Shown piece by piece: positions 1 through 64,000 of a DNA stretch of 64,000 nucleotides. Position numbers and translations under genes: made by a program. A model generated the notes under the pieces. It made no database searches, had not been told where the DNA came from, and saw only the letters and a program-made list of their open reading frames with translations. The stretch spans positions 2,046,001 through 2,110,000 of the forward strand of contig NC_015321.1 in NCBI RefSeq assembly GCF_000194605.1. Reading direction: 5' to 3'. The DNA is from Fluviicola taffensis DSM 16823. Lineage in GTDB: Bacteria; Bacteroidota; Bacteroidia; Flavobacteriales_D; Crocinitomicaceae. The first letter of the stretch is position 1. Each line of letters opens with the position of its first letter.

Positions 1-1623
1 GGGAAGGCTTTTCTGAATCTGGGAAATTTGGACTCTGCAGATGCTGTTGCAAATAAAGGATTGAGCTTATCCTATCAACCAAATGAGGCAGGATTTCGTG
101 GCAAATTTTACAATCTAAAAGGAAATACAAACGGATATAGACGTAATCTCTATTCCTCGTTAGATAACTATGTGAAAGCTGAGAAGATTTTTAGATCGGT
201 GAATGATTTGAATTCGCTCGCTGGGATTTATAGCAACATTGCAAACAATTATTTCAGTCTGAAAGATTATCATACGGCATTGGAATATGCTTCTAAAGGG
301 TATCAATTACTCAAAAACGTTCAGGAAGATCGCATAAAAGCCAATATCTTGACCACTTATGCAATTGCACTCAATAAAACCAAACAGCCAAATAAGGCGT
401 TATTTATTGAAGCGAAAGCCGATAGCATTGCCAATTTGAACGGTGATCCGATGGCTAAATTGGCAGTAACAATCGGTTATGCAGAAATTTACAAAGCAGA
501 CAATCGATTTGACAGCGCGCAGTTGTATTACAATCAATGTATTCAACTAAGTAAAAAGCTTGGAGTTAAGCATTTTGAACTGATGAGTCAAATTGGTTTA
601 ATGGGCATTTATGATGAGCAAAATGCTTTTCAGAAAGTGATTGATAAGGGTGATTCCGTTTTAACACTCGCTCAGGAATTAAATAACCGGGATGTCATTC
701 ATACTTCAAAACGAATTATTGGAAAAGCCTATGCAGCGAAAGGGGAATATAAAAAAGCATTTATTTTTTTTAATGAATCCTACGAGTTGTACAGTGAAAC
801 TGCCGGAGTCGAAAACCAAAGAAACATCAATGAATTGCGTTTAAAATATGAGTCAGAAAAAAAGGCGAAAAAGATTCTAAAGCAACGTTACCAATTGGCC
901 AAGCAGCAAAAGGAAATAGGTGAAAAACAAACATTCATAGCAATGTTACTTCTGCTCTTGCTAATTACAGTTCTAGTACTATTTTTTGTGCGTAGACTAG
1001 CACGAAATAAGCAAGCTATTTTAGGGTTACAAGCGAACCAAAAAATAGCAGAATCCATGATTCAAGGCGAAGAGAAGGAACGTGCCCGAATTGCTTTTGA
1101 AATTCACGATGGAATTGCGGCAACGGTGGCTGGAATCAGTTATAAATTAGGCGCTGACACCAATAAACAGGAGGTTGTTGAATTATTGAAAGGATTGCAG
1201 GAAGATAGCCGGAAAATTGCCCATAATTTGATGCCTGTCGATTTCGATAAGATTGATTTAATAGAGGCAATTGAGCTTTTTTCTCAAAGAATTTCTACCT
1301 CGATTACTGAAATTATCGTTCTAAGTCACCCCATGAATTTACAATTTAGCACTGCTAAAAGTCATTTGATTTATAGAGTATTGCAAGAGTTAATAGGAAA
1401 TGCACTCAAGCATGCTCAGTGTCATTCCATTTTTGTCAAATTTGAATTGATAAACAACGAATTGACTATTCAAGTAGAAGACGACGGTTTAGGAATAACT
1501 CCGTCTCAAATTGAATCAGGATTGAAGAGTGTAAAGGAACGAATCTCAGCATTAGAGGGTAGAATCACCATTCAATCTATAGAAAATAGGGGTACAACGG
1601 TTAAAATTCAATTAGAAGCATGA
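1..1623 (+). CDS. TPR-containing sensor histidine kinase (5' end cut by window edge)
   Basis: The reading frame is open from base 1, so the N-terminus lies outside the window. A TTG at 28 could start translation, but the TPR-like residues before it argue for a longer gene. The visible part has tetratricopeptide-like repeats, a coiled stretch, one membrane helix (AMLLLLLLITVLVLFF) near codon 325, then a HisKA_3 dimerisation helix ERARIAFEIHDG whose phospho-acceptor His codon is 1105-1107, and a HATPase domain with N-box ELIGNALKHA and a DDGLGI G-box. This is the NarX/LuxR-paired kinase class common in Bacteroidota, with the TPRs expected in the periplasm. It overlaps the downstream response regulator by 4 bp (ATGA), so the two are co-translated. 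The signal sensed is unknown. Confidence 0.92.
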   Translation, partial: GKAFLNLGNLDSADAVANKGLSLSYQPNEAGFRGKFYNLKGNTNGYRRNLYSSLDNYVKAEKIFRSVNDLNSLAGIYSNIANNYFSLKDYHTALEYASKGYQLLKNVQEDRIKANILTTYAIALNKTKQPNKALFIEAKADSIANLNGDPMAKLAVTIGYAEIYKADNRFDSAQLYYNQCIQLSKKLGVKHFELMSQIGLMGIYDEQNAFQKVIDKGDSVLTLAQELNNRDVIHTSKRIIGKAYAAKGEYKKAFIFFNESYELYSETAGVENQRNINELRLKYESEKKAKKILKQRYQLAKQQKEIGEKQTFIAMLLLLLLITVLVLFFVRRLARNKQAILGLQANQKIAESMIQGEEKERARIAFEIHDGIAATVAGISYKLGADTNKQEVVELLKGLQEDSRKIAHNLMPVDFDKIDLIEAIELFSQRISTSITEIIVLSHPMNLQFSTAKSHLIYRVLQELIGNALKHAQCHSIFVKFELINNELTIQVEDDGLGITPSQIESGLKSVKERISALEGRITIQSIENRGTTVKIQLEA

Positions 1624-2264
1624 AGCAATTGACAATTTTATTGGGAGATGATCATCAGCTCATTACCACTGGTTTGAGAGATGTATTGCTTAAGGAACCA
1701 ATTGTTTCAAGGGTAGATTGTGCCAATAATAGTACGGATTTGTTGCAAGCTGTAGACAAGTACACTTATGACATCGTTTTTTTAGACATCCATTTTGGTA
1801 AGGCTGACGGAAGAGAAATTGCGACACAATTGTTGCAAAAACAGCCGTACCTTATACTTGCGGCATTGACGAGTTTTGATGATTCAGAAACAATTCAAAC
1901 GACCGTTAATGCAGGATTTAAGGCGTTTTTTTTAAAATCAGATGACATCATAGAATTGGTGGAATGGATCGGAAACAGGTCGTTTGACACCTTTTATCTT
2001 AGCAGACAAACAAAAGAATCGTACACGAGCCAGGCTCTTTTTAATGATGCAAAGAAGAAGACCCATATCCAACTCACTACGCGTGAGAAACAGGTGTTGA
2101 AGCTTATCATGGATGAATACACTACTAAGAGAATCGCCGAAGAGTTATTCCTGTCAGAGAAAACCATCGAAAATTATCGCTCAAGTTTGATGTTAAAACT
2201 AGATGTAACCAATTTAACCGGACTTGTAAAAAAGACCCTTTTACTGGGCTTGTTAAACGAGTAA
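1620..2264 (+). CDS. LuxR/NarL-type response regulator
   Basis: The 214-residue protein has an N-terminal receiver domain (acidic pair D10/D11, phospho-acceptor D56 in VFLDIHF, conserved K in FFLKSDD) and a C-terminal LuxR-type helix-turn-helix around residues 150-205 (LTTREKQVLKLI, then IAEELFLSEKTIENYRSSL). It should be phosphorylated by the upstream kinase and bind DNA. The start codon overlaps the kinase stop codon, which fixes the start. No terminator hairpin is obvious just after it, and the next gene begins 172 bp downstream. Regulated genes cannot be inferred from this window. Confidence 0.95.
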   Translation: MKQLTILLGDDHQLITTGLRDVLLKEPIVSRVDCANNSTDLLQAVDKYTYDIVFLDIHFGKADGREIATQLLQKQPYLILAALTSFDDSETIQTTVNAGFKAFFLKSDDIIELVEWIGNRSFDTFYLSRQTKESYTSQALFNDAKKKTHIQLTTREKQVLKLIMDEYTTKRIAEELFLSEKTIENYRSSLMLKLDVTNLTGLVKKTLLLGLLNE

Positions 2265-2436
2265 ACAAGGGTATTCCCTAGTTTGAAAAAGGAGGATTCC
2301 CCATGTAATCATGTACTTCAATACCCGTAATTTTATTCTATAATTTCAATCTTCAGAATCAGAGCAGATTCTGTGCTTTCTTGTTATAAAAAACAAGTGA
2401 GTTGTTGGAGTTTTACAACGAATAAAATTTGAAAAA

Positions 2437-4143
2437 ATGAAGAAAATAATCTTATCACTAACGCTGATTGGTGCATCACAGTCACTTATCGCGCAAATGC
2501 CAAACCATCATTGGACCAGAAATGCAGACGGGGGAGCCTCGGCAATTGGAAAATGCATGGCAGTTGATGCCGCAGGAAATGTTTACACTGCTGGAGTATT
2601 CGGGTCTACGTCAGACTTTGACAATTCTCCAGCAGTTGGCAACCTCACATCGAATGGCGGAAACGACATTTTTTTGGTAAAAACGAGTCCCCAGGGAAAT
2701 TTTTTATGGGCGAAAAACTTTGGTGGTTCTGCAGAAGATATTCCATCTGAAATCGTGTTAGACCAAGCAGGAAATATCTATATCACCGGAACTTTTAACG
2801 GAACCGCCGATTTCAATCCGGATGGAGGTGTTACTAACTTGACATCGGCAGGAATGGAGGATGTTTTTGTAGTGAAAGTAAATCCAAGCGGTCAGTTGGA
2901 TTGGGCCAAAAGTATCGGAGGAACAGATATCGATGAAGGAAATGGGATTGATATCGATGATTTTGACGGAGCTGTTTTTGTTTTCGGGTCTTTCAGAACA
3001 ACCGTGGATTTTGATCCGGGAGCCGGCATTCAAAACGCAACAAGCAATGGAAGTTCCGATATTTTCATGTTAAAATTATCTGCTACGGGTAATTATGTGA
3101 CGTCAAAAACGATAGGAAGCATTAGCTCGGATCGCGGCAGAGATATTGTCGTTGATGCTTCATCCGGAGATCAATTTATGACAGGAATGTTTGGTGGAAA
3201 CACTGATTTTAATCCAGGGGTACCTGTCGTAGAGTTAACAGGTACCAATGACATTTTTGTCTTAAAATTGGATTCGTCTAATGACTTTGTATTTGCCAAA
3301 AAGATGGGTGGAATTGCTGTGGATGAAGGTAGAAGTATTGATATTGATGACAATGGATTTATTTATGTCCATGGCTCATTTATTTCGACTTGTAATTTTG
3401 ACACGAATGGCGGAACCACTAATGTGACATCCAACGGAAGTGATGATGTTTTTGTGGTACAATTATCACCAAGTGGATCCCTGAATTGGGTAAGTACGTT
3501 TGGTAGTGTGGGAACAGAAGATTTCATGGATATGGACGTGACTAATTCGGGTGCTGTTTATATTACGGGAGAAATGGCCAATAATATGGATGCAAATCCA
3601 GATGTTGTGTTGAGCAATACCTTAACAAAGCTTGGAGCGGAAGATGCTTACATCATTGCGTTAAATTCAAATGGAACGTTTAATTGGGCAACAAATTATG
3701 GCACTGCTGATGTTGGTGCATATACCAGAGGATATGGAATTTATGCAGACGAGTCAAGCAATGTGTATATCACAGGATCCTTTACAGGTACAGTTGATTT
3801 TAACGCTTCAGCAAGCATAAACAATATTATAGCCATTGCGGGTTCAGATAGTTGGTATCAAAAACTTGGAACTGGTACAAATAGTTTGAATGATCATCAA
3901 TCGCTTTCTCATTTATCTGTAAGTCCAAATCCAAGCACAGGTCTTTTTAGTCTAAACTCAGATATTCAACTAAAAAATGCTCAAATAATCATTACAAATT
4001 TGAGAGGTGAAATTATTCAAGAAGTAACCAAAATTGATGGTCTAGGTTTTAATGTCGATTTGGAAAACACAGCAAGTGGAGTTTATTTGATAACGATTGT
4101 TTCGAACACATTCCAGGAAGTAATCAAGATTGTGAAAGAATAA
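2437..4143 (+). CDS. SBBP-repeat protein with T9SS type A sorting domain
   Basis: The product is 568 residues with a signal peptide MKKIILSLTLIGASQSLIAQ. The body is a series of roughly 45-residue repeats of the type VDAAGNVYTAG..G..DF / DIFLVK.s..G...WAK, which matches SBBP (seven-bladed beta-propeller) repeats of secreted proteins. The last ~75 residues form a T9SS type A sorting domain (LSVSPNPSTGLFSLNS ... ASGVYLITIVS ... IVKE), so the protein is expected to be exported by the type IX system and attached to the surface or released. The ATG at 2437 is chosen because it directly precedes the signal peptide. The precise role is unknown. The next gene starts 34 bp downstream and is also a T9SS cargo, so the two may be co-transcribed. 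Confidence 0.9.
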   Translation: MKKIILSLTLIGASQSLIAQMPNHHWTRNADGGASAIGKCMAVDAAGNVYTAGVFGSTSDFDNSPAVGNLTSNGGNDIFLVKTSPQGNFLWAKNFGGSAEDIPSEIVLDQAGNIYITGTFNGTADFNPDGGVTNLTSAGMEDVFVVKVNPSGQLDWAKSIGGTDIDEGNGIDIDDFDGAVFVFGSFRTTVDFDPGAGIQNATSNGSSDIFMLKLSATGNYVTSKTIGSISSDRGRDIVVDASSGDQFMTGMFGGNTDFNPGVPVVELTGTNDIFVLKLDSSNDFVFAKKMGGIAVDEGRSIDIDDNGFIYVHGSFISTCNFDTNGGTTNVTSNGSDDVFVVQLSPSGSLNWVSTFGSVGTEDFMDMDVTNSGAVYITGEMANNMDANPDVVLSNTLTKLGAEDAYIIALNSNGTFNWATNYGTADVGAYTRGYGIYADESSNVYITGSFTGTVDFNASASINNIIAIAGSDSWYQKLGTGTNSLNDHQSLSHLSVSPNPSTGLFSLNSDIQLKNAQIIITNLRGEIIQEVTKIDGLGFNVDLENTASGVYLITIVSNTFQEVIKIVKE

Positions 4144-4177
4144 GCGAGTCTTTTTGAATTTATTAAATGAACCGATT

Positions 4178-5380
4178 ATGAAAGTTATGGTAAAAAAAAT
4201 ACTTACGCTCACTTGTTTTTTAGCAACAAGTGTTCTTGTCGGAGCGCAAAATCTTCCCCCTAGAACACCAAGCGCCTTTAATGTAAAGCAGCTGCATTGT
4301 GGCCATAGTTTAACTTCTCCATTGTTTGGTCCTTGGCCAGGTCAATATACGGAGTTGGTTGCTGATGAAAACGGATTAGCAGGATGGCAAATTTTAGGTT
4401 CGATGGTTGGAAAAGCAGATTTGCCAGGAGCTTGGTTAACGATGCACTGGAACTACACCACTTCCCCCTGCTGGCCAAATTGTTACGAACCGAATAGTAA
4501 TCCAGCATTGGAAATCTCGAATTGGGAGTTATTGGTGGTCACAGAGAATTTTGAAGGTCCTGCAAACAACAGTTTGAACCTTTCAAGAGAGAATTTGCTG
4601 AATTTCGTCAATAATTCGTGGCAAAATGGAAATAGCGGAGCAGGTACGCCAACTATGCTTTGGACCAATTGGCCAGGAATAGACGGGTCGGCTTACTTTT
4701 TTGATGGATACGGCATTCCTGAATCTACAGATGGAAGTGCTGCTGGATGGAGGCAAATGCTCGATTTTCTAGAAGATGGTGGTATGGGCGGAACAAATGG
4801 TTGGCAGGCAATGCAGGACTATGCGAATGACAATAGAACGAGTGGCTGTCCACCTGTTTACATTATTCCAGGGAATCGAATGATGGCGCGTTTTTATGAC
4901 GATGTACAGGCAAGTTTGGTCCCTACGATTACGCATGTGAACCAAATTTTTACGGATGGTGTTCACACAAATGATATTGGAGCTTACATGATTTCAATGA
5001 TTCATTATGCGTGTATTTTTGGACAATCACCTGTTGGGCTTTCAAATAATCCGCATGCAAGTGTAACGATTGATACCAATTTGGCGGCTTACATTCAAAA
5101 TATGGTTTGGGATGTTGTAACCAATTATCCGAGAAGTGGAATTGTTGGAACAGCAAACGTACAAGAAGTTGCTCAATCGCGAATCAAGGTGTTTCCAAAT
5201 CCGGTTTCAGACATTCTAAATGTGGAGGTAGAAGGTGTTACAGAGAGTAAAGAAATTTTTGATCTATTGGGAAATAAGCTAATGACAACAGACGCAAACA
5301 CGATTGATTTGACCAATTTGGCGAAAGGGTCTTATCTGTTAGTTATTGGTGATGAGCAGCAGATAATTGCGAAACAGTGA
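4178..5380 (+). CDS. SGNH-hydrolase-like secreted protein with T9SS sorting domain
   Basis: The frame opens at a TTG at 4154, but the ATG at 4178 (or the one at 4187) sits right before the signal peptide VKKILTLTCFLATSVLVGAQ, so 4178 is used. Residues CGHSL (Ser44) resemble the block I nucleophile of GDSL/SGNH hydrolases, and D260-G-V-H263 in TDGVHTNDIGAY resembles the block V catalytic Asp/His. About 400 residues, ending in a T9SS type A domain (IKVFPNPVSDILNVEVEG ... LAKGSYLLVIG). A secreted or surface esterase-like enzyme is inferred; the substrate is unknown, and GHSL instead of GDSL is a departure from the consensus. A strong terminator palindrome follows 20 bp after the stop. Confidence 0.8.
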   Translation: MKVMVKKILTLTCFLATSVLVGAQNLPPRTPSAFNVKQLHCGHSLTSPLFGPWPGQYTELVADENGLAGWQILGSMVGKADLPGAWLTMHWNYTTSPCWPNCYEPNSNPALEISNWELLVVTENFEGPANNSLNLSRENLLNFVNNSWQNGNSGAGTPTMLWTNWPGIDGSAYFFDGYGIPESTDGSAAGWRQMLDFLEDGGMGGTNGWQAMQDYANDNRTSGCPPVYIIPGNRMMARFYDDVQASLVPTITHVNQIFTDGVHTNDIGAYMISMIHYACIFGQSPVGLSNNPHASVTIDTNLAAYIQNMVWDVVTNYPRSGIVGTANVQEVAQSRIKVFPNPVSDILNVEVEGVTESKEIFDLLGNKLMTTDANTIDLTNLAKGSYLLVIGDEQQIIAKQ

Positions 5381-5400
5381 TTGTAAGTAAATAACACAAA

Positions 5401-5434
5401 AAAGTAGAGGCTGGTCGCGACCAGCCTCTACTTT
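5401..5434. terminator. Perfect 17-bp-arm palindrome, intrinsic terminator
   Basis: The two 17-base arms (AAAGTAGAGGCTGGTCG and its exact complement) meet without a spacer and are followed on the plus strand by a T-run. It lies 20 bp after the SGNH-hydrolase stop codon and can end transcription of that gene; the A-run on the other side lets it work in both directions. Confidence 0.85.
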
Positions 5435-5512
5435 TATAAAAGAATAATTGTTTAAGACTGCACTAATCCCGAAGATTCGGGATCTGTACCGAATCAAAAG
5501 CGGTGTTTTTTC

Positions 5513-5558
5513 TTATTTCTTTCTAAAATAGATTCTCACCGGAACCCCTTCAAATTGT
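5513..5558 (-). repeat. Displaced second copy of the der 3' end
   Basis: On the minus strand this segment reads [13 protein letters not shown] followed by TAA, the same C-terminus as der. Bases 5529-5554 are identical to 6556-6581 inside der (26 bp). Distal to that core the codons for YFRKK differ only by synonymous changes (TAT TTT AGA AAG AAA here; TAC TTC CGT AAG AAG in der), and proximal to it similarity stops at once. This is the arrangement left when an element inserts at the 3' end of a gene and restores its coding end. The NYN gene lies between the two copies. Confidence 0.8.
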
Positions 5559-5580
5559 ACACTTTATCAAGTCTTTACTT

Positions 5581-6210
5581 TTACCAATGTGATGGTTTAG
5601 CAAAATCTCCTAAAGCTGTTTGAACTAATCCTTTAAACTGAGAATTTTGGTATTTCTGCGGTTTAATTGAATAAGTTTGATCGGTATAGATTTTAAGTTC
5701 ATCATTAGTTCTTTTATAAGGGAAAAAAACAATGATTTTGATTTTAGGATTAATTTGTTTTGCCAATTCAATTGCAGGAATTAAATCCGTATCTCCTGAA
5801 ACGATAGCTATCACATCGCACATTGCTTTTGCTGCTAACTCAATAATTTTTGATGCAATCGCAACATCTGTTTTCTTTTCTTCAAAAGTTTCGAATGTTT
5901 CATTACATTTTTTGCAGAACACTTCTTTCGGTTTAAATCCACCATAAATTGCTTCAATTCCTTTTGTCTCTAAAGCAGCAATATACCTCTTATGTCGCTC
6001 AATGCTGTTGGGTTTTTCCTTCTGAACATGAAGTCTTAGTGCAGTGAAATAAAAAATTTTTTCAAACTTTGCAGTTCCTCCAATAGCACCCATATATGAA
6101 TGCAATAAAGTTTTGATATCTAGCCATTTGGCTTTAATACCATTGTTTTTTTCAAGATCCTCTATTGAGTGATAAAGGTTGAAACCATCAATTAGAAATG
6201 AGACTTTCAT
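5581..6210 (-). CDS. NYN (PIN-like) domain protein, LabA/DUF88-type putative nuclease
   Basis: The 209-residue protein starts VSFLIDGFNLYHS and has the acidic residues expected of an NYN/PIN-like RNase active site: D8, D115 (KTDVAIAS) and D140/D142 in SGDTDLIPAIE. A C99-x-x-C102 pair (CKKC) suggests a small metal-binding insertion. Family members bind a metal ion and are thought to cleave RNA or act in defence or RNA turnover; the role here is unknown. Its stop is only 26 bp from the displaced der end, and it is the only gene in the putative insert between the two der 3' ends. A cargo gene of a small integrative unit is therefore a reasonable inference. Confidence 0.85.
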   Translation of the reverse strand: MKVSFLIDGFNLYHSIEDLEKNNGIKAKWLDIKTLLHSYMGAIGGTAKFEKIFYFTALRLHVQKEKPNSIERHKRYIAALETKGIEAIYGGFKPKEVFCKKCNETFETFEEKKTDVAIASKIIELAAKAMCDVIAIVSGDTDLIPAIELAKQINPKIKIIVFFPYKRTNDELKIYTDQTYSIKPQKYQNSQFKGLVQTALGDFAKPSHW

Positions 6211-6539
6211 TCAGTGCATAAAAAACCCCCTAAACCGGAGAATAGAGGGAGCTTATAAATTTCTTTACAAGTGGAGTTGACACAAAGATAGAAAGAAAAT
6301 TGATATCAACACCTGTTTTATGAACAATTTACAGAAGTTATTAACATTTCTTAAACCTCTTTTAAAACTTAAGACTTCTATTTTCTATGTATAAGTTGGA
6401 TTTTCCAGTCAATATTGAGTTGATTTCACATAAATACATAAGTGCATTAAAACGGGATTATTAAAATTAATTCAGATTAAGGACGATCTCTTTTAGAACA
6501 ATAAAGGTTAAAAGATGTCCATCTTTATTGTTTTGAGTA
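6211..6539. other. Gene-free spacer between NYN gene and der
   Basis: This 329-bp stretch holds the NYN gene's upstream region and, at its right end, the der terminator hairpin. No open reading frame with coding character was seen on either strand. It lies inside the segment bounded by the two der 3' ends, so it may contain recombination sites of that insert, but no such site is recognisable apart from the der-end core. Confidence 0.5.
6497..6532 (-). terminator. der terminator hairpin
   Basis: Ten-base perfect arms (AACAATAAAG and CTTTATTGTT) enclose a 16-base loop which itself contains a shorter AAAGATG/CATCTTT stem. It begins 8 bp after the der stop codon on the minus strand and belongs to the der tail that is now attached to the gene. 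Confidence 0.6.
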
Positions 6540-7850
6540 TTACTTCTTACGGAAGTAGATTCTCACCGGAACCCCTTCAAAATTATACATGTCACGTAAT
6601 CTATTTTCCAAGAAACGTTTGTACGAATCTGGAATATATTGTGGCAAATTACAGAAGAATGCAAACGCTGGAGCATGTGTTGGCAACTGTTGCACGTATT
6701 TAATCTTCACGTATTTTCCTTTCAATGATGGCGGTGGATTGCTATCAATAATTGGAAGTAATTTATCATTCAATTCGGATGTAGAGATTTTCCGCGTACG
6801 ATTTTCAAAAACCTCCATTGCTTTTTCCAACGCTTTATGAATGCGTTGTTTTGTCAATGCAGAAGTAAAGATGATTGGAACATCGTTGTAAGGAGCTAAA
6901 TCCTCTCTTAGTTTCTTTTCGTATTCGACAGCAGTCATGGTATCTTTTTCAACCAAGTCCCACTTGTTGACCAAAACAACCACACCTTTGTGATTTTTTT
7001 CAATCATGTAATAGATTGTCAAATCTTGTTTTTGAATTCCCTCAGTAGCATCGATCATAAAAATACAGATGTCTGAATTTTCAATCGTACGAACGGAACG
7101 CAATACCGAATAATACTCAATATCTTCGGTTACTTTTGCTTTTTTTCTAATTCCTGCGGTATCAATTAACATGAAATCGAAACCAAAAGCTTTGTAGCGT
7201 GTATCGATAGAATCTCTTGTTGTTCCAGAGATATCTGTTACAATATTTCGTTCTTCACCAGTGAAAGCATTAATCATAGAAGATTTACCTACGTTTGGTT
7301 TTCCAACTACAGCAATGTGAGGAAGATTTGCTTCTTCTTCGCCACGTGGATCTTCTTTTTCAAAGTATTTCACTACTTCATCCAAGATTTCTCCTGTACC
7401 AGAACCATTTGCTGCGGATAAATCAAAAACTTCTCCAAGTCCAAAGGACCAAAATTCAGCTGACATTCCAACGCGATCATTGTTGTCTACTTTATTTGCG
7501 ATGACCAATACTTTCTTTTTGGATTTTCGCAAAATTTTCGCAACCGTTTCATCCAAATCAACAATTCCAGTTGTAGCATCCACTACAAATAGAATGACAT
7601 TTGCTTCATCAATCGCAATTTCAACTTGCTTGCGGATTTCTCCTTCAAAAATATCTTCTGAACCTCTTACGTAACCCCCAGTATCAATGACTGAAAACGG
7701 AATTCCGTTCCATTCACCACGACCATAAATGCGATCGCGAGTAACACCGCTTATTTCCTTTACAATTGCATGATTGCTTTCTGTTAAGCGATTGAATAGG
7801 GTGGACTTTCCTACATTTGGGCGTCCTACGATGGCAATAATATTTCCCAT
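6540..7850 (-). CDS. der: Ribosome biogenesis GTPase Der (EngA)
   Basis: At 436 residues this has the usual length of Der, with two tandem GTPase domains: GRPNVGKS near residue 8 with DTGG, and GKPNVGKS near residue 183 with DTAGIRKK and NKWD, followed by the KH-like C-terminal domain ending [15 protein letters not shown]. Der is an essential GTPase for 50S subunit maturation in the cytoplasm. It follows era on the same strand after a 52-bp gap, so the two ribosome-assembly GTPases are probably co-transcribed. Its 3' end is unusual because a second copy lies about 1 kb downstream at 5513-5558, which suggests that the last codons were replaced by an inserting element. Confidence 0.97.
6556..6581 (-). 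repeat. 26-bp core shared by der and the displaced der end
   Basis: These bases, inside the last codons of der, are identical to 5529-5554. With the other copy they bracket 1,027 bp containing the NYN gene and look like the two attachment-site copies of an integrated unit. Confidence 0.7.
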
Positions 7851-7902
7851 TTTTTGTTTTTTAGACGTACTTCACAGCACTGCGTTATAGATAATCTCGG
7901 GC

Positions 7903-8778
7903 TTAATACCCGTACTTTTTCAATTTTTGTTCACTGGTTCTCCAGTCTTTGTCCACTTTCACGAAGGTCTCCAAAAATACTTTTTGACCCAAGAAAGCTT
8001 CCATATCTAAGCGTGATTCGCGACCAATGCGTTTCAACATGTCACCTTTTTTACCGATCAAAATTCCCTTTTGAGAATCTCTTTCTACAATAATTAAGGC
8101 GCGAATATGTGTAATGTTTTCTGCTTCCTGATAGGATTCAATTTCTACCTGACAAGCGTAAGGAACCTCTTTGTCACAATGTAAAAAGATCTTTTCACGG
8201 ATCATTTCTGCGACGAAGAAACGCACAGGACGATCCGATAATTCATCTTTATCAAAGTATGCAGGACCTTCAGGAGCCAATTGCAAAATGCGGTCCCAAA
8301 TGACATTGATGTTGAATTTATGCAACGCAGAAGTTGGAATAATTTCCGCATTCGGAACTTTTTCTTTCCAATATTGTACGCGCTCTTCCAATTTTGTTTG
8401 ATCCGCCAAATCAATCTTATTCAAAATCAATAGAACCGGAATTTTCAATTTCACAATGCGTTCAAGCGTTTCCTTGTGATTCATTTCGTTTTCAGACATG
8501 TCTGTGATGAAAAGCAAAATATCGGCATCTTTGAACGAACTTTCCACATAACTCATCATCGCTTCGTGCAACTTATAAGAAGCATTGACTACTCCTGGAG
8601 TATCTGAAAAAACGATTTGATGATCATCACCGTTCACTAAACCATGAATACGGTGACGTGTTGTTTGCGCTTTGGATGTAACGATGGAAAGCTTTTCGCC
8701 CACCAATCCATTCATAAGGGTTGATTTACCAACATTTGGGCTACCAACAATATTTACGAAAGCTGATTTGTGAGACAT
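7903..8778 (-). CDS. era: GTPase Era
   Basis: The 291-residue protein has an N-terminal GTPase domain (GSPNVGKS at about residue 12, switch region QTTRHRIHG, DTPG, NKID) and a C-terminal KH domain containing GILIGKKGDMLKRIG, the standard Era architecture and length. Era binds 16S rRNA near the 3' end and assists 30S maturation. It is the first gene of an era-der pair on the minus strand. The ATG at 8778 lies about 20 bp downstream of a -7-like box at 8796-8803. Confidence 0.97.
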   Translation of the reverse strand: MSHKSAFVNIVGSPNVGKSTLMNGLVGEKLSIVTSKAQTTRHRIHGLVNGDDHQIVFSDTPGVVNASYKLHEAMMSYVESSFKDADILLFITDMSENEMNHKETLERIVKLKIPVLLILNKIDLADQTKLEERVQYWKEKVPNAEIIPTSALHKFNINVIWDRILQLAPEGPAYFDKDELSDRPVRFFVAEMIREKIFLHCDKEVPYACQVEIESYQEAENITHIRALIIVERDSQKGILIGKKGDMLKRIGRESRLDMEAFLGQKVFLETFVKVDKDWRTSEQKLKKYGY

Positions 8779-8795
8779 ATACTTGAAATTTGGTG

Positions 8796-8803
8796 CAAAG
8801 GTA
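8796..8803 (-). promoter_or_regulatory. Putative -7 box upstream of era
   Basis: On the minus strand these bases read TACCTTTG, matching the Bacteroidota -7 consensus TAnnTTTG, about 20 bp before the era start codon. A clear -33 TTG at 19-20 bp was not found, so support is partial. Confidence 0.45.
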
Positions 8804-8897
8804 CGCTTCTTATTCTAAAAAATGGCTGAAATGCCCGAATTCCTGCGTTAATAAATTGAAATATTTAGACTTTTAATGGCCATTTCGATTAAATATA

Positions 8898-8929
8898 AAA
8901 ACCTGTCTATCAAATGACAAACAGGTTTT
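8898..8929 (-). terminator. Terminator after yiaA-like gene
   Basis: Nine-base arms AAAACCTGT and ACAGGTTTT with a 14-base loop, followed on the minus strand by a T-rich stretch. It lies 14 bp beyond the stop of the YiaA-like gene. Confidence 0.75.
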
Positions 8930-8942
8930 CTTTTAAGATTGA

Positions 8943-9344
8943 TTAGAAAGGTTTCTCTTTGGAAATAGCGTCACGTGTATTTTTCTGTATAGCAATTACT
9001 CCAAATAGAGCTAGTACAAACGAAAAGGCAAAGAATCCTTTTTCACTTCCCCACATATTGGCATTCCACAATCCAATAACCAAGAGAGAAATAGATAAGA
9101 TGGTGCAGAACCAGCTAATGCCGTAATACAAATCGGTTACTGGAATTCCTTCCAATTTGTCGCGAACACTTTTTTGGACGCTGATTACAGAGAATAAACC
9201 AAACATAATTACTGTAAAGTAGTATCCCTTTTCACTGAGTTGCAGATTCTGGTTTCCAAAAATTCCAGTGAAATATCCTATTAATCCTGTTCCAAATGCT
9301 ATCCAGCTAGCAGCAATAAATGCGAATGAAGGTTTCTGAGTCAT
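8943..9344 (-). CDS. YiaA/YiaB-like inner-membrane protein
   Basis: The protein has 133 residues and four predicted membrane helices arranged as two similar pairs: WIAFGTGLIGYFTGIF then YYFTVIMFGLFSVISVQKSVRD, and WFCTILSISLLVIGLW then FFAFSFVLALFGVIAIQKNTRD. The repeated ending (ISVQKSVRD / IAIQKNTRD) is typical of the yiaA/B two-helix domain, found twice in this family. The biochemical role of the family is unknown. It is monocistronic, with its own terminator downstream and a 270-bp non-coding stretch upstream where no convincing promoter was identified. Confidence 0.85.
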   Translation of the reverse strand: MTQKPSFAFIAASWIAFGTGLIGYFTGIFGNQNLQLSEKGYYFTVIMFGLFSVISVQKSVRDKLEGIPVTDLYYGISWFCTILSISLLVIGLWNANMWGSEKGFFAFSFVLALFGVIAIQKNTRDAISKEKPF

Positions 9345-9614
9345 CGTTTTAAGTTTTAAAGTTTAGACAAAGATGCGCCTTACTAACAATTTAGTAAAAC
9401 GGTTTAGTAATACTTCAATAGAGTGAGTTGCGATTTTCCGTACAGGTGATTTTAGAAGGAAAAGTATTGAGCAACCAGAAGATGTGATTCCTGTTTCTAA
9501 TCAAATCAGCGATATAAAATATTTTTTGGTAACTACTTTAGCTTTTTTATATTATTGAAAGTAACTTGGCTATAATCTGTCTTGCAGATTAGTATAACAC
9601 ATAAACGATATACA

Positions 9615-11237
9615 ATGAATCTTGATAAGTTTCTTTTCTATTTTGTATTCATTCTCTACGCGAGCTCTAACACACTCAACGCTCAAATAAAAAAAATATA
9701 TTATTCATTGGAAGAGGCCCTGAAAAATAAAGATCAGGTGTATCACTTGTCTTTGAAAGGTCACGTTTTAAATGAATTCCCTTCTTCCATATTTGAAATG
9801 AAAAATTTGAGGTCGTTGAATCTTTCCAACAATAACATCAAATATATTCCGGACTCTATACAATTACTTCCGATGATAGAATATCTTGATTTGTCGGGAA
9901 ACAAAATAGGAACTTTGCCAAACTCTTTTTGGTCACTAACATCATTAAAAGAACTTTCTCTTTCAAAAAACGATTTAAGCTCTTTATCAGGGTTAATTGG
10001 AACTTTAAATCAATTAGTATCGCTTGAATTAAGTGGAAATAGACTGAACACATTGCCGAGAGAAATAGGACTTTTAACTCAATTAAAAAAAATAGATCTC
10101 ACTAACAATAATCTAAGCTCGCTGCCAAAGTCATTTGGTGAGTTGAAGGATTTGGAGGAAATTTTTATCGCACACAACAGGATTTCTAAAGTCTCAAAAT
10201 CATGGTGCAGACTGCGGCAATTGAAAATCATGGATGCAGGAAATAACAGACTAAAAAAACTACCAAACCAGATCGTACAACTACAATTGCTCAGTGTACT
10301 TCTTCTGGATAGTAACCAACTTGTCTGTTTACCGAAGTCTTTTGGTCAGCTGGAGAACTTATCGGGAATTTACTTACAACATAATTCTCTTAAGCTATTG
10401 CCAGAATCTTTCACCAAATTGCACCTTATTACTTCGCTGGAAATTTCGGAAAATCGCATAACACGTTTGCTGTCATCCCTCAGCGAAATGCGCAATCTAA
10501 GGCAAATTTATGCTAGCAATAACCTCTTGTCTACCCTGCCGGATTCGATCGAAAAAATGAAAACTCTAATGATCGTCAAATTAGATCACAACCAATTTTC
10601 GACATTCCCGGAGTCTTTGCTGAAATCAAAAAGTATTATCGTACTTGATTTGCAACAGAATGGGCTGAAGCATGTGCCTGAACTGCATCTGAGTATGACG
10701 AATTTAGCAGATCTCTATTTGGATCAATTTCCGATTTCCGAGGCGATAAAAGAAATTAAACTTTACACTTCCATCGACTCAGCTCTCAAATACGCAAATG
10801 AGGTTTACAGGTTAGATCTTAGCTATCAAAAATTACAACGTTTGCCTGAAAGCTTCGGATCGTTATCCGAATTGCGCTGGCTCAACCTGAACTACAATCG
10901 GCTATCAGAACTCCCGGAATCCTTTAAAGACCTGAACAAGTTAAAATCCCTTTCAATTGTAGCGAATGGGCTGGAAACGATTGATTCAGCAATCTGTTAT
11001 TTGGATGCGTTGGAAGAACTTCAGTTGAATGGTAATAAACTTTCTTTTGTTCCTGATTGCATAGTTCAACTGAACAACCTGGAAACATTTAATTTGCAGC
11101 AGAATTATATTGAGCAATTACCGGATTCTTTTTTCGAACTTAAAAATCTGAAAACACTGATCTTATATGGAAATAACTTAAAGCATTACCGGGCGTTATT
11201 TGAAGAAAAAATGCCAAACTGTTCAATTGTTTTTTAA
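9615..11237 (+). CDS. Secreted leucine-rich-repeat protein (first of a tandem pair)
   Basis: A TTG at 9582 is in frame, but the ATG at 9615 directly precedes the signal peptide MNLDKFLFYFVFILYAS and is preferred (540 residues). The mature protein is almost entirely 23-residue leucine-rich repeats of the LPxSfgqLxxLxxLxLxxN type. Two blocks of repeats each start with a similar cap: YYSLEEALKNKDQVYHLSL near the N-terminus and YTSIDSALKYANEVYRLDL near residue 390. No T9SS sorting domain is present, so the destination is probably periplasm or outer membrane by another route. The next gene is a paralogue 8 bp downstream, so both likely form one transcript. Such proteins usually bind other proteins; no partner can be named. 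Confidence 0.88.
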   Translation: MNLDKFLFYFVFILYASSNTLNAQIKKIYYSLEEALKNKDQVYHLSLKGHVLNEFPSSIFEMKNLRSLNLSNNNIKYIPDSIQLLPMIEYLDLSGNKIGTLPNSFWSLTSLKELSLSKNDLSSLSGLIGTLNQLVSLELSGNRLNTLPREIGLLTQLKKIDLTNNNLSSLPKSFGELKDLEEIFIAHNRISKVSKSWCRLRQLKIMDAGNNRLKKLPNQIVQLQLLSVLLLDSNQLVCLPKSFGQLENLSGIYLQHNSLKLLPESFTKLHLITSLEISENRITRLLSSLSEMRNLRQIYASNNLLSTLPDSIEKMKTLMIVKLDHNQFSTFPESLLKSKSIIVLDLQQNGLKHVPELHLSMTNLADLYLDQFPISEAIKEIKLYTSIDSALKYANEVYRLDLSYQKLQRLPESFGSLSELRWLNLNYNRLSELPESFKDLNKLKSLSIVANGLETIDSAICYLDALEELQLNGNKLSFVPDCIVQLNNLETFNLQQNYIEQLPDSFFELKNLKTLILYGNNLKHYRALFEEKMPNCSIVF

Positions 11238-11245
11238 CATCCCGA

Positions 11246-12973
11246 ATGGGTCGACAAACAGATATGATGATGAAACTAATTTTATTTATTCTATTGATCT
11301 TTTCATTCAGGGCACAAGGATTAGCGCAACCGGACAAAATATTCTTCGACCTCGAAGAAGCCGCACGAAATCCTTCGGATGTTTACAAACTATTTCTGAA
11401 CAGCCAAAGCATCAAGAACTTCCCTATCAGTATTCTTAGCATGAAAAATTTGGAGGAGTTACACCTAAGCTCTAACCTGATTCCAGTTATTCCGGAGGAA
11501 ATAGACAAACTTGAAAATCTTAAATTCCTGGACCTAAAAGGAAATAGTTTGGATAATCTCCCTGCTTCCTTTCGAAACCTGAACAAACTTGAACATCTGT
11601 CAATTGAAACCAATAAATTTAAAGAGTTGCCCGATGAACTTAGCTTGCTAAAGAAGTTGAGGATCTTGAAAATACGGGAAAATCAAATTCATTCACTTCC
11701 TGAATTTCGAGAAGGATTTACGGCATTGAGTATGCTCTATATTGATGATATCAATCTTTCCTCCGATTGGCAGAAATACAAAGTATACACCAATCTGAAA
11801 AAAGCAAAAGAGAGTCCTTCAATTGTTTACCATTTGGATTTATCCGTTCAATTCACACTTCCTCGCCCTCTTGATTTTAGTAGTTTTACCGAGCTCAAAA
11901 CACTCAATCTCTCTTATTGCGACCTTAAAGAATTCCCAATGTCAATAATGACATTAACGCATTTGGAGTACTTGCATCTCGGCAGAAATAACTTTCTCAG
12001 TGTTCCGGCTGAAATTGCTCAGTTAAGTCATTTGAAGTATCTGGATTTTAGTGAGAATAACTTAACAACCATTCCACAAGAAATCGGAAGACTCAGCGAC
12101 CTGAAGGAATTGAACTTGGCCTTTAATCAAATCAAAGAATTGTCGGAGAATTTAGGAGAACTTTCTAAACTCACGAAACTGAATCTCACCAAGAACGCGT
12201 TTCAGCAGCTTCCAAATGCTATTGGGCAATTAAAACTTCTGGAAGAGTTGCATATTGGATTCAACGATTTTCTAACAAAAATCCCAGAATCTATTGGAGA
12301 TTTGTCACATCTTCGGCGGCTGACCGTCCCGAAAAGTGGGCTCATCTCCCTTCCTGAATCCATTGGAAAATTAAATCAACTTGAATTGCTCAGTATGTTT
12401 AACAACAGAATTCGTGTTTTACCTGAAAGCTTTGGTGATTTAGAGAGCCTTAAATACTTACGCATTCATAAAAACAAACTGACTCAATTGCCCGATTCTT
12501 TTGGTAATCTCCGACTATTAAAGGAGCTTGATCTTAGTGAAAACCGATTGACGACATTACCCGCTTCAATCGAGTACATGGAAAATTTGACAATACTAGT
12601 GCTCGACAATAATGAACTAACAACTTTACCTTTTTCCATCGGTCAATTGGAGTGTTTAACTTCATTAAGTGCTTATATAAACACGATTAAAACCCTTCCA
12701 TCATCTTTGGGGAAACTCAAGAACTTGGAGAACTTAAATTTAAGTTACAACAATATTCAAAAATTACCCCGATCAATTCGACATTTATCCAGTTTGTTCG
12801 TTCTTGATATATCGGACAACAAATTTTCTCGTTTTCCAAAAGTGATCTTTCGACTTCATCAGCTGAAGAAATGTAATCTGGAAGAGAATGACAACCTTTT
12901 TATGAACGAAAAGAAAATGCAAAAGGTTCAGTCAAAACTCCCGGGTTGTAAATTTCGCTTTCCTGCGAATTGA
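11246..12973 (+). CDS. Secreted leucine-rich-repeat protein (second of a tandem pair)
   Basis: Paralogue of the preceding gene, 575 residues from the ATG at 11246; ATGs at 11264-11270 are equally possible because the signal peptide proper is MKLILFILLIFSFRAQGLAQ. It repeats the architecture of its neighbour: a cap FFDLEEAARNPSDVYKLFL, several LRRs, a second cap YTNLKKAKESPSIVYHLDL near residue 195, then about 13 LRRs of the LPESiGxLxxLxxL class. There is no C-terminal sorting domain. The same order, the same caps and the 8-bp spacing indicate a tandem duplication followed by divergence. Confidence 0.88.
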   Translation: MGRQTDMMMKLILFILLIFSFRAQGLAQPDKIFFDLEEAARNPSDVYKLFLNSQSIKNFPISILSMKNLEELHLSSNLIPVIPEEIDKLENLKFLDLKGNSLDNLPASFRNLNKLEHLSIETNKFKELPDELSLLKKLRILKIRENQIHSLPEFREGFTALSMLYIDDINLSSDWQKYKVYTNLKKAKESPSIVYHLDLSVQFTLPRPLDFSSFTELKTLNLSYCDLKEFPMSIMTLTHLEYLHLGRNNFLSVPAEIAQLSHLKYLDFSENNLTTIPQEIGRLSDLKELNLAFNQIKELSENLGELSKLTKLNLTKNAFQQLPNAIGQLKLLEELHIGFNDFLTKIPESIGDLSHLRRLTVPKSGLISLPESIGKLNQLELLSMFNNRIRVLPESFGDLESLKYLRIHKNKLTQLPDSFGNLRLLKELDLSENRLTTLPASIEYMENLTILVLDNNELTTLPFSIGQLECLTSLSAYINTIKTLPSSLGKLKNLENLNLSYNNIQKLPRSIRHLSSLFVLDISDNKFSRFPKVIFRLHQLKKCNLEENDNLFMNEKKMQKVQSKLPGCKFRFPAN

Positions 12974-13003
12974 TGAAACATGAATAGCGATTTTCTATAA
13001 AAC

Positions 13004-13074
13004 AAAAAAGGTTGCCAAAACCCGCTCTCATTCTCATCCCGATGGCTATCGGGACTCGCTCTGAAAAAAAAGCG
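13004..13074. repeat. Intergenic repeat, copy 1
   Basis: About 70 bp starting AAAAAAGGTTGCCAAAA and containing a small hairpin TCCCGAT-GGCT-ATCGGGA followed by CTCGCTCTGA and an A-run. It is nearly identical to 16752-16820. It occupies the 299-bp gap between the LRR gene and the VIT-family gene; the rest of that gap shows nothing recognisable. Confidence 0.75.
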
Positions 13075-13272
13075 TCCACATTTAACTAGTAAGAGCTTCG
13101 AAGTCGTAAATGGAATTAATTAACTGATTTATATCATTGTAAACTTGATTTATTCTGGATATCCTTGTTTATTAAATTCCTTTTCCTAATTTAAAACTTC
13201 ATGTTAGGAATCAGCTAAATATAGCTAAGGAAGATATCGAGTAATCCCATCACTGATGAATTTGTAGAAACT

Positions 13273-13992
13273 ATGAAAAAGAAATCTGAATTACTGACAA
13301 TTGACAACTATTTGGATAATCACTTTATTCATCGCAGTAATTGGTTAAGAGCAACTGTTTTGGGTGCAAATGATGGGATTATTTCATTATCCAGTCTTGC
13401 AATAGGAATTGCAACAGCAAGTGATTCAAGAGAACCTATAGTTTTGGCAACTGTAGCCGGTTTGGTAGCCGGAGCTTTATCTATGGCTGCTGGCGAATAT
13501 GTTTCTGTAAGTTCTCAAACCGATACCGAAAAGGCAGATATTGAACGGGAAATTGAAGAACTGAAGGAAATGCCGGAACAGGAATTGAATATTTTAGCTC
13601 AGATTTATGAAAAGAGAGGGTTGAAAAAGGAAACTGCTATGCAGGTTGCTATGGAGTTGACGGAGCACAATGCGCTGGATGCTCATGTAAGAGATGAATT
13701 AGGAATAAATGAGGTAAGTCAAGCCAAACCAATACAGGCAGCCATGGCATCGTGTGGAGCATTTTCAATCGGAGGAGCTTTACCCTTATTGGTTGTTTTG
13801 TTTGCTCCAGTTCAAGTGATGGAATATTGGCTATATGGTTTTACCATCTTGTTCCTAGCTATCTTGGGAATAATTTCGGCAAGAACGGGTGGTTCAAAAG
13901 TACCAAAAGCTGTCATGAGAATTACTATTTGGGGCACGCTGGCAATGGGCTTATCCGCATTGGTCGGTTATCTCTTTGGAGTGAATGTTTAA
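13273..13992 (+). CDS. VIT1/CCC1-family Fe/Mn transporter
   Basis: The 239-residue protein matches the VIT1/CCC1 (DUF125) family: N-terminal helices with LGANDGIISLSSLAIGIA and GALSMAAGEYVSVSSQ, a hydrophilic middle section rich in Glu (EREIEELKEMPEQELN) that forms the cytoplasmic metal-binding domain, and three C-terminal helices. Family members export or sequester Fe2+/Mn2+ across the membrane by proton antiport. The length is standard. The next gene starts 20 bp after its stop, so the two are probably co-transcribed. Confidence 0.92.
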   Translation: MKKKSELLTIDNYLDNHFIHRSNWLRATVLGANDGIISLSSLAIGIATASDSREPIVLATVAGLVAGALSMAAGEYVSVSSQTDTEKADIEREIEELKEMPEQELNILAQIYEKRGLKKETAMQVAMELTEHNALDAHVRDELGINEVSQAKPIQAAMASCGAFSIGGALPLLVVLFAPVQVMEYWLYGFTILFLAILGIISARTGGSKVPKAVMRITIWGTLAMGLSALVGYLFGVNV

Positions 13993-14012
13993 TAAAATAA
14001 AATTGTATTATT

Positions 14013-14492
14013 ATGAATGATGCTCATTTTCATTTGGTGGTAAATCATCTGCCGCTGATTTTTCCGCTGGTCGGAGCAATTGTGTTGGTAACAGGAATCC
14101 TTTCCCGTTCCGAACCCATTAAACGCACAGGTTATTTCGTTTTTATTTTAGGTTCTATTGCTACCATTCTGGCTATGTCGAGTGGTGAAGGAGCGGAAGA
14201 AGTTGTTGAAGAAATCAAAGGTGTTTCACAAAATTTTATTCATGAGCATGAGGAGAAAGCCGAACTTTTCGCCTTATTATCTTACGGCCTGGGATTGATT
14301 TCACTTCTATCCCTGTGGTTCAGCTGGAAACAAAAAAGACTTTCCAAACCTGCAAGTTTGATTGTACTAGCTTTCTCCTTCGTTGTATTATTCTTCGGAA
14401 AACAAACTGGAACTTCCGGAGGTGAAATCCGTCATACGGAAATCCGTGAAAATGAAGTAATATCCAGAAACTCAAATGAACATAATGAATAA
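14013..14492 (+). CDS. DUF2231-like four-helix membrane protein
   Basis: The 159-residue protein has four predicted helices and begins HFHLVVNHLPLIFPLVGAIV; the H-x-x-x-N-H-L-P motif in helix one is characteristic of DUF2231-type membrane proteins, whose histidines are thought to face a cofactor or metal. Other helices are VFILGSIATILAMSSG, FALLSYGLGLISLLSLW and LIVLAFSFVVLFFG. It follows the VIT-family transporter by 20 bp and precedes a broken bestrophin-like gene by 6 bp, so all three probably formed one operon of ion-related membrane proteins. The function is unknown. Confidence 0.7.
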   Translation: MNDAHFHLVVNHLPLIFPLVGAIVLVTGILSRSEPIKRTGYFVFILGSIATILAMSSGEGAEEVVEEIKGVSQNFIHEHEEKAELFALLSYGLGLISLLSLWFSWKQKRLSKPASLIVLAFSFVVLFFGKQTGTSGGEIRHTEIRENEVISRNSNEHNE

Positions 14493-14498
14493 TTAAAC

Positions 14499-14836
14499 GA
14501 TGATTACAACAGAAAAACAAGGGGGTTGCAACTCGTAAAAATAGTCTCGCCTTATTTGGCATTTTCATTTATTCGTTAATTATTTTTGGTACAGAAGAAT
14601 ATTTAGGAGATCAGATCTATCAAATTCCAACTCAAATTGGTTCAGTTTTCGGATTAGCAATTGCATTTTTTTTAGGATTCAGGATGAACTCCGCATATGA
14701 TCGGTGGTGGGAAGCAAGAAAAATATTCGGTGAGTTAACAAATAACACCAGAAGTTTTGTCACTAAAATCTATGTCTATTACGGAAATGAGTACAATAGC
14801 GCGGGTTTCGGAAGGTGCGACCTTCAAAAATATTAG
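14499..14836 (+). pseudogene. Truncated, frameshifted bestrophin-family (UPF0187) channel gene
   Basis: An ATG at 14499 reads MITTEKQGG and then hits a stop; a shift within the G5 run at 14521-14525 leads into a frame that encodes about 100 residues with clear bestrophin features, including FFLGFRMNSAYDRWWEARKI followed by FGELTNNTRSF, up to a TAG at 14834. Intact bacterial bestrophins are about 280-300 residues, so the C-terminal two thirds are missing. Both the shifted start and the abrupt end mark it as a remnant. Sequence after the break resembles decayed tRNA-flanking DNA. The intact protein would have been an anion channel co-expressed with the two genes upstream. Confidence 0.75.
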
Positions 14837-14843
14837 ACATAAA

Positions 14844-14874
14844 AAAACGGTAACCAAAAATTGATTACCGTTTT
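14844..14874. terminator. Terminator-like hairpin after bestrophin remnant
   Basis: Ten-base arms AAAACGGTAA and TTACCGTTTT with an 11-base loop, A-run before and T-run after, so it could act on both strands. It has the same position relative to the tRNA-like remnant at 14881 as the real tRNA terminator has to the tRNA at 16901. Confidence 0.65.
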
Positions 14875-14880
14875 ACTAGT

Positions 14881-14910
14881 AGCGGGTAAGCGACCAGTAT
14901 CGAACAAGGA
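14881..14910 (-). other. Possible decayed tRNA 3' end
   Basis: On the minus strand this reads GTTCGATACTGGTCGCTTAC followed by CCGCTAC, resembling a T-loop plus an acceptor 3' strand, and it parallels the 3' end of the real tRNA at 16901-16973. The T-stem does not pair properly and no anticodon or D-arm was found upstream, so it is at most a remnant. Confidence 0.25.
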
Positions 14911-15119
14911 GTTAATAGAAGATATTCAAAGTTTAAATTCAATCAAACTCCCCATATCGGATTGAAATATTAATCATAAGAAGCTTGTATTTCGAACCAT
15001 GAGGTTAGATTATAGCGATAACCAGTAAGACATCAAACTATTATTTTGGCCTTAACTTAGTTCCGTGTAAGGTGTAACTTCAGCAAGGATGAGATGTTAT
15101 ACGGACCAACAATTGACTA

Positions 15120-16736
15120 ATGATGACACAAACTCTTTTTTACCGTTTAATTTTAATGCTGTTGCTCAATGGAAGTGTTTTTTCTTCTCGGTCTCAGGTA
15201 TTGCTACAGAATTATACCCTGCGAAGATGGGATAATGAAAGATTCATTGTGGGGGTTTCCCCAGACACGAACCAGACTGAAATTCTTATTCGACCGGATT
15301 CCACTATACAGCATATCCTGAATAAGGCTACGAAACAGGATCGTAGCTCTCGCATACAGTTTAATGCATCAGGATGTAAGAGCAATACTCTTGTCAATCG
15401 CTTGGAAGTAACAATCGACCGACAAGGTGTGCTAGAGAAAACTCAGGGGCCTTACACTGTTGGTTTTGATGGACTTTCCTGTAAACGCACCCTGCTATTA
15501 GGAAATGTGCCCCTGAAAGCGGCAGAGCGTCGAAAAGTCAGATGGCTGGATCTCTATGACCGGCAAGTCATCCCTGATCTGAATGGCTTTAAAAGGCTCG
15601 AGACGGTTTATATCAATCACGACGTCTACAACCCGTCCATATCCGTAAATCATGAATATTTTGACTTTTATTATCCCGGTGACTTATTCCTATGGCGAAA
15701 ATTCTACAACAAGGTTTCCCTGAAAAGTATTCATGTTGATGTATCTTATGATGGCTACGATTTCTATCGTGCAGGTTATATCAGCTTTTTGGATGCCCCG
15801 AATGATAGCCTGGTAGCTCTGCCGCAACTCCATGCGCTGCACTTGGAAAACATCGATTATTTCACTGTAAATTTTGGAGAGCTAAAAAAACTAGATTACC
15901 TGGCTCTTTCCGGATTACAGCGTGCAGAAATGATTAATCTGGCAATTGTCATGAAATCATTCGGGAAAAACCCGGACTCAGGAGCCTGGTCGTGGTATTT
16001 GGAAAAAGCCGACGTTTCGCGCTTGCCTTCGATTAACCCGAATGGTGTTTTTGAAACTTTTTATGCCAATGGAACAAAGTTGTGTTTCGGTACTTTCCGC
16101 AATGGCAAACCTGATGGGATCTGGGGCTTTTGGGACGAAAAAGGAAAGCTGGTACAGGAGCGTATCTATGCCAATGGTAACCGAACAGGAAACTGGATTT
16201 TTAAAGCAGAAAACACCGAAGAACCGGAAGCTGACACCTCATTGATGTTAACTTATTCGAATGATCAGCTGGTTATGCGGACCGAATTTACCCAAGGTGA
16301 AGCTTACTATTTCGATAGTGGTCATGATAGACAGTTCGGAGAACGCGCACGTGGAATTAATCGTGTCACAATCCGGACAGGCTCCAATCCTTCTGTAAAA
16401 CGTGAAAATGACGTCATTAATATAGCGAATGGAGATACGATGAAAAGCATCCGTGAATTGTACTCACTTTCCGGTGAGGAATGGAGTTACTCGAAGGCTT
16501 TCTATTGTAAAAGCTGTCAAGACGATTTCTCGTATGACTTCAAAGGAAAAATGGGTTTTCCGGCATATTTTAATCGTAAAACGGAAGGAACAAAGAATCC
16601 TAAACGAAAACAAGTTATAGAGATCGATTTAAAAGCGTGCACAATCAGACATTCGGAAGAAGAATCCATTGGGAACGAAATCAAACGTACACAATATGAA
16701 CGTCCGATTGATCCGGAAGAGTGGAAATGTAATTAA
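15120..16736 (+). CDS. Secreted protein with MORN-like repeats, unknown function
   Basis: The product is 538 residues with a probable signal peptide (FYRLILMLLLNGSVFSSRSQ). The middle has weak leucine-rich character (LPQLHALHLENIDYF, LKKLDYLALSGL), and residues 305-370 carry MORN-like repeats of the antitoxin-YwqK type (NGVFETFYANGTKLCFGTF, NGKPDGIWGFWDEKGKLVQE, NGNRTGNWIF). The C-terminal 150 residues include a C-x-x-C pair (CKSCQDDF) and match nothing I recognise. There is no T9SS domain. Base composition is slightly richer in GC than the neighbours. It stands alone between repeat-containing intergenic regions. Confidence 0.7.
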   Translation: MMTQTLFYRLILMLLLNGSVFSSRSQVLLQNYTLRRWDNERFIVGVSPDTNQTEILIRPDSTIQHILNKATKQDRSSRIQFNASGCKSNTLVNRLEVTIDRQGVLEKTQGPYTVGFDGLSCKRTLLLGNVPLKAAERRKVRWLDLYDRQVIPDLNGFKRLETVYINHDVYNPSISVNHEYFDFYYPGDLFLWRKFYNKVSLKSIHVDVSYDGYDFYRAGYISFLDAPNDSLVALPQLHALHLENIDYFTVNFGELKKLDYLALSGLQRAEMINLAIVMKSFGKNPDSGAWSWYLEKADVSRLPSINPNGVFETFYANGTKLCFGTFRNGKPDGIWGFWDEKGKLVQERIYANGNRTGNWIFKAENTEEPEADTSLMLTYSNDQLVMRTEFTQGEAYYFDSGHDRQFGERARGINRVTIRTGSNPSVKRENDVINIANGDTMKSIRELYSLSGEEWSYSKAFYCKSCQDDFSYDFKGKMGFPAYFNRKTEGTKNPKRKQVIEIDLKACTIRHSEEESIGNEIKRTQYERPIDPEEWKCN

Positions 16737-16751
16737 AAGCAGAAAATACGG

Positions 16752-16820
16752 AAAAAGGTTGCCAAAACACACTCTCGTTCTCATCCCGATGGCTATCGGG
16801 ACTCGCTCTGAGAAAAAAGT
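16752..16820. repeat. Intergenic repeat, copy 2
   Basis: Near-identical to 13004-13074: GGTTGCCAAAAC start, the TCCCGAT-GGCT-ATCGGGA hairpin, CTCGCTCTGA and an A-run. The opening GGTTGCCAAA also occurs at 18461 inside an intact terminator. Confidence 0.75.
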
Positions 16821-16859
16821 GTTGTAGGAATGAGTGTGAGAGCGGGACTAGAGGAAAAG

Positions 16860-16895
16860 AAAAAAGCATAACCACTTTCGTAATTACGCTTTTTT
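16860..16895 (-). terminator. tRNA terminator
   Basis: Arms AAAAAGC and GCTTTTT, extended by a partly paired ATAA/TTAC segment, lie just downstream of the tRNA on the minus strand and end in a T-run. Confidence 0.6.
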
Positions 16896-16900
16896 CTTTG

Positions 16901-16973
<73 letters not shown>

Positions 16974-17039
16974 ATATATCTTTATAACTATTGCTATTTC
17001 TAAATTTCATTTCTAACAGACGTTTCCGTTAGTGGAGTG

Positions 17040-17069
17040 CAAAGATACGCACTTTTTATTGATATGCAA
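17040..17069 (-). promoter_or_regulatory. Promoter of tRNA-fMet
   Basis: On the minus strand: TTG (-33), a 19-base spacer, then TATCTTTG (-7), an exact match to the Bacteroidota sigma-A consensus TTG-N19-TAnnTTTG, placed 66 bp upstream of the tRNA. Confidence 0.85.
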
Positions 17070-17103
17070 GGGTTTTAGGAAAAAGTTTTTTAAAAATTCT
17101 TCT

Positions 17104-17859
17104 TCACCCAAAAAACAAAATCAGCAAAATGATCAACAGAATTACTGAAAGCCATATTTCATTCGGATAGCTTTGATAAAAGGATGGTCGCCTTTTTGGA
17201 AGCTCTTTAAAATTCGTTTTTTGGGTGATAACAGGCTCTGGTTTTTCCTTCAAGAAAAAGCAATCCTTCGAATAAAATTCGGGATACATGGTATCATTTG
17301 CATAATAGAGGTTGTTCTCAATAAAACCAGGCAAGAAATAGTCAATATCAGATCTGCTTAATTCTCCACCAGATGAGCCCCAGCCGATTAAATGATCCAA
17401 TTCTCCGTTTTTTGAATAGTAAAACCAGTAATATACAATTCCATCATGGAATGATTTGAATAACTCATCTGATTGATTTTTTTCATCAAAACTACCTCTA
17501 TATATTTCCTCCTGTAGGTGATTGTAAACAAATGAATTTCCTCCAGTATAAACCAGATCTTCTCCTTCATACCAATGATTTATTTCGATGATATAATCCA
17601 AATAAGGCTCTCTTTTGACCAGAATAATGGAACCGGTAGGATACTCCGAACGCAGTTTAGATAGTAATTCAGTTACATCATCCAACGTAGAGGTATACCA
17701 GTAAATGCTATCAGGAACATGTTTGTAAAAACACTCTTTTTTGAGAATCTGACCATCCACACAAAAAATTCGGCAGTAGGAACCCTCTTCCAATGCTTTC
17801 TGCTCAGAAATCGGCTTTTCTAAATGTCTTGATTCGTAGCGAATCTCGAATTTTTCCAT
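17104..17859 (-). CDS. Unknown protein with C-terminal membrane anchor
   Basis: I do not recognise the family. The 251-residue product is hydrophilic and rich in aromatic residues (YYWFYYSKNGELDHLIGWG) and ends in one strong membrane helix (IWLSVILLIILLILFF) followed by a Gly, with no N-terminal signal peptide. This is the layout of a tail-anchored protein with its main domain in the cytoplasm. It starts at the ATG at 17859. A -7-like TATATTTG lies 34 bp upstream on the minus strand without a matching -33 element. The neighbour upstream is another unknown membrane protein on the same strand. Confidence 0.7.
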   Translation of the reverse strand: MEKFEIRYESRHLEKPISEQKALEEGSYCRIFCVDGQILKKECFYKHVPDSIYWYTSTLDDVTELLSKLRSEYPTGSIILVKREPYLDYIIEINHWYEGEDLVYTGGNSFVYNHLQEEIYRGSFDEKNQSDELFKSFHDGIVYYWFYYSKNGELDHLIGWGSSGGELSRSDIDYFLPGFIENNLYYANDTMYPEFYSKDCFFLKEKPEPVITQKTNFKELPKRRPSFYQSYPNEIWLSVILLIILLILFFG

Positions 17860-17930
17860 GGAAAGGTCTTTTTTTCTTAAGGGTATTCAGCACAAATATA
17901 AGTTAGAAAAATGCTTGTTTTGGATTATCC

Positions 17931-18419
17931 TCATTTCAAAATGGTATCAATCCGATGAAATCTTTTCGAACGAGCTGTTTGGATAAAACCGAAGATGTTC
18001 AATCCGATTAAAATTCCATAAAACATCATCCCAAGTTGATAATGAATGGTGAGATCTGCGCCATCGCTGTTGCATTCAACACCATTGATGTATGCTTTTA
18101 ACCAGAGCGGGAAAAGAGCAAGTAGCAACGATTGAACACTCAAAAATGCAAGAACTACGGCTTTACTTTTAACAAACAATGCTATAAGCGACAAAGCTGA
18201 AAAAAGTAGCATAAAGATGAGTTGAAATCCAACTGCGAAACGAATTCCCCAAAAAGCAAAATCTTTGCCAGTTATGGTTCCTCCGTAAATGTAAACATCA
18301 GGGATAGTTGGACCATAATTTTTAAAACCCAGTGGACCAATTTCCATCCAAACAAAGGGGATGAAAAGACAAGTTAGCGAAAGAAATGTGGAGATTAAAA
18401 GAATTATGCGGTAGCTCAT
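17931..18419 (-). CDS. Unknown four-helix membrane protein
   Basis: The 162-residue protein has four predicted helices: IILLISTFLSLTCLFIPFVW, FQLIFMLLFSALSLIALFV, VVLAFLSVQSLLLALFPLWL and MMFYGILIGLNIFGFIQTA. Between helices one and two is a polar loop and between three and four a short extracytoplasmic loop with one Cys. No family or motif is recognised. It is on the same strand as the tail-anchored protein 71 bp downstream. Confidence 0.65.
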   Translation of the reverse strand: MSYRIILLISTFLSLTCLFIPFVWMEIGPLGFKNYGPTIPDVYIYGGTITGKDFAFWGIRFAVGFQLIFMLLFSALSLIALFVKSKAVVLAFLSVQSLLLALFPLWLKAYINGVECNSDGADLTIHYQLGMMFYGILIGLNIFGFIQTARSKRFHRIDTILK

Positions 18420-18456
18420 GAGCTATTTAACGCATAGTGGATTGAAATAGTATGAA

Positions 18457-18484
18457 AAAAGGTTGCCAAACCTGACAACCTTTT
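18457..18484. terminator. Perfect 9-bp-arm terminator
   Basis: Arms AAAAGGTTG and CAACCTTTT around a 10-base loop, A-run before and T-run after, so it can act in both directions. It follows the small ORF at 18489-18620 on the minus strand by 4 bp. Confidence 0.8.
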
Positions 18485-18488
18485 ATAT

Positions 18489-18620
18489 TCATTGGGTATT
18501 CCCTGCCTCGATAAATGCTAATAGTAAGAAGAGTAATACAGCAAGCCCTCGTCGCTTAATAACGCGCTTCATCTTTTCCCTAAAAGCGGGACTGAAAAAA
18601 TAGTTTAATACATATTCCAT
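18489..18620 (-). CDS. Possible 43-residue membrane peptide
   Basis: A short minus-strand frame opens with ATG at 18620 and encodes MEYVLNYFFSPAFREKMKRV, a basic stretch IKRRG, then a hydrophobic segment LAVLLFLLLAFIEAG and a stop 4 bp before a perfect terminator hairpin. The basic-then-hydrophobic order resembles small membrane proteins. The frame sits alone in a 372-bp region that otherwise shows nothing. Without homologues this could be chance, hence the low confidence. Confidence 0.35.
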   Translation of the reverse strand: MEYVLNYFFSPAFREKMKRVIKRRGLAVLLFLLLAFIEAGNTQ

Positions 18621-18791
18621 TTTGATAAGTTACGAAATCCGAATGACTTATGCTAACGATTGGAGGATAGATTTTAAATTTCGGAAGAATTTAAACCGTA
18701 AATCCCTTATGACCTCTATCACTATTTTTGTATTCTAATAATAAGAATCAAAAAAAACCATTAAATTCCCCCAACCTTTAAGCTATTTTCA

Positions 18792-20294
18792 ATGAAAACA
18801 TTAACCCTTGCCTTTGTTCACGGATACAGTGTTACAAACCTTGACACTTACGGAGAAATGCCTTTGCGCTTGATGCAGGATGCTCCCAATTACGGATTTC
18901 AACTCAAGATAGAACACATTTTTCTCGGACGCTACATTAGTTTTAACGACGAAGTGCGTTTGGATGATATTGCTCGAGCTCTGGAACAGGCTGTTCAAAA
19001 ACAACTCGTTCCAAATCTTGGCTCTGATGATCGATTTGTTTGTATAACTCACTCTACGGGAGGACCTGTTGTGCGAACTTGGTGGAACGATTACTACAAG
19101 GATCAGAAGAAAACGTGCCCAATGAGTCATTTGGTGATGTTGGCTCCAGCGAATTTCGGTTCTGCACTGGCACAATTGGGTAAAAGTCGCTTGAGTAGAA
19201 TTAAATCGTGGTTTGACGGTGTGGAACCAGGGCAACGCGTGTTGAATTGGTTGGAACTCGGAAGTAATGAGGCGTGGAAATTGAACAAAGATTGGATTTT
19301 GAATGGGGAAACGCATATTGGTTCAAATGGAATTTTCCCGTTTTCATTGATTGGTCAGGATATCGACCGTAAATTGTATGACCATCTCAATTCTTATACT
19401 GGAGAATTAGGAAGCGATGGAGTCGTTCGTGTTGCGGCAGCTAATCAAAATAGTCGCTATGTAAAGCTTACACAAGAAATTCCCCAATTACAGGGAGGAA
19501 AGTGGCAAGCCAAAAAACTGGAAGTTTCTGAATTTCACGAAGCTCCTAAAACTCCTTTTCGAGTGGTGACCAATAAATCGCATTCTGGAAAGGAAATGGG
19601 GATTATGCGAAGTGTTCGAAAGGATGTAAACATTGCTGAAAGTACTGAAACGGTTGATGCAATTTTCCGCTGTATCGCAGTTGCGACGATTGGGGATTAT
19701 CAAAAATTGACAGGAGAATTTGCTGATGAAACTACGGTTGTGCAAGAAAAAGGGTTGGTGGAAGAAGATAAAAGACTTTTGGGAAATAAAATCTATGTTC
19801 ACGATCGTTATTCAATGATTCATTTCAGATTGTCTGATTCCGAAGGACATCCAGTAACCGATTTTGATTTGATTCTTACAGGGGAAAATCACGATCCAAA
19901 TGGCTTGCCAGCAGGATTTTTCTCGGACAGACAATGTAACGGAATCAATAAATCAACCGTCACTTATTTTTTCAATTACGACGTGCTACATGGAAGAAAA
20001 CGCATGGTTGCGAATGATTTTGTATTGGATGAATTAAAAGGACTAAACAAACTAGGACTCATTATTCGACCGCGACCAAATGAAGGATTTATTAGCTACC
20101 TTCCATGTGAAATCATCGCTTCCAAAGAATTGTTTGATAAAGCTCTGCAGCCTAATTCGACTACTATGATTGATATTTGCTTGCAACGAGTGGTTAGCAG
20201 TGAAGTATTCCAATTTGAAAAAGTGAAAAATCTCAACGGTGAACAAGACATCAATTTTAGGAAAGCAGAACCAGGAAATGGAATTGTAAAATAG
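18792..20294 (+). CDS. Alpha/beta-hydrolase, lipase/esterase-like
   Basis: The protein has 500 residues and no signal peptide. LAFVHGYSVTN (residues 7-17) is the beta-strand and oxyanion loop found at the start of lipase-like alpha/beta hydrolases, and CITHSTGGP places a nucleophile at Ser88. The elbow reads T-H-S-T-G rather than the usual G-x-S-x-G. The later APANFGSALAQLGKSRL matches the region after the elbow in triacylglycerol-lipase and phospholipase relatives. The last 200 residues appear to form an additional beta-rich domain. A lipid or ester substrate is likely; the exact one is unknown. A bidirectional terminator at 20402-20427 follows. Confidence 0.75.
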   Translation: MKTLTLAFVHGYSVTNLDTYGEMPLRLMQDAPNYGFQLKIEHIFLGRYISFNDEVRLDDIARALEQAVQKQLVPNLGSDDRFVCITHSTGGPVVRTWWNDYYKDQKKTCPMSHLVMLAPANFGSALAQLGKSRLSRIKSWFDGVEPGQRVLNWLELGSNEAWKLNKDWILNGETHIGSNGIFPFSLIGQDIDRKLYDHLNSYTGELGSDGVVRVAAANQNSRYVKLTQEIPQLQGGKWQAKKLEVSEFHEAPKTPFRVVTNKSHSGKEMGIMRSVRKDVNIAESTETVDAIFRCIAVATIGDYQKLTGEFADETTVVQEKGLVEEDKRLLGNKIYVHDRYSMIHFRLSDSEGHPVTDFDLILTGENHDPNGLPAGFFSDRQCNGINKSTVTYFFNYDVLHGRKRMVANDFVLDELKGLNKLGLIIRPRPNEGFISYLPCEIIASKELFDKALQPNSTTMIDICLQRVVSSEVFQFEKVKNLNGEQDINFRKAEPGNGIVK

Positions 20295-20401
20295 ATTTTA
20301 ATTTTCCGCGGATTACGCAAATAACGCAAATTGTATGGTTATGATTTAAGCAGGTATAAGTTTCAAATCTGCGCCATCTGCGGGAGAAAAAGATGTTAAG
20401 A

Positions 20402-20427
20402 AAAGGCGATCCCTAAGGATCGCCTTT
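20402..20427. terminator. Bidirectional terminator between convergent genes
   Basis: Perfect 11-base arms AAAGGCGATCC and GGATCGCCTTT with a 4-base loop, placed between the convergent genes ending at 20294 and 20438. Confidence 0.88.
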
Positions 20428-20437
20428 ATAGTTTTCG

Positions 20438-21886
20438 TTATTTCCTCATCAGTTTCAGCACACGCTGTTCTGCCTTGGATTTGATTGTTTCTGTTTTCTT
20501 GAAGGAATTCCCTTGCAAATCAAGCAAATATCCCTGAAAACTGTGACTCAGATAAATCGGAGAAACATTTGAACTCACAGAGAACGATTGAGAACTGTGG
20601 CAAGAGAAGCAGTTCGCCAAAGTTCCTGCATTGATTTGGCTAATATTCGTCTCAAAAGTTTGCGTAAAAGTTTCCATCGTTACATTGGCACAGTTCATAC
20701 TACCGCGTGCAAAGCTTCCCGGAGTTGCATTTCCAATGTTTCCTGCTAAACTATCAATCAATTGTGCTTGCTGCAACGGTGTTTTTCCGTCCGTGTTTAA
20801 CCAGATCGATCCGTTGTAGAAGTAATTTGCCCAAACGTCATCCAATTGCGATTTCACACATTGATTGATCCCGTCCACATTTTGAAAATCAGCAGGCTCC
20901 TGTTGCGATGTATTCATAAATGTACCATCCGAATTGCGTGGAATTCCGTATTGGAATAGATCGAATACTTGGTTCGGAGTTTGTCCTAATTCAGTGGTCG
21001 AATTATATAGGATTCCGTTAATTCCGCTGGTATTTCCAGTTTTAAATAAGAGTTGGTCTGAAGCAGAGCTGGCAGAATTTGCATCCCAATCATAATCCGG
21101 TGACAAATCGTCGTGTTCAAACGTTGCCCAAATGAATTCCGGGTGATTTTGAACAATTCCAACTACATGCATTCCAATCAAAGCAACTTCTGTATTTGTA
21201 AAGGATACACCGTTGTTTGTGGAAAGAGATGCCGTTGCCGTATAATATTCCGATTGCTTCGAAGCTGGAATTGCGGAAACCGGAACCCAAGCTACTTTCA
21301 ACTCAAATGATCCAACCGGGAAGGATGCTTCATTTGAAGCGGGTAACTGACCGTTCTTAAGTTGGTTTGCGAAACCGAGTCCAGCGGTGTACATGGTCGG
21401 ATTCATATGAATGGAATAATAAACCATAGCACCGGTTCCATTGTTGTAATTCGGATTTGTTTTCAAAACAGCACTTTCAAATCCGGCTTGTGCAGTGTCT
21501 TGAAGCACCACCAATGCCCCGCTTGGTACAGAAACAGCTCCCATGTGAGAGGTTACCTGTTTTACTTTGCTTTGATTCAAAAACAATGGGTTTCCTCCTG
21601 CATCTGGTTTTGTGAGCCAAAGGAATTTGTTCCAGGACCATTGATGAAAGATCTGATTAGTGGTGCTGGAAGTATCGAATGGACTTCCTTGTCCTTCTTC
21701 AGGAGCTGGAGTTTGACTGTGGGGAAACCAACTTGGATTTACCAAACAAAGGGAATCCGGTGAGCTGCTGGTTTCATAGCCAGTCTTCTCGACTTTTTCA
21801 TCCGTTCCGGAAGTGCAATTGGTGAGTGCTGTTATACCAATAACAGTTAGTCCCCCAAATAAAAGGGTTAAAGTGTTCTTTTTCAT
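20438..21886 (-). CDS. Lipoprotein with a CxxCH haem-binding motif
   Basis: The 482-residue protein has a short signal sequence and a probable lipidation Cys (ITALTNC; Asn at -1 is unusual). It has a long domain with MHVVGIVQNHPEFIWATFEH, a stretch also seen in cytochrome-like proteins of other Gram-negatives, and one C426-F-S-C429-H430 motif near the C-terminus, which would attach a c-type haem or coordinate a metal. This suggests a periplasm-facing monohaem redox lipoprotein of unknown electron partner. It is monocistronic between two terminators. If the CxxCH motif carries haem, cytochrome c maturation genes must exist elsewhere in the genome; none are in this window. Confidence 0.75.
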   Translation of the reverse strand: MKKNTLTLLFGGLTVIGITALTNCTSGTDEKVEKTGYETSSSPDSLCLVNPSWFPHSQTPAPEEGQGSPFDTSSTTNQIFHQWSWNKFLWLTKPDAGGNPLFLNQSKVKQVTSHMGAVSVPSGALVVLQDTAQAGFESAVLKTNPNYNNGTGAMVYYSIHMNPTMYTAGLGFANQLKNGQLPASNEASFPVGSFELKVAWVPVSAIPASKQSEYYTATASLSTNNGVSFTNTEVALIGMHVVGIVQNHPEFIWATFEHDDLSPDYDWDANSASSASDQLLFKTGNTSGINGILYNSTTELGQTPNQVFDLFQYGIPRNSDGTFMNTSQQEPADFQNVDGINQCVKSQLDDVWANYFYNGSIWLNTDGKTPLQQAQLIDSLAGNIGNATPGSFARGSMNCANVTMETFTQTFETNISQINAGTLANCFSCHSSQSFSVSSNVSPIYLSHSFQGYLLDLQGNSFKKTETIKSKAEQRVLKLMRK

Positions 21887-22014
21887 GAATAGTGTTCTTT
21901 TAAGTTGGAACTAAGTTAGAATAATTTCCATAGTCCGATCCGCTATATGGTACTAAATAGAAAATAGCATTCATCAAATACCGAAAAACGGGTATGAACC
22001 GAATTGAAAACAAA

Positions 22015-22048
22015 AAAAGAGTATTCGCCTGCAGACAAATACTCTTTT
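22015..22048 (-). terminator. Terminator of the sigma-factor operon
   Basis: Perfect 11-base arms AAAAGAGTATT and AATACTCTTTT with a 12-base loop, downstream of the barrel protein gene on the minus strand. Confidence 0.85.
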
Positions 22049-22123
22049 GAATCCTCTTTATGAAACACGAACTGAAAAGTACTAACTGGATTTTAGTGCT
22101 TTAAGAAGAGGGTTTTTATTCAA

Positions 22124-23551
22124 TCAGAATTGGAACGAAACAGTAACTGGAATGACCAATTCATCCATCTTTCGCGAAAACGATTCCTTTAAATAGAATT
22201 GTTTACTGAAGAATGGAGATAATCCCAGAGAAATTCGTTGATTCAATTGATAATTCAAAGAAAGTCCTGCTCCCGGTTGGAAATAACTAAAATTTTCTGA
22301 ATTGGGTTGTTGAATATCAAGAACCTTGGTTTCTTTGAGTGTGAGAGATGAGTAGATATTGCAGGAAAATCTCAGATCAGCCGCGGCAGAAAATCTTCCA
22401 ATTTTAAGAACTTCAAACTGGGTTCCCAAAGAAATGAAAGCGGATTGTATGTTGTAACGAACCAGCACATCTTTTGCTAGAAAGCAGAGGTTTGGTCCTT
22501 CATCTTGAATATTTGCCAGAGGTATTTTTTTACCATTTGCAATATAGGTGAAGTAATCGGCTTCAGTAATGGCCAAGTTATATGTGAATTGCGTTTGTTT
22601 TTGGTTGAAAGCCAATCCGGCATAAACCCGAAAACGATTTCCGATTTTGAAACGGGCTTGCAATCCAAGTTCAAATCCAGAAGAAGCAAAGGTGCGATTA
22701 CTCAATTGTCCAGAAGAGAAATAATCTTTAAAAGTAGCAGTACTATATAATGATGGACCTCCGTAAATTCCAAGTGAGAAGAACGAATTGCGTTTTTCTT
22801 CTTTCAATTCGTTCGGATTCTCGGGAGAATCTCGTTTGATTAAAGCTAGGATTTCAGAATAGCTTAGACTTTTATTGATTATTGAATCGGATTTTAGGGT
22901 GGATTCAGTTTTTGCTTCCACCTCTTGGTTTTCAGGAGTTGAGTGAGTAGTTGTATTCTGATCGGTTATCGGAACATTCAAGTTATTCAGGTCTTTCTGA
23001 TTTTGCTTTATGGAGGAAGGACGTGGATCTGTTTTTTTAGAAAGCAAATCTTTTGAACTAATGGATAATGTCATTTTGGATTTGGAATGTTTTTTAGAGA
23101 AGGATTTGGACGTTTTTTGATGGGTATTGGTATCGTGTTTCTTGCGTACGGGATTTGGACCAAAATCGGAGTGTTTAGTTGTTTCAGTTGCATGTTCGCG
23201 ATATTGCGAACAGCCCTTTGTTTTAGCGGGATTTATAGTTGTAAATTTCATGTTACGAATCGGATATTTTGTGCTTAATACAGAAGTGTTTAAGGATTCT
23301 GAAGCCGAATTCTTTGAAAGAACGGTGTTTTGAGAATGCGCCTTTTGACCAGAGAAAGCAATGCCAAATAAACCACCCATTATCAGTATGCATAATCCGC
23401 TAAAAAACCACCAGAAGAAACCCCGTCTTTTCTTTTTTGGGAAAAGTTCTTCTTCAATTTTGTCCCATACGAAATCTGGAACAGGAGTTGTTCCTTCTGA
23501 TAACTGATCTTTCAGAAGTTGGTCCAACCGTTTGTTTTCGTTCTTTTTCAT
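22124..23551 (-). CDS. Trans-envelope protein: cytoplasmic tail, one helix, outer-membrane barrel
   Basis: The product is 475 residues. Residues 1-44 are charged and resemble the cytoplasmic N-terminus of an anti-sigma protein (LDQLLKDQLSEGTTPVPDFVW then DKIEEELF). One membrane helix follows (FFWWFFSGLCILIMGGLFGIAF), then about 180 residues of Ser/Thr/Lys-rich linker, then a C-terminal domain of alternating strands ending in VIPVTVSFQF, typical of the outer-membrane beta-barrel (PorT-like) class. The start overlaps the sigma-factor stop by 4 bp, so the two are co-translated. A role in holding or releasing the sigma factor in response to envelope state is inferred from this coupling, not shown. 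Confidence 0.75.
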   Translation of the reverse strand: MKKNENKRLDQLLKDQLSEGTTPVPDFVWDKIEEELFPKKKRRGFFWWFFSGLCILIMGGLFGIAFSGQKAHSQNTVLSKNSASESLNTSVLSTKYPIRNMKFTTINPAKTKGCSQYREHATETTKHSDFGPNPVRKKHDTNTHQKTSKSFSKKHSKSKMTLSISSKDLLSKKTDPRPSSIKQNQKDLNNLNVPITDQNTTTHSTPENQEVEAKTESTLKSDSIINKSLSYSEILALIKRDSPENPNELKEEKRNSFFSLGIYGGPSLYSTATFKDYFSSGQLSNRTFASSGFELGLQARFKIGNRFRVYAGLAFNQKQTQFTYNLAITEADYFTYIANGKKIPLANIQDEGPNLCFLAKDVLVRYNIQSAFISLGTQFEVLKIGRFSAAADLRFSCNIYSSLTLKETKVLDIQQPNSENFSYFQPGAGLSLNYQLNQRISLGLSPFFSKQFYLKESFSRKMDELVIPVTVSFQF

Positions 23552-24123
23552 TCGTGTTCCAGTTTGAGTTTCAATGCAGCTTTCGCCCTAGATAATTGAG
23601 AGCGGGAAGTACTTTCCGTGATATTCAGTAATTCACCGATCTCACGGTGAGAATAATCCTCCAGAATAGCGAGATTAATGATGGTTCGGTATCCATCTGG
23701 CAGTTCTTTTAATGCACGAAGCAATTTGGCTTCCGTTTCTTCTTTTTGAAGATACTCTTCCTCTTCTGACAGAATCTGCGCTTTATCTAGGTTGTAATCT
23801 TCTTGTTCAAATTGTTTTTTGTCAATTCGAAGTTTAGATAAACAAGTATTTACAGCAATTCTGCGAATCCAGCCTTCAAAGCTTCCTTGTCCAAGGAAGG
23901 AATCTATTTTTCGATAAGCTGTAACGAAAGTTTCCTGTAAAGCATCTTGTGCATCCGCATCATTTTTCAGGTAGCGGAGACACACGTAGTAGAGTTTAGG
24001 TGAAAGCATTTTATAAATAGCATTGAATGCTTCAGGATCACGAGAATCCTGAAACACATCAACGGCTATATGGATAGAACTGAATTTCAATAGGAATGAA
24101 TGGTAAAAAGAGAAATCCGCCAC
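23548..24123 (-). CDS. ECF-type RNA polymerase sigma factor
   Basis: The 191-residue frame starts at a GTG and contains sigma region 2 (YYVCLRYLKNDADAQDALQE ... FEGWIRRIAVNTCL) and region 4 (LPDGYRTIINLAILEDYSHR, then EIGELLNITESTSRSQLSRA), the normal layout of an extracytoplasmic-function sigma factor. The GTG at 24123 lies in the loop of a terminator-like hairpin (24111-24134), so the real start may be the TTG at codon 12 or the GTG at codon 23, which would still leave regions 2 and 4 intact. It is translationally coupled to the trans-envelope barrel protein, a common pairing in Bacteroidota. Confidence 0.9.
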   Translation of the reverse strand: MADFSFYHSFLLKFSSIHIAVDVFQDSRDPEAFNAIYKMLSPKLYYVCLRYLKNDADAQDALQETFVTAYRKIDSFLGQGSFEGWIRRIAVNTCLSKLRIDKKQFEQEDYNLDKAQILSEEEEYLQKEETEAKLLRALKELPDGYRTIINLAILEDYSHREIGELLNITESTSRSQLSRAKAALKLKLEHE

Positions 24124-24134
24124 GACGGATTTTC
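24111..24134 (-). terminator. Hairpin between lipoprotein gene and sigma gene
   Basis: Arms AAATCCG and CGGATTT with a 6-base loop, followed on the minus strand by CTCTTTTT. It would end transcription of the lipoprotein gene upstream and overlaps the annotated sigma-factor GTG. Confidence 0.6.
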
Positions 24135-24158
24135 TCTGTTAAGTATTAAAAAGGTTAG

Positions 24159-24800
24159 TTATTCATGTGCTACACAAATGCTGCGTAATTCGGATTCAAA
24201 CAAGTTTGCACCAACTGTTACGGTTTCAAATTCTGGTCCGCGGATGATAATAGAGTCGACTATTCCTGTAAAGCTTTCCCCTGGAACTTGAGACATCCAG
24301 ACCTGCCCCGGTTGGAAATGGTGTTCCACGGTATACCCGTAAGGATTTAAGAAGTAATTCAAGGAATCCGGAATCGTAGAGATCATTGGTGTTCCGGGAA
24401 ACTGTACATTCACCAATGCTGGAAAAGGGTTGGAATTGTTTGGAATACGACCATGTACAAAAGTGATTTTGTTGGAAACACAAGCAAGCATATTTGCACT
24501 GTTGAATGCTATTGAAACGCCACCTTGGTACCCGTAAAAACCGGTTGGAGTTTTGTTTAAAATGGGACTTGGACCCACTTGTTGACCGTTTATAAGAAAG
24601 GGAACCTGTTGTGCGTAAGGAGTTGAAATGATGAGGTTATCCGTTCCCAGTTCCAACATATCCCCAAAGCAGAATGAGCAAGGAGTATCTTCGACACAGT
24701 TATTATTGACAGGTGTTGTGGGGTTCTGCTTTTTACAAGCAATAGCTAACAAAAAAATGGCTGATGTAGCAGCAATTGGGATTAAAAGTTTTCTTTTCAT
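24159..24800 (-). CDS. Lipoprotein of unknown function
   Basis: The protein has 213 residues with a clear lipobox (FLLAIACKK, Cys22) after the signal peptide MKRKLLIPIAATSAIFLL. The mature part has an unusual Cys cluster CVEDTPCSFCFGDM and is otherwise beta-rich; no family was recognised. It lies directly upstream of the ECF sigma operon on the same strand, but the hairpin at 24111-24134 may separate the transcripts. Confidence 0.75.
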   Translation of the reverse strand: MKRKLLIPIAATSAIFLLAIACKKQNPTTPVNNNCVEDTPCSFCFGDMLELGTDNLIISTPYAQQVPFLINGQQVGPSPILNKTPTGFYGYQGGVSIAFNSANMLACVSNKITFVHGRIPNNSNPFPALVNVQFPGTPMISTIPDSLNYFLNPYGYTVEHHFQPGQVWMSQVPGESFTGIVDSIIIRGPEFETVTVGANLFESELRSICVAHE

Positions 24801-25122
24801 AGTGTGTATTTTAATGTGTTCTTTTTAGTAGATAACAAAAACACGTTTTCGCTGCATGAGAAAAGAATTTTTTTTGGAAAAAGTATAAAGTTGTATCATT
24901 CATGTGTTACTATGACGAATGAAAGAGACAAGTAGGCGCATGAAGAAATAATCGATGGGCAAAAGATCTCAGTAATTTCTTTGAGAAAAAATTGAAGATT
25001 CGTTCTCTTTTAACAGATTTTCACTCGTTTTAATCTCATTTTAATACAAAATCGGGGCATTTTTGCTAATTTTAGGAATCGTCACAAATTGGTTTTTTAG
25101 TTAGAACCACAAAATAATTTTC
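24801..25122. other. Divergent intergenic region
   Basis: This 322-bp gap lies between the divergent lipoprotein gene and the antiporter gene and must hold both promoters. It is AT-rich; no promoter pair meeting the full Bacteroidota consensus, no repeat and no credible small gene was found. Confidence 0.5.
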
Positions 25123-27348
25123 ATGGGGCACGTTCCGGAATTAATCTTTGATTTAGCATTAATATTAGGTGCTGCAGCTGTAATGACCATCATTTTCAAA
25201 ATGTTAAAGCAACCCGTTGTTTTAGGGTACATTATTGCGGGAGTAATTGTCGGACCTTATTTCAATTTTTTTCCAACTGTTGTAGAATCGGACGGAATCA
25301 AGACATGGGCAGAGATTGGTGTTATTTTCTTACTCTTTGGTTTGGGACTCGAATTTAGTTTCAAGAAATTATTGAAAGTTGGGAATGTTGCCGTCATTAC
25401 CTCACTTATGGGGGTTGGAATGACCTTCTTGATTGGATACAATGTAGGTGTCATAATGGGATGGAAACTCATGGACTCCTTATTTATGGGAGGAATTTTG
25501 AGTATTGCTTCTACGACGATAATCTTCCGTGCTTTCGATGAATTAGGTGTTAAAAGTCAAAAATTCGCAGGAATTGTATTGGGTGCTTTGATCATTGAGG
25601 ATTTGGTAGCTGTTGTTTTGATGGTGATTTTATCCACCGTTTCGATTAGTCGCTCTTTTGAAGGAATCGAAATGATTTATTCGATTCTCAAACTTGTTTT
25701 CTTCCTAGTTCTCTGGTTCGTATCGGGAATTTTCTTCTTACCTACCATGTTTAAAAAACTCAAGAAGTACTTGAATGATGAAACTTTGCTTGTAGTTTCC
25801 TTGGCTCTTTGTTTTCTGATGGTTGTGCTTTCTTCTCAAGCAGGATTTTCACCGGCTTTAGGAGCATTCATCATGGGTTCCATTTTAGCAGAGACTCCGA
25901 AAGTGGAAAAAATAGAGCATTTGGTTCAATCTGTAAAAGACCTCTTTGGAGCAATTTTCTTCGTTTCGGTAGGAATGTTGTTAGACCCAAATATGTTGGT
26001 GGAGTACGCCCTTCCAATTGGAATTTCAACCTTCGTACTTTTGATGGGGAAACCGATTTTTGCAACTATTGGAGCCTTACTTGCAGGTCAACCTATTAAA
26101 GTAGCCGTCCAAACGGGTATGAGTTTATCTCAAATAGGTGAATTCTCCTTTATTATAGCAACATTGGGGGTCACACTGAATGTAACAAGTGATTTTTTAT
26201 ACCCAGTTGCCGTAGCAGTATCAGTTCTTACAACATTTACGACACCTTATATGATTGGGTTTTCAGGAAAAGTGTCCGACTGGGTGACTTTAAAAACTCC
26301 TGAAAAATGGAAAAACCGGTTGTATAAATATAGTTTGGGAACACAACAAGTTACAGAAGCAAGTGATTGGAAGAAGTTAATCCGATTTTATTTGATCAAT
26401 ACGGTGATCTTTTCGGTGGTAATTATTAGTATCATTCTATTAGCCAATCAATTTTTGGCCCCACTTTTTGATGCGAGTAAATGGAAAAACTTGTTTATCG
26501 TCTCCCTAACCCTGTTGCTCATAGCCCCCTTTTTGTATGCTTTGGCATTTAGACGTGGACCTTCCAAAACCTATGCAAACATCTGGACAAAACCACTGTA
26601 TCGCGGACCGCTTTTAGCCTTGATTATTTCAAGAATAGCGTTGGCTATTTTCTTTATAGGTTTCGTGTTTGCAACCTATTATTCACCACTTGCGGCATTT
26701 ATTGGGGTTGTGGTGAGTACATTTATTTTTGTTACTCAACGGCACCGAATAAAGCAATTTTATGGACGTATTGAATCGCGTTTCCTTCTGAATTTGCACG
26801 ATCGTGAACGCTCCCAACAAAGCGCACAACATGTTTTGGCTCCTTGGGATTCTCACTTAACGAAATTTACGTTAGAAGCTCGTTCTCCAATTATTGGTTT
26901 ACCCTTGAGTACAATGAAGTTGAGAGAGACCTTTGGAGTAAACATTGTTATTATTCAACGAGGAGATATCACTATAAATATTCCAAGACAGGACAATGTG
27001 CTTTACCCAAATGATGTTATTTCTGTAATTGGAACGGATGAACAACTTACTCTTTTCAAGGATTACATTGCGGTGAAAGATGTCAAAGAAGAATCAAAAG
27101 TGGATTCCTCACAAGTAGGGTTGCATTCATTTTCTATTCCAGATGATTCGTACCTGGTTGGTCAAACGATGCGCCATTCGAAGATGCGCGAAAGATGTAA
27201 TGGAATTGTGGTTGGTCTTGAACGGAATGAGGATAGAATGGTAAATCCAGATCCAGATGTGGTTTTCGAAGTCGATGATGTTATTTGGATTGTAGGCTCA
27301 AACAAGCGAATTCAGGTTTATTTGAAAGAAATCCTTAATAATGTATAA
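25123..27348 (+). CDS. KefB/CPA2-type cation:proton antiporter with two RCK_C domains
   Basis: The 741-residue membrane protein has about 12-13 helices in the first 400 residues of the Na+/H+ exchanger (CPA2) type, e.g. LGYIIAGVIVGPYFNFF, FLLFGLGLEFSFKKLL and GAFIMGSILAETPK. A second set of helices follows around residues 420-540, and then two consecutive RCK_C/TrkA-C-like domains: LEARSPIIGLPLSTMKLRE (approx. 585-650) and LHSFSIPDDSYLVGQTM (approx. 665-735). No Rossmann-type RCK_N (NAD-binding) domain is visible between membrane part and RCK_C. It should exchange K+ or Na+ for protons at the inner membrane. Its 3' end overlaps the convergent FAD oxidoreductase gene by 14 bp. Confidence 0.9.
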   Translation: MGHVPELIFDLALILGAAAVMTIIFKMLKQPVVLGYIIAGVIVGPYFNFFPTVVESDGIKTWAEIGVIFLLFGLGLEFSFKKLLKVGNVAVITSLMGVGMTFLIGYNVGVIMGWKLMDSLFMGGILSIASTTIIFRAFDELGVKSQKFAGIVLGALIIEDLVAVVLMVILSTVSISRSFEGIEMIYSILKLVFFLVLWFVSGIFFLPTMFKKLKKYLNDETLLVVSLALCFLMVVLSSQAGFSPALGAFIMGSILAETPKVEKIEHLVQSVKDLFGAIFFVSVGMLLDPNMLVEYALPIGISTFVLLMGKPIFATIGALLAGQPIKVAVQTGMSLSQIGEFSFIIATLGVTLNVTSDFLYPVAVAVSVLTTFTTPYMIGFSGKVSDWVTLKTPEKWKNRLYKYSLGTQQVTEASDWKKLIRFYLINTVIFSVVIISIILLANQFLAPLFDASKWKNLFIVSLTLLLIAPFLYALAFRRGPSKTYANIWTKPLYRGPLLALIISRIALAIFFIGFVFATYYSPLAAFIGVVVSTFIFVTQRHRIKQFYGRIESRFLLNLHDRERSQQSAQHVLAPWDSHLTKFTLEARSPIIGLPLSTMKLRETFGVNIVIIQRGDITINIPRQDNVLYPNDVISVIGTDEQLTLFKDYIAVKDVKEESKVDSSQVGLHSFSIPDDSYLVGQTMRHSKMRERCNGIVVGLERNEDRMVNPDPDVVFEVDDVIWIVGSNKRIQVYLKEILNNV

Positions 27349-28381
27349 GTGATTCAAATCGCTTAATGTGTGAATCAGTGGGTATTTCGTAGCCTTCTAG
27401 GATATGTTTTACCAATTCATGCATCAAAAGCGGAGCAAGCATGTATCCTTTTGCACCCAATCCATTTGCTATAACCATTTTTGGAAATTTAGGATGTTTG
27501 CCTAATAATGGCCTCCTGTCAAGAACTGTTGGTCGAACACCAGCACTGTGTTCCACAATTTGATAGGGTTCAGAGCTAAGTGATTTCAAGTTTTCCGTGA
27601 TTGTTTTAAGTCCCTCCTCAGTTGGAATTGTATTATCTGTATCCCAAACATAGGTTGAACCCACTTTAAACTGAGAATTTCCGATTGGAAGTAAAAAACA
27701 CTTGCGATTCAATGATTCTTTTGCGTAAAAAGTGTCAGATTGAATGGTTAACACTTCTCCTTTTGTAAGTTGCAAAGGCAAGTAACCGAAAAGTGGATTG
27801 TAGCTCGAATCTTTTCCTTCTGCAAAAAGAATGAAATCGAACGAAACACCTTTGTAGACAGCTGTTTCAGGATCTAATTCGTTGTGATTAAATGACTCAT
27901 CCAAAAGAATTTTCTGAGTGCGAAAGTAATCTTTGTTAGCAGAGACGAACTCCTTTGCATCGATATAGGAAGCTTGTTTTACACGTGCGGTTCCAAAGGT
28001 GTTTTGCGGAATGGGGAAATGTAAATCTTCTTCGGTCAAGGTTTCCATGTAATCCGAATATTCAGGTAAATCCTGCTTCTTTTTCCAAAAATCTAATTCT
28101 TGGACAGAAGGAAATAATCGACGAATCACCAATGGATGAAAGAAAGAAGCATTTATTTTTTGCTCGAATTCTTGGTATTTTTTGGTCGCGAATGGAATAA
28201 ATTCTGAAACACGCCAACTCAAAGTCATGCGTCTAAATACAAGGGGGTTGATTATTCCAGCTGCAACAGTAGAAGAAACATTTTTTCCATTGTCGATGAT
28301 TTGTACTTCACAGTCAGCTTGAAGTAATTCATGCGTCAGGCAAATTCCAGTAACCCCACATCCTACAACCAATACTTTCAT
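27335..28381 (-). CDS. FAD-dependent oxidoreductase (DAO/glycine-oxidase-like)
   Basis: The 348-residue protein begins with an FAD-binding Rossmann motif MKVLVVGCGVTGICLTHEL (G7-C-G9-x-x-G12) and ends with the family-typical GLGAKGYMLAPLLMHELVKH, as in D-amino-acid-oxidase-like (DAO) enzymes and the MnmC C-terminal domain. HSAGVRPTVLDRRPLLG is the conserved substrate-domain segment. It likely oxidises an amine or amino acid; the substrate is not determinable. It is cytoplasmic, with no signal peptide. Confidence 0.82.
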   Translation of the reverse strand: MKVLVVGCGVTGICLTHELLQADCEVQIIDNGKNVSSTVAAGIINPLVFRRMTLSWRVSEFIPFATKKYQEFEQKINASFFHPLVIRRLFPSVQELDFWKKKQDLPEYSDYMETLTEEDLHFPIPQNTFGTARVKQASYIDAKEFVSANKDYFRTQKILLDESFNHNELDPETAVYKGVSFDFILFAEGKDSSYNPLFGYLPLQLTKGEVLTIQSDTFYAKESLNRKCFLLPIGNSQFKVGSTYVWDTDNTIPTEEGLKTITENLKSLSSEPYQIVEHSAGVRPTVLDRRPLLGKHPKFPKMVIANGLGAKGYMLAPLLMHELVKHILEGYEIPTDSHIKRFESLIHY

Positions 28382-28400
28382 GGCACAAAGGTGTTGAAAA

Positions 28401-28483
28401 AGATTAAGACTTAAGATGGAAGACCAAAGACTTTAGACAGATTCCTGTCTTTTGTCTTACGTCTCTAGTCTTAAAGTCTTGAT
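28401..28483. repeat. Long imperfect inverted repeat of AAGACTT-like heptamers
   Basis: About 40-base arms (28401-28440 and 28445-28483) pair imperfectly around a 4-base loop. Both arms are built of repeated AAGACTT/AAGTCTT-like heptamers. It fills the gap between the FAD oxidoreductase start and the DUF1295 stop and would form a long hairpin in RNA of either strand. Confidence 0.75.
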
Positions 28484-29410
28484 TCACCGTCCAAACTTCG
28501 TAAATGGAATAAAACGTGGTGTTTTTCGTTGGTAATTGGTGTAATCGGGATATTTTGCTGCGGTAAGTTCTTCTGAAAAATCAGAGCTCCCTTTAAACAA
28601 AACGACTAATAACAAGCATCCCGCCATTGACCAGTTGATCCATTCTCCTGTAGCAACCACACTGAAACCATAGAATAATAACCAAACAGTTTGTTCCATC
28701 GCATAATTCGGATGGCGAACCAACTTCCATAATCCCGTATCTACAAATCCTTTTGAATATTCACCGAGTGGTTCACCACTATTGATTCTTCGGTATTTCT
28801 CCGTTTGAAAATCATATTGTTGTTGATCTGCGATGTATTCAATAACTACCGCAACAATGATTGCACCTGCAAGAACCCAATCCCAAAGTTGAATAGCACT
28901 TGGCGCAGAATCACCTAAACCAGTTAATACGGGAAGTGAAAACAAGAAAATAAGCGTGTTTTGGTATGAGCAAATGAAGAATAAATTGAAGAGCATCCAA
29001 ACAAAGCGGTTGTTGAAACCAGGTCTTTTTCGCAATACTTCCCACCGATAATCTTCTTCTCCCGTCCAAAATTTCCATTGATAAGCACCTCTTCGAGCAA
29101 AGTTGTAGGTTAATCGTATTCCCCAAACGCTTACTACCACTGCCATTAGAACTAAACGTGGGGCAAAATCACCTGCATAGGCAACATGCCAAACGTAATA
29201 AAGGGGAATAATACTCCAAATTTTATCGATTTGAGAATTGTTTTTGGTGATTTCTCCGAGCAAGAAGCAAACACCAGTCACGATTGCTAGAACGACCCCC
29301 ATATCCGTAAGTACTTCTATTTGAAGAGCATTTAAAGGAGTTCCAAAGTAGAAAGTCATCAATGGAACGACCACCAAGGTCAAAATCAGAATAAGTATAG
29401 TAATCAACAT
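28484..29410 (-). CDS. DUF1295 membrane protein (steroid 5-alpha-reductase-like)
   Basis: The 308-residue protein has about eight membrane helices and the DUF1295 signatures: a WGIRLTYNFARRGAYQWKFW segment followed by EDYRW, and the C-terminal LGEYSKGFVDTGLWKLVRHP then NYAMEQTVW, which matches the NADPH-binding half of steroid 5-alpha-reductase and isoprenylcysteine methyltransferase relatives. The family is presumed to reduce or modify lipids at the inner membrane. The length is normal. The upstream gene on the same strand is the ComF-like gene, 61 bp away. Confidence 0.85.
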   Translation of the reverse strand: MLITILILILTLVVVPLMTFYFGTPLNALQIEVLTDMGVVLAIVTGVCFLLGEITKNNSQIDKIWSIIPLYYVWHVAYAGDFAPRLVLMAVVVSVWGIRLTYNFARRGAYQWKFWTGEEDYRWEVLRKRPGFNNRFVWMLFNLFFICSYQNTLIFLFSLPVLTGLGDSAPSAIQLWDWVLAGAIIVAVVIEYIADQQQYDFQTEKYRRINSGEPLGEYSKGFVDTGLWKLVRHPNYAMEQTVWLLFYGFSVVATGEWINWSMAGCLLLVVLFKGSSDFSEELTAAKYPDYTNYQRKTPRFIPFTKFGR

Positions 29411-29471
29411 GACCGGAAAATTACGAATTAAACTGCTAAATCCAGTTTAGAAACAATAATTAGTTGACAAC

Positions 29472-30191
29472 TCATTCTGCAACAGCAAGAACTACAACGC
29501 TTATTTTGGCGTCTGGGAATTGATTGCGAAGAATTCGCACACAAGTTTCCAATGTGGAACCAGTTGTTGCGACATCATCTACAATAATCAAATGTTGAAG
29601 CTTGTTTTCTTTTTTAGCTTGTAGTTTAAACCTGTTTTGCATATTGTCCCAACGAGAAGTTCTGCCTTTTTTAGTTTGACTTTCAGTAAAGGATGTTCGT
29701 TTCAATAAATCGGTTCGAATCTCAATTCCACTAGTTTCTGAGATTCCTTTCGAAATAATCTCAGACTGATTATACCCTCTTATAAATTCTTTTTTCGGAT
29801 GGAGCGGCACAGGGATTAAAGCATCGGCATCTTTAAATTGTTCCATCAAACCAATTTTTAACCCCATTTCCTTCCCGAAATGAATGCCTACTTCCGAATT
29901 GTTTTTGTATTTGAGCTCGTGTAATATCCGTTGAGTTGAGTTTTCTTGTTTAAATCGCAACAGAGCATACGTTCCGGCAAGTTGAACCCTTCCCCAAAAA
30001 AGTTTATCCAAGTTACTTGCTTCTTGGTAATTTTCGAATTGGGTGTAGGATAATTCACTCAAACAAATGGGACAGATTGCTAGTTTGGATTGATTGAATT
30101 CATGTTGACAAATCAAACAGTTTTGAGGATAGATTACATGAAGCAAATCCCGGGTCCATTTGTTAAATTTTGGAGACACAAAAAGTGACAT
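29472..30191 (-). CDS. ComF-family phosphoribosyltransferase-like protein
   Basis: The 239-residue protein has an N-terminal zinc-finger-like Cys set (CLICQHEF ... CPICLSEL) and a C-terminal type I phosphoribosyltransferase domain with the PRPP motif LIIVDDVATTGSTLETC and the flexible-loop PVPLHPKKEFIRGYNQSE. This is the standard ComF/GntX architecture; ComF in naturally competent bacteria assists DNA uptake at the cytoplasmic side. Competence in this organism is not shown by the window. Confidence 0.9.
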   Translation of the reverse strand: MSLFVSPKFNKWTRDLLHVIYPQNCLICQHEFNQSKLAICPICLSELSYTQFENYQEASNLDKLFWGRVQLAGTYALLRFKQENSTQRILHELKYKNNSEVGIHFGKEMGLKIGLMEQFKDADALIPVPLHPKKEFIRGYNQSEIISKGISETSGIEIRTDLLKRTSFTESQTKKGRTSRWDNMQNRFKLQAKKENKLQHLIIVDDVATTGSTLETCVRILRNQFPDAKISVVVLAVAE

Positions 30192-30651
30192 AGCAGTGTT
30201 TATTTGGTTTTACGAAACTATGAACATTTGACTGTTAATAGTGTCCTAAAAATAATAAAAAAAACAGTTCCATTTTCCACTAATTTTATAGGAAAGTCGA
30301 CTGAAAGCCCTAATCCACTTGAAGTTGGACGAATCTAGCTAATTCTTCGATGAATTGCAGATTATGTACTGTGAATATCTTTAAAGGTTGTGTTGATAAA
30401 CTCGCTAAGTGTTCATGTTAAAGGCTTTCAAAGTAGTGGTGTTGAAAACCTCAAACAATTGTGGATTTCTTTAATTGCGAAAGGAAAGAATTATGACAAT
30501 TTTTGTATGCCCCTTTGAGTGAAAAACTTGTTGAGCACACACAACAAAATTGAAGGGGAAACTAACTGAAATTTGAATACCAAAACAAAAAATCTGTGAT
30601 TTTCACGAATCATGGCATAGGAATTATTGACTAAAAAAAACACAAATTAAA
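30192..30651. other. Divergent 460-bp leader of nrdB
   Basis: The region separates the ComF-like gene and nrdB and should contain the nrd promoter. It holds a short inverted repeat TTGTTG/CAACAA near 30529-30548, but no NrdR-box pair or recognisable riboswitch. No coding frame was found. Its length suggests a regulated leader. Confidence 0.5.
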
Positions 30652-31626
30652 ATGGCAAACGCAGAACCAATCTTATCGGAAAACAAAAACAGATTCGTGT
30701 TGTTCCCAATCCAACATGAAGACATTTGGTCTTTTTATAAGAAAGCAGAAGCAAGTTTTTGGACTGCAGAAGAAATTGATTTATCGCCAGATTTAATCGA
30801 TTGGGAAACAAAATTGAGTGATGATGAGCGCCATTTTGTAAAACACGTTTTAGCGTTTTTTGCAGCATCTGATGGAATCGTAAACGAGAACCTTGCAGAG
30901 CATTTTTTGGCTGAAGTGCAATACACAGAGGCAAAATTCTTTTACGGTTTCCAAGTTGCCATGGAAAACATCCATTCAGAGACTTATTCGTTGTTAATTG
31001 ATACTTACATCAAGGATCAAAAAGAGAAAAATCATTTATTCAATGCATTGGATACCATCGATTGTGTTCGTAAGAAGGCAGATTGGGCGTTGCGTTGGAT
31101 AGATAATGGTTCATTTGCAGAGCGTTTAGTTGCATTCGCTGCTGTAGAAGGAATCTTTTTCTCTGGTTCATTCTGTTCGATTTTCTGGTTAAAAAAACGC
31201 GGCTTAATGCCAGGATTGTCGTTCTCCAATGAATTGATTTCTCGCGACGAAGGTCTACATTGCGATTTCGCATGTTTATTGTACACCAAACATTTGATTC
31301 ACCAACTTTCAAAAGAACAAGTTCAAGAAATTATCTTGGATGCTGTTGAAATTGAGAAAGAGTTTGTAACGGATGCATTACCTGTGAAGTTAATAGGTAT
31401 GAATGCAGATTTAATGGCTCAATACATTGAGTTCGTTGCAGACCGTTTATTGACGGAGCTTGGGAATCCTAAAGTGTTCAATACAACAAATCCGTTCGAT
31501 TTCATGGATATGATTTCGATACAAGGAAAAACAAATTTCTTCGAAAAACGAGTGGCTGAGTACCAAAAATCGGGCGTTATGTCGAACAAGGAAGACCAAA
31601 CATTTAGTTTGGACGAAGAATTTTAA
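30652..31626 (+). CDS. nrdB: Class Ia ribonucleotide reductase small subunit (R2)
   Basis: At 324 residues this is an R2 protein that carries the di-iron/tyrosyl-radical site: D74 ([10 protein letters not shown]), E105 and H108 in MENIHSETY, the radical tyrosine Y112, and the second helix ligands in [10 protein letters not shown] and [11 protein letters not shown]. The C-terminal tail FSLDEEF is the peptide that docks on the large subunit. It generates the radical used to reduce ribonucleotides to deoxyribonucleotides in the cytoplasm. The sequence is of the eukaryote-like R2 subgroup common in Bacteroidota. nrdA follows after 43 bp. Confidence 0.97.
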
Positions 31627-31669
31627 ATCATTATATTACAAGTAACAACAACCAAAAATAGAGCGCAAA

Positions 31670-34039
31670 ATGTACGTATTAAAAAGAGACGGAAGAAAAG
31701 AGGCGGTGAAATTTGACAAAATCACTGCACGCATCATCAAGATGTGTTATGGGCTAGACCCACTAGTTTCCCCAGAGGCTGTTGCCATGAAGGTCATCGA
31801 AGGAATTTACGATGGGGTAACAACAACGGTATTAGATAATTTAGCGGCTGAGGTTGCAGCAGCTAAAACAATTGATCATCCAGATTATGCTTTGTTAGCA
31901 TCAAGAATTGCTGTGTCTAACTTACACAAGGAAACGAAAAAATCGTTCTCTGAAGTAATGGAAGATTTGTATAAATACGTAGATCCTAAAACGGGTCAAC
32001 GTGCTTCTTTGATTGCTGATGATGTGTATGAAGTGATTCAAAACAACAGTGAATTATTGGATTCAAGTATTATTTATGATCGTGATTTCCGCTACGATTA
32101 TTTTGGATTCAAAACCTTGACAAGAAGTTACTTGTTGAGAACAAAGGGTGAAATCGCAGAAAGACCACAACAAATGTTGATGCGTGTTGCTGTTGGTATT
32201 CACAAAAATGATTTGCCACAAGCAATCAAAACATACAACTTGATGTCTGAGGGATGGTTTACTCATGCTACACCAACGTTGTTTAATGCAGGCACACCAA
32301 AACCTCAAATGTCTTCATGTTTCTTGTTAACGATGAAAGATGATAGCATTGAAGGTATCTACGAAACGTTGAAATCTTGCGCTCAGATTTCTCAATCGGC
32401 TGGTGGTATCGGTTTAGCTATTCACAATATCCGTGCAACAGGATCATATATCAAAGGAACAAATGGTACATCTAACGGAATCGTTCCAATGTTACGTGTA
32501 TTCAATGATACAGCTCGTTATGTAGATCAAGGTGGAGGAAAACGTAAAGGTTCTTTCGCAATGTACATTGAGCCTTGGCATGCAGATGTGTTCGATTTCC
32601 TAGACTTGAAAAAGAATACAGGAAAAGAAGAAATGCGTGCACGTGATCTGTTCTTCGCTTTATGGATTCCAGATTTGTTCATGAAACGCGTAGAAGAAAA
32701 CGGAGATTGGACCTTGATGTGTCCACACGAATGTCCAGGTCTTTCTGATACGTTTGGTGCTGAATTCGAAGCATTGTACACGCAATACGAAACTGAAGGA
32801 AAAGGTCGTAAAACAATCAAAGCACAAGATTTATGGTTCAAAGTATTGGAATCTCAAATTGAGACTGGTACGCCATATATGTTGTACAAAGATGCAGCTA
32901 ATGCGAAATCAAATCAACAGAATTTAGGAGTGATTAAATCTTCTAACTTGTGTACTGAGATTATTGAGTATACTGCACCAGATGAAATCGCTGTTTGTAA
33001 CTTGGCTTCTTTGGCGTTACCAAAATATGTAACAGAAGATGGTAAGTTTGATCACGACAAATTGTTTGAAGTAACATACCAAGCAACTGTAAACTTGAAT
33101 CGCATTATTGATGGTAACTTCTATCCAGTAGAAGAAGCACGCAAGTCAAATATGCGTCACCGTCCAATCGGATTGGGAGTTCAAGGATTAGCAGATACAT
33201 TCATCATGTTGCGTTATCCTTTCGAATCTGAAGAGGCAAGAGCATTAAACCGTGAGATTTTTGAAACAATCTATTACGCGGCAATGACAGCTTCTAAAGA
33301 CTTGGCTATGGCTGAAGGTCCTTACGAAACGTATGCTGGTTCTCCAGTTTCAAAAGGGGTTTTCCAATACGATATGTGGGGTGTTACTCCAACAAGTCGT
33401 TGGGAATGGGATTTATTGAAAGAAGAAGTAGCGAAATATGGTGTGCGTAACTCTTTGTTAGTTGCTCCAATGCCAACAGCTTCAACAGCTCAAATTCTTG
33501 GAAACAACGAGTGTTTTGAGCCTTATACGTCGAATATCTACACACGTCGTGTATTGTCTGGTGAGTTTATCATCGTAAACAAACACTTGTTGAAGGATTT
33601 GGTGAAAGAAGGTTTATGGACGAAGGACATGCGTCAGAAATTGATGGCAGCAAATGGATCTGTTCAAAACATCAACGAGATTCCTCAATACATCAAGGAT
33701 TTATACAAAACAGCTTGGGAAATTTCTCAAAAAGCAATTATAGAGCAAGCTGCTGATCGTGGAGCATACATTTGTCAATCTCAATCGTTGAACATTTTCA
33801 TGGAAAATGCAAACTTTGGTAAATTGACTTCCATGCACTTCTACGGTTGGAAAAAAGGATTGAAAACAGGAATGTATTACTTGAGAACGAAAGCTGCAAC
33901 AGATGCAATTAAGTTCACAGTAGATAAAGCAGTAACGGAAGAACCAGCAGCAATTTCGGCAGCTGAATTGGAAGAACAACAAGCAGCAATCGCATGTTCT
34001 TTGGATAATCCAGATAACTGTGAAATGTGTTCAGGCTAG
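31670..34039 (+). CDS. nrdA: Class Ia ribonucleoside-diphosphate reductase large subunit (R1)
   Basis: The 789-residue protein begins with an ATP-cone allosteric domain ([20 protein letters not shown]) and continues with the ten-stranded catalytic barrel ([78 protein letters not shown]). The C-terminal CxxC pair (NCEMCSG) re-reduces the active site. Length and motifs are those of eukaryote-type class Ia R1. It forms an operon with nrdB. Two terminator-like hairpins follow at 34148 and 34233. Confidence 0.97.
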
Positions 34040-34147
34040 AATTTAATTCTATCTCAATTTCGTAAGAAATTGATTGCTTTGTAAAAGCAAATGGCTAATT
34101 CACCGTAGGTAAATGTGTTCAGGATAGAACTTGAAATAAATTGAACA

Positions 34148-34175
34148 GTAGGGATGCGATTAATCGCATCCCTAC
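34148..34175 (+). terminator. Perfect 28-bp palindrome after nrdA
   Basis: Fourteen-base arms (GTAGGGATGCGATT and its complement) without a loop spacer, in the 306-bp gap after nrdA. It may act as a terminator or as a protein-binding palindrome; only a weak T-run follows. Confidence 0.6.
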
Positions 34176-34232
34176 GTGTTTTAACCATGTTGTGATGTTA
34201 ATAATTGTGCCGTTTTTATGATATCACAGTGT

Positions 34233-34262
34233 AAATCCCATTCGCCTCTGCGGATGGGATTT
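34233..34262 (+). terminator. Terminator hairpin
   Basis: Nine-base arms AAATCCCAT and ATGGGATTT with a 12-base loop, followed by TTTTT-type sequence on the plus strand. It ends the nrdBA transcript before the SUFU-like gene. The remainder of 34040-34345 shows no gene. Confidence 0.75.
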
Positions 34263-34345
34263 TTTGATTTTTATAGGAACATAATGCATTCTGTTCCTGC
34301 AAAAACAATATATTTAAAGGATGTAAATGAATAAAAACACCCGTA

Positions 34346-35023
34346 ATGAATTACGAAGAACACTTTACTCAATCGGCTCAAATTCGTGAGAAGAACTGGA
34401 AATCAATTGGAAATCTTCACACAGATGTAATCACTCATTTGATTAATCCAGCTTTTATGGGTGGTCCCGAATGGCCTTCTACTCGCCAGGCTTTTGTGGT
34501 CATCGATACACCTTCAGGAACTATTTTATCTTCTGATGGACTCAGTGATCCATACAATGATTTTGATGAAAATCCGGATAATCAAGCGTATAATGGTATT
34601 GGATGCGAATTTTACATTGAATGCAGCGAAAATTTGGGGTCTTTTGATGATATCAAGTCTTCCTGGCAATTCACGGTGGTATATCAAGCGGCTCAACTGG
34701 CTGCCGGAAATCCGAATATTGCTTCCATTATCCAGGAACACAAATACGTTTCAACAGAGTTGTATCATTGCACTGTTCCCGAATCATTTCAGAATGAACA
34801 CGAACGGGTTGGTGTTTTATTGGGCTTAAGTTCGAAACAAGTGCCAGCTGAATTGGAATTGTCATTGGAAAAAATCTGCTTGGTAAATGTGATGCTATTA
34901 ACCAAAGAAGAATTGGCATATATCACCGAAAATGGAAGCGAAGCTCGCTTAGAAGTTGCAAAGAAACTGGAAGAACTACCAGCATCCGGAAAATCTTTCC
35001 TGGAACGGAAGTCGGTTGTGTAA
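34346..35023 (+). CDS. SUFU-domain-like protein
   Basis: The 225-residue cytoplasmic protein resembles the suppressor-of-fused (SUFU) domain found in bacterial immunity and toxin-neutralising proteins: an N-terminal WPSTRQAFVVIDTP and DGLSDPY segment, a central GIGCEFYIEC strand, and a C-terminal LLTKEELAYITENGSEARLE that matches the typical ending of the domain. The match is from memory of the pattern and is tentative. No adjacent toxin gene is seen; the next gene is a broken TPR lipoprotein on the same strand. Confidence 0.5.
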   Translation: MNYEEHFTQSAQIREKNWKSIGNLHTDVITHLINPAFMGGPEWPSTRQAFVVIDTPSGTILSSDGLSDPYNDFDENPDNQAYNGIGCEFYIECSENLGSFDDIKSSWQFTVVYQAAQLAAGNPNIASIIQEHKYVSTELYHCTVPESFQNEHERVGVLLGLSSKQVPAELELSLEKICLVNVMLLTKEELAYITENGSEARLEVAKKLEELPASGKSFLERKSVV

Positions 35024-35058
35024 CGCATGCTTGGTAATAATAGTAACTAAAACAAAGA

Positions 35059-35364
35059 ATGAACAAATCATATAAAATTCTAGCTCTACTATCTCTATTG
35101 ATTTTTCTTATTGGGTGTAAAAATCAGCAAGACATTGAGGATGAAATTATTACTTCCAATGATTTCAAAGTAGCACAAGAGGCCTATTTCAATGGTGATT
35201 ACCAACTATCGATCAAACATTATTCCAGTCTCATTAAAGACTATCCTGATCTAGATTGGTTATACATGAATCGAGGGGATGCTTATTCTGATAATGGAGA
35301 TGTGGACAGGGCAATTAAGGACTACGATTTTGTTATAAATAAAAATGGAAAAGATAAGGGATAA
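35059..35364 (+). CDS. TPR lipoprotein, N-terminal part ending at an in-frame stop
   Basis: The frame has a lipobox (SLLIFLIGCKNQ) and one TPR-like repeat pair (AQEAYFNGDYQLSIKHYSSL), then ends at a TAA (35362-35364). The same frame resumes after GCA with the next segment, which continues the TPR pattern. The protein of 101 residues may be secreted as a short lipoprotein, but it is more likely the front of a single interrupted gene of about 280 residues. Confidence 0.65.
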   Translation: MNKSYKILALLSLLIFLIGCKNQQDIEDEIITSNDFKVAQEAYFNGDYQLSIKHYSSLIKDYPDLDWLYMNRGDAYSDNGDVDRAIKDYDFVINKNGKDKG

Positions 35365-35367
35365 GCA

Positions 35368-35904
35368 ATGCTCAAATCAGCATTAACGTATTTTTATACC
35401 GATGACTTTGAGAAGTCTGAAAGCATATTTTACACGATAACAAAATTGAATCCTTCTGAATATTCAAATGAAATATGGTCAGCATACTACCATCTGGGTC
35501 AAACAGCCTATAAATCTAAGCAATTCAAAAAAGCAATCGAACTTTATTGTAGAGCAGATCAGTATAGTAAAACCTTACTGACAAATTATCATAAAGCCAA
35601 TGCGTTTTATAGTTTGGGCCTTATTGATTCTGCAGATGTGAATTTCAACAAGAGTATAGGATTTGTAAAGCAGGATTTTATTGAAATGTACCCGGAATCA
35701 GCAATTGCTCAATGTGAAATTTGTGGTTTTCCTTTTGGATCAAAGGAATATGAATTATTGACAGTTCCAACAAGAGAAGGTCACATGCACACTATGAAAA
35801 AGCTGGAAGAGAATAAAATTGTTCAGGACGTGATTCATAATCCTGATAAATACCTTGATTCTACTAATTTGAAGAACAACAAAAACATCTATTTTATTAA
35901 ATAG
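35368..35904 (+). pseudogene. TPR lipoprotein, C-terminal part after the in-frame stop
   Basis: This 178-codon segment is in the same reading frame as the preceding lipoprotein fragment, separated from it by one TAA and one GCA codon. It carries two or three further TPR-like helices (YYHLGQTAYKSKQFKKAIEL; NAFYSLGLIDSADVNFNKSI) and has no signal sequence of its own. Its ATG at 35368 could allow re-initiation. The simplest reading is a nonsense mutation in a TPR lipoprotein gene. Confidence 0.65.
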
Positions 35905-35960
35905 AGTTTTGACTGTTTATGTCCCGATTGCGGGATTGAACGAGATAGAACACACAATTA

Positions 35961-36020
35961 CTAGCACAGCTTTAACACGTTAGTACTTTAACATGGCACG
36001 CTGTACGTCATGGACTTCTA
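35961..36020 (+). repeat. Degraded copy of the promoter and start of the 39822 gene
   Basis: This 60-bp stretch aligns with 39789-39850 in the same orientation, with exact runs ACGTTAGTACTTTA, GCACGCTGTACG and TGGACTTCTA and a few short gaps. With that copy it brackets the beta-helix gene at 36051-39677. Confidence 0.65.
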
Positions 36021-36050
36021 AACCGTGCTTACTTTTTTATCGAACTCTGG

Positions 36051-39000
36051 TTAATTAATAACACTAAATAGTTTGTTGACAATTCCTTGGCTCGTAATTA
36101 GTCTTACAAAATAGTGACCAGTTGCCAACGATGACACATCAATTATTCCTGTCATTAAATTTACCGGTGTTGCAAGCAGCATTCCGTTAATATCTAAAAC
36201 AGTTATTCCCAAAATAGGAACAGAGCCTTCAATCGTTAGTTTTCCATCCACACATGGATTCGGATACAATTTGATTTGGTTTGAAAACAGGTCTTCCAGT
36301 CCAAGATTTTCAATTTCAACACAATCCGAAGTAGCCGAACAACCCTCCTGATTTGTCACGATAACCGCATATGAGCCATTTTCCAGAGGAACAAAAATTT
36401 GCTCATTTGCATTATTAATGAAGGCACTATCAATACAATTGATCCATTGATAAACCTCATTACTGGTGTTGGCCGTAATACTTAAGTCGTTATTCAAGGT
36501 CGTTGTTGCATCGACTATAGGCTTTACTATCAAATGAATCGTAATCACACTATCACAACCATAAAAATTAGGAATAGTATCCATATAAGTTCCCGAACTT
36601 GTCCAGGTATGATTTCCACTTGGGCTGGTATAGGTTCCACAAACGGCGGTATCAATTGTTGATAGTGTAGTCCTGTTTATCAAATGAATTGTCATCACAC
36701 TATCGCAACCATAAAAATTGGGAATAGTGTCCATATAGGTTCCTGAACTTGTCCAGTTATGATTTCCACTTGGACTGGTATAGTTTCCACAAATGGCGGT
36801 ATCAATTGTTGATAGTGTAGCCATGTTTACGGTCAAATTGATTGTAATGAGACTATCGCAACTTATCGTGTTCGGAATAGTGTCCATATAGATTCCTGAA
36901 CTTGTCCAAATATGATTTCCACTTGGACTGGTATAGGTTCCACAAACGGTGGTGTCAATCGTTGATAATGTAGCCATGTTTACTGTCAGATGAATGGTCA
37001 TAACACTATCACAACCATAAAAATTGGGAATAGTATCCATGTAGGTTCCCGAACTTGTCCAGGTATCGTTTCCACTTGGGCTGGTATAGGTTTCACAAAC
37101 AGTGGTATCAATTGTTGATGAACTAGGTGCACCGACGATGAGATAGATCGTAAAAATACTATCTGCTCCATTCATAGTTGGAATCGTATCATTAAAAATC
37201 TCAGAAACTGTTTTAGTCAACCCGCTTGGACTGATGTATAGTTGACAAACAATCGTATCAATGCCGATTGAAGTAGCCTCGTAAGCACCAATATCGACTC
37301 TTCCGTTCATAATTCTGGTAGCTCCTTGTAAGTCAATAGGCAGTTGTTCGGATGTATTGCCATTATAATTTACATCCAGTGTATCATTCTGCAGGAGATT
37401 GTTAGCTCCGCTATTTACTAAAATAGAATTGGGAGCAAGACGAAAATCATTGTTGGAAGTATCTGCGAACCGAAGATCGATGGTTGGATCAGTTCCGTCA
37501 AAATTAGCGTTGCTGGCAGATAAATCAATCTTGGAAACGTAGCTATTGTATGCAACTAATACGCTGGGAATGGTTGCGGAACTATTTTGAATGGGAATTT
37601 GTGGACGATTACTAGTAGAACCGACAATCGTATTAGATAAAGAGATCTTTCCATCCACCCAAATTGCGTCTGCTGTTGAAGTATTAGAGTGACTGAAATT
37701 ATCAATGATGGTACAGGAACCTGCCGTTAAAGTATCTACGGCATAAATTGCTCCTGCTCTTGAGCTATTAATAGGTGAAAATGTGGGAGAGGTGGCAGTA
37801 TTGTTGCTCAGTTCACAATTACTTATCAGTAAAACATTGCCGGTATAAATTCCTCCTCCGGAAGCTGTATTAGCAGAAGAAACACTATTGTTACGGAAAA
37901 GACATGTACTCACGGTGAGACCGCCATTATTGTAAATGGCACCTCCGTATGAAGCGTTAGTAGTATAAGTAGAAGTGCTGGAATTATTAGCTAATGTGGA
38001 GGCCTTCATTTTAGAACGACCGTTAGCAAAAATGGCACCCCCGCGAGCAGAATAATAAGAAGAGGCAATATTATTAGTTAAAATACAGGAATCCATAGTT
38101 AAAATGCTCCCAACGAAAACCGCTCCTCCAGTAGACTTACGTGAAATGCAAGAATTGCCATTTAGAGTACATTTATTCATATTTAAAGAAAAAACAACAT
38201 AAATGGCGCCTCCATAAGCATTGGCCAGGGCATTCGTAGCGGTAAAGAGCGAATTGATCGAATTGTTATTTAAAACGGAAGCATTCATGACTACATTATT
38301 TGCAGCGTAGATCGCACCTCCATAACTATCTGGATTTGCACAATTGAAGGCATTCTTAGCAAGGTTGTTCGTGAAATTACAAGAGTCGATCTCTAATAAA
38401 CCTGAAGCATAGATCGCACCTCCTTTAGATTTACTAGATGAATTTCCGTTGAATGAGGAGGTAGAAGAATATGAAGAATTCCCGTTGATACTACAGCGTA
38501 TGAGTGCGATGTTACTTTCGGTATATATCGCACCCCCGGAGGAAGCATTCGCAAAGTAATAATTAGAAGAAGCATAAGAAGAGGACGCAAGGGATGAACT
38601 GTTGATTACAGCACATGCCGTCATTGTTAGTGAGGAAACAGCATAAATCGCACCACCCTTGGAATTAGCACCATAGGTAGTTGAGCAGGTGGAAGAATTC
38701 CCTTCTAAAATACAGGAATCCATCGTTAAAGCAGCAGCGGCATAAATAGCTCCACCCAAAGATGAAGGGGCATAGCTGGAAAAACTGGAAGAAGTGAGTG
38801 AAGTGTTTCCATTTAAGGTACACAAATTCATGGTTAAACTACTTTCCGAATACACTGCACCTCCCTTTGTAGAACCCAAAAAATATGAAGACAAAGTAGA
38901 AGCTGAAACAGAGTTGTCATTTAAGGAACAATCATTCATGATTAAACCGTTTACCGAATAAACAGCTCCTCCATTAGAATTGGAATAATAGGAAAACTGA

Positions 39001-39677
39001 GGAGAACCAGAAATGGCTGTCCATGTACTGGAGCTTATGGAGGAATTGCCATCTAGTGTGCACGAGTTCATTATTAAAAGTCCTTGGGCATAAATCGCCC
39101 CTCCTTTAGATATGATATTGGAACCAACAGAAGTAATGGTTGAAGAATTCCCGTTTAGTGCACAAAAACTCAGCGATAGAGTAGAAGATGTGTATATGGC
39201 TCCTCCATAAATAAAATTATCACCAACGGTAGTCATGAAAGAAGAATTCCCATTTAAGGTACAATGAGTCATGGTTAGCGGGGACGATGCATGGATGGCA
39301 CCTCCGTTACCACCTGTAATTCTTCCGTTTACCAGAACCAAACTATCCAGGGTTACCACCTGTAATCCTGCTGATATCAGAAAAAGTCTGTTTGTATTAT
39401 TACCACTAATGTACAGGGTATCATTTTGATTGTATAAACCAATGATTGTCACATTTTGATCAATGGTAATTTGGCTTTCAAGCACAAGAGTGTCACTTCC
39501 AGTATTCAGAAGATTTGTACTAAAACGAATGGTATCTCCACTCGTGGCATCATCCACCAATTGACGAAAAGAACCTAAACCTGAGTCATTCAGATTCATC
39601 ACTGTATGTACTTGTTGTGCATAACTGAAATGTGTAAACAAGAAGACTAAAGCAAGAATATATAGGATGCGATTCAT
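36051..39677 (-). CDS. Large beta-helix surface protein with T9SS sorting domain
   Basis: The 1208-residue product has a signal peptide MNRILYILALVFLFTHFSYA. Residues 30-700 are repeats of the pattern SKGGAIYAxxxLTMxxCTLNGNSS typical of right-handed parallel beta-helix (pectate-lyase-like) proteins, ending in a choice-of-anchor-Q-like segment (MNGRVDIGAYE). Next come four ~50-residue repeats (STIDTTVCGTYTSPSGN ... GCDSVMTIHL), then a T9SS type A domain (IKLYPNPCVDGKLTIEG ... IVNKLFSVI). It should be a surface-attached filamentous adhesin-like protein. It is flanked by imperfect direct repeats and may be an inserted gene. Confidence 0.88.
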   Translation of the reverse strand: MNRILYILALVFLFTHFSYAQQVHTVMNLNDSGLGSFRQLVDDATSGDTIRFSTNLLNTGSDTLVLESQITIDQNVTIIGLYNQNDTLYISGNNTNRLFLISAGLQVVTLDSLVLVNGRITGGNGGAIHASSPLTMTHCTLNGNSSFMTTVGDNFIYGGAIYTSSTLSLSFCALNGNSSTITSVGSNIISKGGAIYAQGLLIMNSCTLDGNSSISSSTWTAISGSPQFSYYSNSNGGAVYSVNGLIMNDCSLNDNSVSASTLSSYFLGSTKGGAVYSESSLTMNLCTLNGNTSLTSSSFSSYAPSSLGGAIYAAAALTMDSCILEGNSSTCSTTYGANSKGGAIYAVSSLTMTACAVINSSSLASSSYASSNYYFANASSGGAIYTESNIALIRCSINGNSSYSSTSSFNGNSSSKSKGGAIYASGLLEIDSCNFTNNLAKNAFNCANPDSYGGAIYAANNVVMNASVLNNNSINSLFTATNALANAYGGAIYVVFSLNMNKCTLNGNSCISRKSTGGAVFVGSILTMDSCILTNNIASSYYSARGGAIFANGRSKMKASTLANNSSTSTYTTNASYGGAIYNNGGLTVSTCLFRNNSVSSANTASGGGIYTGNVLLISNCELSNNTATSPTFSPINSSRAGAIYAVDTLTAGSCTIIDNFSHSNTSTADAIWVDGKISLSNTIVGSTSNRPQIPIQNSSATIPSVLVAYNSYVSKIDLSASNANFDGTDPTIDLRFADTSNNDFRLAPNSILVNSGANNLLQNDTLDVNYNGNTSEQLPIDLQGATRIMNGRVDIGAYEATSIGIDTIVCQLYISPSGLTKTVSEIFNDTIPTMNGADSIFTIYLIVGAPSSSTIDTTVCETYTSPSGNDTWTSSGTYMDTIPNFYGCDSVMTIHLTVNMATLSTIDTTVCGTYTSPSGNHIWTSSGIYMDTIPNTISCDSLITINLTVNMATLSTIDTAICGNYTSPSGNHNWTSSGTYMDTIPNFYGCDSVMTIHLINRTTLSTIDTAVCGTYTSPSGNHTWTSSGTYMDTIPNFYGCDSVITIHLIVKPIVDATTTLNNDLSITANTSNEVYQWINCIDSAFINNANEQIFVPLENGSYAVIVTNQEGCSATSDCVEIENLGLEDLFSNQIKLYPNPCVDGKLTIEGSVPILGITVLDINGMLLATPVNLMTGIIDVSSLATGHYFVRLITSQGIVNKLFSVIN
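36536..37120 (-). repeat. Four tandem ~150-bp coding repeats
   Basis: The C-terminal repeat section of the beta-helix gene consists of four DNA-level tandem copies of about 150 bp, each containing the codons for TVCGTYTSPSGN and GTYMDTIPN. Copies are nearly identical, so repeat-number change by slippage or recombination is plausible. Confidence 0.8.
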
Positions 39678-39788
39678 TAAGTTGATTTTTTTTCGCTAAA
39701 ATAGTGTTTTTTTTTTGCTAAAACCACAATCTATTGTCTACTTATAGAGTAGCAACTTCACCACATCTTCATTTTATTGGAATTCATA

Positions 39789-39850
39789 CTAGAACATAAC
39801 TTAAAACGTTAGTACTTTAGCATGATGCACGCTGTACGGGTTGGACTTCT
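39789..39850 (+). repeat. Direct-repeat partner of 35961-36020
   Basis: This stretch spans the promoter-like region (TAGTACTTTAGC) and first codons of the outer-membrane protein gene and is mirrored in degraded form at 35961-36020, on the other side of the beta-helix gene. Confidence 0.65.
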
Positions 39851-42800
39851 ATTGCTAAGCAGTATATTTTGTGGTGTTCATAGCTGGACACAGGAGAACG
39901 CGTACCGTCAAAAGACTGTTGCTGCAACGAACAATCCCATTCAATTAGATTCTTTAAGCATTGCTCCAAATTCAATCATAGTGCGCTGTGGAGAGCGAAT
40001 TATTTTGCCGTATGAATATGTGATTGATTATTCAAAAGGAACTTTTCAGTTATACAATCCATGTTCTGAAGAATTGAAAATATCCTATCGTGTATTGCCA
40101 TTTTTGTTTTCTAGAAATTATCAATTAAGAGACACGAGTATCATCTACAATGAAAATAAAGGAGATCGTGAAAAATACTTAATCACACCAACATTGGAAC
40201 CGATCGATTTAATGGGTGTTAATGGTTTAAGAAAATCAGGGAGTATCTCTCGTGGAATTACCTTTGGTAATAGACAAGATTTATCGGTGAATTCTTCTTT
40301 AAACTTAGAATTATCAGGATATATTGCTCCTAATCTACAGGTTTTGGCTTCCGTAACAGATGATAATTTGCCCATTCAAGCGGAAGGAAACACCAATAAA
40401 CTACAGGAATTTGACCAAGTTTTTATTCAACTTTTCAATGATCAGTTCAAACTCACAGCAGGTGATTTTTGGATTAGTAAACCCGATGGGTATTTTTTGA
40501 CTTACAAGAAGCGCGGACAAGGTTTAACAGGAGAATACTACTGGAAGAAAGACAAAACAGGGTCTATCAAAACGCAAGTGAGTGGAGCACTTTCTAAAGG
40601 AAAATTCAACCGACAAATTATTCAAGGTGTGGAAGGAAATCAAGGACCTTATCGCTTGAGAGGAAATGAAAATGAGCCATACATTATTATCCTCTCGGGG
40701 ACAGAACGGGTATTTATTGACGGTAGATTGATGAGTCGTGGTCAGGAGTTTGATTATGTGATTGATTATAATACTTCTGAGCTCACGTTTACAGCAAAAA
40801 ATTTGATTACGAAAGACATTCGAATTGTGGTAGAGTTTCAGTATTCCGACCAAAATTACGCCCGCTCCTTATTCCAATTTTCAACGACAGCACAAAGTAA
40901 AAATCTAGATTGGTGGATTAATGCGTATTCTGAACAAGATGCTAAAAATCAACCCTTGCAGCAAAATTTGACCAATGATCAAAAGTTTCTTTTATCTAAA
41001 ATTGGAGACAGTTTGCAGTTAGCTCGTTATTCGGTCATAGATTCTGTGGGGTATTCAGAAAATTTGGTGATGTATCAAATGGTCGATACCTTGGGTTATG
41101 ATAGCGTTTTAGTTGCTTCTGTGAACCAAAGTTTCGCTTACTATAAAGCTCAATTTTCGTATGTCGGACCAGGAAAAGGCGATTATGTGTTCGAAAAATT
41201 CAATGCGATTGGTCGTGTTTACAAATGGGTTGCCCCAGTTGGTGGGATTTCTGTTGGAGATTACGCCCCAGTTTCATTGTTAATTACCCCAAAACGTCAG
41301 CAATTATTTACTGCTGGAGCCACTTATCGGTTGAATGACCGATTGAAACTCACCTCTGAACTGGGAATGAGTGGGTATGATCTCAACACCTTTTCAACAG
41401 TTGATCGGTTTGATGATCGGGGGTTTTCCATGCGAACCAAAATTGAACACAGCAATCCGTTCGGAAGAAAAGATTCCATTCAAGCTTGGAGTTGGAAGAA
41501 GCAAGCAGAAATTGAAATGCTTGATCCCTACTTCAAACCGATTGAGCAGTATCGTGCGGTCGAATTTGATCGTGATTGGAATACACGAAATCAGAATTAC
41601 ACAGGAAACCAAGTGTTAAGTACTCTTGGAACCAGTATCGAAAACAAAAATTACGGACGTATTGGAATCAACGCGCAACAATATAAAATTGGTTCTTCCT
41701 TTTCGGGGCTTCGTACGCAATTCCTAACTAATTGGAAACAACGTGGATTCAATGTGAATATAGATGCCAGTTATTTAAGTGCCAAGAATGATAACACCAA
41801 TCAATTTTTAAGACACAGGGCTGATATTTCCAAACAAATAAAAAAAGTGCGGATTGGTTATAAGGACGATCAAGAATGGAATCGATTTATACAAGGCGAT
41901 TCTTTGTTGAGTCTACAATCGTATAGTTTCTTTGATTATCAAGGTTATTTGGCTTTTGGAGACACAACTTCTGGCGAATTATTGGTCAGTTATCGGGAAC
42001 GAATTGACGGTAGATCAGATAGTACACGTTTGCGAAATGCAGCGAAGGCACGTACATTGAGAGCTGAGTGGACTAAGAATAACTGGAAAAATCAACGATT
42101 ATACATTGTAGCTAATTACCGTGAGTTGAAAATTTTGGATACAACATTAATCATGCAAGCGCCAGAAAACACGACCAACGGACGAATCGATCACGACATT
42201 AAATTTTGGAAAGGAGCTGTGAATTTGACCACTTTTTATGAAGTTGGAGCAGGTTTGGAACAAAAAAAGGAGTTCATCTATATCAAAGTAAATGATGGTC
42301 AGGGAGTTTATACTTGGAATGATTACAACGGAGATGGAATTAAGGATTTGAATGAATTCGAAATTGCTGCTTATGCCGATCAAGCGAGTTATATACGTGT
42401 TTTTACACCTTCAAATGATTACATCAAAACCTATTCGAATGAGTACAACCAATCTTTGACTTTGCGACCAGAGCGTGTTTGGGGAAGTAAAACAGGTGTT
42501 CGAAAAGTTGTTTCACGGTTTTCTACCCAAACCCGCTTTCGTTTACAGCGTAAAACAAATATATTCGATGGAGCAAGGGCGTATAATCCATTTGTAGGAA
42601 GCATCGATGATCAATCGTTAATTAGCACGGCAAATATTATTAAGAATACCGTTTATTTCAACCGAACCAATAATATCGGAGGAGGAGATTACAGTTATGA
42701 AAGCTCCAAAACGAAAACCTTACTAGCAACAGGTTTCGATGGAAAGACAAAAGAATCTCATGAATTCAATGCGCGATTAACACTTTTGAAGAAATTCAGT

Positions 42801-43274
42801 ATTCAGTCGCAATTTGAAACGGGTTTAAAAACTTCTTCAGTGGATTATACTTCTGGTAGAAACTACCGATTGCATTATTGGCAATTAAAACCATCGTTGA
42901 TTTATCAACCGAATACATCGTTGCGCTTTAGTTTGGATGGTCGGGTAATCAAGAAAAGAAACGATGAAAATCTCGGAGGTGAACAGGCAGATATTTACGA
43001 TATTGGTTTCACAGGGAAGTTCAATCAAACAGAGAAAGGAAGTTTACAAGGGCAATTCAATCTCATTCGGATAGCATTTCGTGGAGATTCAAACACGCCA
43101 TTGGGTTTTGAGTTGTTAGAAGCATTGAAACCTGGAGTAAATTATGTTTGGAGTTTAGGCTATCAGCGATCAATCTCAAAAAGTCTTCAAATATCAATCC
43201 AGTACAATGGGCGTAAAAGCGAAGGAAACAAAGTGATTCACGCTGGTGGAATGGAAGTGAAAGCGTTTTTTTAA
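39822..43274 (+). CDS. Large outer-membrane beta-barrel protein, unknown function
   Basis: The 1150-residue protein has a signal peptide (MMHAVRVGLLLLSSIFCGVH), an N-terminal beta-rich domain with two conserved Cys, a segment GSISRGITFGNRQDLSVNSS followed by LPIQAEGNT, and then mostly alternating-polarity strands up to an aromatic-ended C-terminus (MEVKAFF), typical of an outer-membrane barrel. I recall similar ~1100-residue proteins in other Bacteroidota, but no function. SprA (the T9SS translocon barrel) is about twice as long, so this is not SprA itself. Its promoter and first codons are duplicated at 35961-36020. Confidence 0.75.
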   Translation: MMHAVRVGLLLLSSIFCGVHSWTQENAYRQKTVAATNNPIQLDSLSIAPNSIIVRCGERIILPYEYVIDYSKGTFQLYNPCSEELKISYRVLPFLFSRNYQLRDTSIIYNENKGDREKYLITPTLEPIDLMGVNGLRKSGSISRGITFGNRQDLSVNSSLNLELSGYIAPNLQVLASVTDDNLPIQAEGNTNKLQEFDQVFIQLFNDQFKLTAGDFWISKPDGYFLTYKKRGQGLTGEYYWKKDKTGSIKTQVSGALSKGKFNRQIIQGVEGNQGPYRLRGNENEPYIIILSGTERVFIDGRLMSRGQEFDYVIDYNTSELTFTAKNLITKDIRIVVEFQYSDQNYARSLFQFSTTAQSKNLDWWINAYSEQDAKNQPLQQNLTNDQKFLLSKIGDSLQLARYSVIDSVGYSENLVMYQMVDTLGYDSVLVASVNQSFAYYKAQFSYVGPGKGDYVFEKFNAIGRVYKWVAPVGGISVGDYAPVSLLITPKRQQLFTAGATYRLNDRLKLTSELGMSGYDLNTFSTVDRFDDRGFSMRTKIEHSNPFGRKDSIQAWSWKKQAEIEMLDPYFKPIEQYRAVEFDRDWNTRNQNYTGNQVLSTLGTSIENKNYGRIGINAQQYKIGSSFSGLRTQFLTNWKQRGFNVNIDASYLSAKNDNTNQFLRHRADISKQIKKVRIGYKDDQEWNRFIQGDSLLSLQSYSFFDYQGYLAFGDTTSGELLVSYRERIDGRSDSTRLRNAAKARTLRAEWTKNNWKNQRLYIVANYRELKILDTTLIMQAPENTTNGRIDHDIKFWKGAVNLTTFYEVGAGLEQKKEFIYIKVNDGQGVYTWNDYNGDGIKDLNEFEIAAYADQASYIRVFTPSNDYIKTYSNEYNQSLTLRPERVWGSKTGVRKVVSRFSTQTRFRLQRKTNIFDGARAYNPFVGSIDDQSLISTANIIKNTVYFNRTNNIGGGDYSYESSKTKTLLATGFDGKTKESHEFNARLTLLKKFSIQSQFETGLKTSSVDYTSGRNYRLHYWQLKPSLIYQPNTSLRFSLDGRVIKKRNDENLGGEQADIYDIGFTGKFNQTEKGSLQGQFNLIRIAFRGDSNTPLGFELLEALKPGVNYVWSLGYQRSISKSLQISIQYNGRKSEGNKVIHAGGMEVKAFF

Positions 43275-43288
43275 ATCTATTTTTTCGG

Positions 43289-44113
43289 TCATTTCTTATT
43301 TTCTTTCTTTTTTTTGTGAAATGATCCAATAGTGTAGGAATAGTGCAATTGTCCAGTGAGCCTAGGTGATAGTGAAAAAGTTTTTTGTTCATAATAATTT
43401 CCCATAGTACTTCCAGAACTGATTACCTGATATTTATTTATTCGCGGTGAAAAATTAACTCCAAAGGATAAATGAATCGCCGAGTTTTGGTTTTTACCAA
43501 ATCTAATCCCTGTTCTTAACATAATTGACACGAAGAATGAGTTGAATTCTGGTTTAGTAATACTATCGCCTAAATCCTGATCCCAGGAGTTCTCCTGTTT
43601 GTGTGGAGATGGGTAGTTATAAGATATTGAATGCTTGCCTGACATACTTTTTTGCTGCGAAGCAAACTTTTGTATTATGCTTTGACTGATATTCAGATCA
43701 AATCCAAGCTCGAACTTTGTACTTCGTTTTTGACCAAAACTATATAAATAGGAAGAATTCAATCCTAACCGTAAATCGTGAAATTGTGCTTTTTCACGAA
43801 AAATTTCTGTATGTGAGTATGCACCTCCCACATCTGCATTTCCATCATGATAGGATGTTACTCGTCTATATCCGTTTGTATAATAAGAAGCTTCCAATCC
43901 AAATCGAATTCTATTTTGTGAACGCGATAAACTGGGCTCTACATAAAAGAGTAACTTGGTTGCGGGCATAATTTTGTCTCGAAATTGTGCTTCTGTATTG
44001 CGGCTATACATTTCAAAAGAAAGATATTGTGTACTTATTTCAACTCCATAATTCAACTGAGCATTTGCTAAGTAACCTATCATAAGAAGGATAATGGATA
44101 ATATGGTTTTCAT
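43289..44113 (-). CDS. Small outer-membrane beta-barrel protein
   Basis: The true start is the ATG at 44113 (an in-frame TTG at 44119 precedes it); the protein has about 274 residues. A signal peptide MKTILSIILLMIGYLANAQ is followed by alternating strands (LNYGVEISTQYLSFEMYSR, HLSFGVNFSPRINKYQVI) and a Lys-rich tail KKKKENKK after the last strand. It is probably a PorT-like barrel. The start is 2 bp after the stop of a gene remnant that itself follows the neighbouring barrel, so it is likely the last gene of the 53-43 kb cluster. The convergent gene ends 15 bp away. Confidence 0.75.
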   Translation of the reverse strand: MKTILSIILLMIGYLANAQLNYGVEISTQYLSFEMYSRNTEAQFRDKIMPATKLLFYVEPSLSRSQNRIRFGLEASYYTNGYRRVTSYHDGNADVGGAYSHTEIFREKAQFHDLRLGLNSSYLYSFGQKRSTKFELGFDLNISQSIIQKFASQQKSMSGKHSISYNYPSPHKQENSWDQDLGDSITKPEFNSFFVSIMLRTGIRFGKNQNSAIHLSFGVNFSPRINKYQVISSGSTMGNYYEQKTFSLSPRLTGQLHYSYTIGSFHKKKKENKK

Positions 44114-44115
44114 AA

Positions 44116-44241
44116 TCAATTATGACTTTTTAAATGTGTATTAATTGGTTCCTCACATGCCACAACAACCTTATCGTTCCCGCCTACATTAGCGGTATAA
44201 TTCGATAAATAGGTGACATTTGGTCCGCCGTGAAATTTATA
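44116..44241 (-). pseudogene. In-frame T9SS-protein remnant after the barrel stop, copy 2
   Basis: Directly after the TAA of the barrel gene the same frame continues for 41 codons reading YKFHGGPNVTYLSNYTANVG, then GNDKVVVA, before changing to unrelated residues and a stop. The paralogous segment at 45279-45371 encodes nearly the same residues. No start codon is suitable, so this is a truncated duplicate of the internal part of a lost T9SS protein gene. Confidence 0.7.
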
Positions 44242-44964
44242 TTACTCAGCCTTTTCACCCGTTTTCTTTTCCTTCTTCTTAAACGGCAAGGTATAATTGA
44301 CACCTAAACCGATATCGTAGAAAAATAAAAATGTTTTCCCTTTTCTTTCTGAAAACCCTGCATTTTCATAATGAAAACGCACCCAATAAGGCATTACAAA
44401 CGCAGAAATCTTAAAGCGCTTAAATGCATAACCCACATTAACTCGTGTTAAAAAAGCGATAGGCATTTTGGTGACATAGTAATATTTACCTTTAATTGGG
44501 TAGTTTGTACCAGGAATAAAATTAGGTGTATTTAATACGTGTTGTTTAGATCCACCATTAATAATAAAATGATTATCAGATTTTTCAGAAAGAATTAAGG
44601 AATCTCTCAATTGATTCAGAAAATAGAACCGAGTGCCAACATTAGCGGAAACAAAGACACTGGAATGAAATAGCTTGGTTTCAAAACCTATCCAAGGCTC
44701 TAATTTACCTGTAAAACTTGGCTTCATTGCGACACTTGGATTAGTAAGAGTTGATCGATTAATATACCAGCATTCAGCTCCTAATCCCACGCCAGCATTA
44801 AATTTATGCAAGTGAATGGTGTACTCACCGGTTAAATTAATCTGTTTTTCCAGGTAATTGAATTGCCTCCACGAGCTAGATAACCCTATGTCATGTTTCA
44901 TCTGTGCAACTACAAACACAGGAAGTTGTGCTATAATGACAAATAATAAAATAGTTCGTCTCAT
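44242..44964 (-). CDS. Small outer-membrane beta-barrel protein, paralogue 2
   Basis: The 240-residue protein has a signal peptide MRRTILLFVIIAQLPVFVVA identical to that of the 45372 gene, eight or so predicted strands (ECWYINRST, GTRFYFLNQL, KISAFVMPYWVRFHYENAG) and the ending FFYDIGLGVNYTLPFKKKEK, with a Lys/Glu-rich tail. It is about 60-65% identical by eye to the 45372 paralogue and differs mainly in a central loop. The ATG overlaps the stop of the preceding T9SS-domain remnant (ATGA), which shows translational coupling within the cluster. An outer-membrane role is inferred. Confidence 0.8.
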   Translation of the reverse strand: MRRTILLFVIIAQLPVFVVAQMKHDIGLSSSWRQFNYLEKQINLTGEYTIHLHKFNAGVGLGAECWYINRSTLTNPSVAMKPSFTGKLEPWIGFETKLFHSSVFVSANVGTRFYFLNQLRDSLILSEKSDNHFIINGGSKQHVLNTPNFIPGTNYPIKGKYYYVTKMPIAFLTRVNVGYAFKRFKISAFVMPYWVRFHYENAGFSERKGKTFLFFYDIGLGVNYTLPFKKKEKKTGEKAE

Positions 44965-45371
44965 AATTTTACAAATTTGAGTGGTGCATCTCCCTTTCGT
45001 GATACTATTATGTACACACCACTTGCATAGGTGGATACATCCAATGTTTGATATTCTCTGTTTGTGCCAATTACATTTGTTTTTTGCTCTTGTCCCTGCG
45101 CATTGTAAATGGTGATTTCTCCAACATCTAAAGCTACATGAAGCAAGTCCGTTGTTGGATTGGGGAATATCAATTCTTCTATTTCATTTGATTCTGCAGT
45201 TGTTGTGTTATCCATAAGTAAGCTTTTATTAGCTAATTTGTGCGCCACAAACCAAACCACGGGCCTGTTTTGATTCAAATGTGGAAATTCTACAATTACT
45301 TTATCGTTCCCACCTACATTAGCGGTATAGCTCGATAAATAGGTGACATTTGGACCGCCGTAAAATTTATA
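44961..45371 (-). pseudogene. T9SS-protein C-terminal remnant
   Basis: The frame runs on from the stop of the upstream barrel gene (TAA at 45372-45374) for 136 codons with no good start codon: YKFYGGPNVTYLSSYTANVG, then a short linker, then a T9SS type A domain (ELIFPNPTTDLLHVALDVGE ... ASGVYIIVSRKGDAPLKFVK). The only alternative initiator is the TTG at 45278. It looks like the tail of a longer T9SS cargo gene whose front was lost when the barrel-plus-tail unit was duplicated. The same tail, with small changes, ends the chimeric gene at 46079-46429. Confidence 0.7.
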
Positions 45372-46082
45372 TTACTCAGCCTTTTCTCCTGTTTTCTTTT
45401 CCTTCTTCTTAAATGGTAAGGTATAATGGAGGCTTAAACCAAGATCATAGAAAAATAAAAACGTTTTTCCTGTTCTTGTTGGATCTACTGCGTTCTCATA
45501 ATGGAAACGTACCCAATAAGGCATTACAAAAGCGGAGATCTTTACGTTTTTAAAAGCATACCCAATATTCACCTTAGTTAATAATGCCAATGGCATGGCT
45601 GTAATATAAGCAGATCTGCCTTTTTCTGAATCTCCATATATATCCTGTGGAGATGTTGATAAGCTATTAACATACTTTCTTGAACTAACACTTAGATGGT
45701 CATCAAATAGACTCAATGAATCTGTTAATTGATTCAGAAAATAGAACCGAGTGCCAATTTGGGTTGAAAGAAAAACACCTGAATGAAACAGCTTGGTTTC
45801 AAATCCTATCCAAGGTTCTACCTTACCCGTAAAACTCGGTTTCATTAAAGAATTTGGTTTACTAAAATTGGAAGAATTAATATACCAACATTCCGCACCT
45901 AAACTAACGCCAGAAGTAAATTTGCTTAAATGAAAGTTATAATCTACTGTTAAATTAATTGCTTCCTTAGATGTTTCAATTCCACGCCATGAGCTACATA
46001 TCCCAATATCATGATTCATTTGAGCAACTACAAACACAGGAAGTTGTGCTATAATGACAAATAATAAAATAGTCCGTCTCAT
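45372..46082 (-). CDS. Small outer-membrane beta-barrel protein, paralogue 1
   Basis: The 236-residue paralogue of the 44242 gene shares its signal peptide, the strand pattern (ECWYINSSN, GTRFYFLNQL, KISAFVMPYWVRFHYENAV) and the ending FFYDLGLSLHYTLPFKKKEK. The region between them around residues 120-165 differs strongly, probably a surface loop. The start overlaps the stop of the chimeric gene by 4 bp (ATGA). It may accept or display the co-encoded T9SS and lipoprotein products, but nothing in the sequence proves it. Confidence 0.8.
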   Translation of the reverse strand: MRRTILLFVIIAQLPVFVVAQMNHDIGICSSWRGIETSKEAINLTVDYNFHLSKFTSGVSLGAECWYINSSNFSKPNSLMKPSFTGKVEPWIGFETKLFHSGVFLSTQIGTRFYFLNQLTDSLSLFDDHLSVSSRKYVNSLSTSPQDIYGDSEKGRSAYITAMPLALLTKVNIGYAFKNVKISAFVMPYWVRFHYENAVDPTRTGKTFLFFYDLGLSLHYTLPFKKKEKKTGEKAE

Positions 46083-46429
46083 AATTTTACAAATTTGATT
46101 GGTGCATCACCCTTTCGTGATACTATTATGTACACACCGCTTGCATAGGTGGATACATCCAATGTTTGATATGCTCTGTCTGTGCCAATTACATTTGTTT
46201 TTTGTTCTTGTCCCTGCGCATTGTAAATAGTGATTTCTCCAATATCTAAAGCTACATGAAGCAAGTCTGCCGTTGATTTCAGTAATTTCAGTTCCACACC
46301 TGAAATACCTTCTCCAGTAACAGGATTTAGCACACGCCCTTTAGCTGTGTCGGTTTTTCCAAACTTGGTGCAGGTGCTTAATAAGAGTAAGCACAAAATT
46401 GAAAATAAAGCTCTCTCAATAAAACACAT
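46079..46429 (-). CDS. Chimera: lipoprotein N-terminus fused to a T9SS sorting domain
   Basis: The 116-residue protein starts with a lipoprotein signal (LFSILCLLLLSTCTKFG) and the first ~35 residues of the neighbouring lipoprotein family (KTDTAKGRVLNPVTGEGIS), then switches within LLKSTA|DLLHVAL to the last ~62 residues of the T9SS sorting domain found in the 44961 remnant. The DNA junction near 46262-46275 falls where both parents share the short run CCGTTG. The product would carry both a lipid anchor signal and a T9SS signal, an unlikely natural design, so it is probably a recombination by-product that remains open. It overlaps the preceding gene by 14 bp and the following by 4 bp. Confidence 0.75.
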   Translation of the reverse strand: MCFIERALFSILCLLLLSTCTKFGKTDTAKGRVLNPVTGEGISGVELKLLKSTADLLHVALDIGEITIYNAQGQEQKTNVIGTDRAYQTLDVSTYASGVYIIVSRKGDAPIKFVKL

Positions 46430-47075
46430 TCAATGTAGCAGTTTGATTCTCACCCACAAAAATGGTATCATAATACGTAGTAGTTATCCCATTTTTAGTT
46501 ACCTCCCAATGAAAATATTTATATCCCATAGAACTTTTTACGGGAGATCCCGGAATATCAATACACCCATCCAGTGATGTCATCAGTCCAGGATTAAATG
46601 TTCTTGAATCATAAGGTCCTCCATTGAAATATAATTTAACATTGTCATTCGAATCGAAACAAGAATTATTTTTAATATAAATAATGATATTACCATACGG
46701 CACAGCATAAAAATCGGCATGCAGTGTTTTCCCTTTTTTCAATCCAACATTCCCAGTATTGGTGTTTTTAAGTTCCCCATCAACAAACCAACCCACGGGA
46801 TAGTAGTCAGCAGGTAAGTTGCAAGACAAAGAGTAGCCTTTTAATCCTGCTTTAGAAATTTCATAAAAACCATCGCCATCAGTAGTGGCCGTTTTTACGG
46901 CCTTATTTCCACCTGGCAAACCTGCCGTTGATTTTAGTAATTTCAGTTCCACCCCAGAAATACCTTCTCCGGTAACAGGATTTAGCACACGCCCTTTAGC
47001 TGTGTCGGTTTTTCCAAACTTGGTGCAGGAAATTACTAGTGAAAATATAACAATAAGAGTAATAATAAATCTCAT
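46416..47075 (-). CDS. Tandem lipoprotein family member A
   Basis: The ATG at 47075 (MRFIITLIVIFSLVISC, lipobox Cys17) is preferred over 47108. It has 219 residues. Residues 18-125 form a carboxypeptidase-regulatory-like beta-sandwich that is nearly identical in four tandem genes (KGRVLNPVTGEGISGVELKL ... TDGDGFYEISKAGLKGYSLS); residues 126-219 are a second domain that is only distantly similar between copies but keeps SC-x-D-x-ND, GC and WEVTKNGIT-type positions. The gene starts 1 bp after the stop of member B. The partner or ligand is unknown. Confidence 0.82.
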   Translation of the reverse strand: MRFIITLIVIFSLVISCTKFGKTDTAKGRVLNPVTGEGISGVELKLLKSTAGLPGGNKAVKTATTDGDGFYEISKAGLKGYSLSCNLPADYYPVGWFVDGELKNTNTGNVGLKKGKTLHADFYAVPYGNIIIYIKNNSCFDSNDNVKLYFNGGPYDSRTFNPGLMTSLDGCIDIPGSPVKSSMGYKYFHWEVTKNGITTTYYDTIFVGENQTATLNVFY

Positions 47076-47076
47076 A

Positions 47077-47724
47077 TTAATAATCGATATTATATACGGC
47101 CTGCCCATTCCCAGATACAGTCAAAATATGTGAATACGAATTACTTATTCCATTTCTTATGACTGTCCACTTAATGGAATAATCTCCACTTGGAACTTTA
47201 GCAAAAACACCATTATTATCATAGCAACCAGTTAAAGTAAAAGGTTGAAAGACTAAAACACCATTTAGTGATGCATAATTTCTCACATAAATCAATGTGT
47301 CATTTGGTCCTTGGCAATTTACATTATGGATACTAATTTTTATTTCTCCATAAGGCACAGCATAAAAATCGGCATGTAGTGTTTTACCTTTTTTCAATCC
47401 AACATTACCAGTATTGGTGTTTTTTAGTTCCCCATCAATAAACCACCCCAAAGGATAGTAGTCAGCAGGTAAGTTGCAAGACAAAGAGTAGCCTTTTAAA
47501 CCTGCTTTAGAAATTTCATAAAAACCATCACCATCAGTAGTGACCGTTTTTACTGCCTTATTTCCTCCTGGCAAACCTGCCGTTGATTTTAGTAATTTCA
47601 GTTCCACACCAGAAATACCTTCTCCGGTAACAGGATTTAGAACACGCCCTTTAGCTGTGTCGGTTTTTCCAAACTTGGTGCATCCTGAAACTAAAATCAA
47701 AATCGTGAATAGAAACAATCTCAT
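47077..47724 (-). CDS. Tandem lipoprotein family member B
   Basis: Start at the ATG 47724 (MRLFLFTILILVSGC, lipobox Cys15); an in-frame ATG at 47760 would place the signal peptide internally. It has 215 residues. The first domain is the shared carboxypeptidase-regulatory-like module; the C-terminal domain (EIKISIHNVNCQGPNDTLIY ... WTVIRNGISNSYSH) is the most divergent of the four. It starts 4 bp after the stop of member C. Expected at the periplasmic or surface face of the outer membrane. Confidence 0.82.
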   Translation of the reverse strand: MRLFLFTILILVSGCTKFGKTDTAKGRVLNPVTGEGISGVELKLLKSTAGLPGGNKAVKTVTTDGDGFYEISKAGLKGYSLSCNLPADYYPLGWFIDGELKNTNTGNVGLKKGKTLHADFYAVPYGEIKISIHNVNCQGPNDTLIYVRNYASLNGVLVFQPFTLTGCYDNNGVFAKVPSGDYSIKWTVIRNGISNSYSHILTVSGNGQAVYNIDY

Positions 47725-47728
47725 AGAC

Positions 47729-48382
47729 CTAGTAGTTGATATTCCAAACTTTAGTTTCATCTTTATTCAAATAGATACTATCTCTTTTTGGGGTTACAAT
47801 ACCATTCTTCGTTACTGTCCCGTTGTATTTGTACCATCCCATCGGAGCTTTATTCATATTACCTGTTTGATTTACACATCCATTATAAATGGCTGGATTA
47901 GGAACATTGTCATAAAAACTAGGAATAGAATGCGATCTATATATTTTTAATTCGTCATTTGTATCAAAACAAGAAGTGTTATTGATATTTATTTGTAAAT
48001 TACCATAAGGCACAGCATAAAAATCTGCATGCAGCGTTTTACCTTTTTTCAAGCCAACATTTCCAGTATTGGTGTTTTTTAGTTCCCCATCAATAAACCA
48101 CCCCACAGGATAGTACTCAGCAGGTAAGTTGCAAGACAAAGAGTAGCCTTTTAAACCTGCTTTAGAAATTTCGTAAAAACCATCACCATCAGTAGTGGCC
48201 GTTTTTACTGCCTTATTTCCTCCTGGCAAACCTGCCGTTGATTTCAGTAATTTCAGTTCCACCCCAGAAACACCCTCTCCGGTAACAGGATTTAGCACAC
48301 GCCCTTTAGCTGTGTCTGTTTTTCCAAATTTGGTACAGGAAATAATTGTAGTTAGCATGAAAAGTGGGAGTAGAAATTTCAT
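47729..48382 (-). CDS. Tandem lipoprotein family member C
   Basis: The 217-residue lipoprotein (LLPLFMLTTIISC, lipobox Cys16) has the same two-domain plan. The shared module has a few substitutions (GEGVSGV, ADYYPVGW to AEYYPVGW), and the variable domain reads NLQININNTSCFDTNDELKI ... YNGTVTKNGIVTPKRDS. The start codon overlaps the stop codon of member D by one base (TAATG), a strong sign of coupled translation. No function is recognised. Confidence 0.82.
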   Translation of the reverse strand: MKFLLPLFMLTTIISCTKFGKTDTAKGRVLNPVTGEGVSGVELKLLKSTAGLPGGNKAVKTATTDGDGFYEISKAGLKGYSLSCNLPAEYYPVGWFIDGELKNTNTGNVGLKKGKTLHADFYAVPYGNLQININNTSCFDTNDELKIYRSHSIPSFYDNVPNPAIYNGCVNQTGNMNKAPMGWYKYNGTVTKNGIVTPKRDSIYLNKDETKVWNINY

Positions 48383-49035
48383 TAGTAATTAATCGTATAA
48401 GTTTTATACTCCCCTTCCGCTAAATAGACTGTATCATAAAAAATAGTGGTTATTACATTCTTAGTTACTTCCCAACGATAATATCTTGCTCCCATAGGGA
48501 CTTTAGAATGACCAGAAGTAGTGAACTGATAACATCCCGTTTCATCTATCATAAGACCATATTTACCCATGTCAGCTTGAGTCCCTTCTGCATACAACTT
48601 AAAATGATCCGTTGCTCCCTGACAACTAACATTATGTATATCAAGTTGCAAGTGAGCATACGGCACAGCATAAAAATCGGCATGCAGTGTTTTCCCTTTT
48701 TTTAATCCAACATTACCAGTATTGGTGTTTTTTAATTCCCCATCAATAAACCACCCCAAAGGATAGTAGTCAGCAGGTAAGTTGCAAGACAAAGAGTAGC
48801 CTTTTAATCCTGCTTTAGAAATTTCATAAAAACCATCGCCATCAGTAGTGGCCGTTTTTACGGCCTTATTTCCACCTGGCAAACCTGCCGTTGATTTTAG
48901 TAATTTCAGTTCCACCCCAGAAATACCTTCTCCGGTAACAGGATTTAGCACACGCCCTTTAGCTGTGTCGGTTTTTCCAAACTTGGTGCAGGAAACTAAA
49001 ATGACTAGTAAAATAGATATCGAAACTTTTTTCAT
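48382..49035 (-). CDS. Tandem lipoprotein family member D
   Basis: The 217-residue lipoprotein (MKKVSISILLVILVSC, lipobox Cys16) is the first of the tandem set in transcription order. The conserved module is nearly identical to that of member A; the variable C-terminal domain reads HLQLDIHNVSCQGATDHFKL ... YRWEVTKNVITTIFYDT. Its ATG overlaps the stop of the 952-residue T9SS protein gene by 4 bp, tying the lipoprotein set to that gene. Confidence 0.82.
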   Translation of the reverse strand: MKKVSISILLVILVSCTKFGKTDTAKGRVLNPVTGEGISGVELKLLKSTAGLPGGNKAVKTATTDGDGFYEISKAGLKGYSLSCNLPADYYPLGWFIDGELKNTNTGNVGLKKGKTLHADFYAVPYAHLQLDIHNVSCQGATDHFKLYAEGTQADMGKYGLMIDETGCYQFTTSGHSKVPMGARYYRWEVTKNVITTIFYDTVYLAEGEYKTYTINY

Positions 49036-51890
49036 AGTTTAATGAGTTGTTTGGAAAACATTCCGTTTTCGGTTCTAATTTTAAGAATGTAGGTACCGCT
49101 TTTTAAACTGTCTGTGTCCAAATCCAATCGTGTAGTTTCATTAAATATAAGAAGTAATTGGTTACCAGTCAAATTGAATACATTTACTTCAAGCACCTTC
49201 TCTAGGTTGTTACTTTCAATAGTACATTTATTGGATGTGGGGTTTGGAAATAAATTTACATCACTTGTGGTTTGACGCTCAGTGTCATTTATTTCAGTAT
49301 TACTTGAACCAGAATTGGTTTGATCATCTGTTACCGCTGATGATTTGGAATCGGAACATGCAGCATATTCTGGTATAATATGTACAATAGAGCCGCTTTT
49401 AAAATGGACTCCTGCTTTGACGTGAATTTTTTCGCTTTTTAATGTTAGTTTCCCATTGGATTCTACCGTATATTCTCCAGGATCTGTTGTAGGAGTAACA
49501 GTATCACCAACTACAATTTGATATTTCGCACGCCGATAGGAATGATACCTATAGTTACTCCGTGCTTGTGCCCCCACGTGATTATTCTGCAACCCTAGGT
49601 ACCAAGGTTCTACTTCATTCAGAATAAAATTATTGAGCTGTGCTAAGTCTGTTTGATCATCTCCATCGAGTCTGATGTGTGGGTTGATTTTTTTATCCAC
49701 GTAAATGGCCTCAAAAGGAGTAACCTGGAAATGGTCGTTCGGGCGTCCTAAATTGGGATAACCGAAATGATTACTCTCATCTTGGTTTGGAATCAAGTGA
49801 TCTCTATCTGTAAACATCAACCCCATTTGTTGTACATTCAAGGTCATGCTCCCATTACTTGGCCACAGATCTTTATTAATTCCCAAAGCTGTTACCACTG
49901 GTTTGTGGGTGAAATAATCACGCCCATCAATGATATTCAACAATGTAAAGTAGGTCCAATTTGCAACACTGATTACATTACCCGTTCCTTCCAAATAAGA
50001 GCCGGAAGCCATGTCAATTTCTTGCATTTCTGTAACATGTAGGCGATGATCCATTGTGAAACTTGTCCATGAAAGCCCGATTTTTTTTCTCCTAAAAAGC
50101 TCGGTATACTCACCTCCACTGATGTATTTAGATGCACGGATTTTAAATTTCCAAAGTCCAAGATCAAAATCTCTCCAATATTGTCCCGGATTATTGAAAG
50201 GGATTTTAGCATCTTCATTTACGTTATTTGTTTCAGAAATTTTCCCGAGTGAAATAGCAATGTTTCTGCACGCAATAGGCATTGGAAAGATATGTTGTCC
50301 ATTGTCAACGGCATCTAATGCATTTAAAACACCCTGTCTTCTCCAATGATGTGTTGGGGTATAGGAAGTTTGATAATTAGGAGCATTGAATAAGTTGTCA
50401 TCATAGGCAGTAGCATGATACATCAACAATTCTTTCACCGTTTTTTGTTGCATGGTGGCAAACAGATAAGTGCTGAAAAATTGCTTAACTCCGAAAAAAG
50501 TAGATAATCCCATAAATGATGGGGCAGGATGATAAAAATAAGAGTATACTTGGTTTTGATATGCTAGTGGCAAGTTTGCACCATAAAAATTAGCATCATA
50601 AGCAATGAATAAGCGGGAGTGGTGGTGCGTATAATTATTATCTTCAAAGTGCTTTTTTTCCATTCTAAGAAGTGCCAAGCGTGCAATATCTGCACTCATT
50701 GAAGATCCTTGAATGATGTTTTCCTGTCCTGACCCTTGACCGCCTTTTAGTTCATTCAGTAATTCTAAAAATTTCACTAATAATTCAGCAGACTGCTCCA
50801 TTCCATGGCTGTATGGTTTCGCATGAATGTTGAACTTAACAAGTAGGACATCATAATTATTGTCTCTCAAAGAATTTAATAGACTTTGATGTTCAAAATT
50901 ATAAATTTTCCAGGTTTTTCTGAATGATTGGCCAAATACAGGAGGTCGATAACCAGTCAATAGGATATATGGTTTAAAGACTCTCTTATCGGATGCACAT
51001 CTTGGTATCCAGCACCATTTTAGTTTGTTCCCGCTAATTTCAATTTTATCATCTCCATCAAGATGAAGCTTCGTGCAGCCTGGAAATGAAACGGATTTAA
51101 GTTCGTTCTTGAGATATAGTTCAGGGGTATTTATGATAAAGTATGTTTCTAGATAAGAATTATCACTGTAAATCACTTTTACTCGAAATTTTTGAATGCT
51201 ATCTTCCGTGGGAGTAAATTCATAGACTTCATCCCAATTGAGTTCCATTATCTGTCTATTGTGTTCAAGTTCTATATTTACAATGTCATCAGAAGATTTT
51301 CGATTGCTGTAAAAATTTTCTTTTTTAAATACAATACCCATCTGTTCGCTATCAAAGTAATCGAATAGAGGAGCAATCATTGATAATCGTTTCGATTCAA
51401 TAATTAATGAAGGATTTGTAACGAATAGTACTTGATTATCTTCAAATAGATTTCCCTGTTGAATGTTTCGATTGATATCAACGTAATCGTAGCTAAAATC
51501 AGCTATTCCAATAGGAAAAAAATAGCTATCTAAATCGAATTCTACTTCACCAATATAAGCAGATACTGAGTCATAAATTTGAATTGATGAAGGAACTAGT
51601 GAAGTATCGATAGACATATTTTTAAGTTCATTCAATGCTCCATAAATAAGATCCGCTGTAGCAGGATTATTATTCCACGAGTTTCCAATTGAGCTACTAT
51701 TCCATGATATTGATTGAATTGTATCATCAAAAAGTAATCGATTAAATAGTTTTTCAGTTGGTAGATAATTATTCAAATGCTTGAACATGGAGTCAGCTAT
51801 TTGTTTTTTCGTCAAAGGATTAAGTGTATCCACCTGCCCCCACCCATGTAACCCCATGAGCAGAAACATTCCTGTTATGAACTTTCTCAT
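49032..51890 (-). CDS. 952-residue T9SS protein with hydrolase-like core
   Basis: A signal peptide (MRKFITGMFLLMGLHGWGQ) leads into a long N-terminal region, a central section resembling alpha/beta hydrolases (YILLTGYRPPVFGQSF for the first strand and loop, NIIQGSSMSADIARLALL for a G-S-S-M-S elbow with candidate nucleophile Ser), a beta-rich section with VESNGKLTLKSEKIHVKAGV, a low-complexity linker and a C-terminal T9SS type A domain (VNLFPNPTSNKCTIES ... SGTYILKIRTENGMFSKQLI). It is coupled to the lipoprotein set downstream (4-bp overlap) and to the stalk protein upstream (3-bp gap). It may be a surface enzyme or effector; the substrate is unknown. Confidence 0.78.
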   Translation of the reverse strand: MRKFITGMFLLMGLHGWGQVDTLNPLTKKQIADSMFKHLNNYLPTEKLFNRLLFDDTIQSISWNSSSIGNSWNNNPATADLIYGALNELKNMSIDTSLVPSSIQIYDSVSAYIGEVEFDLDSYFFPIGIADFSYDYVDINRNIQQGNLFEDNQVLFVTNPSLIIESKRLSMIAPLFDYFDSEQMGIVFKKENFYSNRKSSDDIVNIELEHNRQIMELNWDEVYEFTPTEDSIQKFRVKVIYSDNSYLETYFIINTPELYLKNELKSVSFPGCTKLHLDGDDKIEISGNKLKWCWIPRCASDKRVFKPYILLTGYRPPVFGQSFRKTWKIYNFEHQSLLNSLRDNNYDVLLVKFNIHAKPYSHGMEQSAELLVKFLELLNELKGGQGSGQENIIQGSSMSADIARLALLRMEKKHFEDNNYTHHHSRLFIAYDANFYGANLPLAYQNQVYSYFYHPAPSFMGLSTFFGVKQFFSTYLFATMQQKTVKELLMYHATAYDDNLFNAPNYQTSYTPTHHWRRQGVLNALDAVDNGQHIFPMPIACRNIAISLGKISETNNVNEDAKIPFNNPGQYWRDFDLGLWKFKIRASKYISGGEYTELFRRKKIGLSWTSFTMDHRLHVTEMQEIDMASGSYLEGTGNVISVANWTYFTLLNIIDGRDYFTHKPVVTALGINKDLWPSNGSMTLNVQQMGLMFTDRDHLIPNQDESNHFGYPNLGRPNDHFQVTPFEAIYVDKKINPHIRLDGDDQTDLAQLNNFILNEVEPWYLGLQNNHVGAQARSNYRYHSYRRAKYQIVVGDTVTPTTDPGEYTVESNGKLTLKSEKIHVKAGVHFKSGSIVHIIPEYAACSDSKSSAVTDDQTNSGSSNTEINDTERQTTSDVNLFPNPTSNKCTIESNNLEKVLEVNVFNLTGNQLLLIFNETTRLDLDTDSLKSGTYILKIRTENGMFSKQLIKL

Positions 51891-51893
51891 AAC

Positions 51894-52943
51894 TTACGGT
51901 TTTACAGGTTTTTGTTGTGCTTGCTGAATTTGTAAAATCAATTCCTGCTGCAAACGAATGGTTTCTTGCTGTTGCTTCAATAATTCTTCTTGCGCTGAAA
52001 CTTGTTGGTTGATTTGAAGCACGTATAGCGTTAATTCTTCCACCTTTTCCATCAACATCTTGCTGTTTTCTGCCAGATTTAACCCGTTGGTTGTCATTTC
52101 CTCGGCACTTGGCACATTGGGTAAATGTTTGTTTTGGTTGATAAACTGCTGCAGTTCGTTCAAAGGCATTAAAGAGTAATCTGTATCAAACACATAATCT
52201 GCCCAGTTGTCTAGATTCACTTTTATTTCGCGTGCATACAGCAATCCTGTGTGGTCCAACTGCATCAATTTTCGGGGTAGTACACTTGGGTTACTGCTTA
52301 GGGTTTTTTCAATCAATAGGGGGTGTAATTGGGAATTTAGATCTAGCCGCACATGAAATTTAGCATCTGGTCTCACACCAACTCCCAATCGTGGATCAGG
52401 AGAACATGGAGTTTTAATCAAAAACATGCGTTGCGGATTGGCTGTAGCTTGCCAAAAAGGAGCGGTTTCAAGGAGATTACCGTGTATATCTGTTGCACAA
52501 TTCGTTGCTGGTTCAGAACGATAGAGCAGACTCTTCAAATCGCCGCCATTTTTTACTTTGCCCAAAGCATCAATCGTTAAGATCCCATCTTCTGGAAGAC
52601 TTGTATCTCCCAAGGATTTGATTTGTAAGTTGCCTTCTTCTAAGAAGACGTTTTTAGATGCATGTAGGTCATCTCCCAAGAGGGTTTTTCCATCTACACG
52701 TAAGTCGCTTTTAATGTGTGCATCTCGGTCAACGATCATCGAATCGCGAACAGTTAGCGTAGAATCGATTCGTGCTGACCCATTCACGGTAAGTCGTTCA
52801 GAGGGAGATGTTGTACCGATACCCACATTTCCAGAAGCTGGAAGGGTGTTTGTTTGAGAAAAGGAAAGGGCTGAAATAGCACTGAAGCCTAAAAACAAGA
52901 TGCTTTTAAAAAAATAAGGTGGATTGAAGCTGTTGATTTTCAT
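51894..52943 (-). CDS. Tail-fibre-like stalk protein, first gene of the cluster
   Basis: The ATG at 52943 precedes a long signal sequence (FFKSILFLGFSAISALSFSQ); a TTG at 52970 is less likely because it lies inside the -7 box. About 349 residues. The N-terminal part carries NVGIGTTSPSERLTVNGSAR and repeated VDGKTLLGDDLHASKNVFLE type turns, as in phage-tail-fibre and Bacteroidota stalk proteins; the C-terminus has DYSLMPLNELQQFINQNKHL followed by a coiled coil rich in Gln, the part that trimerises fibres. It has no T9SS domain. A surface-exposed trimeric stalk is inferred. Confidence 0.75.
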   Translation of the reverse strand: MKINSFNPPYFFKSILFLGFSAISALSFSQTNTLPASGNVGIGTTSPSERLTVNGSARIDSTLTVRDSMIVDRDAHIKSDLRVDGKTLLGDDLHASKNVFLEEGNLQIKSLGDTSLPEDGILTIDALGKVKNGGDLKSLLYRSEPATNCATDIHGNLLETAPFWQATANPQRMFLIKTPCSPDPRLGVGVRPDAKFHVRLDLNSQLHPLLIEKTLSSNPSVLPRKLMQLDHTGLLYAREIKVNLDNWADYVFDTDYSLMPLNELQQFINQNKHLPNVPSAEEMTTNGLNLAENSKMLMEKVEELTLYVLQINQQVSAQEELLKQQQETIRLQQELILQIQQAQQKPVKP

Positions 52944-52967
52944 AACTAGTAATGATTTTTTGGATGC

Positions 52968-53020
52968 CAAACGTACTAATAAATAAATGGTGCAGTTTCA
53001 GTATTTATACTGAAACTGCA
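52968..53020 (-). promoter_or_regulatory. Promoter with a perfect 13-bp inverted repeat (candidate operator)
   Basis: A -7-like TACGTTTG (52968-52975 on the minus strand) lies 25 bp before the first start codon of the cluster. Immediately upstream, 52991-53020 is a perfect inverted repeat with 13-base arms TGCAGTTTCAGTA and TACTGAAACTGCA around a 4-base loop, covering the place where the -33 element should be. It has no T-run on either side and the M1-peptidase gene has its own terminator at 53099-53124, so an operator is more likely than a terminator. Confidence 0.65.
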
Positions 53021-53098
53021 TTGCGGAAAACCACATTTTTTGAATTTAACAGCAGTTAAAACAAATAAAGAGCCTTAGTAGATTCTTGAAAAATAAAA

Positions 53099-53124
53099 AG
53101 GTCTTCGCCATTTGACAAAGACCT
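53099..53124 (-). terminator. Terminator of the M1 peptidase gene
   Basis: Arms AGGTCTT and AAGACCT with a 12-base loop, followed on the minus strand by TTTTTATTTTTC. Confidence 0.8.
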
Positions 53125-53149
53125 CATTTTCGGATTACTGTTCTACTAA

Positions 53150-55771
53150 TTAATGCCCTTTTTCGCTTTTTTCATCTTTCGGGAATCCAGCAATCATTTT
53201 ATCGTAATCGGCTACTAATGCTTCAGCATCCATTCGTTTTCCACGAGCGATATCGGTAGCATTCGTATTTCCTTCTTTTTTCGCTTTTTCTTCTTCTACT
53301 TTGTACTTTTCGATGGAGTTTAGTAGATTGTCTCTCAGGTATCCGATGTATTGAGGAACAAACATCTGAGCATACATTCCGCCAGTTTTGTATTCTTTCT
53401 CATAAATTGGCAGTGCGCGTTTTTGAATTCGAGTATCTTGACGTGAAGCAAAGAAGGTCATAGAATTCAATACTCCAATTTTATCAAAACCTTGAACGCT
53501 ATTGGATTTGAGCACATTTTCAAAATAAGTCATTTGATCGGCATCTCCGTATTTTGCATAAATCATCGCAACACCGGTTTGCATTTTAGCCGAAGGTTCA
53601 GATTCCAAACGTTTACAAATTTCTAATGCAGATTTGTAATTCACTTTGGAAAGTTGTGTTAAAGCCGCGCTCATTACCGCATAAGATTGGTCTTTTTGAA
53701 GTGCATCGGTGCACAATTGCTCTAATTCAGGTGCAGAGATTATACCAGCCAAGGCAGTAATTGCAGCAACTCGAACAGCCGAAACAGAATCAGAACTTGC
53801 CATTTTTTTCAAACGATTGATAGCGGCTGTTTTATTGTCGTTACTCAATTTACCAATTTTATCTATTGAAGTAGCGCGAATATCCCAAAATGGGTCAATC
53901 AATCCTTCTAGTGCAATTTTACCTGCATCTGGTGAAGAAGACGGGACTTTTTTCAGTGCATTTTGTCTGTGAATGAAGTGTTTGGAGTTATTCCACTGAA
54001 AAGCATACCAAGAAGCATCTTTATGTTCTTCCAATTTACCTAAAAGCATTGCCTCTGAGTCGAAGATTACATTTTTTACAGTTCCTTGAGTAGGAATGCT
54101 TACTGTTGTGGATTCATCATTGAACCAATGACGTGTTGTTGTTGCCCCACGATCATCATAAACGGTCACATCAACTGGGAGTTTAAATAATCCAAATTGT
54201 GCTTTTTGCTTTTGGTTAACAGTTACTGAAACTGTAGTAGCGTCTGTTTTGTAAGAAACATCTAACGTTGGATGCCCTTTTCCTAAATACCACTGATTGA
54301 AGAACCAGTTTAAATCTTGTCCGCTTACGTCTTCAAAAGCCAATCTCAATTGGTGAAATTCTGCTGCTTTGAATTGATTTTGTTTCAAGTAATTTTTAAG
54401 ACCTAAGAAAAATGCCTCATCACCGATGTATTTTCGCAACATGTGTAAAATGCGACCACCTTTGTTGTAAGAATGTCCGTCAAACATATCCTCTCTAGAG
54501 TTGTAATCAAACCACACCAAATTGTGGTAACCACCTTGCTCTGCAGAAGCAAAGTAACCGTCAGCTTCTTGAATGGCCTGATACTCAGCTTCATCTAAGC
54601 CATGACGATGCTCATCCCATAAGAATTGAGAATAATTAGCGAAAGATTCGTTCAATGTTAAGTTAGACCATGATTCAGCGGTTACTAAATCTCCAAACCA
54701 ATGGTGAAATAATTCGTGAGCAATGGTAGAGTTATCGTTATTATCCAATAATTCACGTTGTGTTTTATAGGCATATTCTCCAAAAACAACCGCTCCTGTA
54801 TTTTCCATCGCACCAGATACATAATCCCGCACAATAATTTGAGAGTATTTATCCCAAGGATATTCTACACCCAATAATTGAGAGAAAAATCCAATCATTG
54901 CTGGAGTTTCACCGAAAATAGCTTTCGCATCTTTTTCCCACTCAGGCTCTACGTAGTAGTTTACCTCCATGTTCGTTCCATCTGGTCGTTTGTAAGTATC
55001 TTTTACAATTTTAAATTCACCAACGCCCATCATAAATAAGTAAGGAGCATGCGCCAAATCTTGTTTCCAATAGTCTGTTCTTGTTCCATTGGCATTTTTG
55101 GTAGAACTTATCAATTTACCGTTAGAAAGTGTGGTGTATTTATCTTCTACAGTGATGTAGATTTCTTCTTTCGTTTTAGAGTTTGGAGAATCAATTGTTG
55201 GAAACCATACAGAGTTTGATTGTGTTTCACCCTGTGTCCAAATTTGAGGCATTTTATTTGGTTCCTCGCCTCGTGGATTAATAAAGTAAAGTCCTTTGTC
55301 ACTAGTAATTGCGGAAGAACCTCCCGTTTTACGCTCATCTGGCTTAGAGATATAGTCAATAACAACAGTGTAGTTCTCGTCTCGCGTATATTTTTTGTCT
55401 AACTGAATAGTTAAAACATCTTCTTTATATTCAAAAATACAGGCCTTACCAGCCATAGAAACACTTTTAATTTCCATCCCTTTTGCGTCCAAAATGAGTT
55501 CGCTAGATGCATAGTAATGTGGCTTTGCTTGAAGTGTTTCTTTCCCGATTAACCAAGATTTTGCCCAGTCAAATGAGACCTCTAGTTTGGTGTGGATTAA
55601 ATCAGTTAAAACTGTTCTAGAAGCATGATATACTTTTGGCTCCTCTTGTTTTGGTTCTTCAATAGAAGTTGTTGTCTCAGTATTGCTTTTACCTACAGTG
55701 TTTTCTTTATCAGAATGTTTGGGTTGACAAGCTACAAGGACAAGAGCAACCAAATAGTTTATTTTCTTCAT
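53150..55771 (-). CDS. M1-family zinc aminopeptidase lipoprotein
   Basis: The 873-residue protein has a lipobox (LVALVLVACQ, Cys15), the exopeptidase motif GAMENTG and the zinc site H352-E-L-F-H356-H-W with the third ligand E375 in LTLNESFANY, all spaced as in M1 (gluzincin) aminopeptidases. Residues ~600-820 form HEAT-like alpha repeats, as in the C-terminal domain of the family. It should cleave N-terminal residues from peptides at the periplasmic or outer surface. It is monocistronic with its own terminator. The length is normal for M1 with a HEAT domain. Confidence 0.93.
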   Translation of the reverse strand: MKKINYLVALVLVACQPKHSDKENTVGKSNTETTTSIEEPKQEEPKVYHASRTVLTDLIHTKLEVSFDWAKSWLIGKETLQAKPHYYASSELILDAKGMEIKSVSMAGKACIFEYKEDVLTIQLDKKYTRDENYTVVIDYISKPDERKTGGSSAITSDKGLYFINPRGEEPNKMPQIWTQGETQSNSVWFPTIDSPNSKTKEEIYITVEDKYTTLSNGKLISSTKNANGTRTDYWKQDLAHAPYLFMMGVGEFKIVKDTYKRPDGTNMEVNYYVEPEWEKDAKAIFGETPAMIGFFSQLLGVEYPWDKYSQIIVRDYVSGAMENTGAVVFGEYAYKTQRELLDNNDNSTIAHELFHHWFGDLVTAESWSNLTLNESFANYSQFLWDEHRHGLDEAEYQAIQEADGYFASAEQGGYHNLVWFDYNSREDMFDGHSYNKGGRILHMLRKYIGDEAFFLGLKNYLKQNQFKAAEFHQLRLAFEDVSGQDLNWFFNQWYLGKGHPTLDVSYKTDATTVSVTVNQKQKAQFGLFKLPVDVTVYDDRGATTTRHWFNDESTTVSIPTQGTVKNVIFDSEAMLLGKLEEHKDASWYAFQWNNSKHFIHRQNALKKVPSSSPDAGKIALEGLIDPFWDIRATSIDKIGKLSNDNKTAAINRLKKMASSDSVSAVRVAAITALAGIISAPELEQLCTDALQKDQSYAVMSAALTQLSKVNYKSALEICKRLESEPSAKMQTGVAMIYAKYGDADQMTYFENVLKSNSVQGFDKIGVLNSMTFFASRQDTRIQKRALPIYEKEYKTGGMYAQMFVPQYIGYLRDNLLNSIEKYKVEEEKAKKEGNTNATDIARGKRMDAEALVADYDKMIAGFPKDEKSEKGH

Positions 55772-55848
55772 TTCGGGGCGAATAAGATTCTAATTTAATT
55801 CAATGAGCAAATATAGGAAACTATGTATTTTTTGCAATCTTTTTCTAG

Positions 55849-56364
55849 ATGAATGGACAAATAGTTCGTAATATTGCCACAAAATTCATACAGATGGAAA
55901 CAGCCAATTGGACAACAGACGGAGAATTACTTCACGCTAATAAAGATGGTGTTCACATTCGCTGGGATGATTCTCATTTTTTCACCATTACCTATAAAGG
56001 GAAGAAGTTCCGTGGAGAAGTGATGTCGAACCGAATGGAGGAGGGGTTATTAATTCTAAAATTAAATCACCGTGTTTTTGAAGTGAAAAAGGGTGGTCCT
56101 TTGGACGAACTAATTGCTTCTCTTGGAATGGACAAGCCAAAATTGCGTAAGTTGAAGCAATTGAAAGCTCCAATGCCAGGAAGAGTTGTCAGTGTTGCTG
56201 TTACGGTGGGTCAATCCATCGAAGTAGGAGATTCTTTATTGACTTTAGAGGCAATGAAAATGGAAAATGTTCTCAAAGCTGAAGGAGTGGGCGTTGTGAA
56301 AGCAATTGCAGTCAATCCAAATGACATTGTAGATAAAGGAGGACTATTAATTGAATTTGAGTAA
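55849..56364 (+). CDS. Biotinyl-domain carrier protein (acyl-CoA carboxylase BCCP-like)
   Basis: The 171-residue protein ends with a biotinyl/lipoyl domain containing LEAMKMENVLKAEG, whose Lys137 would be biotinylated, and LKAPMPGRVVSV earlier in the same domain. The N-terminal 90 residues are the short adaptor segment seen in stand-alone carrier subunits of Bacteroidota acetyl/propionyl-CoA carboxylases. The second ATG at 55894 (METANWTTDG) may be the real start. The carboxylase subunits are not in the window. A perfect 22-bp palindrome follows as terminator. Confidence 0.85.
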   Translation: MNGQIVRNIATKFIQMETANWTTDGELLHANKDGVHIRWDDSHFFTITYKGKKFRGEVMSNRMEEGLLILKLNHRVFEVKKGGPLDELIASLGMDKPKLRKLKQLKAPMPGRVVSVAVTVGQSIEVGDSLLTLEAMKMENVLKAEGVGVVKAIAVNPNDIVDKGGLLIEFE

Positions 56365-56409
56365 TCAGGTTAAAAAATTAGGTTCAATAAAAAATAGACT
56401 GAAACTAAA

Positions 56410-56431
56410 AACGGCTCCAATTGGAGCCGTT
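56410..56431. terminator. Perfect 22-bp palindromic terminator
   Basis: Arms AACGGCTCCAA and TTGGAGCCGTT without a spacer, between the convergent carrier-protein gene and the small unknown gene. Confidence 0.8.
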
Positions 56432-56452
56432 AGTCGTATATAAACTTATTTT

Positions 56453-56728
56453 TTATTTCGCCTTTTGTGTCGAAAATGCTTTTTGTATGATAGATGGATA
56501 CACTGCTCCAAATTCTTTCATACACCAGTCCCTTAAATGTTGAATCTCCTCTGAGTCAGAGATCCATTTAATTGCCTTAGACAATTCTTTTTGGAATAAA
56601 AGCGGGTCAAAACTTACCCGAACTAGGATTTTTTTCGTCAGTTCAAACATGGGGTTTTGTTTAATAATTTCATCTAATATAACGAACCCTTTTCTTATTT
56701 GGTATATCGGAAATGTTAAAAGTTGCAT
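56453..56728 (-). CDS. Small unknown protein
   Basis: Starting at the ATG at 56728 the product has 91 residues (MQLLTFPIYQIRKGFVILDE ... AKWISDSEEIQHLRDWCMKE-type helices); the frame opens earlier at 56764, but that start would lie within the terminator of the upstream gene. It is predicted to be helical and cytoplasmic. No family was recognised, and the gene could be a fragment. Confidence 0.5.
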   Translation of the reverse strand: MQLLTFPIYQIRKGFVILDEIIKQNPMFELTKKILVRVSFDPLLFQKELSKAIKWISDSEEIQHLRDWCMKEFGAVYPSIIQKAFSTQKAK

Positions 56729-56737
56729 ATAAAAAAA

Positions 56738-56766
56738 GCGTGTGCCGATAACCATCAGACACACGC
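56738..56766 (-). terminator. Terminator of the Omp28 operon
   Basis: Arms GCGTGTG and CACACGC, followed on the minus strand by TTTTTTTAT, 24 bp after the Omp28-like stop codon. Confidence 0.85.
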
Positions 56767-56789
56767 CACTTTACAGGGAATGTTAACTA

Positions 56790-57773
56790 TTAATGCAAGT
56801 GTTTTTCGATTACTTGATAAATTTCTTGCGTTGTTTTGTCATAAACATAGATATACAGTTTCATGTTATCTACATTGTATTGATCTGGCAACTTGTAGGA
56901 ATAACTGACGAAATATTTTGCGTTTGCTCCTAAATCACTTGCCGTCAAAACCTTGCCGAAGGTTCTTCCATCGATACATCCTCTAAGGATATCCCTGTGA
57001 ACGTAAGATTCATGTCTACCATCTGGTACTCCTGCATTACCCGGGCTTCCATCCGGATCCAGATTCCCCGGCACCAATTGTCGTGCAACCAATGAGTCTT
57101 CTACCAGGCATACAACAACTGCTAAATCAGCGGTTAAAGAAGCGTCCACTTTGTCTACTTCCGCATGCAGGAACAATCCGCGGGTAGCAGCAAAGTAATT
57201 GGCAACAGCCTGAATGTTGACTTTTACTGGTGTAGCCAAACAAGCATTCGTTTTATTGGCAATCGCAGCTCCAGCATTGGATACAAATTGATTGTTTGCC
57301 TGTGTGCGATTCACACAAAATGCAGGGTTTCCTATAAATGCAGAGCCAGGAGCATCTTGTCCAAAGTGTTTCCCAATTTCAAAACCAGCATCACAATAAA
57401 AAACAGTTGGATATTCTGTTGAAGTTACTTGAAATCCAGTTAATCCAGTTGGACCGGAGTGGATTGCTAAGCCAAAAATATGATCTGGATTTGTAGCAAT
57501 CAATTGTTCCATATTGGCTGTTGAAGCTGGACAATTCACACATTGGTGACCTGTAAAGTCTTCAATAAGAACATTGCGTTGAGTGTTGGTATTTGCAGCA
57601 AATGTGGGCCATAAACCTTGATTCATATAGTAAGCAGAGTCACCATCCGGATACAAGCTCCAATCTAACGTACTCGATACAGCTCCTGATCCAGCGGGAT
57701 ACGCATTTTTGACCTTGTCACAAGAAGCAATTACAAGTGCTAATACGGTTGTAAGGATTAAAATCTTTTTCAT
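56790..57773 (-). CDS. Omp28-related outer-membrane lipoprotein with thioredoxin-like CxxC
   Basis: The 327-residue protein has a lipobox (LALVIASC, Cys18), then NVLIEDFTGHQCVNCPAS with the C78-V-N-C81 pair, the typical Omp28 thioredoxin-like site. The rest has beta-sandwich character and no further domain. Omp28-type proteins are outer-membrane or surface lipoproteins of unknown role. It lies 16 bp after the DUF6029-like gene and is the last of a three-gene operon with a TlpA-like thioredoxin gene. Confidence 0.88.
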   Translation of the reverse strand: MKKILILTTVLALVIASCDKVKNAYPAGSGAVSSTLDWSLYPDGDSAYYMNQGLWPTFAANTNTQRNVLIEDFTGHQCVNCPASTANMEQLIATNPDHIFGLAIHSGPTGLTGFQVTSTEYPTVFYCDAGFEIGKHFGQDAPGSAFIGNPAFCVNRTQANNQFVSNAGAAIANKTNACLATPVKVNIQAVANYFAATRGLFLHAEVDKVDASLTADLAVVVCLVEDSLVARQLVPGNLDPDGSPGNAGVPDGRHESYVHRDILRGCIDGRTFGKVLTASDLGANAKYFVSYSYKLPDQYNVDNMKLYIYVYDKTTQEIYQVIEKHLH

Positions 57774-57789
57774 ATTCTAAAAGTATTTA

Positions 57790-59484
57790 TTAGAAACTTT
57801 GTGTTAACGATACAGTTAAACCGTTAGATGCTGGGACAAAACGGCAAACACCACCCACACAGAATAAACCTGCACGTTGTCTACCGTAATTTAAAGTGAT
57901 ACGAGTAGCATCTTTGATCCAACCAAATGAACCAATTGCATAATGTACGCGTAAATCTTTATTTGGATTTCCATAATTGTATTGATCCATGAATCCGATA
58001 AACCAGTTTGGTGAAATATTGTATTCCAACACTACCGTTACCCAGTCTCCTTTATCTTTCGAAGTATGGTAATCGAAACCAAGCATTTTTCTGTTTCCAG
58101 TAAATAATGCCTGAACTTCTGCGCGGATACTGTGTTTCTTATTGATTTTCCAGCCTGCCTCAAGAACACCGATGTGAGAACTAATCATCCCATGAGCATC
58201 TTCAGTAATTTTGGAAACATCATTGTTGATGATAATATTGAAGTAGGAAGCAATCAAATAAAAGTTTTTATTCAGCTTGAATGTCACATTGAAGTTGATG
58301 TCTTGCCAAAGCAAACTATCCGATAAATCATAAGGATTTCCTTTATACATGACGCGTGAAGAATCTCCAGGCATTCCAAATCCTGAACGATGTTTCATCG
58401 GTAAATAAGCTGTAGAATAATTCACATTTATTGGAATCCCATATTTTCCACCACCTTTTCCTTTTGGAATGGTGTAAAGAACTTCCGCTTGAAAGGCAAC
58501 TTCACCCAATGGCTGTGTAGCATAAGGATAAAGCGTTGCCACTAAGTTGTAGGTATGCGTTTTGTTCATCGCAGGTAAATAGTTGATAAACAAATCGGCT
58601 AAACCTTTCGTTCTATCTGATCGGTAACTCATATTATCTACCGATTTTGCAGAAAGTGAGATTCCCAATCCTTTGCGTGAATACCCCAAGTTAATCAATG
58701 CTGAATGCCCTGGATTATAAATGTATCCATTGTCTTCACTAGGATCATTGTCTTTGTGGGTGTATTCCCCATTTAACGTAAATTTCTTATAGCGCAAACC
58801 AATTCGTCCACTGTAAGCAGCTACATTTTCAGGAAGGATATATAATTCGTTATCGTCTTTTTGGTATTTACTGACAAAGGAACCTCCAATTGTTACATCC
58901 AATCCGGTTGAATCCAATCGGGGTAAAAATTCGTTGATGTGAAACTGCAAATCAATACCTCTGGTTACTCCACTTGATTTTTCAACACGTCCACCTTGGA
59001 AGGAATAACGTTGGTTTCCGTAAACACCTTTTAGTTGAATTCCTTTGTAAGGTCTCAAAATAACTCGAGCGCCATCCATAGCATTATCGTAACCCAAGTT
59101 GCGATCTTCATAAGCTCTGAAAATAGTTCCAGCACCAAATTGCTCGTAGAAATTCCCTAAGGTTACATCAATATAATCATTAGACCAACCAACATAACGC
59201 ATTCCAAGACCAGTTCCATCAAATCGATTCGGATATCCATTAATTCTTGGGAGATAAGATTCAAAACGAGCTCCAGCTTTAAATCTTGAACCAGAATAGA
59301 AAACATTCATATAAGAGTTCAACAACCCTCTTTCTACTGGTTGTGCCGCTCCAATTAAAGGATCTGCATTTAAATACTGGAAGGTTGCTTCCATATTTCC
59401 AGTGATATTCCCTAAGACATTCGATTGTCCGAGTGTACTAAACGACCCTGACAATGCGCAGATTCCTAAAATCCAGTTTTTCAT
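57790..59484 (-). CDS. DUF6029-like outer-membrane barrel protein
   Basis: The 564-residue protein has a signal peptide (MKNWILGICALSGSFSTLGQ) and alternating strands throughout, e.g. RYVGWSNDYIDVTLGNFYEQ then FGAGTIFR, GAGTIFRAYEDRNLGYDNAM and LNGEYTHKDNDPSEDNGYIY, ending in TVSLTQSF, typical of an outer-membrane barrel. In Bacteroidota such a protein is often encoded between TlpA-like and Omp28-like genes, as here; I assign DUF6029 from that context and pattern. The substrate is unknown. Confidence 0.75.
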   Translation of the reverse strand: MKNWILGICALSGSFSTLGQSNVLGNITGNMEATFQYLNADPLIGAAQPVERGLLNSYMNVFYSGSRFKAGARFESYLPRINGYPNRFDGTGLGMRYVGWSNDYIDVTLGNFYEQFGAGTIFRAYEDRNLGYDNAMDGARVILRPYKGIQLKGVYGNQRYSFQGGRVEKSSGVTRGIDLQFHINEFLPRLDSTGLDVTIGGSFVSKYQKDDNELYILPENVAAYSGRIGLRYKKFTLNGEYTHKDNDPSEDNGYIYNPGHSALINLGYSRKGLGISLSAKSVDNMSYRSDRTKGLADLFINYLPAMNKTHTYNLVATLYPYATQPLGEVAFQAEVLYTIPKGKGGGKYGIPINVNYSTAYLPMKHRSGFGMPGDSSRVMYKGNPYDLSDSLLWQDINFNVTFKLNKNFYLIASYFNIIINNDVSKITEDAHGMISSHIGVLEAGWKINKKHSIRAEVQALFTGNRKMLGFDYHTSKDKGDWVTVVLEYNISPNWFIGFMDQYNYGNPNKDLRVHYAIGSFGWIKDATRITLNYGRQRAGLFCVGGVCRFVPASNGLTVSLTQSF

Positions 59485-59506
59485 TGAAGTATAATAAGTA
59501 GCTTGT

Positions 59507-60013
59507 TTATTTGACTATTTTTTTGATTTCTTCGTACAACTTTTCTTCATCACCAGGTGCGTAGTTGTTGTGAGAATAGACAATATTTCCGTTTTGATCT
59601 ACTAAAAAGGTGTGAGGAACATTATTCACTCCCATAGCACGTTTGAAATCTCCATTTGGATCCATTAGAACCAAGTATTCCCATCCTTTTCCATCTACAT
59701 AAACAGGGACTTGAGCTTTTGTTTTTTCATCATCAATAGTTACAGCAACTAGATTCACTCCTGTCTCTTCTTGCCAATCAGTGTACAAATCATGAATGGT
59801 GTTTAATTCACGTTTACAAGGCGAACACCAAGTTGCCCAAAAAGAAATAACTACTGGGCCTTTGAAACCTAGTTCGGCAGTATTTACAGATTTCCCATTC
59901 ATATCTACCAACTTTACAGAAGGAAGTTGTTTTACAATAAGTGGCTCATGGTCTTGTGCGAATGTTAAAGCAGAAACAACAAGTCCAAGGAATAAGAACG
60001 CGATTTTTTTCAT
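59507..60013 (-). CDS. TlpA-family periplasmic thioredoxin
   Basis: The 168-residue protein has a signal peptide (FLFLGLVVSALTFAQ) and one thioredoxin domain with C63-S-P-C66 in FWATWCSPCKREL and the cis-Pro region NNVPHTFLVDQNG. It should reduce or exchange disulfides in the periplasm, possibly those of the co-transcribed Omp28-like lipoprotein. It starts the three-gene operon; the next gene follows by 22 bp. A -7-like TATCTTTG lies 46 bp upstream. Confidence 0.9.
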   Translation of the reverse strand: MKKIAFLFLGLVVSALTFAQDHEPLIVKQLPSVKLVDMNGKSVNTAELGFKGPVVISFWATWCSPCKRELNTIHDLYTDWQEETGVNLVAVTIDDEKTKAQVPVYVDGKGWEYLVLMDPNGDFKRAMGVNNVPHTFLVDQNGNIVYSHNNYAPGDEEKLYEEIKKIVK

Positions 60014-60058
60014 AGTTTAAATTTTAGCATGCACAATTTCAACTTTCGTGCCGAAACC

Positions 60059-60066
60059 CAAAGATA
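60059..60066 (-). promoter_or_regulatory. -7 box upstream of the tlpA-like gene
   Basis: Reads TATCTTTG on the minus strand, matching TAnnTTTG. The only nearby -33 TTG lies 14 bp away, shorter than the usual 19, so support is partial. The rest of 60014-60300 shows no gene. Confidence 0.45.
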
Positions 60067-60300
60067 CTTTTTCCTTCACACAATTTTAAACAGTTGTTAA
60101 TGGATACTCTTGTATTCCTAAAAAATGTTAAGCTGAATCAAAAGATTGTACTCCTAAAAAGTTTCATTGCCATCACTTTTCAACCGTTTAGGTCTAAAAA
60201 TGAGCACTTCAATCAAAAAACAGAGAATATTGACCTTATTTGTATTGTTTTTTTGATGAAAAAATTGTATTCTTACGAATTGATACGCGAATCAAACAGC

Positions 60301-60331
60301 TTGTTTGTGATAATTTGCTGTTATATATTTG
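60301..60331 (+). promoter_or_regulatory. Promoter of the 60353 T9SS gene
   Basis: TTG at 60301-60303, a 20-base spacer, then TATATTTG at 60324-60331, 21 bp before the start codon; consistent with the Bacteroidota consensus. Confidence 0.7.
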
Positions 60332-60352
60332 TGAAAACTAGAAATTCAAACT

Positions 60353-61129
60353 ATGAAAAAAATATACTCTCTATTAAGTCTTTTGTTGCTAACGGTGTCT
60401 GCTAATGCTCAGGTAGAGATCAGGGAGTCAAATGCAGGTGCAGTAGCTGTCGGGAATGATATTTCAGGCACAACCTTTACAGCAAATGTAACGGATGATC
60501 AGACATATATCTTTTATTTCAATGTCAAGAACGTTTCGGGATCTGATCAATACCTACGTATTAAGGTGTTGGAACTTTCTGCACCAGCAGGATGGTCAGA
60601 CGGTGTTTGTTGGGGAGCTTATCCAGATGATGAACTGGAAGGACAGTGTTACACTGCTGCTGCGGTGAACACAAATCCCTGGACAACTCCAAATCCTCCG
60701 GGAGTGATGCATGCGCAAACAATTCCTGACCAGGGAAACGGATTGTTGTGGCCGGATATTCATGTGTATGGCACGGGTTCAGCCCATTACCGGTATTATG
60801 TGATGTCAAACCAAGGAGGGTTTGCTATTGACTCTTTTGATTTAGTCGTTTCTAGAACATTGAGTATTGATGATAATAAAGTTGCAGCAACTGTTTCAGC
60901 TTATCCCAATCCTGCAAACAATTTATTGACTATTAATACAACAGGGATTGAGAATGGTAATTCTTCTGTTAAAATTGTTGATGTATTGGGTAAATTGATT
61001 TATAATGAGGAGATGAGCGCTAGTAGCAAGAAAATAGATGTTAGCGAATTTAAAAACGGAGTGTATATTTTAACTGTAATGGATAAAGGAGCGATTGTTC
61101 AAACACGAAGAATAGTTGTGAAGCATTAG
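60353..61129 (+). CDS. Small T9SS-secreted protein
   Basis: The 258-residue protein has a signal peptide (MKKIYSLLSLLLLTVSANAQ), a ~155-residue beta-sandwich (NDISGTTFTANVTDDQTYIF ... FAIDSFDLVVSRTLS) with no close family recognised, and a T9SS type A domain (VSAYPNPANNLLTINTTG ... NGVYILTVMDKGAIVQTRRI). It would be secreted to the surface; the binding partner is unknown. It has its own promoter and a palindromic terminator. Confidence 0.88.
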   Translation: MKKIYSLLSLLLLTVSANAQVEIRESNAGAVAVGNDISGTTFTANVTDDQTYIFYFNVKNVSGSDQYLRIKVLELSAPAGWSDGVCWGAYPDDELEGQCYTAAAVNTNPWTTPNPPGVMHAQTIPDQGNGLLWPDIHVYGTGSAHYRYYVMSNQGGFAIDSFDLVVSRTLSIDDNKVAATVSAYPNPANNLLTINTTGIENGNSSVKIVDVLGKLIYNEEMSASSKKIDVSEFKNGVYILTVMDKGAIVQTRRIVVKH

Positions 61130-61151
61130 TAAAATATTTAAATTGAAATTT

Positions 61152-61173
61152 AAAGGGTGCAATTGCACCCTTT
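61152..61173 (+). terminator. Perfect 22-bp palindromic terminator
   Basis: Arms AAAGGGTGCAA and TTGCACCCTTT, then a T-run, after the T9SS gene and before the convergent sirtuin gene. Confidence 0.88.
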
Positions 61174-61186
61174 TTTTTGGCAGAAA

Positions 61187-61879
61187 TTAATGTCCAAGAA
61201 TTTGTTTCAAATGACTAACAGACTCTTCTGCAGTACAATTCAAAATGATATAATCAGTAGATATATTTAGTTTTTTTGCAGCAGGATCAACCACTATTTT
61301 GCGTGCCTTTTTTGGTGCGTTATGAATTAATCTGGCAGCTGGATATACTTGTAGAGATGTTCCAATAACGATAAAAATATCAGCTTGTTTAATGATCTCA
61401 GCCGCATCAGAAAGTAAGGGAACTTCTTCCCCAAACCACACAACATGTGGACGTAATGGAAAACCATCATCGCAAAAATCAGTCATTTTCAATTCGTGTC
61501 CTTCTATTAAGTAGTATTTGCTTTCTGGGTTAGGTCCAGAGCTCTTTGCGTACCGAATATTACCATGTAGATGAAGCACATTTGAGTTTCCAGCACGCTC
61601 GTGTAAGTCGTCAATATTTTGAGTAATTATCTGAACATGAAAATGTTCCTGAAGTTCTTTGAAATAATGATGTGCTAAATTGGGGTTTGAGCTTATAACC
61701 TTAAGCCGTCTTTCGTTGTAAAATCGTTGTAGTAAAGTGGGGTTGTTTTTCCAAGCTTCGGGCGTTGCCACTTCTTCGATCGAGTGATTTTCCCACAATC
61801 CATCAGCATCACGGAATGTTTTGATGCCACTTTCAGCACTGATACCTGCTCCCGATAGAATAACAAGATTACATTTCAT
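61187..61879 (-). CDS. cobB: Sir2-family NAD-dependent deacylase (CobB-like)
   Basis: The 230-residue sirtuin has the NAD site (SGAGISAESGIKTFRDADGLW), TQNIDDLHERAG, catalytic His105 (VLHLHGN) and the class III pair Y54-x-x-R57 (FYNERR) that favours succinyl/malonyl-lysine. Between His105 and PLRPHVVWFGE the usual four zinc Cys are absent: only one Cys (FCDDGF) remains. I recall other Bacteroidota sirtuins without the zinc Cys, so the enzyme may still be active. It removes acyl groups from protein lysines in the cytoplasm. Confidence 0.9.
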   Translation of the reverse strand: MKCNLVILSGAGISAESGIKTFRDADGLWENHSIEEVATPEAWKNNPTLLQRFYNERRLKVISSNPNLAHHYFKELQEHFHVQIITQNIDDLHERAGNSNVLHLHGNIRYAKSSGPNPESKYYLIEGHELKMTDFCDDGFPLRPHVVWFGEEVPLLSDAAEIIKQADIFIVIGTSLQVYPAARLIHNAPKKARKIVVDPAAKKLNISTDYIILNCTAEESVSHLKQILGH

Positions 61880-61939
61880 AGGTCGAATTTAGCTTTCCAA
61901 TAGTTTTTATTATTATGAAACCAATGTTTTAACGATTTA

Positions 61940-61970
61940 TTGTTGTAATTTAAGCATTTAGATATATTTG
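61940..61970 (+). promoter_or_regulatory. Promoter of the 62004 T9SS gene
   Basis: TTG at 61940-61942, a 20-base spacer, then TATATTTG at 61963-61970, the same layout as the promoter at 60301-60331, 33 bp before the start codon. Confidence 0.65.
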
Positions 61971-62003
61971 TGTTAATCATTAAAACTATAAAATAAAACT
62001 CAC

Positions 62004-63515
62004 ATGAAGAAAATGTTACTTTCTATTGCTTTGCTTGCAGGTTTGTCGGCAAATGCGCAATTAGCAAACGGAAGCGTAGCTCCGAACTTTACTTTTACGG
62101 ATCTTAATGGAACCTCTCATACATTGTACGATTATTTGGATGATGGTTACACTGTAATTCTTGATGTTTCTGCTGCTTGGTGTGGACCTTGTTGGACCTA
62201 CCACAACACACACGCTATTCGTGATGTTTATGAGCAACACGGACCTACTGGAATGCCAAATGTACAGGCTGGTACAACAAATGACGCAATGGTTTTCTAT
62301 ATTGAAGGACAATTAACAAACACTGCTGCACAATTAAATGGTGTAAATGCAGGGAGTACTTATGCAACAGCAAGTCAAGGAAATTGGGTAAATGGAACTA
62401 CTTATCCAATTTTAGATTTACCAAATAATGCTGCTGGTCAAGCATTCTTATCTGGATACCAAATTGGTTATTTCCCAACAATATATAAAGTATGTCCAAA
62501 TCGTATCATTACAGAAGTTGGTACGGAAACAGCTGCTAATTTATATGCTGCAGTTGGAGCATGTCCTGCTCCTGCTTCTGCTCCTGCTGATGCAGCTATG
62601 CTGGCTTACAACACAGATACGGAAATTTGTCCAGGACAATCTTACACTCCTTCTGTGAAAATTCAAAACAATGGAACAACGTCATTAGCAAACGCTACTG
62701 TTTCTATTACATTGAATGGAACACAAGTTTCTACTGGGACATATACAGGAACTCTTGCAACTTATGGAGTAGCTACTGTTACTTGTTCACCGATTGCAGC
62801 TCCAGTGTCTGGAGCTTTGGTTGCAACAGTTACAACTACTGGTGATGCTGCTGCGTCAAATGGATCAATTACAACAGCATTGGTAATCGCTCCAATTGCG
62901 AATGGTATAACTGCTACAGTGAAGGTTGCTACAGATGCTTTTGGTTCTGAATTCACTTGGAACATCAAAAAATCTGGTGGTGCGATTGTAGCTCAAGGTG
63001 GGCCATATACAGATCATGGAAGTGGAGGTCAAGCAACTCCAGGTACTTATCCTGAGCCTGATGTGAATTTCACGTTGTCTCCAAGTGAGTGTTATACAAT
63101 CACATTGATGGATGAATATGGTGATGGTTTTGATGGTACGCCAGGTAATGGATCATTCAAAATTCAAGTGAATGGTGCTGACTTAGTTGTTGCTCCAAGC
63201 TGGTCAACAGACGAATTGGTTAAAAAAATGGCGTCATCTGGAACTGCAAGCCTTGAAGATTTATCAGTAACAGATGTAACAGTTTACCCAAATCCTGCTT
63301 CAGGAATCGTAAATGTTGCTTTCGAAGCGAATGGCGGTGAGTACTCAGTTTCAATTTTAGATATCGCTGGACGTGTTGTTGCTACTAAAGCAATCTCAAG
63401 TGCTTCAGGATCTACAACAATTGAAATGCCGATTGCTGACTTGCAAGCTGGAAACTACTTTGTTTCAGTTTCTCAAGGAGCATCAACTCACACACAAAAA
63501 TTGATGGTGAAGTAA
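62004..63515 (+). CDS. Thioredoxin-fold T9SS-secreted protein
   Basis: The 503-residue protein has a signal peptide (MKKMLLSIALLAGLSANAQ), then a redoxin/thioredoxin domain with C60-G-P-C63 (DVSAAWCGPCWTYH) and a cis-Pro-like IGYFPTIYKVCPN, next an Ala-rich linker, one or two beta-sandwich domains (YTPSVKIQNNGTTSLANATV, EFTWNIKKSGGAIVAQGG), and a T9SS type A domain (VTVYPNPASGIVNVAFEANG ... LQAGNYFVSVSQG). A secreted surface disulfide-handling protein is inferred; the CGPC site suggests it can reduce or isomerise disulfides in other surface proteins. Confidence 0.9.
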   Translation: MKKMLLSIALLAGLSANAQLANGSVAPNFTFTDLNGTSHTLYDYLDDGYTVILDVSAAWCGPCWTYHNTHAIRDVYEQHGPTGMPNVQAGTTNDAMVFYIEGQLTNTAAQLNGVNAGSTYATASQGNWVNGTTYPILDLPNNAAGQAFLSGYQIGYFPTIYKVCPNRIITEVGTETAANLYAAVGACPAPASAPADAAMLAYNTDTEICPGQSYTPSVKIQNNGTTSLANATVSITLNGTQVSTGTYTGTLATYGVATVTCSPIAAPVSGALVATVTTTGDAAASNGSITTALVIAPIANGITATVKVATDAFGSEFTWNIKKSGGAIVAQGGPYTDHGSGGQATPGTYPEPDVNFTLSPSECYTITLMDEYGDGFDGTPGNGSFKIQVNGADLVVAPSWSTDELVKKMASSGTASLEDLSVTDVTVYPNPASGIVNVAFEANGGEYSVSILDIAGRVVATKAISSASGSTTIEMPIADLQAGNYFVSVSQGASTHTQKLMVK

Positions 63516-63535
63516 TTCACAGATAAACAATAGTG

Positions 63536-63564
63536 AAGCCCCTGACATTTATCGTCAGGGGCTT
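63536..63564 (+). terminator. Perfect 11-bp-arm terminator
   Basis: Arms AAGCCCCTGAC and GTCAGGGGCTT with a 7-base loop, then TTCTTTTTC, 20 bp after the T9SS gene stop. Confidence 0.92.
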
Positions 63565-63635
63565 TCTTTTTCTATAAACATTGCGTCGTCTTGTCTTTAG
63601 TTTTATTAACTTTATCGCCCCTTACAATTCTATTT

Positions 63636-64000
63636 ATGGCAAAAGTTCGCAAACAAGACGCATTGGATTATCATGCATCAGGTAGACCTGGTAAAATTGA
63701 AGTCATACCAACCAAGCCTTATGCTTCTCAGCGTGATTTATCTTTGGCTTATTCACCAGGAGTGGCAGAACCGTGCTTGAAAATTGCTGAAAACCCAGAT
63801 GACGTTTATAAATACACAAGCAAGGCCAATCTTGTTGCTGTAATTTCTAATGGAACAGCAGTACTTGGCTTGGGTGATATTGGTCCATTGGCATCAAAAC
63901 CAGTGATGGAAGGAAAAGGATTGCTGTTCAAAATTTTTGCAGATATCGATGTTTTTGACATTGAAATCGATGCAAAAGATCCCGAATTGTTTATTCAAAC
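63636..64000 (+). CDS. maeB: NADP-dependent malic enzyme, N-terminal part (cut by window edge)
   Basis: From the ATG at 63636 the frame is open to the window end (121 codons) and reads [20 protein letters not shown] followed by [19 protein letters not shown] and [20 protein letters not shown], the conserved start of MaeB-type malic enzymes (malate to pyruvate + CO2 + NADPH). Most family members also carry a C-terminal phosphotransacetylase-like domain; that part would lie outside the window. The active site Lys/Asp of the malic domain is also beyond the edge. Confidence 0.93.

Follow-up and report, generated by a model that had tools for sequence, protein, structure and literature searches.

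The locus lies in a 64,000-nucleotide stretch of the Fluviicola taffensis DSM 16823 genome (NC_015321.1), referred to here as the window, and is anchored on an intact copy of the essential gene der, which encodes the EngA GTPase (NCBIfam Der; 6540..7850, minus strand); the last 42 nucleotides of der recur, as a displaced copy, at 5513..5554 on the same strand. The resulting direct repeat (5513–5554 / 6540–6581; 42 nt, 88% identity) contains an exact core of 26 bp, positioned at 5529–5554 in the displaced copy and at 6556–6581, on the minus strand inside der, in the attached one. An earlier sequence-only reading of this DNA had described both this identity and the synonymous-codon tails, and both hold: the two copies encode the same 17-letter peptide on the minus strand with codons that differ near the end, and no exact direct repeat longer than 15 bp arose when the surrounding 4 kb was shuffled 200 times (first order), which rules out a chance origin. 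The abrupt proximal end of similarity described there also stands for the most part, but the displaced copy remains der-like for about 10 further bases, with one gap (5555..5564, minus strand), as revealed by an alignment to the relative G002 that covers 53 columns at 92%. The exact 26-mer of the core found no match in the viral contig set (viral_contigs).

The roughly 1 kb between the der-end copies holds one convincing protein gene, encoding a 209-aa NYN-domain nuclease (5581..6210, minus strand); other open reading frames of at least 50 aa within 5555–6539 included none that looked gene-like by eye. Before the nuclease gene, at 6218..6278 on the minus strand, lies a small structured RNA of two hairpins, of which the second, with a T-run behind it, forms a terminator; the RNA was recognized from a match to our covariance model R2, its fold and its similarity to a homologous locus. 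The stretch from there to the der stop codon (6279..6539), also part of the insert, carries no evident gene according to its sequence, the list of open reading frames and the relatives. The NYN gene had previously been taken as the sole content of the insert, which is accurate for evident protein genes but overlooked the ~60-nt RNA directly before it. The reported lack of an integrase is supported: all 11 PF00589 matches in the genome fall outside the window, and the insert shows no evident recombinase gene. Inspection of the window by eye also revealed no attC site, attI or array context of an integron cassette. Among the homologous loci, L117 is array-like in appearance. The GC content of the NYN gene (0.317) is below that of the window (0.376).

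The insertion at the 3' end of der

Comparison with relatives establishes that the 1-kb DNA between the der-end copies is an insertion, as the earlier reading had proposed. In the closest of the relatives compared, G008 (der 98% identical at the amino acid level), 62 bp separate der from the next gene, compared with 1158 bp in the window; this neighboring gene (4154..5380, plus strand), which adjoins der in G008, thereby marks the empty site. A single G008 contig aligns with window positions 1–5380 and 6539–8277, on both sides of the insert. In addition to this empty site, the NYN gene is missing from all 13 other genomes of the same genus (two of them 83–84% complete), and the two observations jointly support insertion. 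Across a further 85 relatives, only four yielded a match to the NYN protein, three of them weak, and the gene is present in one copy in its own genome (4,633,577 bases, single contig). Searches of 58 relatives recovered no counterpart of the insert DNA, apart from the der tail and brief matches at other places.

The sequence-only reading had further suggested that such a unit could use der as an attachment site and that other strains may carry different cargo between two der ends. Recurrent use of der was not supported by the comparison of 31 der neighborhoods, of which 30 have exactly one tail by pattern; in the remaining one (L044) the pattern finds no tail because the spelling there differs. 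Two of the loci extend less than 600 bp downstream (L042 by ~290 and L045 by ~540 bases beyond der). With no second tail among the 31 loci, der is ruled out as a recurrent insertion site in these relatives; HEC-09 homologs were found at the ends of other genes, so that der is not a site specific to this family. In a limited search, one of the 31 (L049) gave an integrase match, ~1.9 kb past the end of der with an mnmE-like gene in between. The same reading took the displaced tail to be the native one, for which the evidence divides: the geometry agrees with it, and a single base separates the displaced tail (TTTTAGAAAGAAATAA) from its G002 counterpart, but the attached tail (CTTCCGTAAGAAGTAA) is likewise one base away from the tails of G008, the closest relative, and G007. 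The downstream flanks of the two tails did not distinguish native from incoming. The sequence-only reading had itself named a native attached tail as an outcome that would count against it, and the likeness to G008 bears on that point.

The HEC-09 nuclease and the RNA before it

The window protein matches the Pfam NYN family above the gathering score (E=1.5e-9) and the PADLOC HEC-09 profile (PDLC04163) over its full length (residues 2–209 on 3–202 of 203, E=1.2e-44), as did all nine other homologs tested against that profile; it also matches phrog_7929 (E=8.8e-20). Its AlphaFold2 model (pLDDT 95.9) retrieved 2qip, a structure of unknown function, as the first Foldseek hit, followed at ranks 2 and 3 by the MARF1 NYN domains 5yaa and 6fdl. 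Four aspartates (D8, D115, D140 and D142), which we take to be the catalytic acidic residues of the NYN active site, are invariant across 41 homologous sequences, and the protein further displays a CxxC pair and a conserved C-terminal P and W. The profile and fold searches reported no other toxin family (ToxN/CptN/TenpN). We infer from these features that the protein is a ribonuclease.

Using this protein as the starting point, we recovered HEC-09 homologs in 30 of 395 genomes sampled across the phylum (E<=1e-10, the genome of origin counted), 246 of 72,556 plasmid records, one of 50,697 phage records and 56 viral loci, in addition to 513 named-genome loci, the best 80 of which were used for the RNA count below. 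The name HEC stands for Hma-embedded candidate, a putative single-gene defense (PMC12988326). In one survey, HEC-09 is among the systems that correlate with susceptibility of Pseudomonas to phages (PMC12447246), a correlation that does not favor a defense role.

Most homologs carry, directly upstream of the NYN gene, a terminator-ended RNA of ~60 nt folding into two hairpins. A perfect hairpin followed by a T-run lies within 130 nt in 123 of 165 loci, and a match to covariance model R2 (E<=1) or R3 (E<=0.1) lies on the same strand as the NYN gene, 2–72 nt (median 23) upstream of the matched NYN start, in 69 of the 80 loci from named genomes (the top 80 of 513). Since 28 of the 69 are training sequences, the corresponding figure for loci outside training is 41 of 52; the 11 loci lacking a match are L173, L181, L186, L193, L197, L202, L207, L208, L209, L212 and L213. 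Among the viral loci, R2 matched before the NYN gene in 22 of 56 (two of these being training sequences), with one additional match elsewhere. L116, L298 and the records from E. coli, Streptomyces and phage gave no match with either R2 or R3. R2 matches apart from an intact NYN gene numbered two, in L149 and L155.

The two-hairpin structure is supported by covariation. RNAalifold predicted it in a subgroup of 18 sequences, where 14 of 17 pairs show two-sided changes, and again in a separately aligned subgroup of 13 sequences (12 of 19 pairs). In the 18 training sequences, 96.1% of the cells were paired; shuffles reached 80.8%, and sliding the structure gave no more than 59.5%. Among 70 matches two-sided changes affected 16 of 17 pairs and 291 cells, against 82 cells in shuffled data, in an alignment fitted to the model. 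No consensus structure emerged from our first alignment (A2, 46 sequences), and the pairless model (R1) derived from it was left unused; we attribute this to misregistration of the subgroups, as the subgroup alignments A3 and A4 did yield structures. Of 63 loci, 47 have a TTGAC box in the 55 nt preceding the RNA, as opposed to one of 63 control windows, and the RNA is therefore very probably transcribed. Searches of Rfam returned no match at the RNA, either in the window (5300–6700, E up to 1) or in six HEC-09 loci (E up to 0.5), thus ruling out a known Rfam family at these loci. In the titles and abstract openings among the matches listed from open-licence PMC, neither an RNA partner of HEC-09 nor an element family at der is described. 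The pairing of this RNA with an NYN gene across many bacterial phyla suggests a compact, travelling module resembling a toxin–antitoxin pair.

Within the window, the R2 match (6218–6275, minus strand) scored 19.8 bits (E=0.03 in 0.70 Mb); on the whole genome it was only the third R2 match (E=0.195), and a relative lacking the NYN gene (L047) gave a higher score, 21.3 bits, downstream of der. As this score is insufficient alone, the RNA was accepted on the basis of its position before the NYN start, its fold and its similarity to L134, the nearest homolog (76% protein identity). The window RNA folds into the same two hairpins at -16.8 kcal/mol (z=-2.6; 3 of 200 shuffles as good). DNA similarity to L134 extends from position 6278, the 5' end of the RNA, to the NYN stop codon (704 columns, 73%), so that RNA and NYN gene were inherited together, and stem 1 is kept in L134 as judged by eye, with one two-sided change, one one-sided change and one mismatch. 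The Bacteroidota -7 promoter motif TAnnTTTG is matched by TATCTTTG (6283..6290, minus strand), a few bases before the start of the RNA. The L134 locus, from a Cryomorphaceae MAG, showed no flanking repeats in the repeat scan. It is situated near a DNA cytosine methyltransferase gene (NCBIfam) and, by eye, near MazG-like and helicase-like genes that have no NCBIfam match.

An alternative interpretation of the conserved RNA is that it represents a mere cis-acting leader of the NYN mRNA, an attenuator and not a partner of the protein. With a median of 23 nt separating the terminator from the matched NYN start, the arrangement is the usual one for an attenuator; against this, one clade has a similar two-hairpin, T-run-ended RNA encoded on the other strand and pointing away from the NYN gene. 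This clade makes up part of the 28 loci from the phylum, and by eye 15 of the 16 loci inspected, eight of them from one genus, have such an RNA with an ACATC-like 5' start, and folds were computed for two of them (L100 and L110). The covariance models do not establish kinship with the upstream RNAs (R2 matched only L110, E=0.19; R3 matched none of the six loci given), and the proposed kinship draws on motif and fold. An RNA on the opposite strand speaks for a separate RNA gene, and if the kinship holds, a mere leader becomes less likely; we rate the leader interpretation as unlikely, though deserving of consideration.

Repeat-bounded HEC-09 units at other genes

We scanned 136 loci and the 28 phylum loci for repeats spanning the NYN gene and then inspected them, with gene names taken from NCBIfam and tRNAs from ARAGORN. 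Duplicated gene ends bound HEC-09 genes at several other sites: the 3' end of menH (L096; 17-bp repeat, spacing 877), the 5' end of mqnE (L116; 53 bp exact and 89 nt at 90%, with differently spelled starts and a spacing of 866), the 5' end of valS (L113; three 163-nt copies enclosing a 1386-bp unit and, in tandem with it, an 800-bp unit that lacks an NYN gene), and tRNA-Glu (L146), whose last 46 bp up to the 3' end serve as the repeat (spacing 1328). Two further loci (L152 and L170), both at ORF ends of uncertain genes, are probable units of this kind. We dropped L107 and L163, whose 15-bp repeats are possibly due to chance, and L136, which lies in a dispersed-repeat region and whose own control ORF also scored; L135, L159, L187 and L201 are repeat-bounded, but at no clear gene end. 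By eye, the NYN gene is usually the sole evident protein gene of a repeat-bounded unit.

Overall, a spanning repeat of at least 17 bp was found for 11 of 145 testable NYN genes (window included) and for 14 of 425 control ORFs of 150–300 aa from the same loci (p=0.036), a modest enrichment of flanking repeats at HEC-09 genes; the sorting by gene end was unblinded. Dispersed or array repeats occur among those of both NYN genes and control ORFs. Using eight of the genome's 11 integrases as tblastn queries, we obtained a match in three of 108 HEC-09 loci, and in this limited search none of the matches fell inside a repeat-bounded unit.

The mqnE loci bear directly on how such units may enter a gene. 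In G493, a relative of G351, an NYN gene (78% amino acid identity) again lies at mqnE, and the displaced mqnE copy spans 136 codons that are near-identical to mqnE only toward the inner end; the identical core covers codons ~12–29 in G351 but ~107–136 in G493 (one mismatch). Because the crossover points differ, homology is favored over one fixed att site. Small circles or transforming DNA, bearing the module together with part of a conserved gene, might thus spread through host recombination with no recombinase specificity, an explanation that we regard as a serious possibility while stopping short of calling it probable. In addition to the variable core position in mqnE, it would account for units at both 3' and 5' gene ends and for the three valS copies that delimit two tandem units. 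The 26-bp der core is, however, short for homologous recombination, although possibly eroded, and the unit at tRNA-Glu is equally compatible with a site-specific target.

The tRNA-Glu repeat, comprising 46 bp of the 3' end of a classic target, also agrees with descent from a larger element that entered der via its own integrase and subsequently lost all but one cargo module while keeping attL and attR, becoming a decayed cis-mobilizable element (CIME). The arrangement at der is that of attL and attR at the 3' end of a gene, and a published definition describes CIMEs as having lost integration and transfer genes with attL and attR kept (PMC5704250). Nevertheless, small HEC-09 units recur in distant phyla at different genes, and a minimal unit that exists as such is more likely than independent decay to the same content each time; the limited search that placed an integrase match in three of 108 HEC-09 loci placed none inside a repeat-bounded unit; we consider such decay rather unlikely.

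That the NYN protein and its RNA could themselves be the machine that moves the unit is conceivable from the NYN gene being its usual sole evident protein gene, but was rejected as highly improbable, since in all eight units examined the sharing between RNA and repeat core was no better than in shuffles (18 to 195 of 200 as good). Moreover, 134 of 145 HEC-09 genes lack an exact flanking repeat of at least 17 bp within 700 bp, other HEC-09 genes reside on plasmids and viral contigs, and the fold resembles that of NYN RNases. For the small recombinase-less unit that we favor at der, entry would have occurred by a single crossover between a der end on circular DNA and the chromosomal der end, leaving der intact, and could be catalyzed by a recombinase acting in trans or by host homologous recombination.

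Relation to known systems and significance

In type III toxin–antitoxin systems, a promoter-proximal small RNA is followed by a Rho-independent terminator and the nuclease gene (PMC5086642). The HEC-09 loci share this order of RNA, terminator and nuclease with ToxIN, CptIN and TenpIN, as seen in 69 of the best 80 of 513 loci and in the fold of the window RNA. They differ in that the toxin is an NYN protein instead of ToxN, CptN or TenpN, and in that one ~60-nt two-hairpin unit precedes the NYN gene where type III antitoxins have tandem repeats, which were not seen; second RNA copies occur only in L149 and L155, far from the NYN gene. Pseudoknotting, a property of type III antitoxins, lies outside what our type of RNA model can represent, and the models contain no pseudoknot. 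In one HEC-09 clade the RNA is divergent from the nuclease gene. The HEC-09 module may therefore work like a type III toxin–antitoxin system without being a member, given that toxin family and RNA repeats differ despite the equal layout.

Comparable likenesses and differences emerge for the other relevant families. The window protein matches the whole PADLOC HEC-09 profile, yet HECs have been presented as single-gene candidates (PMC12988326), and the RNA partner is not in the protein model. With CIMEs, the der unit shares an insert between gene-end copies without an evident integrase or transfer gene, and the tandem arrangement at valS extends the likeness; unlike them, it is ~1 kb in size, carries one module and the same kind of cargo as units in distant phyla, and has no parent element that we could find. 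Its fold (5yaa, 6fdl) and conserved acidic residues liken the protein to MARF1-like NYN ribonucleases, from which it is set apart by the CxxC pair, the conserved C-terminal P and W, and the linked RNA gene.

On balance, we think it somewhat probable that the window carries an RNA-regulated NYN ribonuclease module, similar to type III toxin–antitoxin systems and probably anti-phage, on a tiny integrative unit devoid of a recombinase. The small RNA would be made in excess and would bind and hold, or otherwise regulate, the NYN nuclease, of which read-through of the terminator would yield only a little; infection or another stress might then unbalance the pair, and the module could serve either defense or addiction. 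A broader proposition, which we advance only tentatively, is that HEC-09 constitutes a new type of RNA-controlled defense or toxin–antitoxin system, in which the two-hairpin RNA holds the NYN protein, distributed over many bacterial phyla and viruses and moving on ~1-kb recombinase-less units that enter conserved gene ends and bring a replacement end with them.

If the conserved RNA partner is real, HEC-09 would turn from a single-gene candidate into a two-component RNA–protein system, and the partner would account for the safe carriage of a nuclease gene; the pairing would then be testable in laboratory E. coli, a species in which a homolog occurs on plasmid pKFu019_3. The gene-end-bounded units, for their part, would be very small integrative elements and would bear on how single defense genes may spread without a recombinase.

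Possible repeated insertion at gene ends and the surroundings of der

At one locus encoding HEC-09, the PADLOC candidate NYN nuclease family, the 5' end of valS occurs three times, and these copies delimit two tandem units (L113, 7900–10900). One unit carries HEC-09 together with a CopG-antitoxin-like ORF, whose Pfam score lies below the cut-off, and the unit devoid of HEC-09 contains a 109-aa ORF that found no match in a Pfam search. At a second locus, the NYN gene and mqnE have two displaced mqnE 5' ends upstream of them, one of 136 codons and one of 51 (L298, 2383–3817 in the orientation of mqnE), which suggests that insertion at mqnE happened repeatedly.

Around der itself, the related genome G014 encodes a tyrosine recombinase (L049, 3621–4388) ~1.9 kb downstream of der, beyond a gene that by eye resembles mnmE. 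In the window, a perfect, terminator-like 18-bp inverted repeat (5400–5435) separates the neighboring gene from the displaced der tail.

Other genomic settings of HEC-09

In L117 (5000–15000), HEC-09 is found among small ORFs, most of them on the same strand, that together with recurring ~36-nt motifs form what looks like an integron-like array. Another locus (L151) contains an Rfam int-alpA RNA (RF02996; 4646–4714, E = 7e-6) just upstream of the HEC-09 RNA, the two-hairpin RNA that directly precedes the NYN gene, and tRNA genes are found downstream.

Copies and variation of the associated RNA

The RNA is present twice in L155. The second copy (2362–2419) lies ~500 bp before the first; by eye, a few bases that resemble an NYN start come after it, and beyond them a small ORF similar to HicB; a Pfam search with this ORF returned no match. 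The second copy and its ORF are possibly a remnant or alternative cargo. A further RNA match (L149, 9374–9431, minus strand; E = 1.1e-5) has no intact NYN gene evident behind it.

Among the most conserved parts of HEC-09 RNAs generally is an unpaired 5' UCAUC/ACAUC, which lacks a pairing partner in the covariance model and could possibly contact the protein or form a pseudoknot. On the 4.3-kb E. coli plasmid pKFu019_3 (L323, 1600–2040), HEC-09 is, by eye, preceded by hairpins of another kind, with a strong terminator at their end, ~25 nt before the gene. This plasmid locus yielded no match to R2 or R3, the covariance models of the HEC-09-associated RNA, and therefore the sequence of this RNA may vary with host group.
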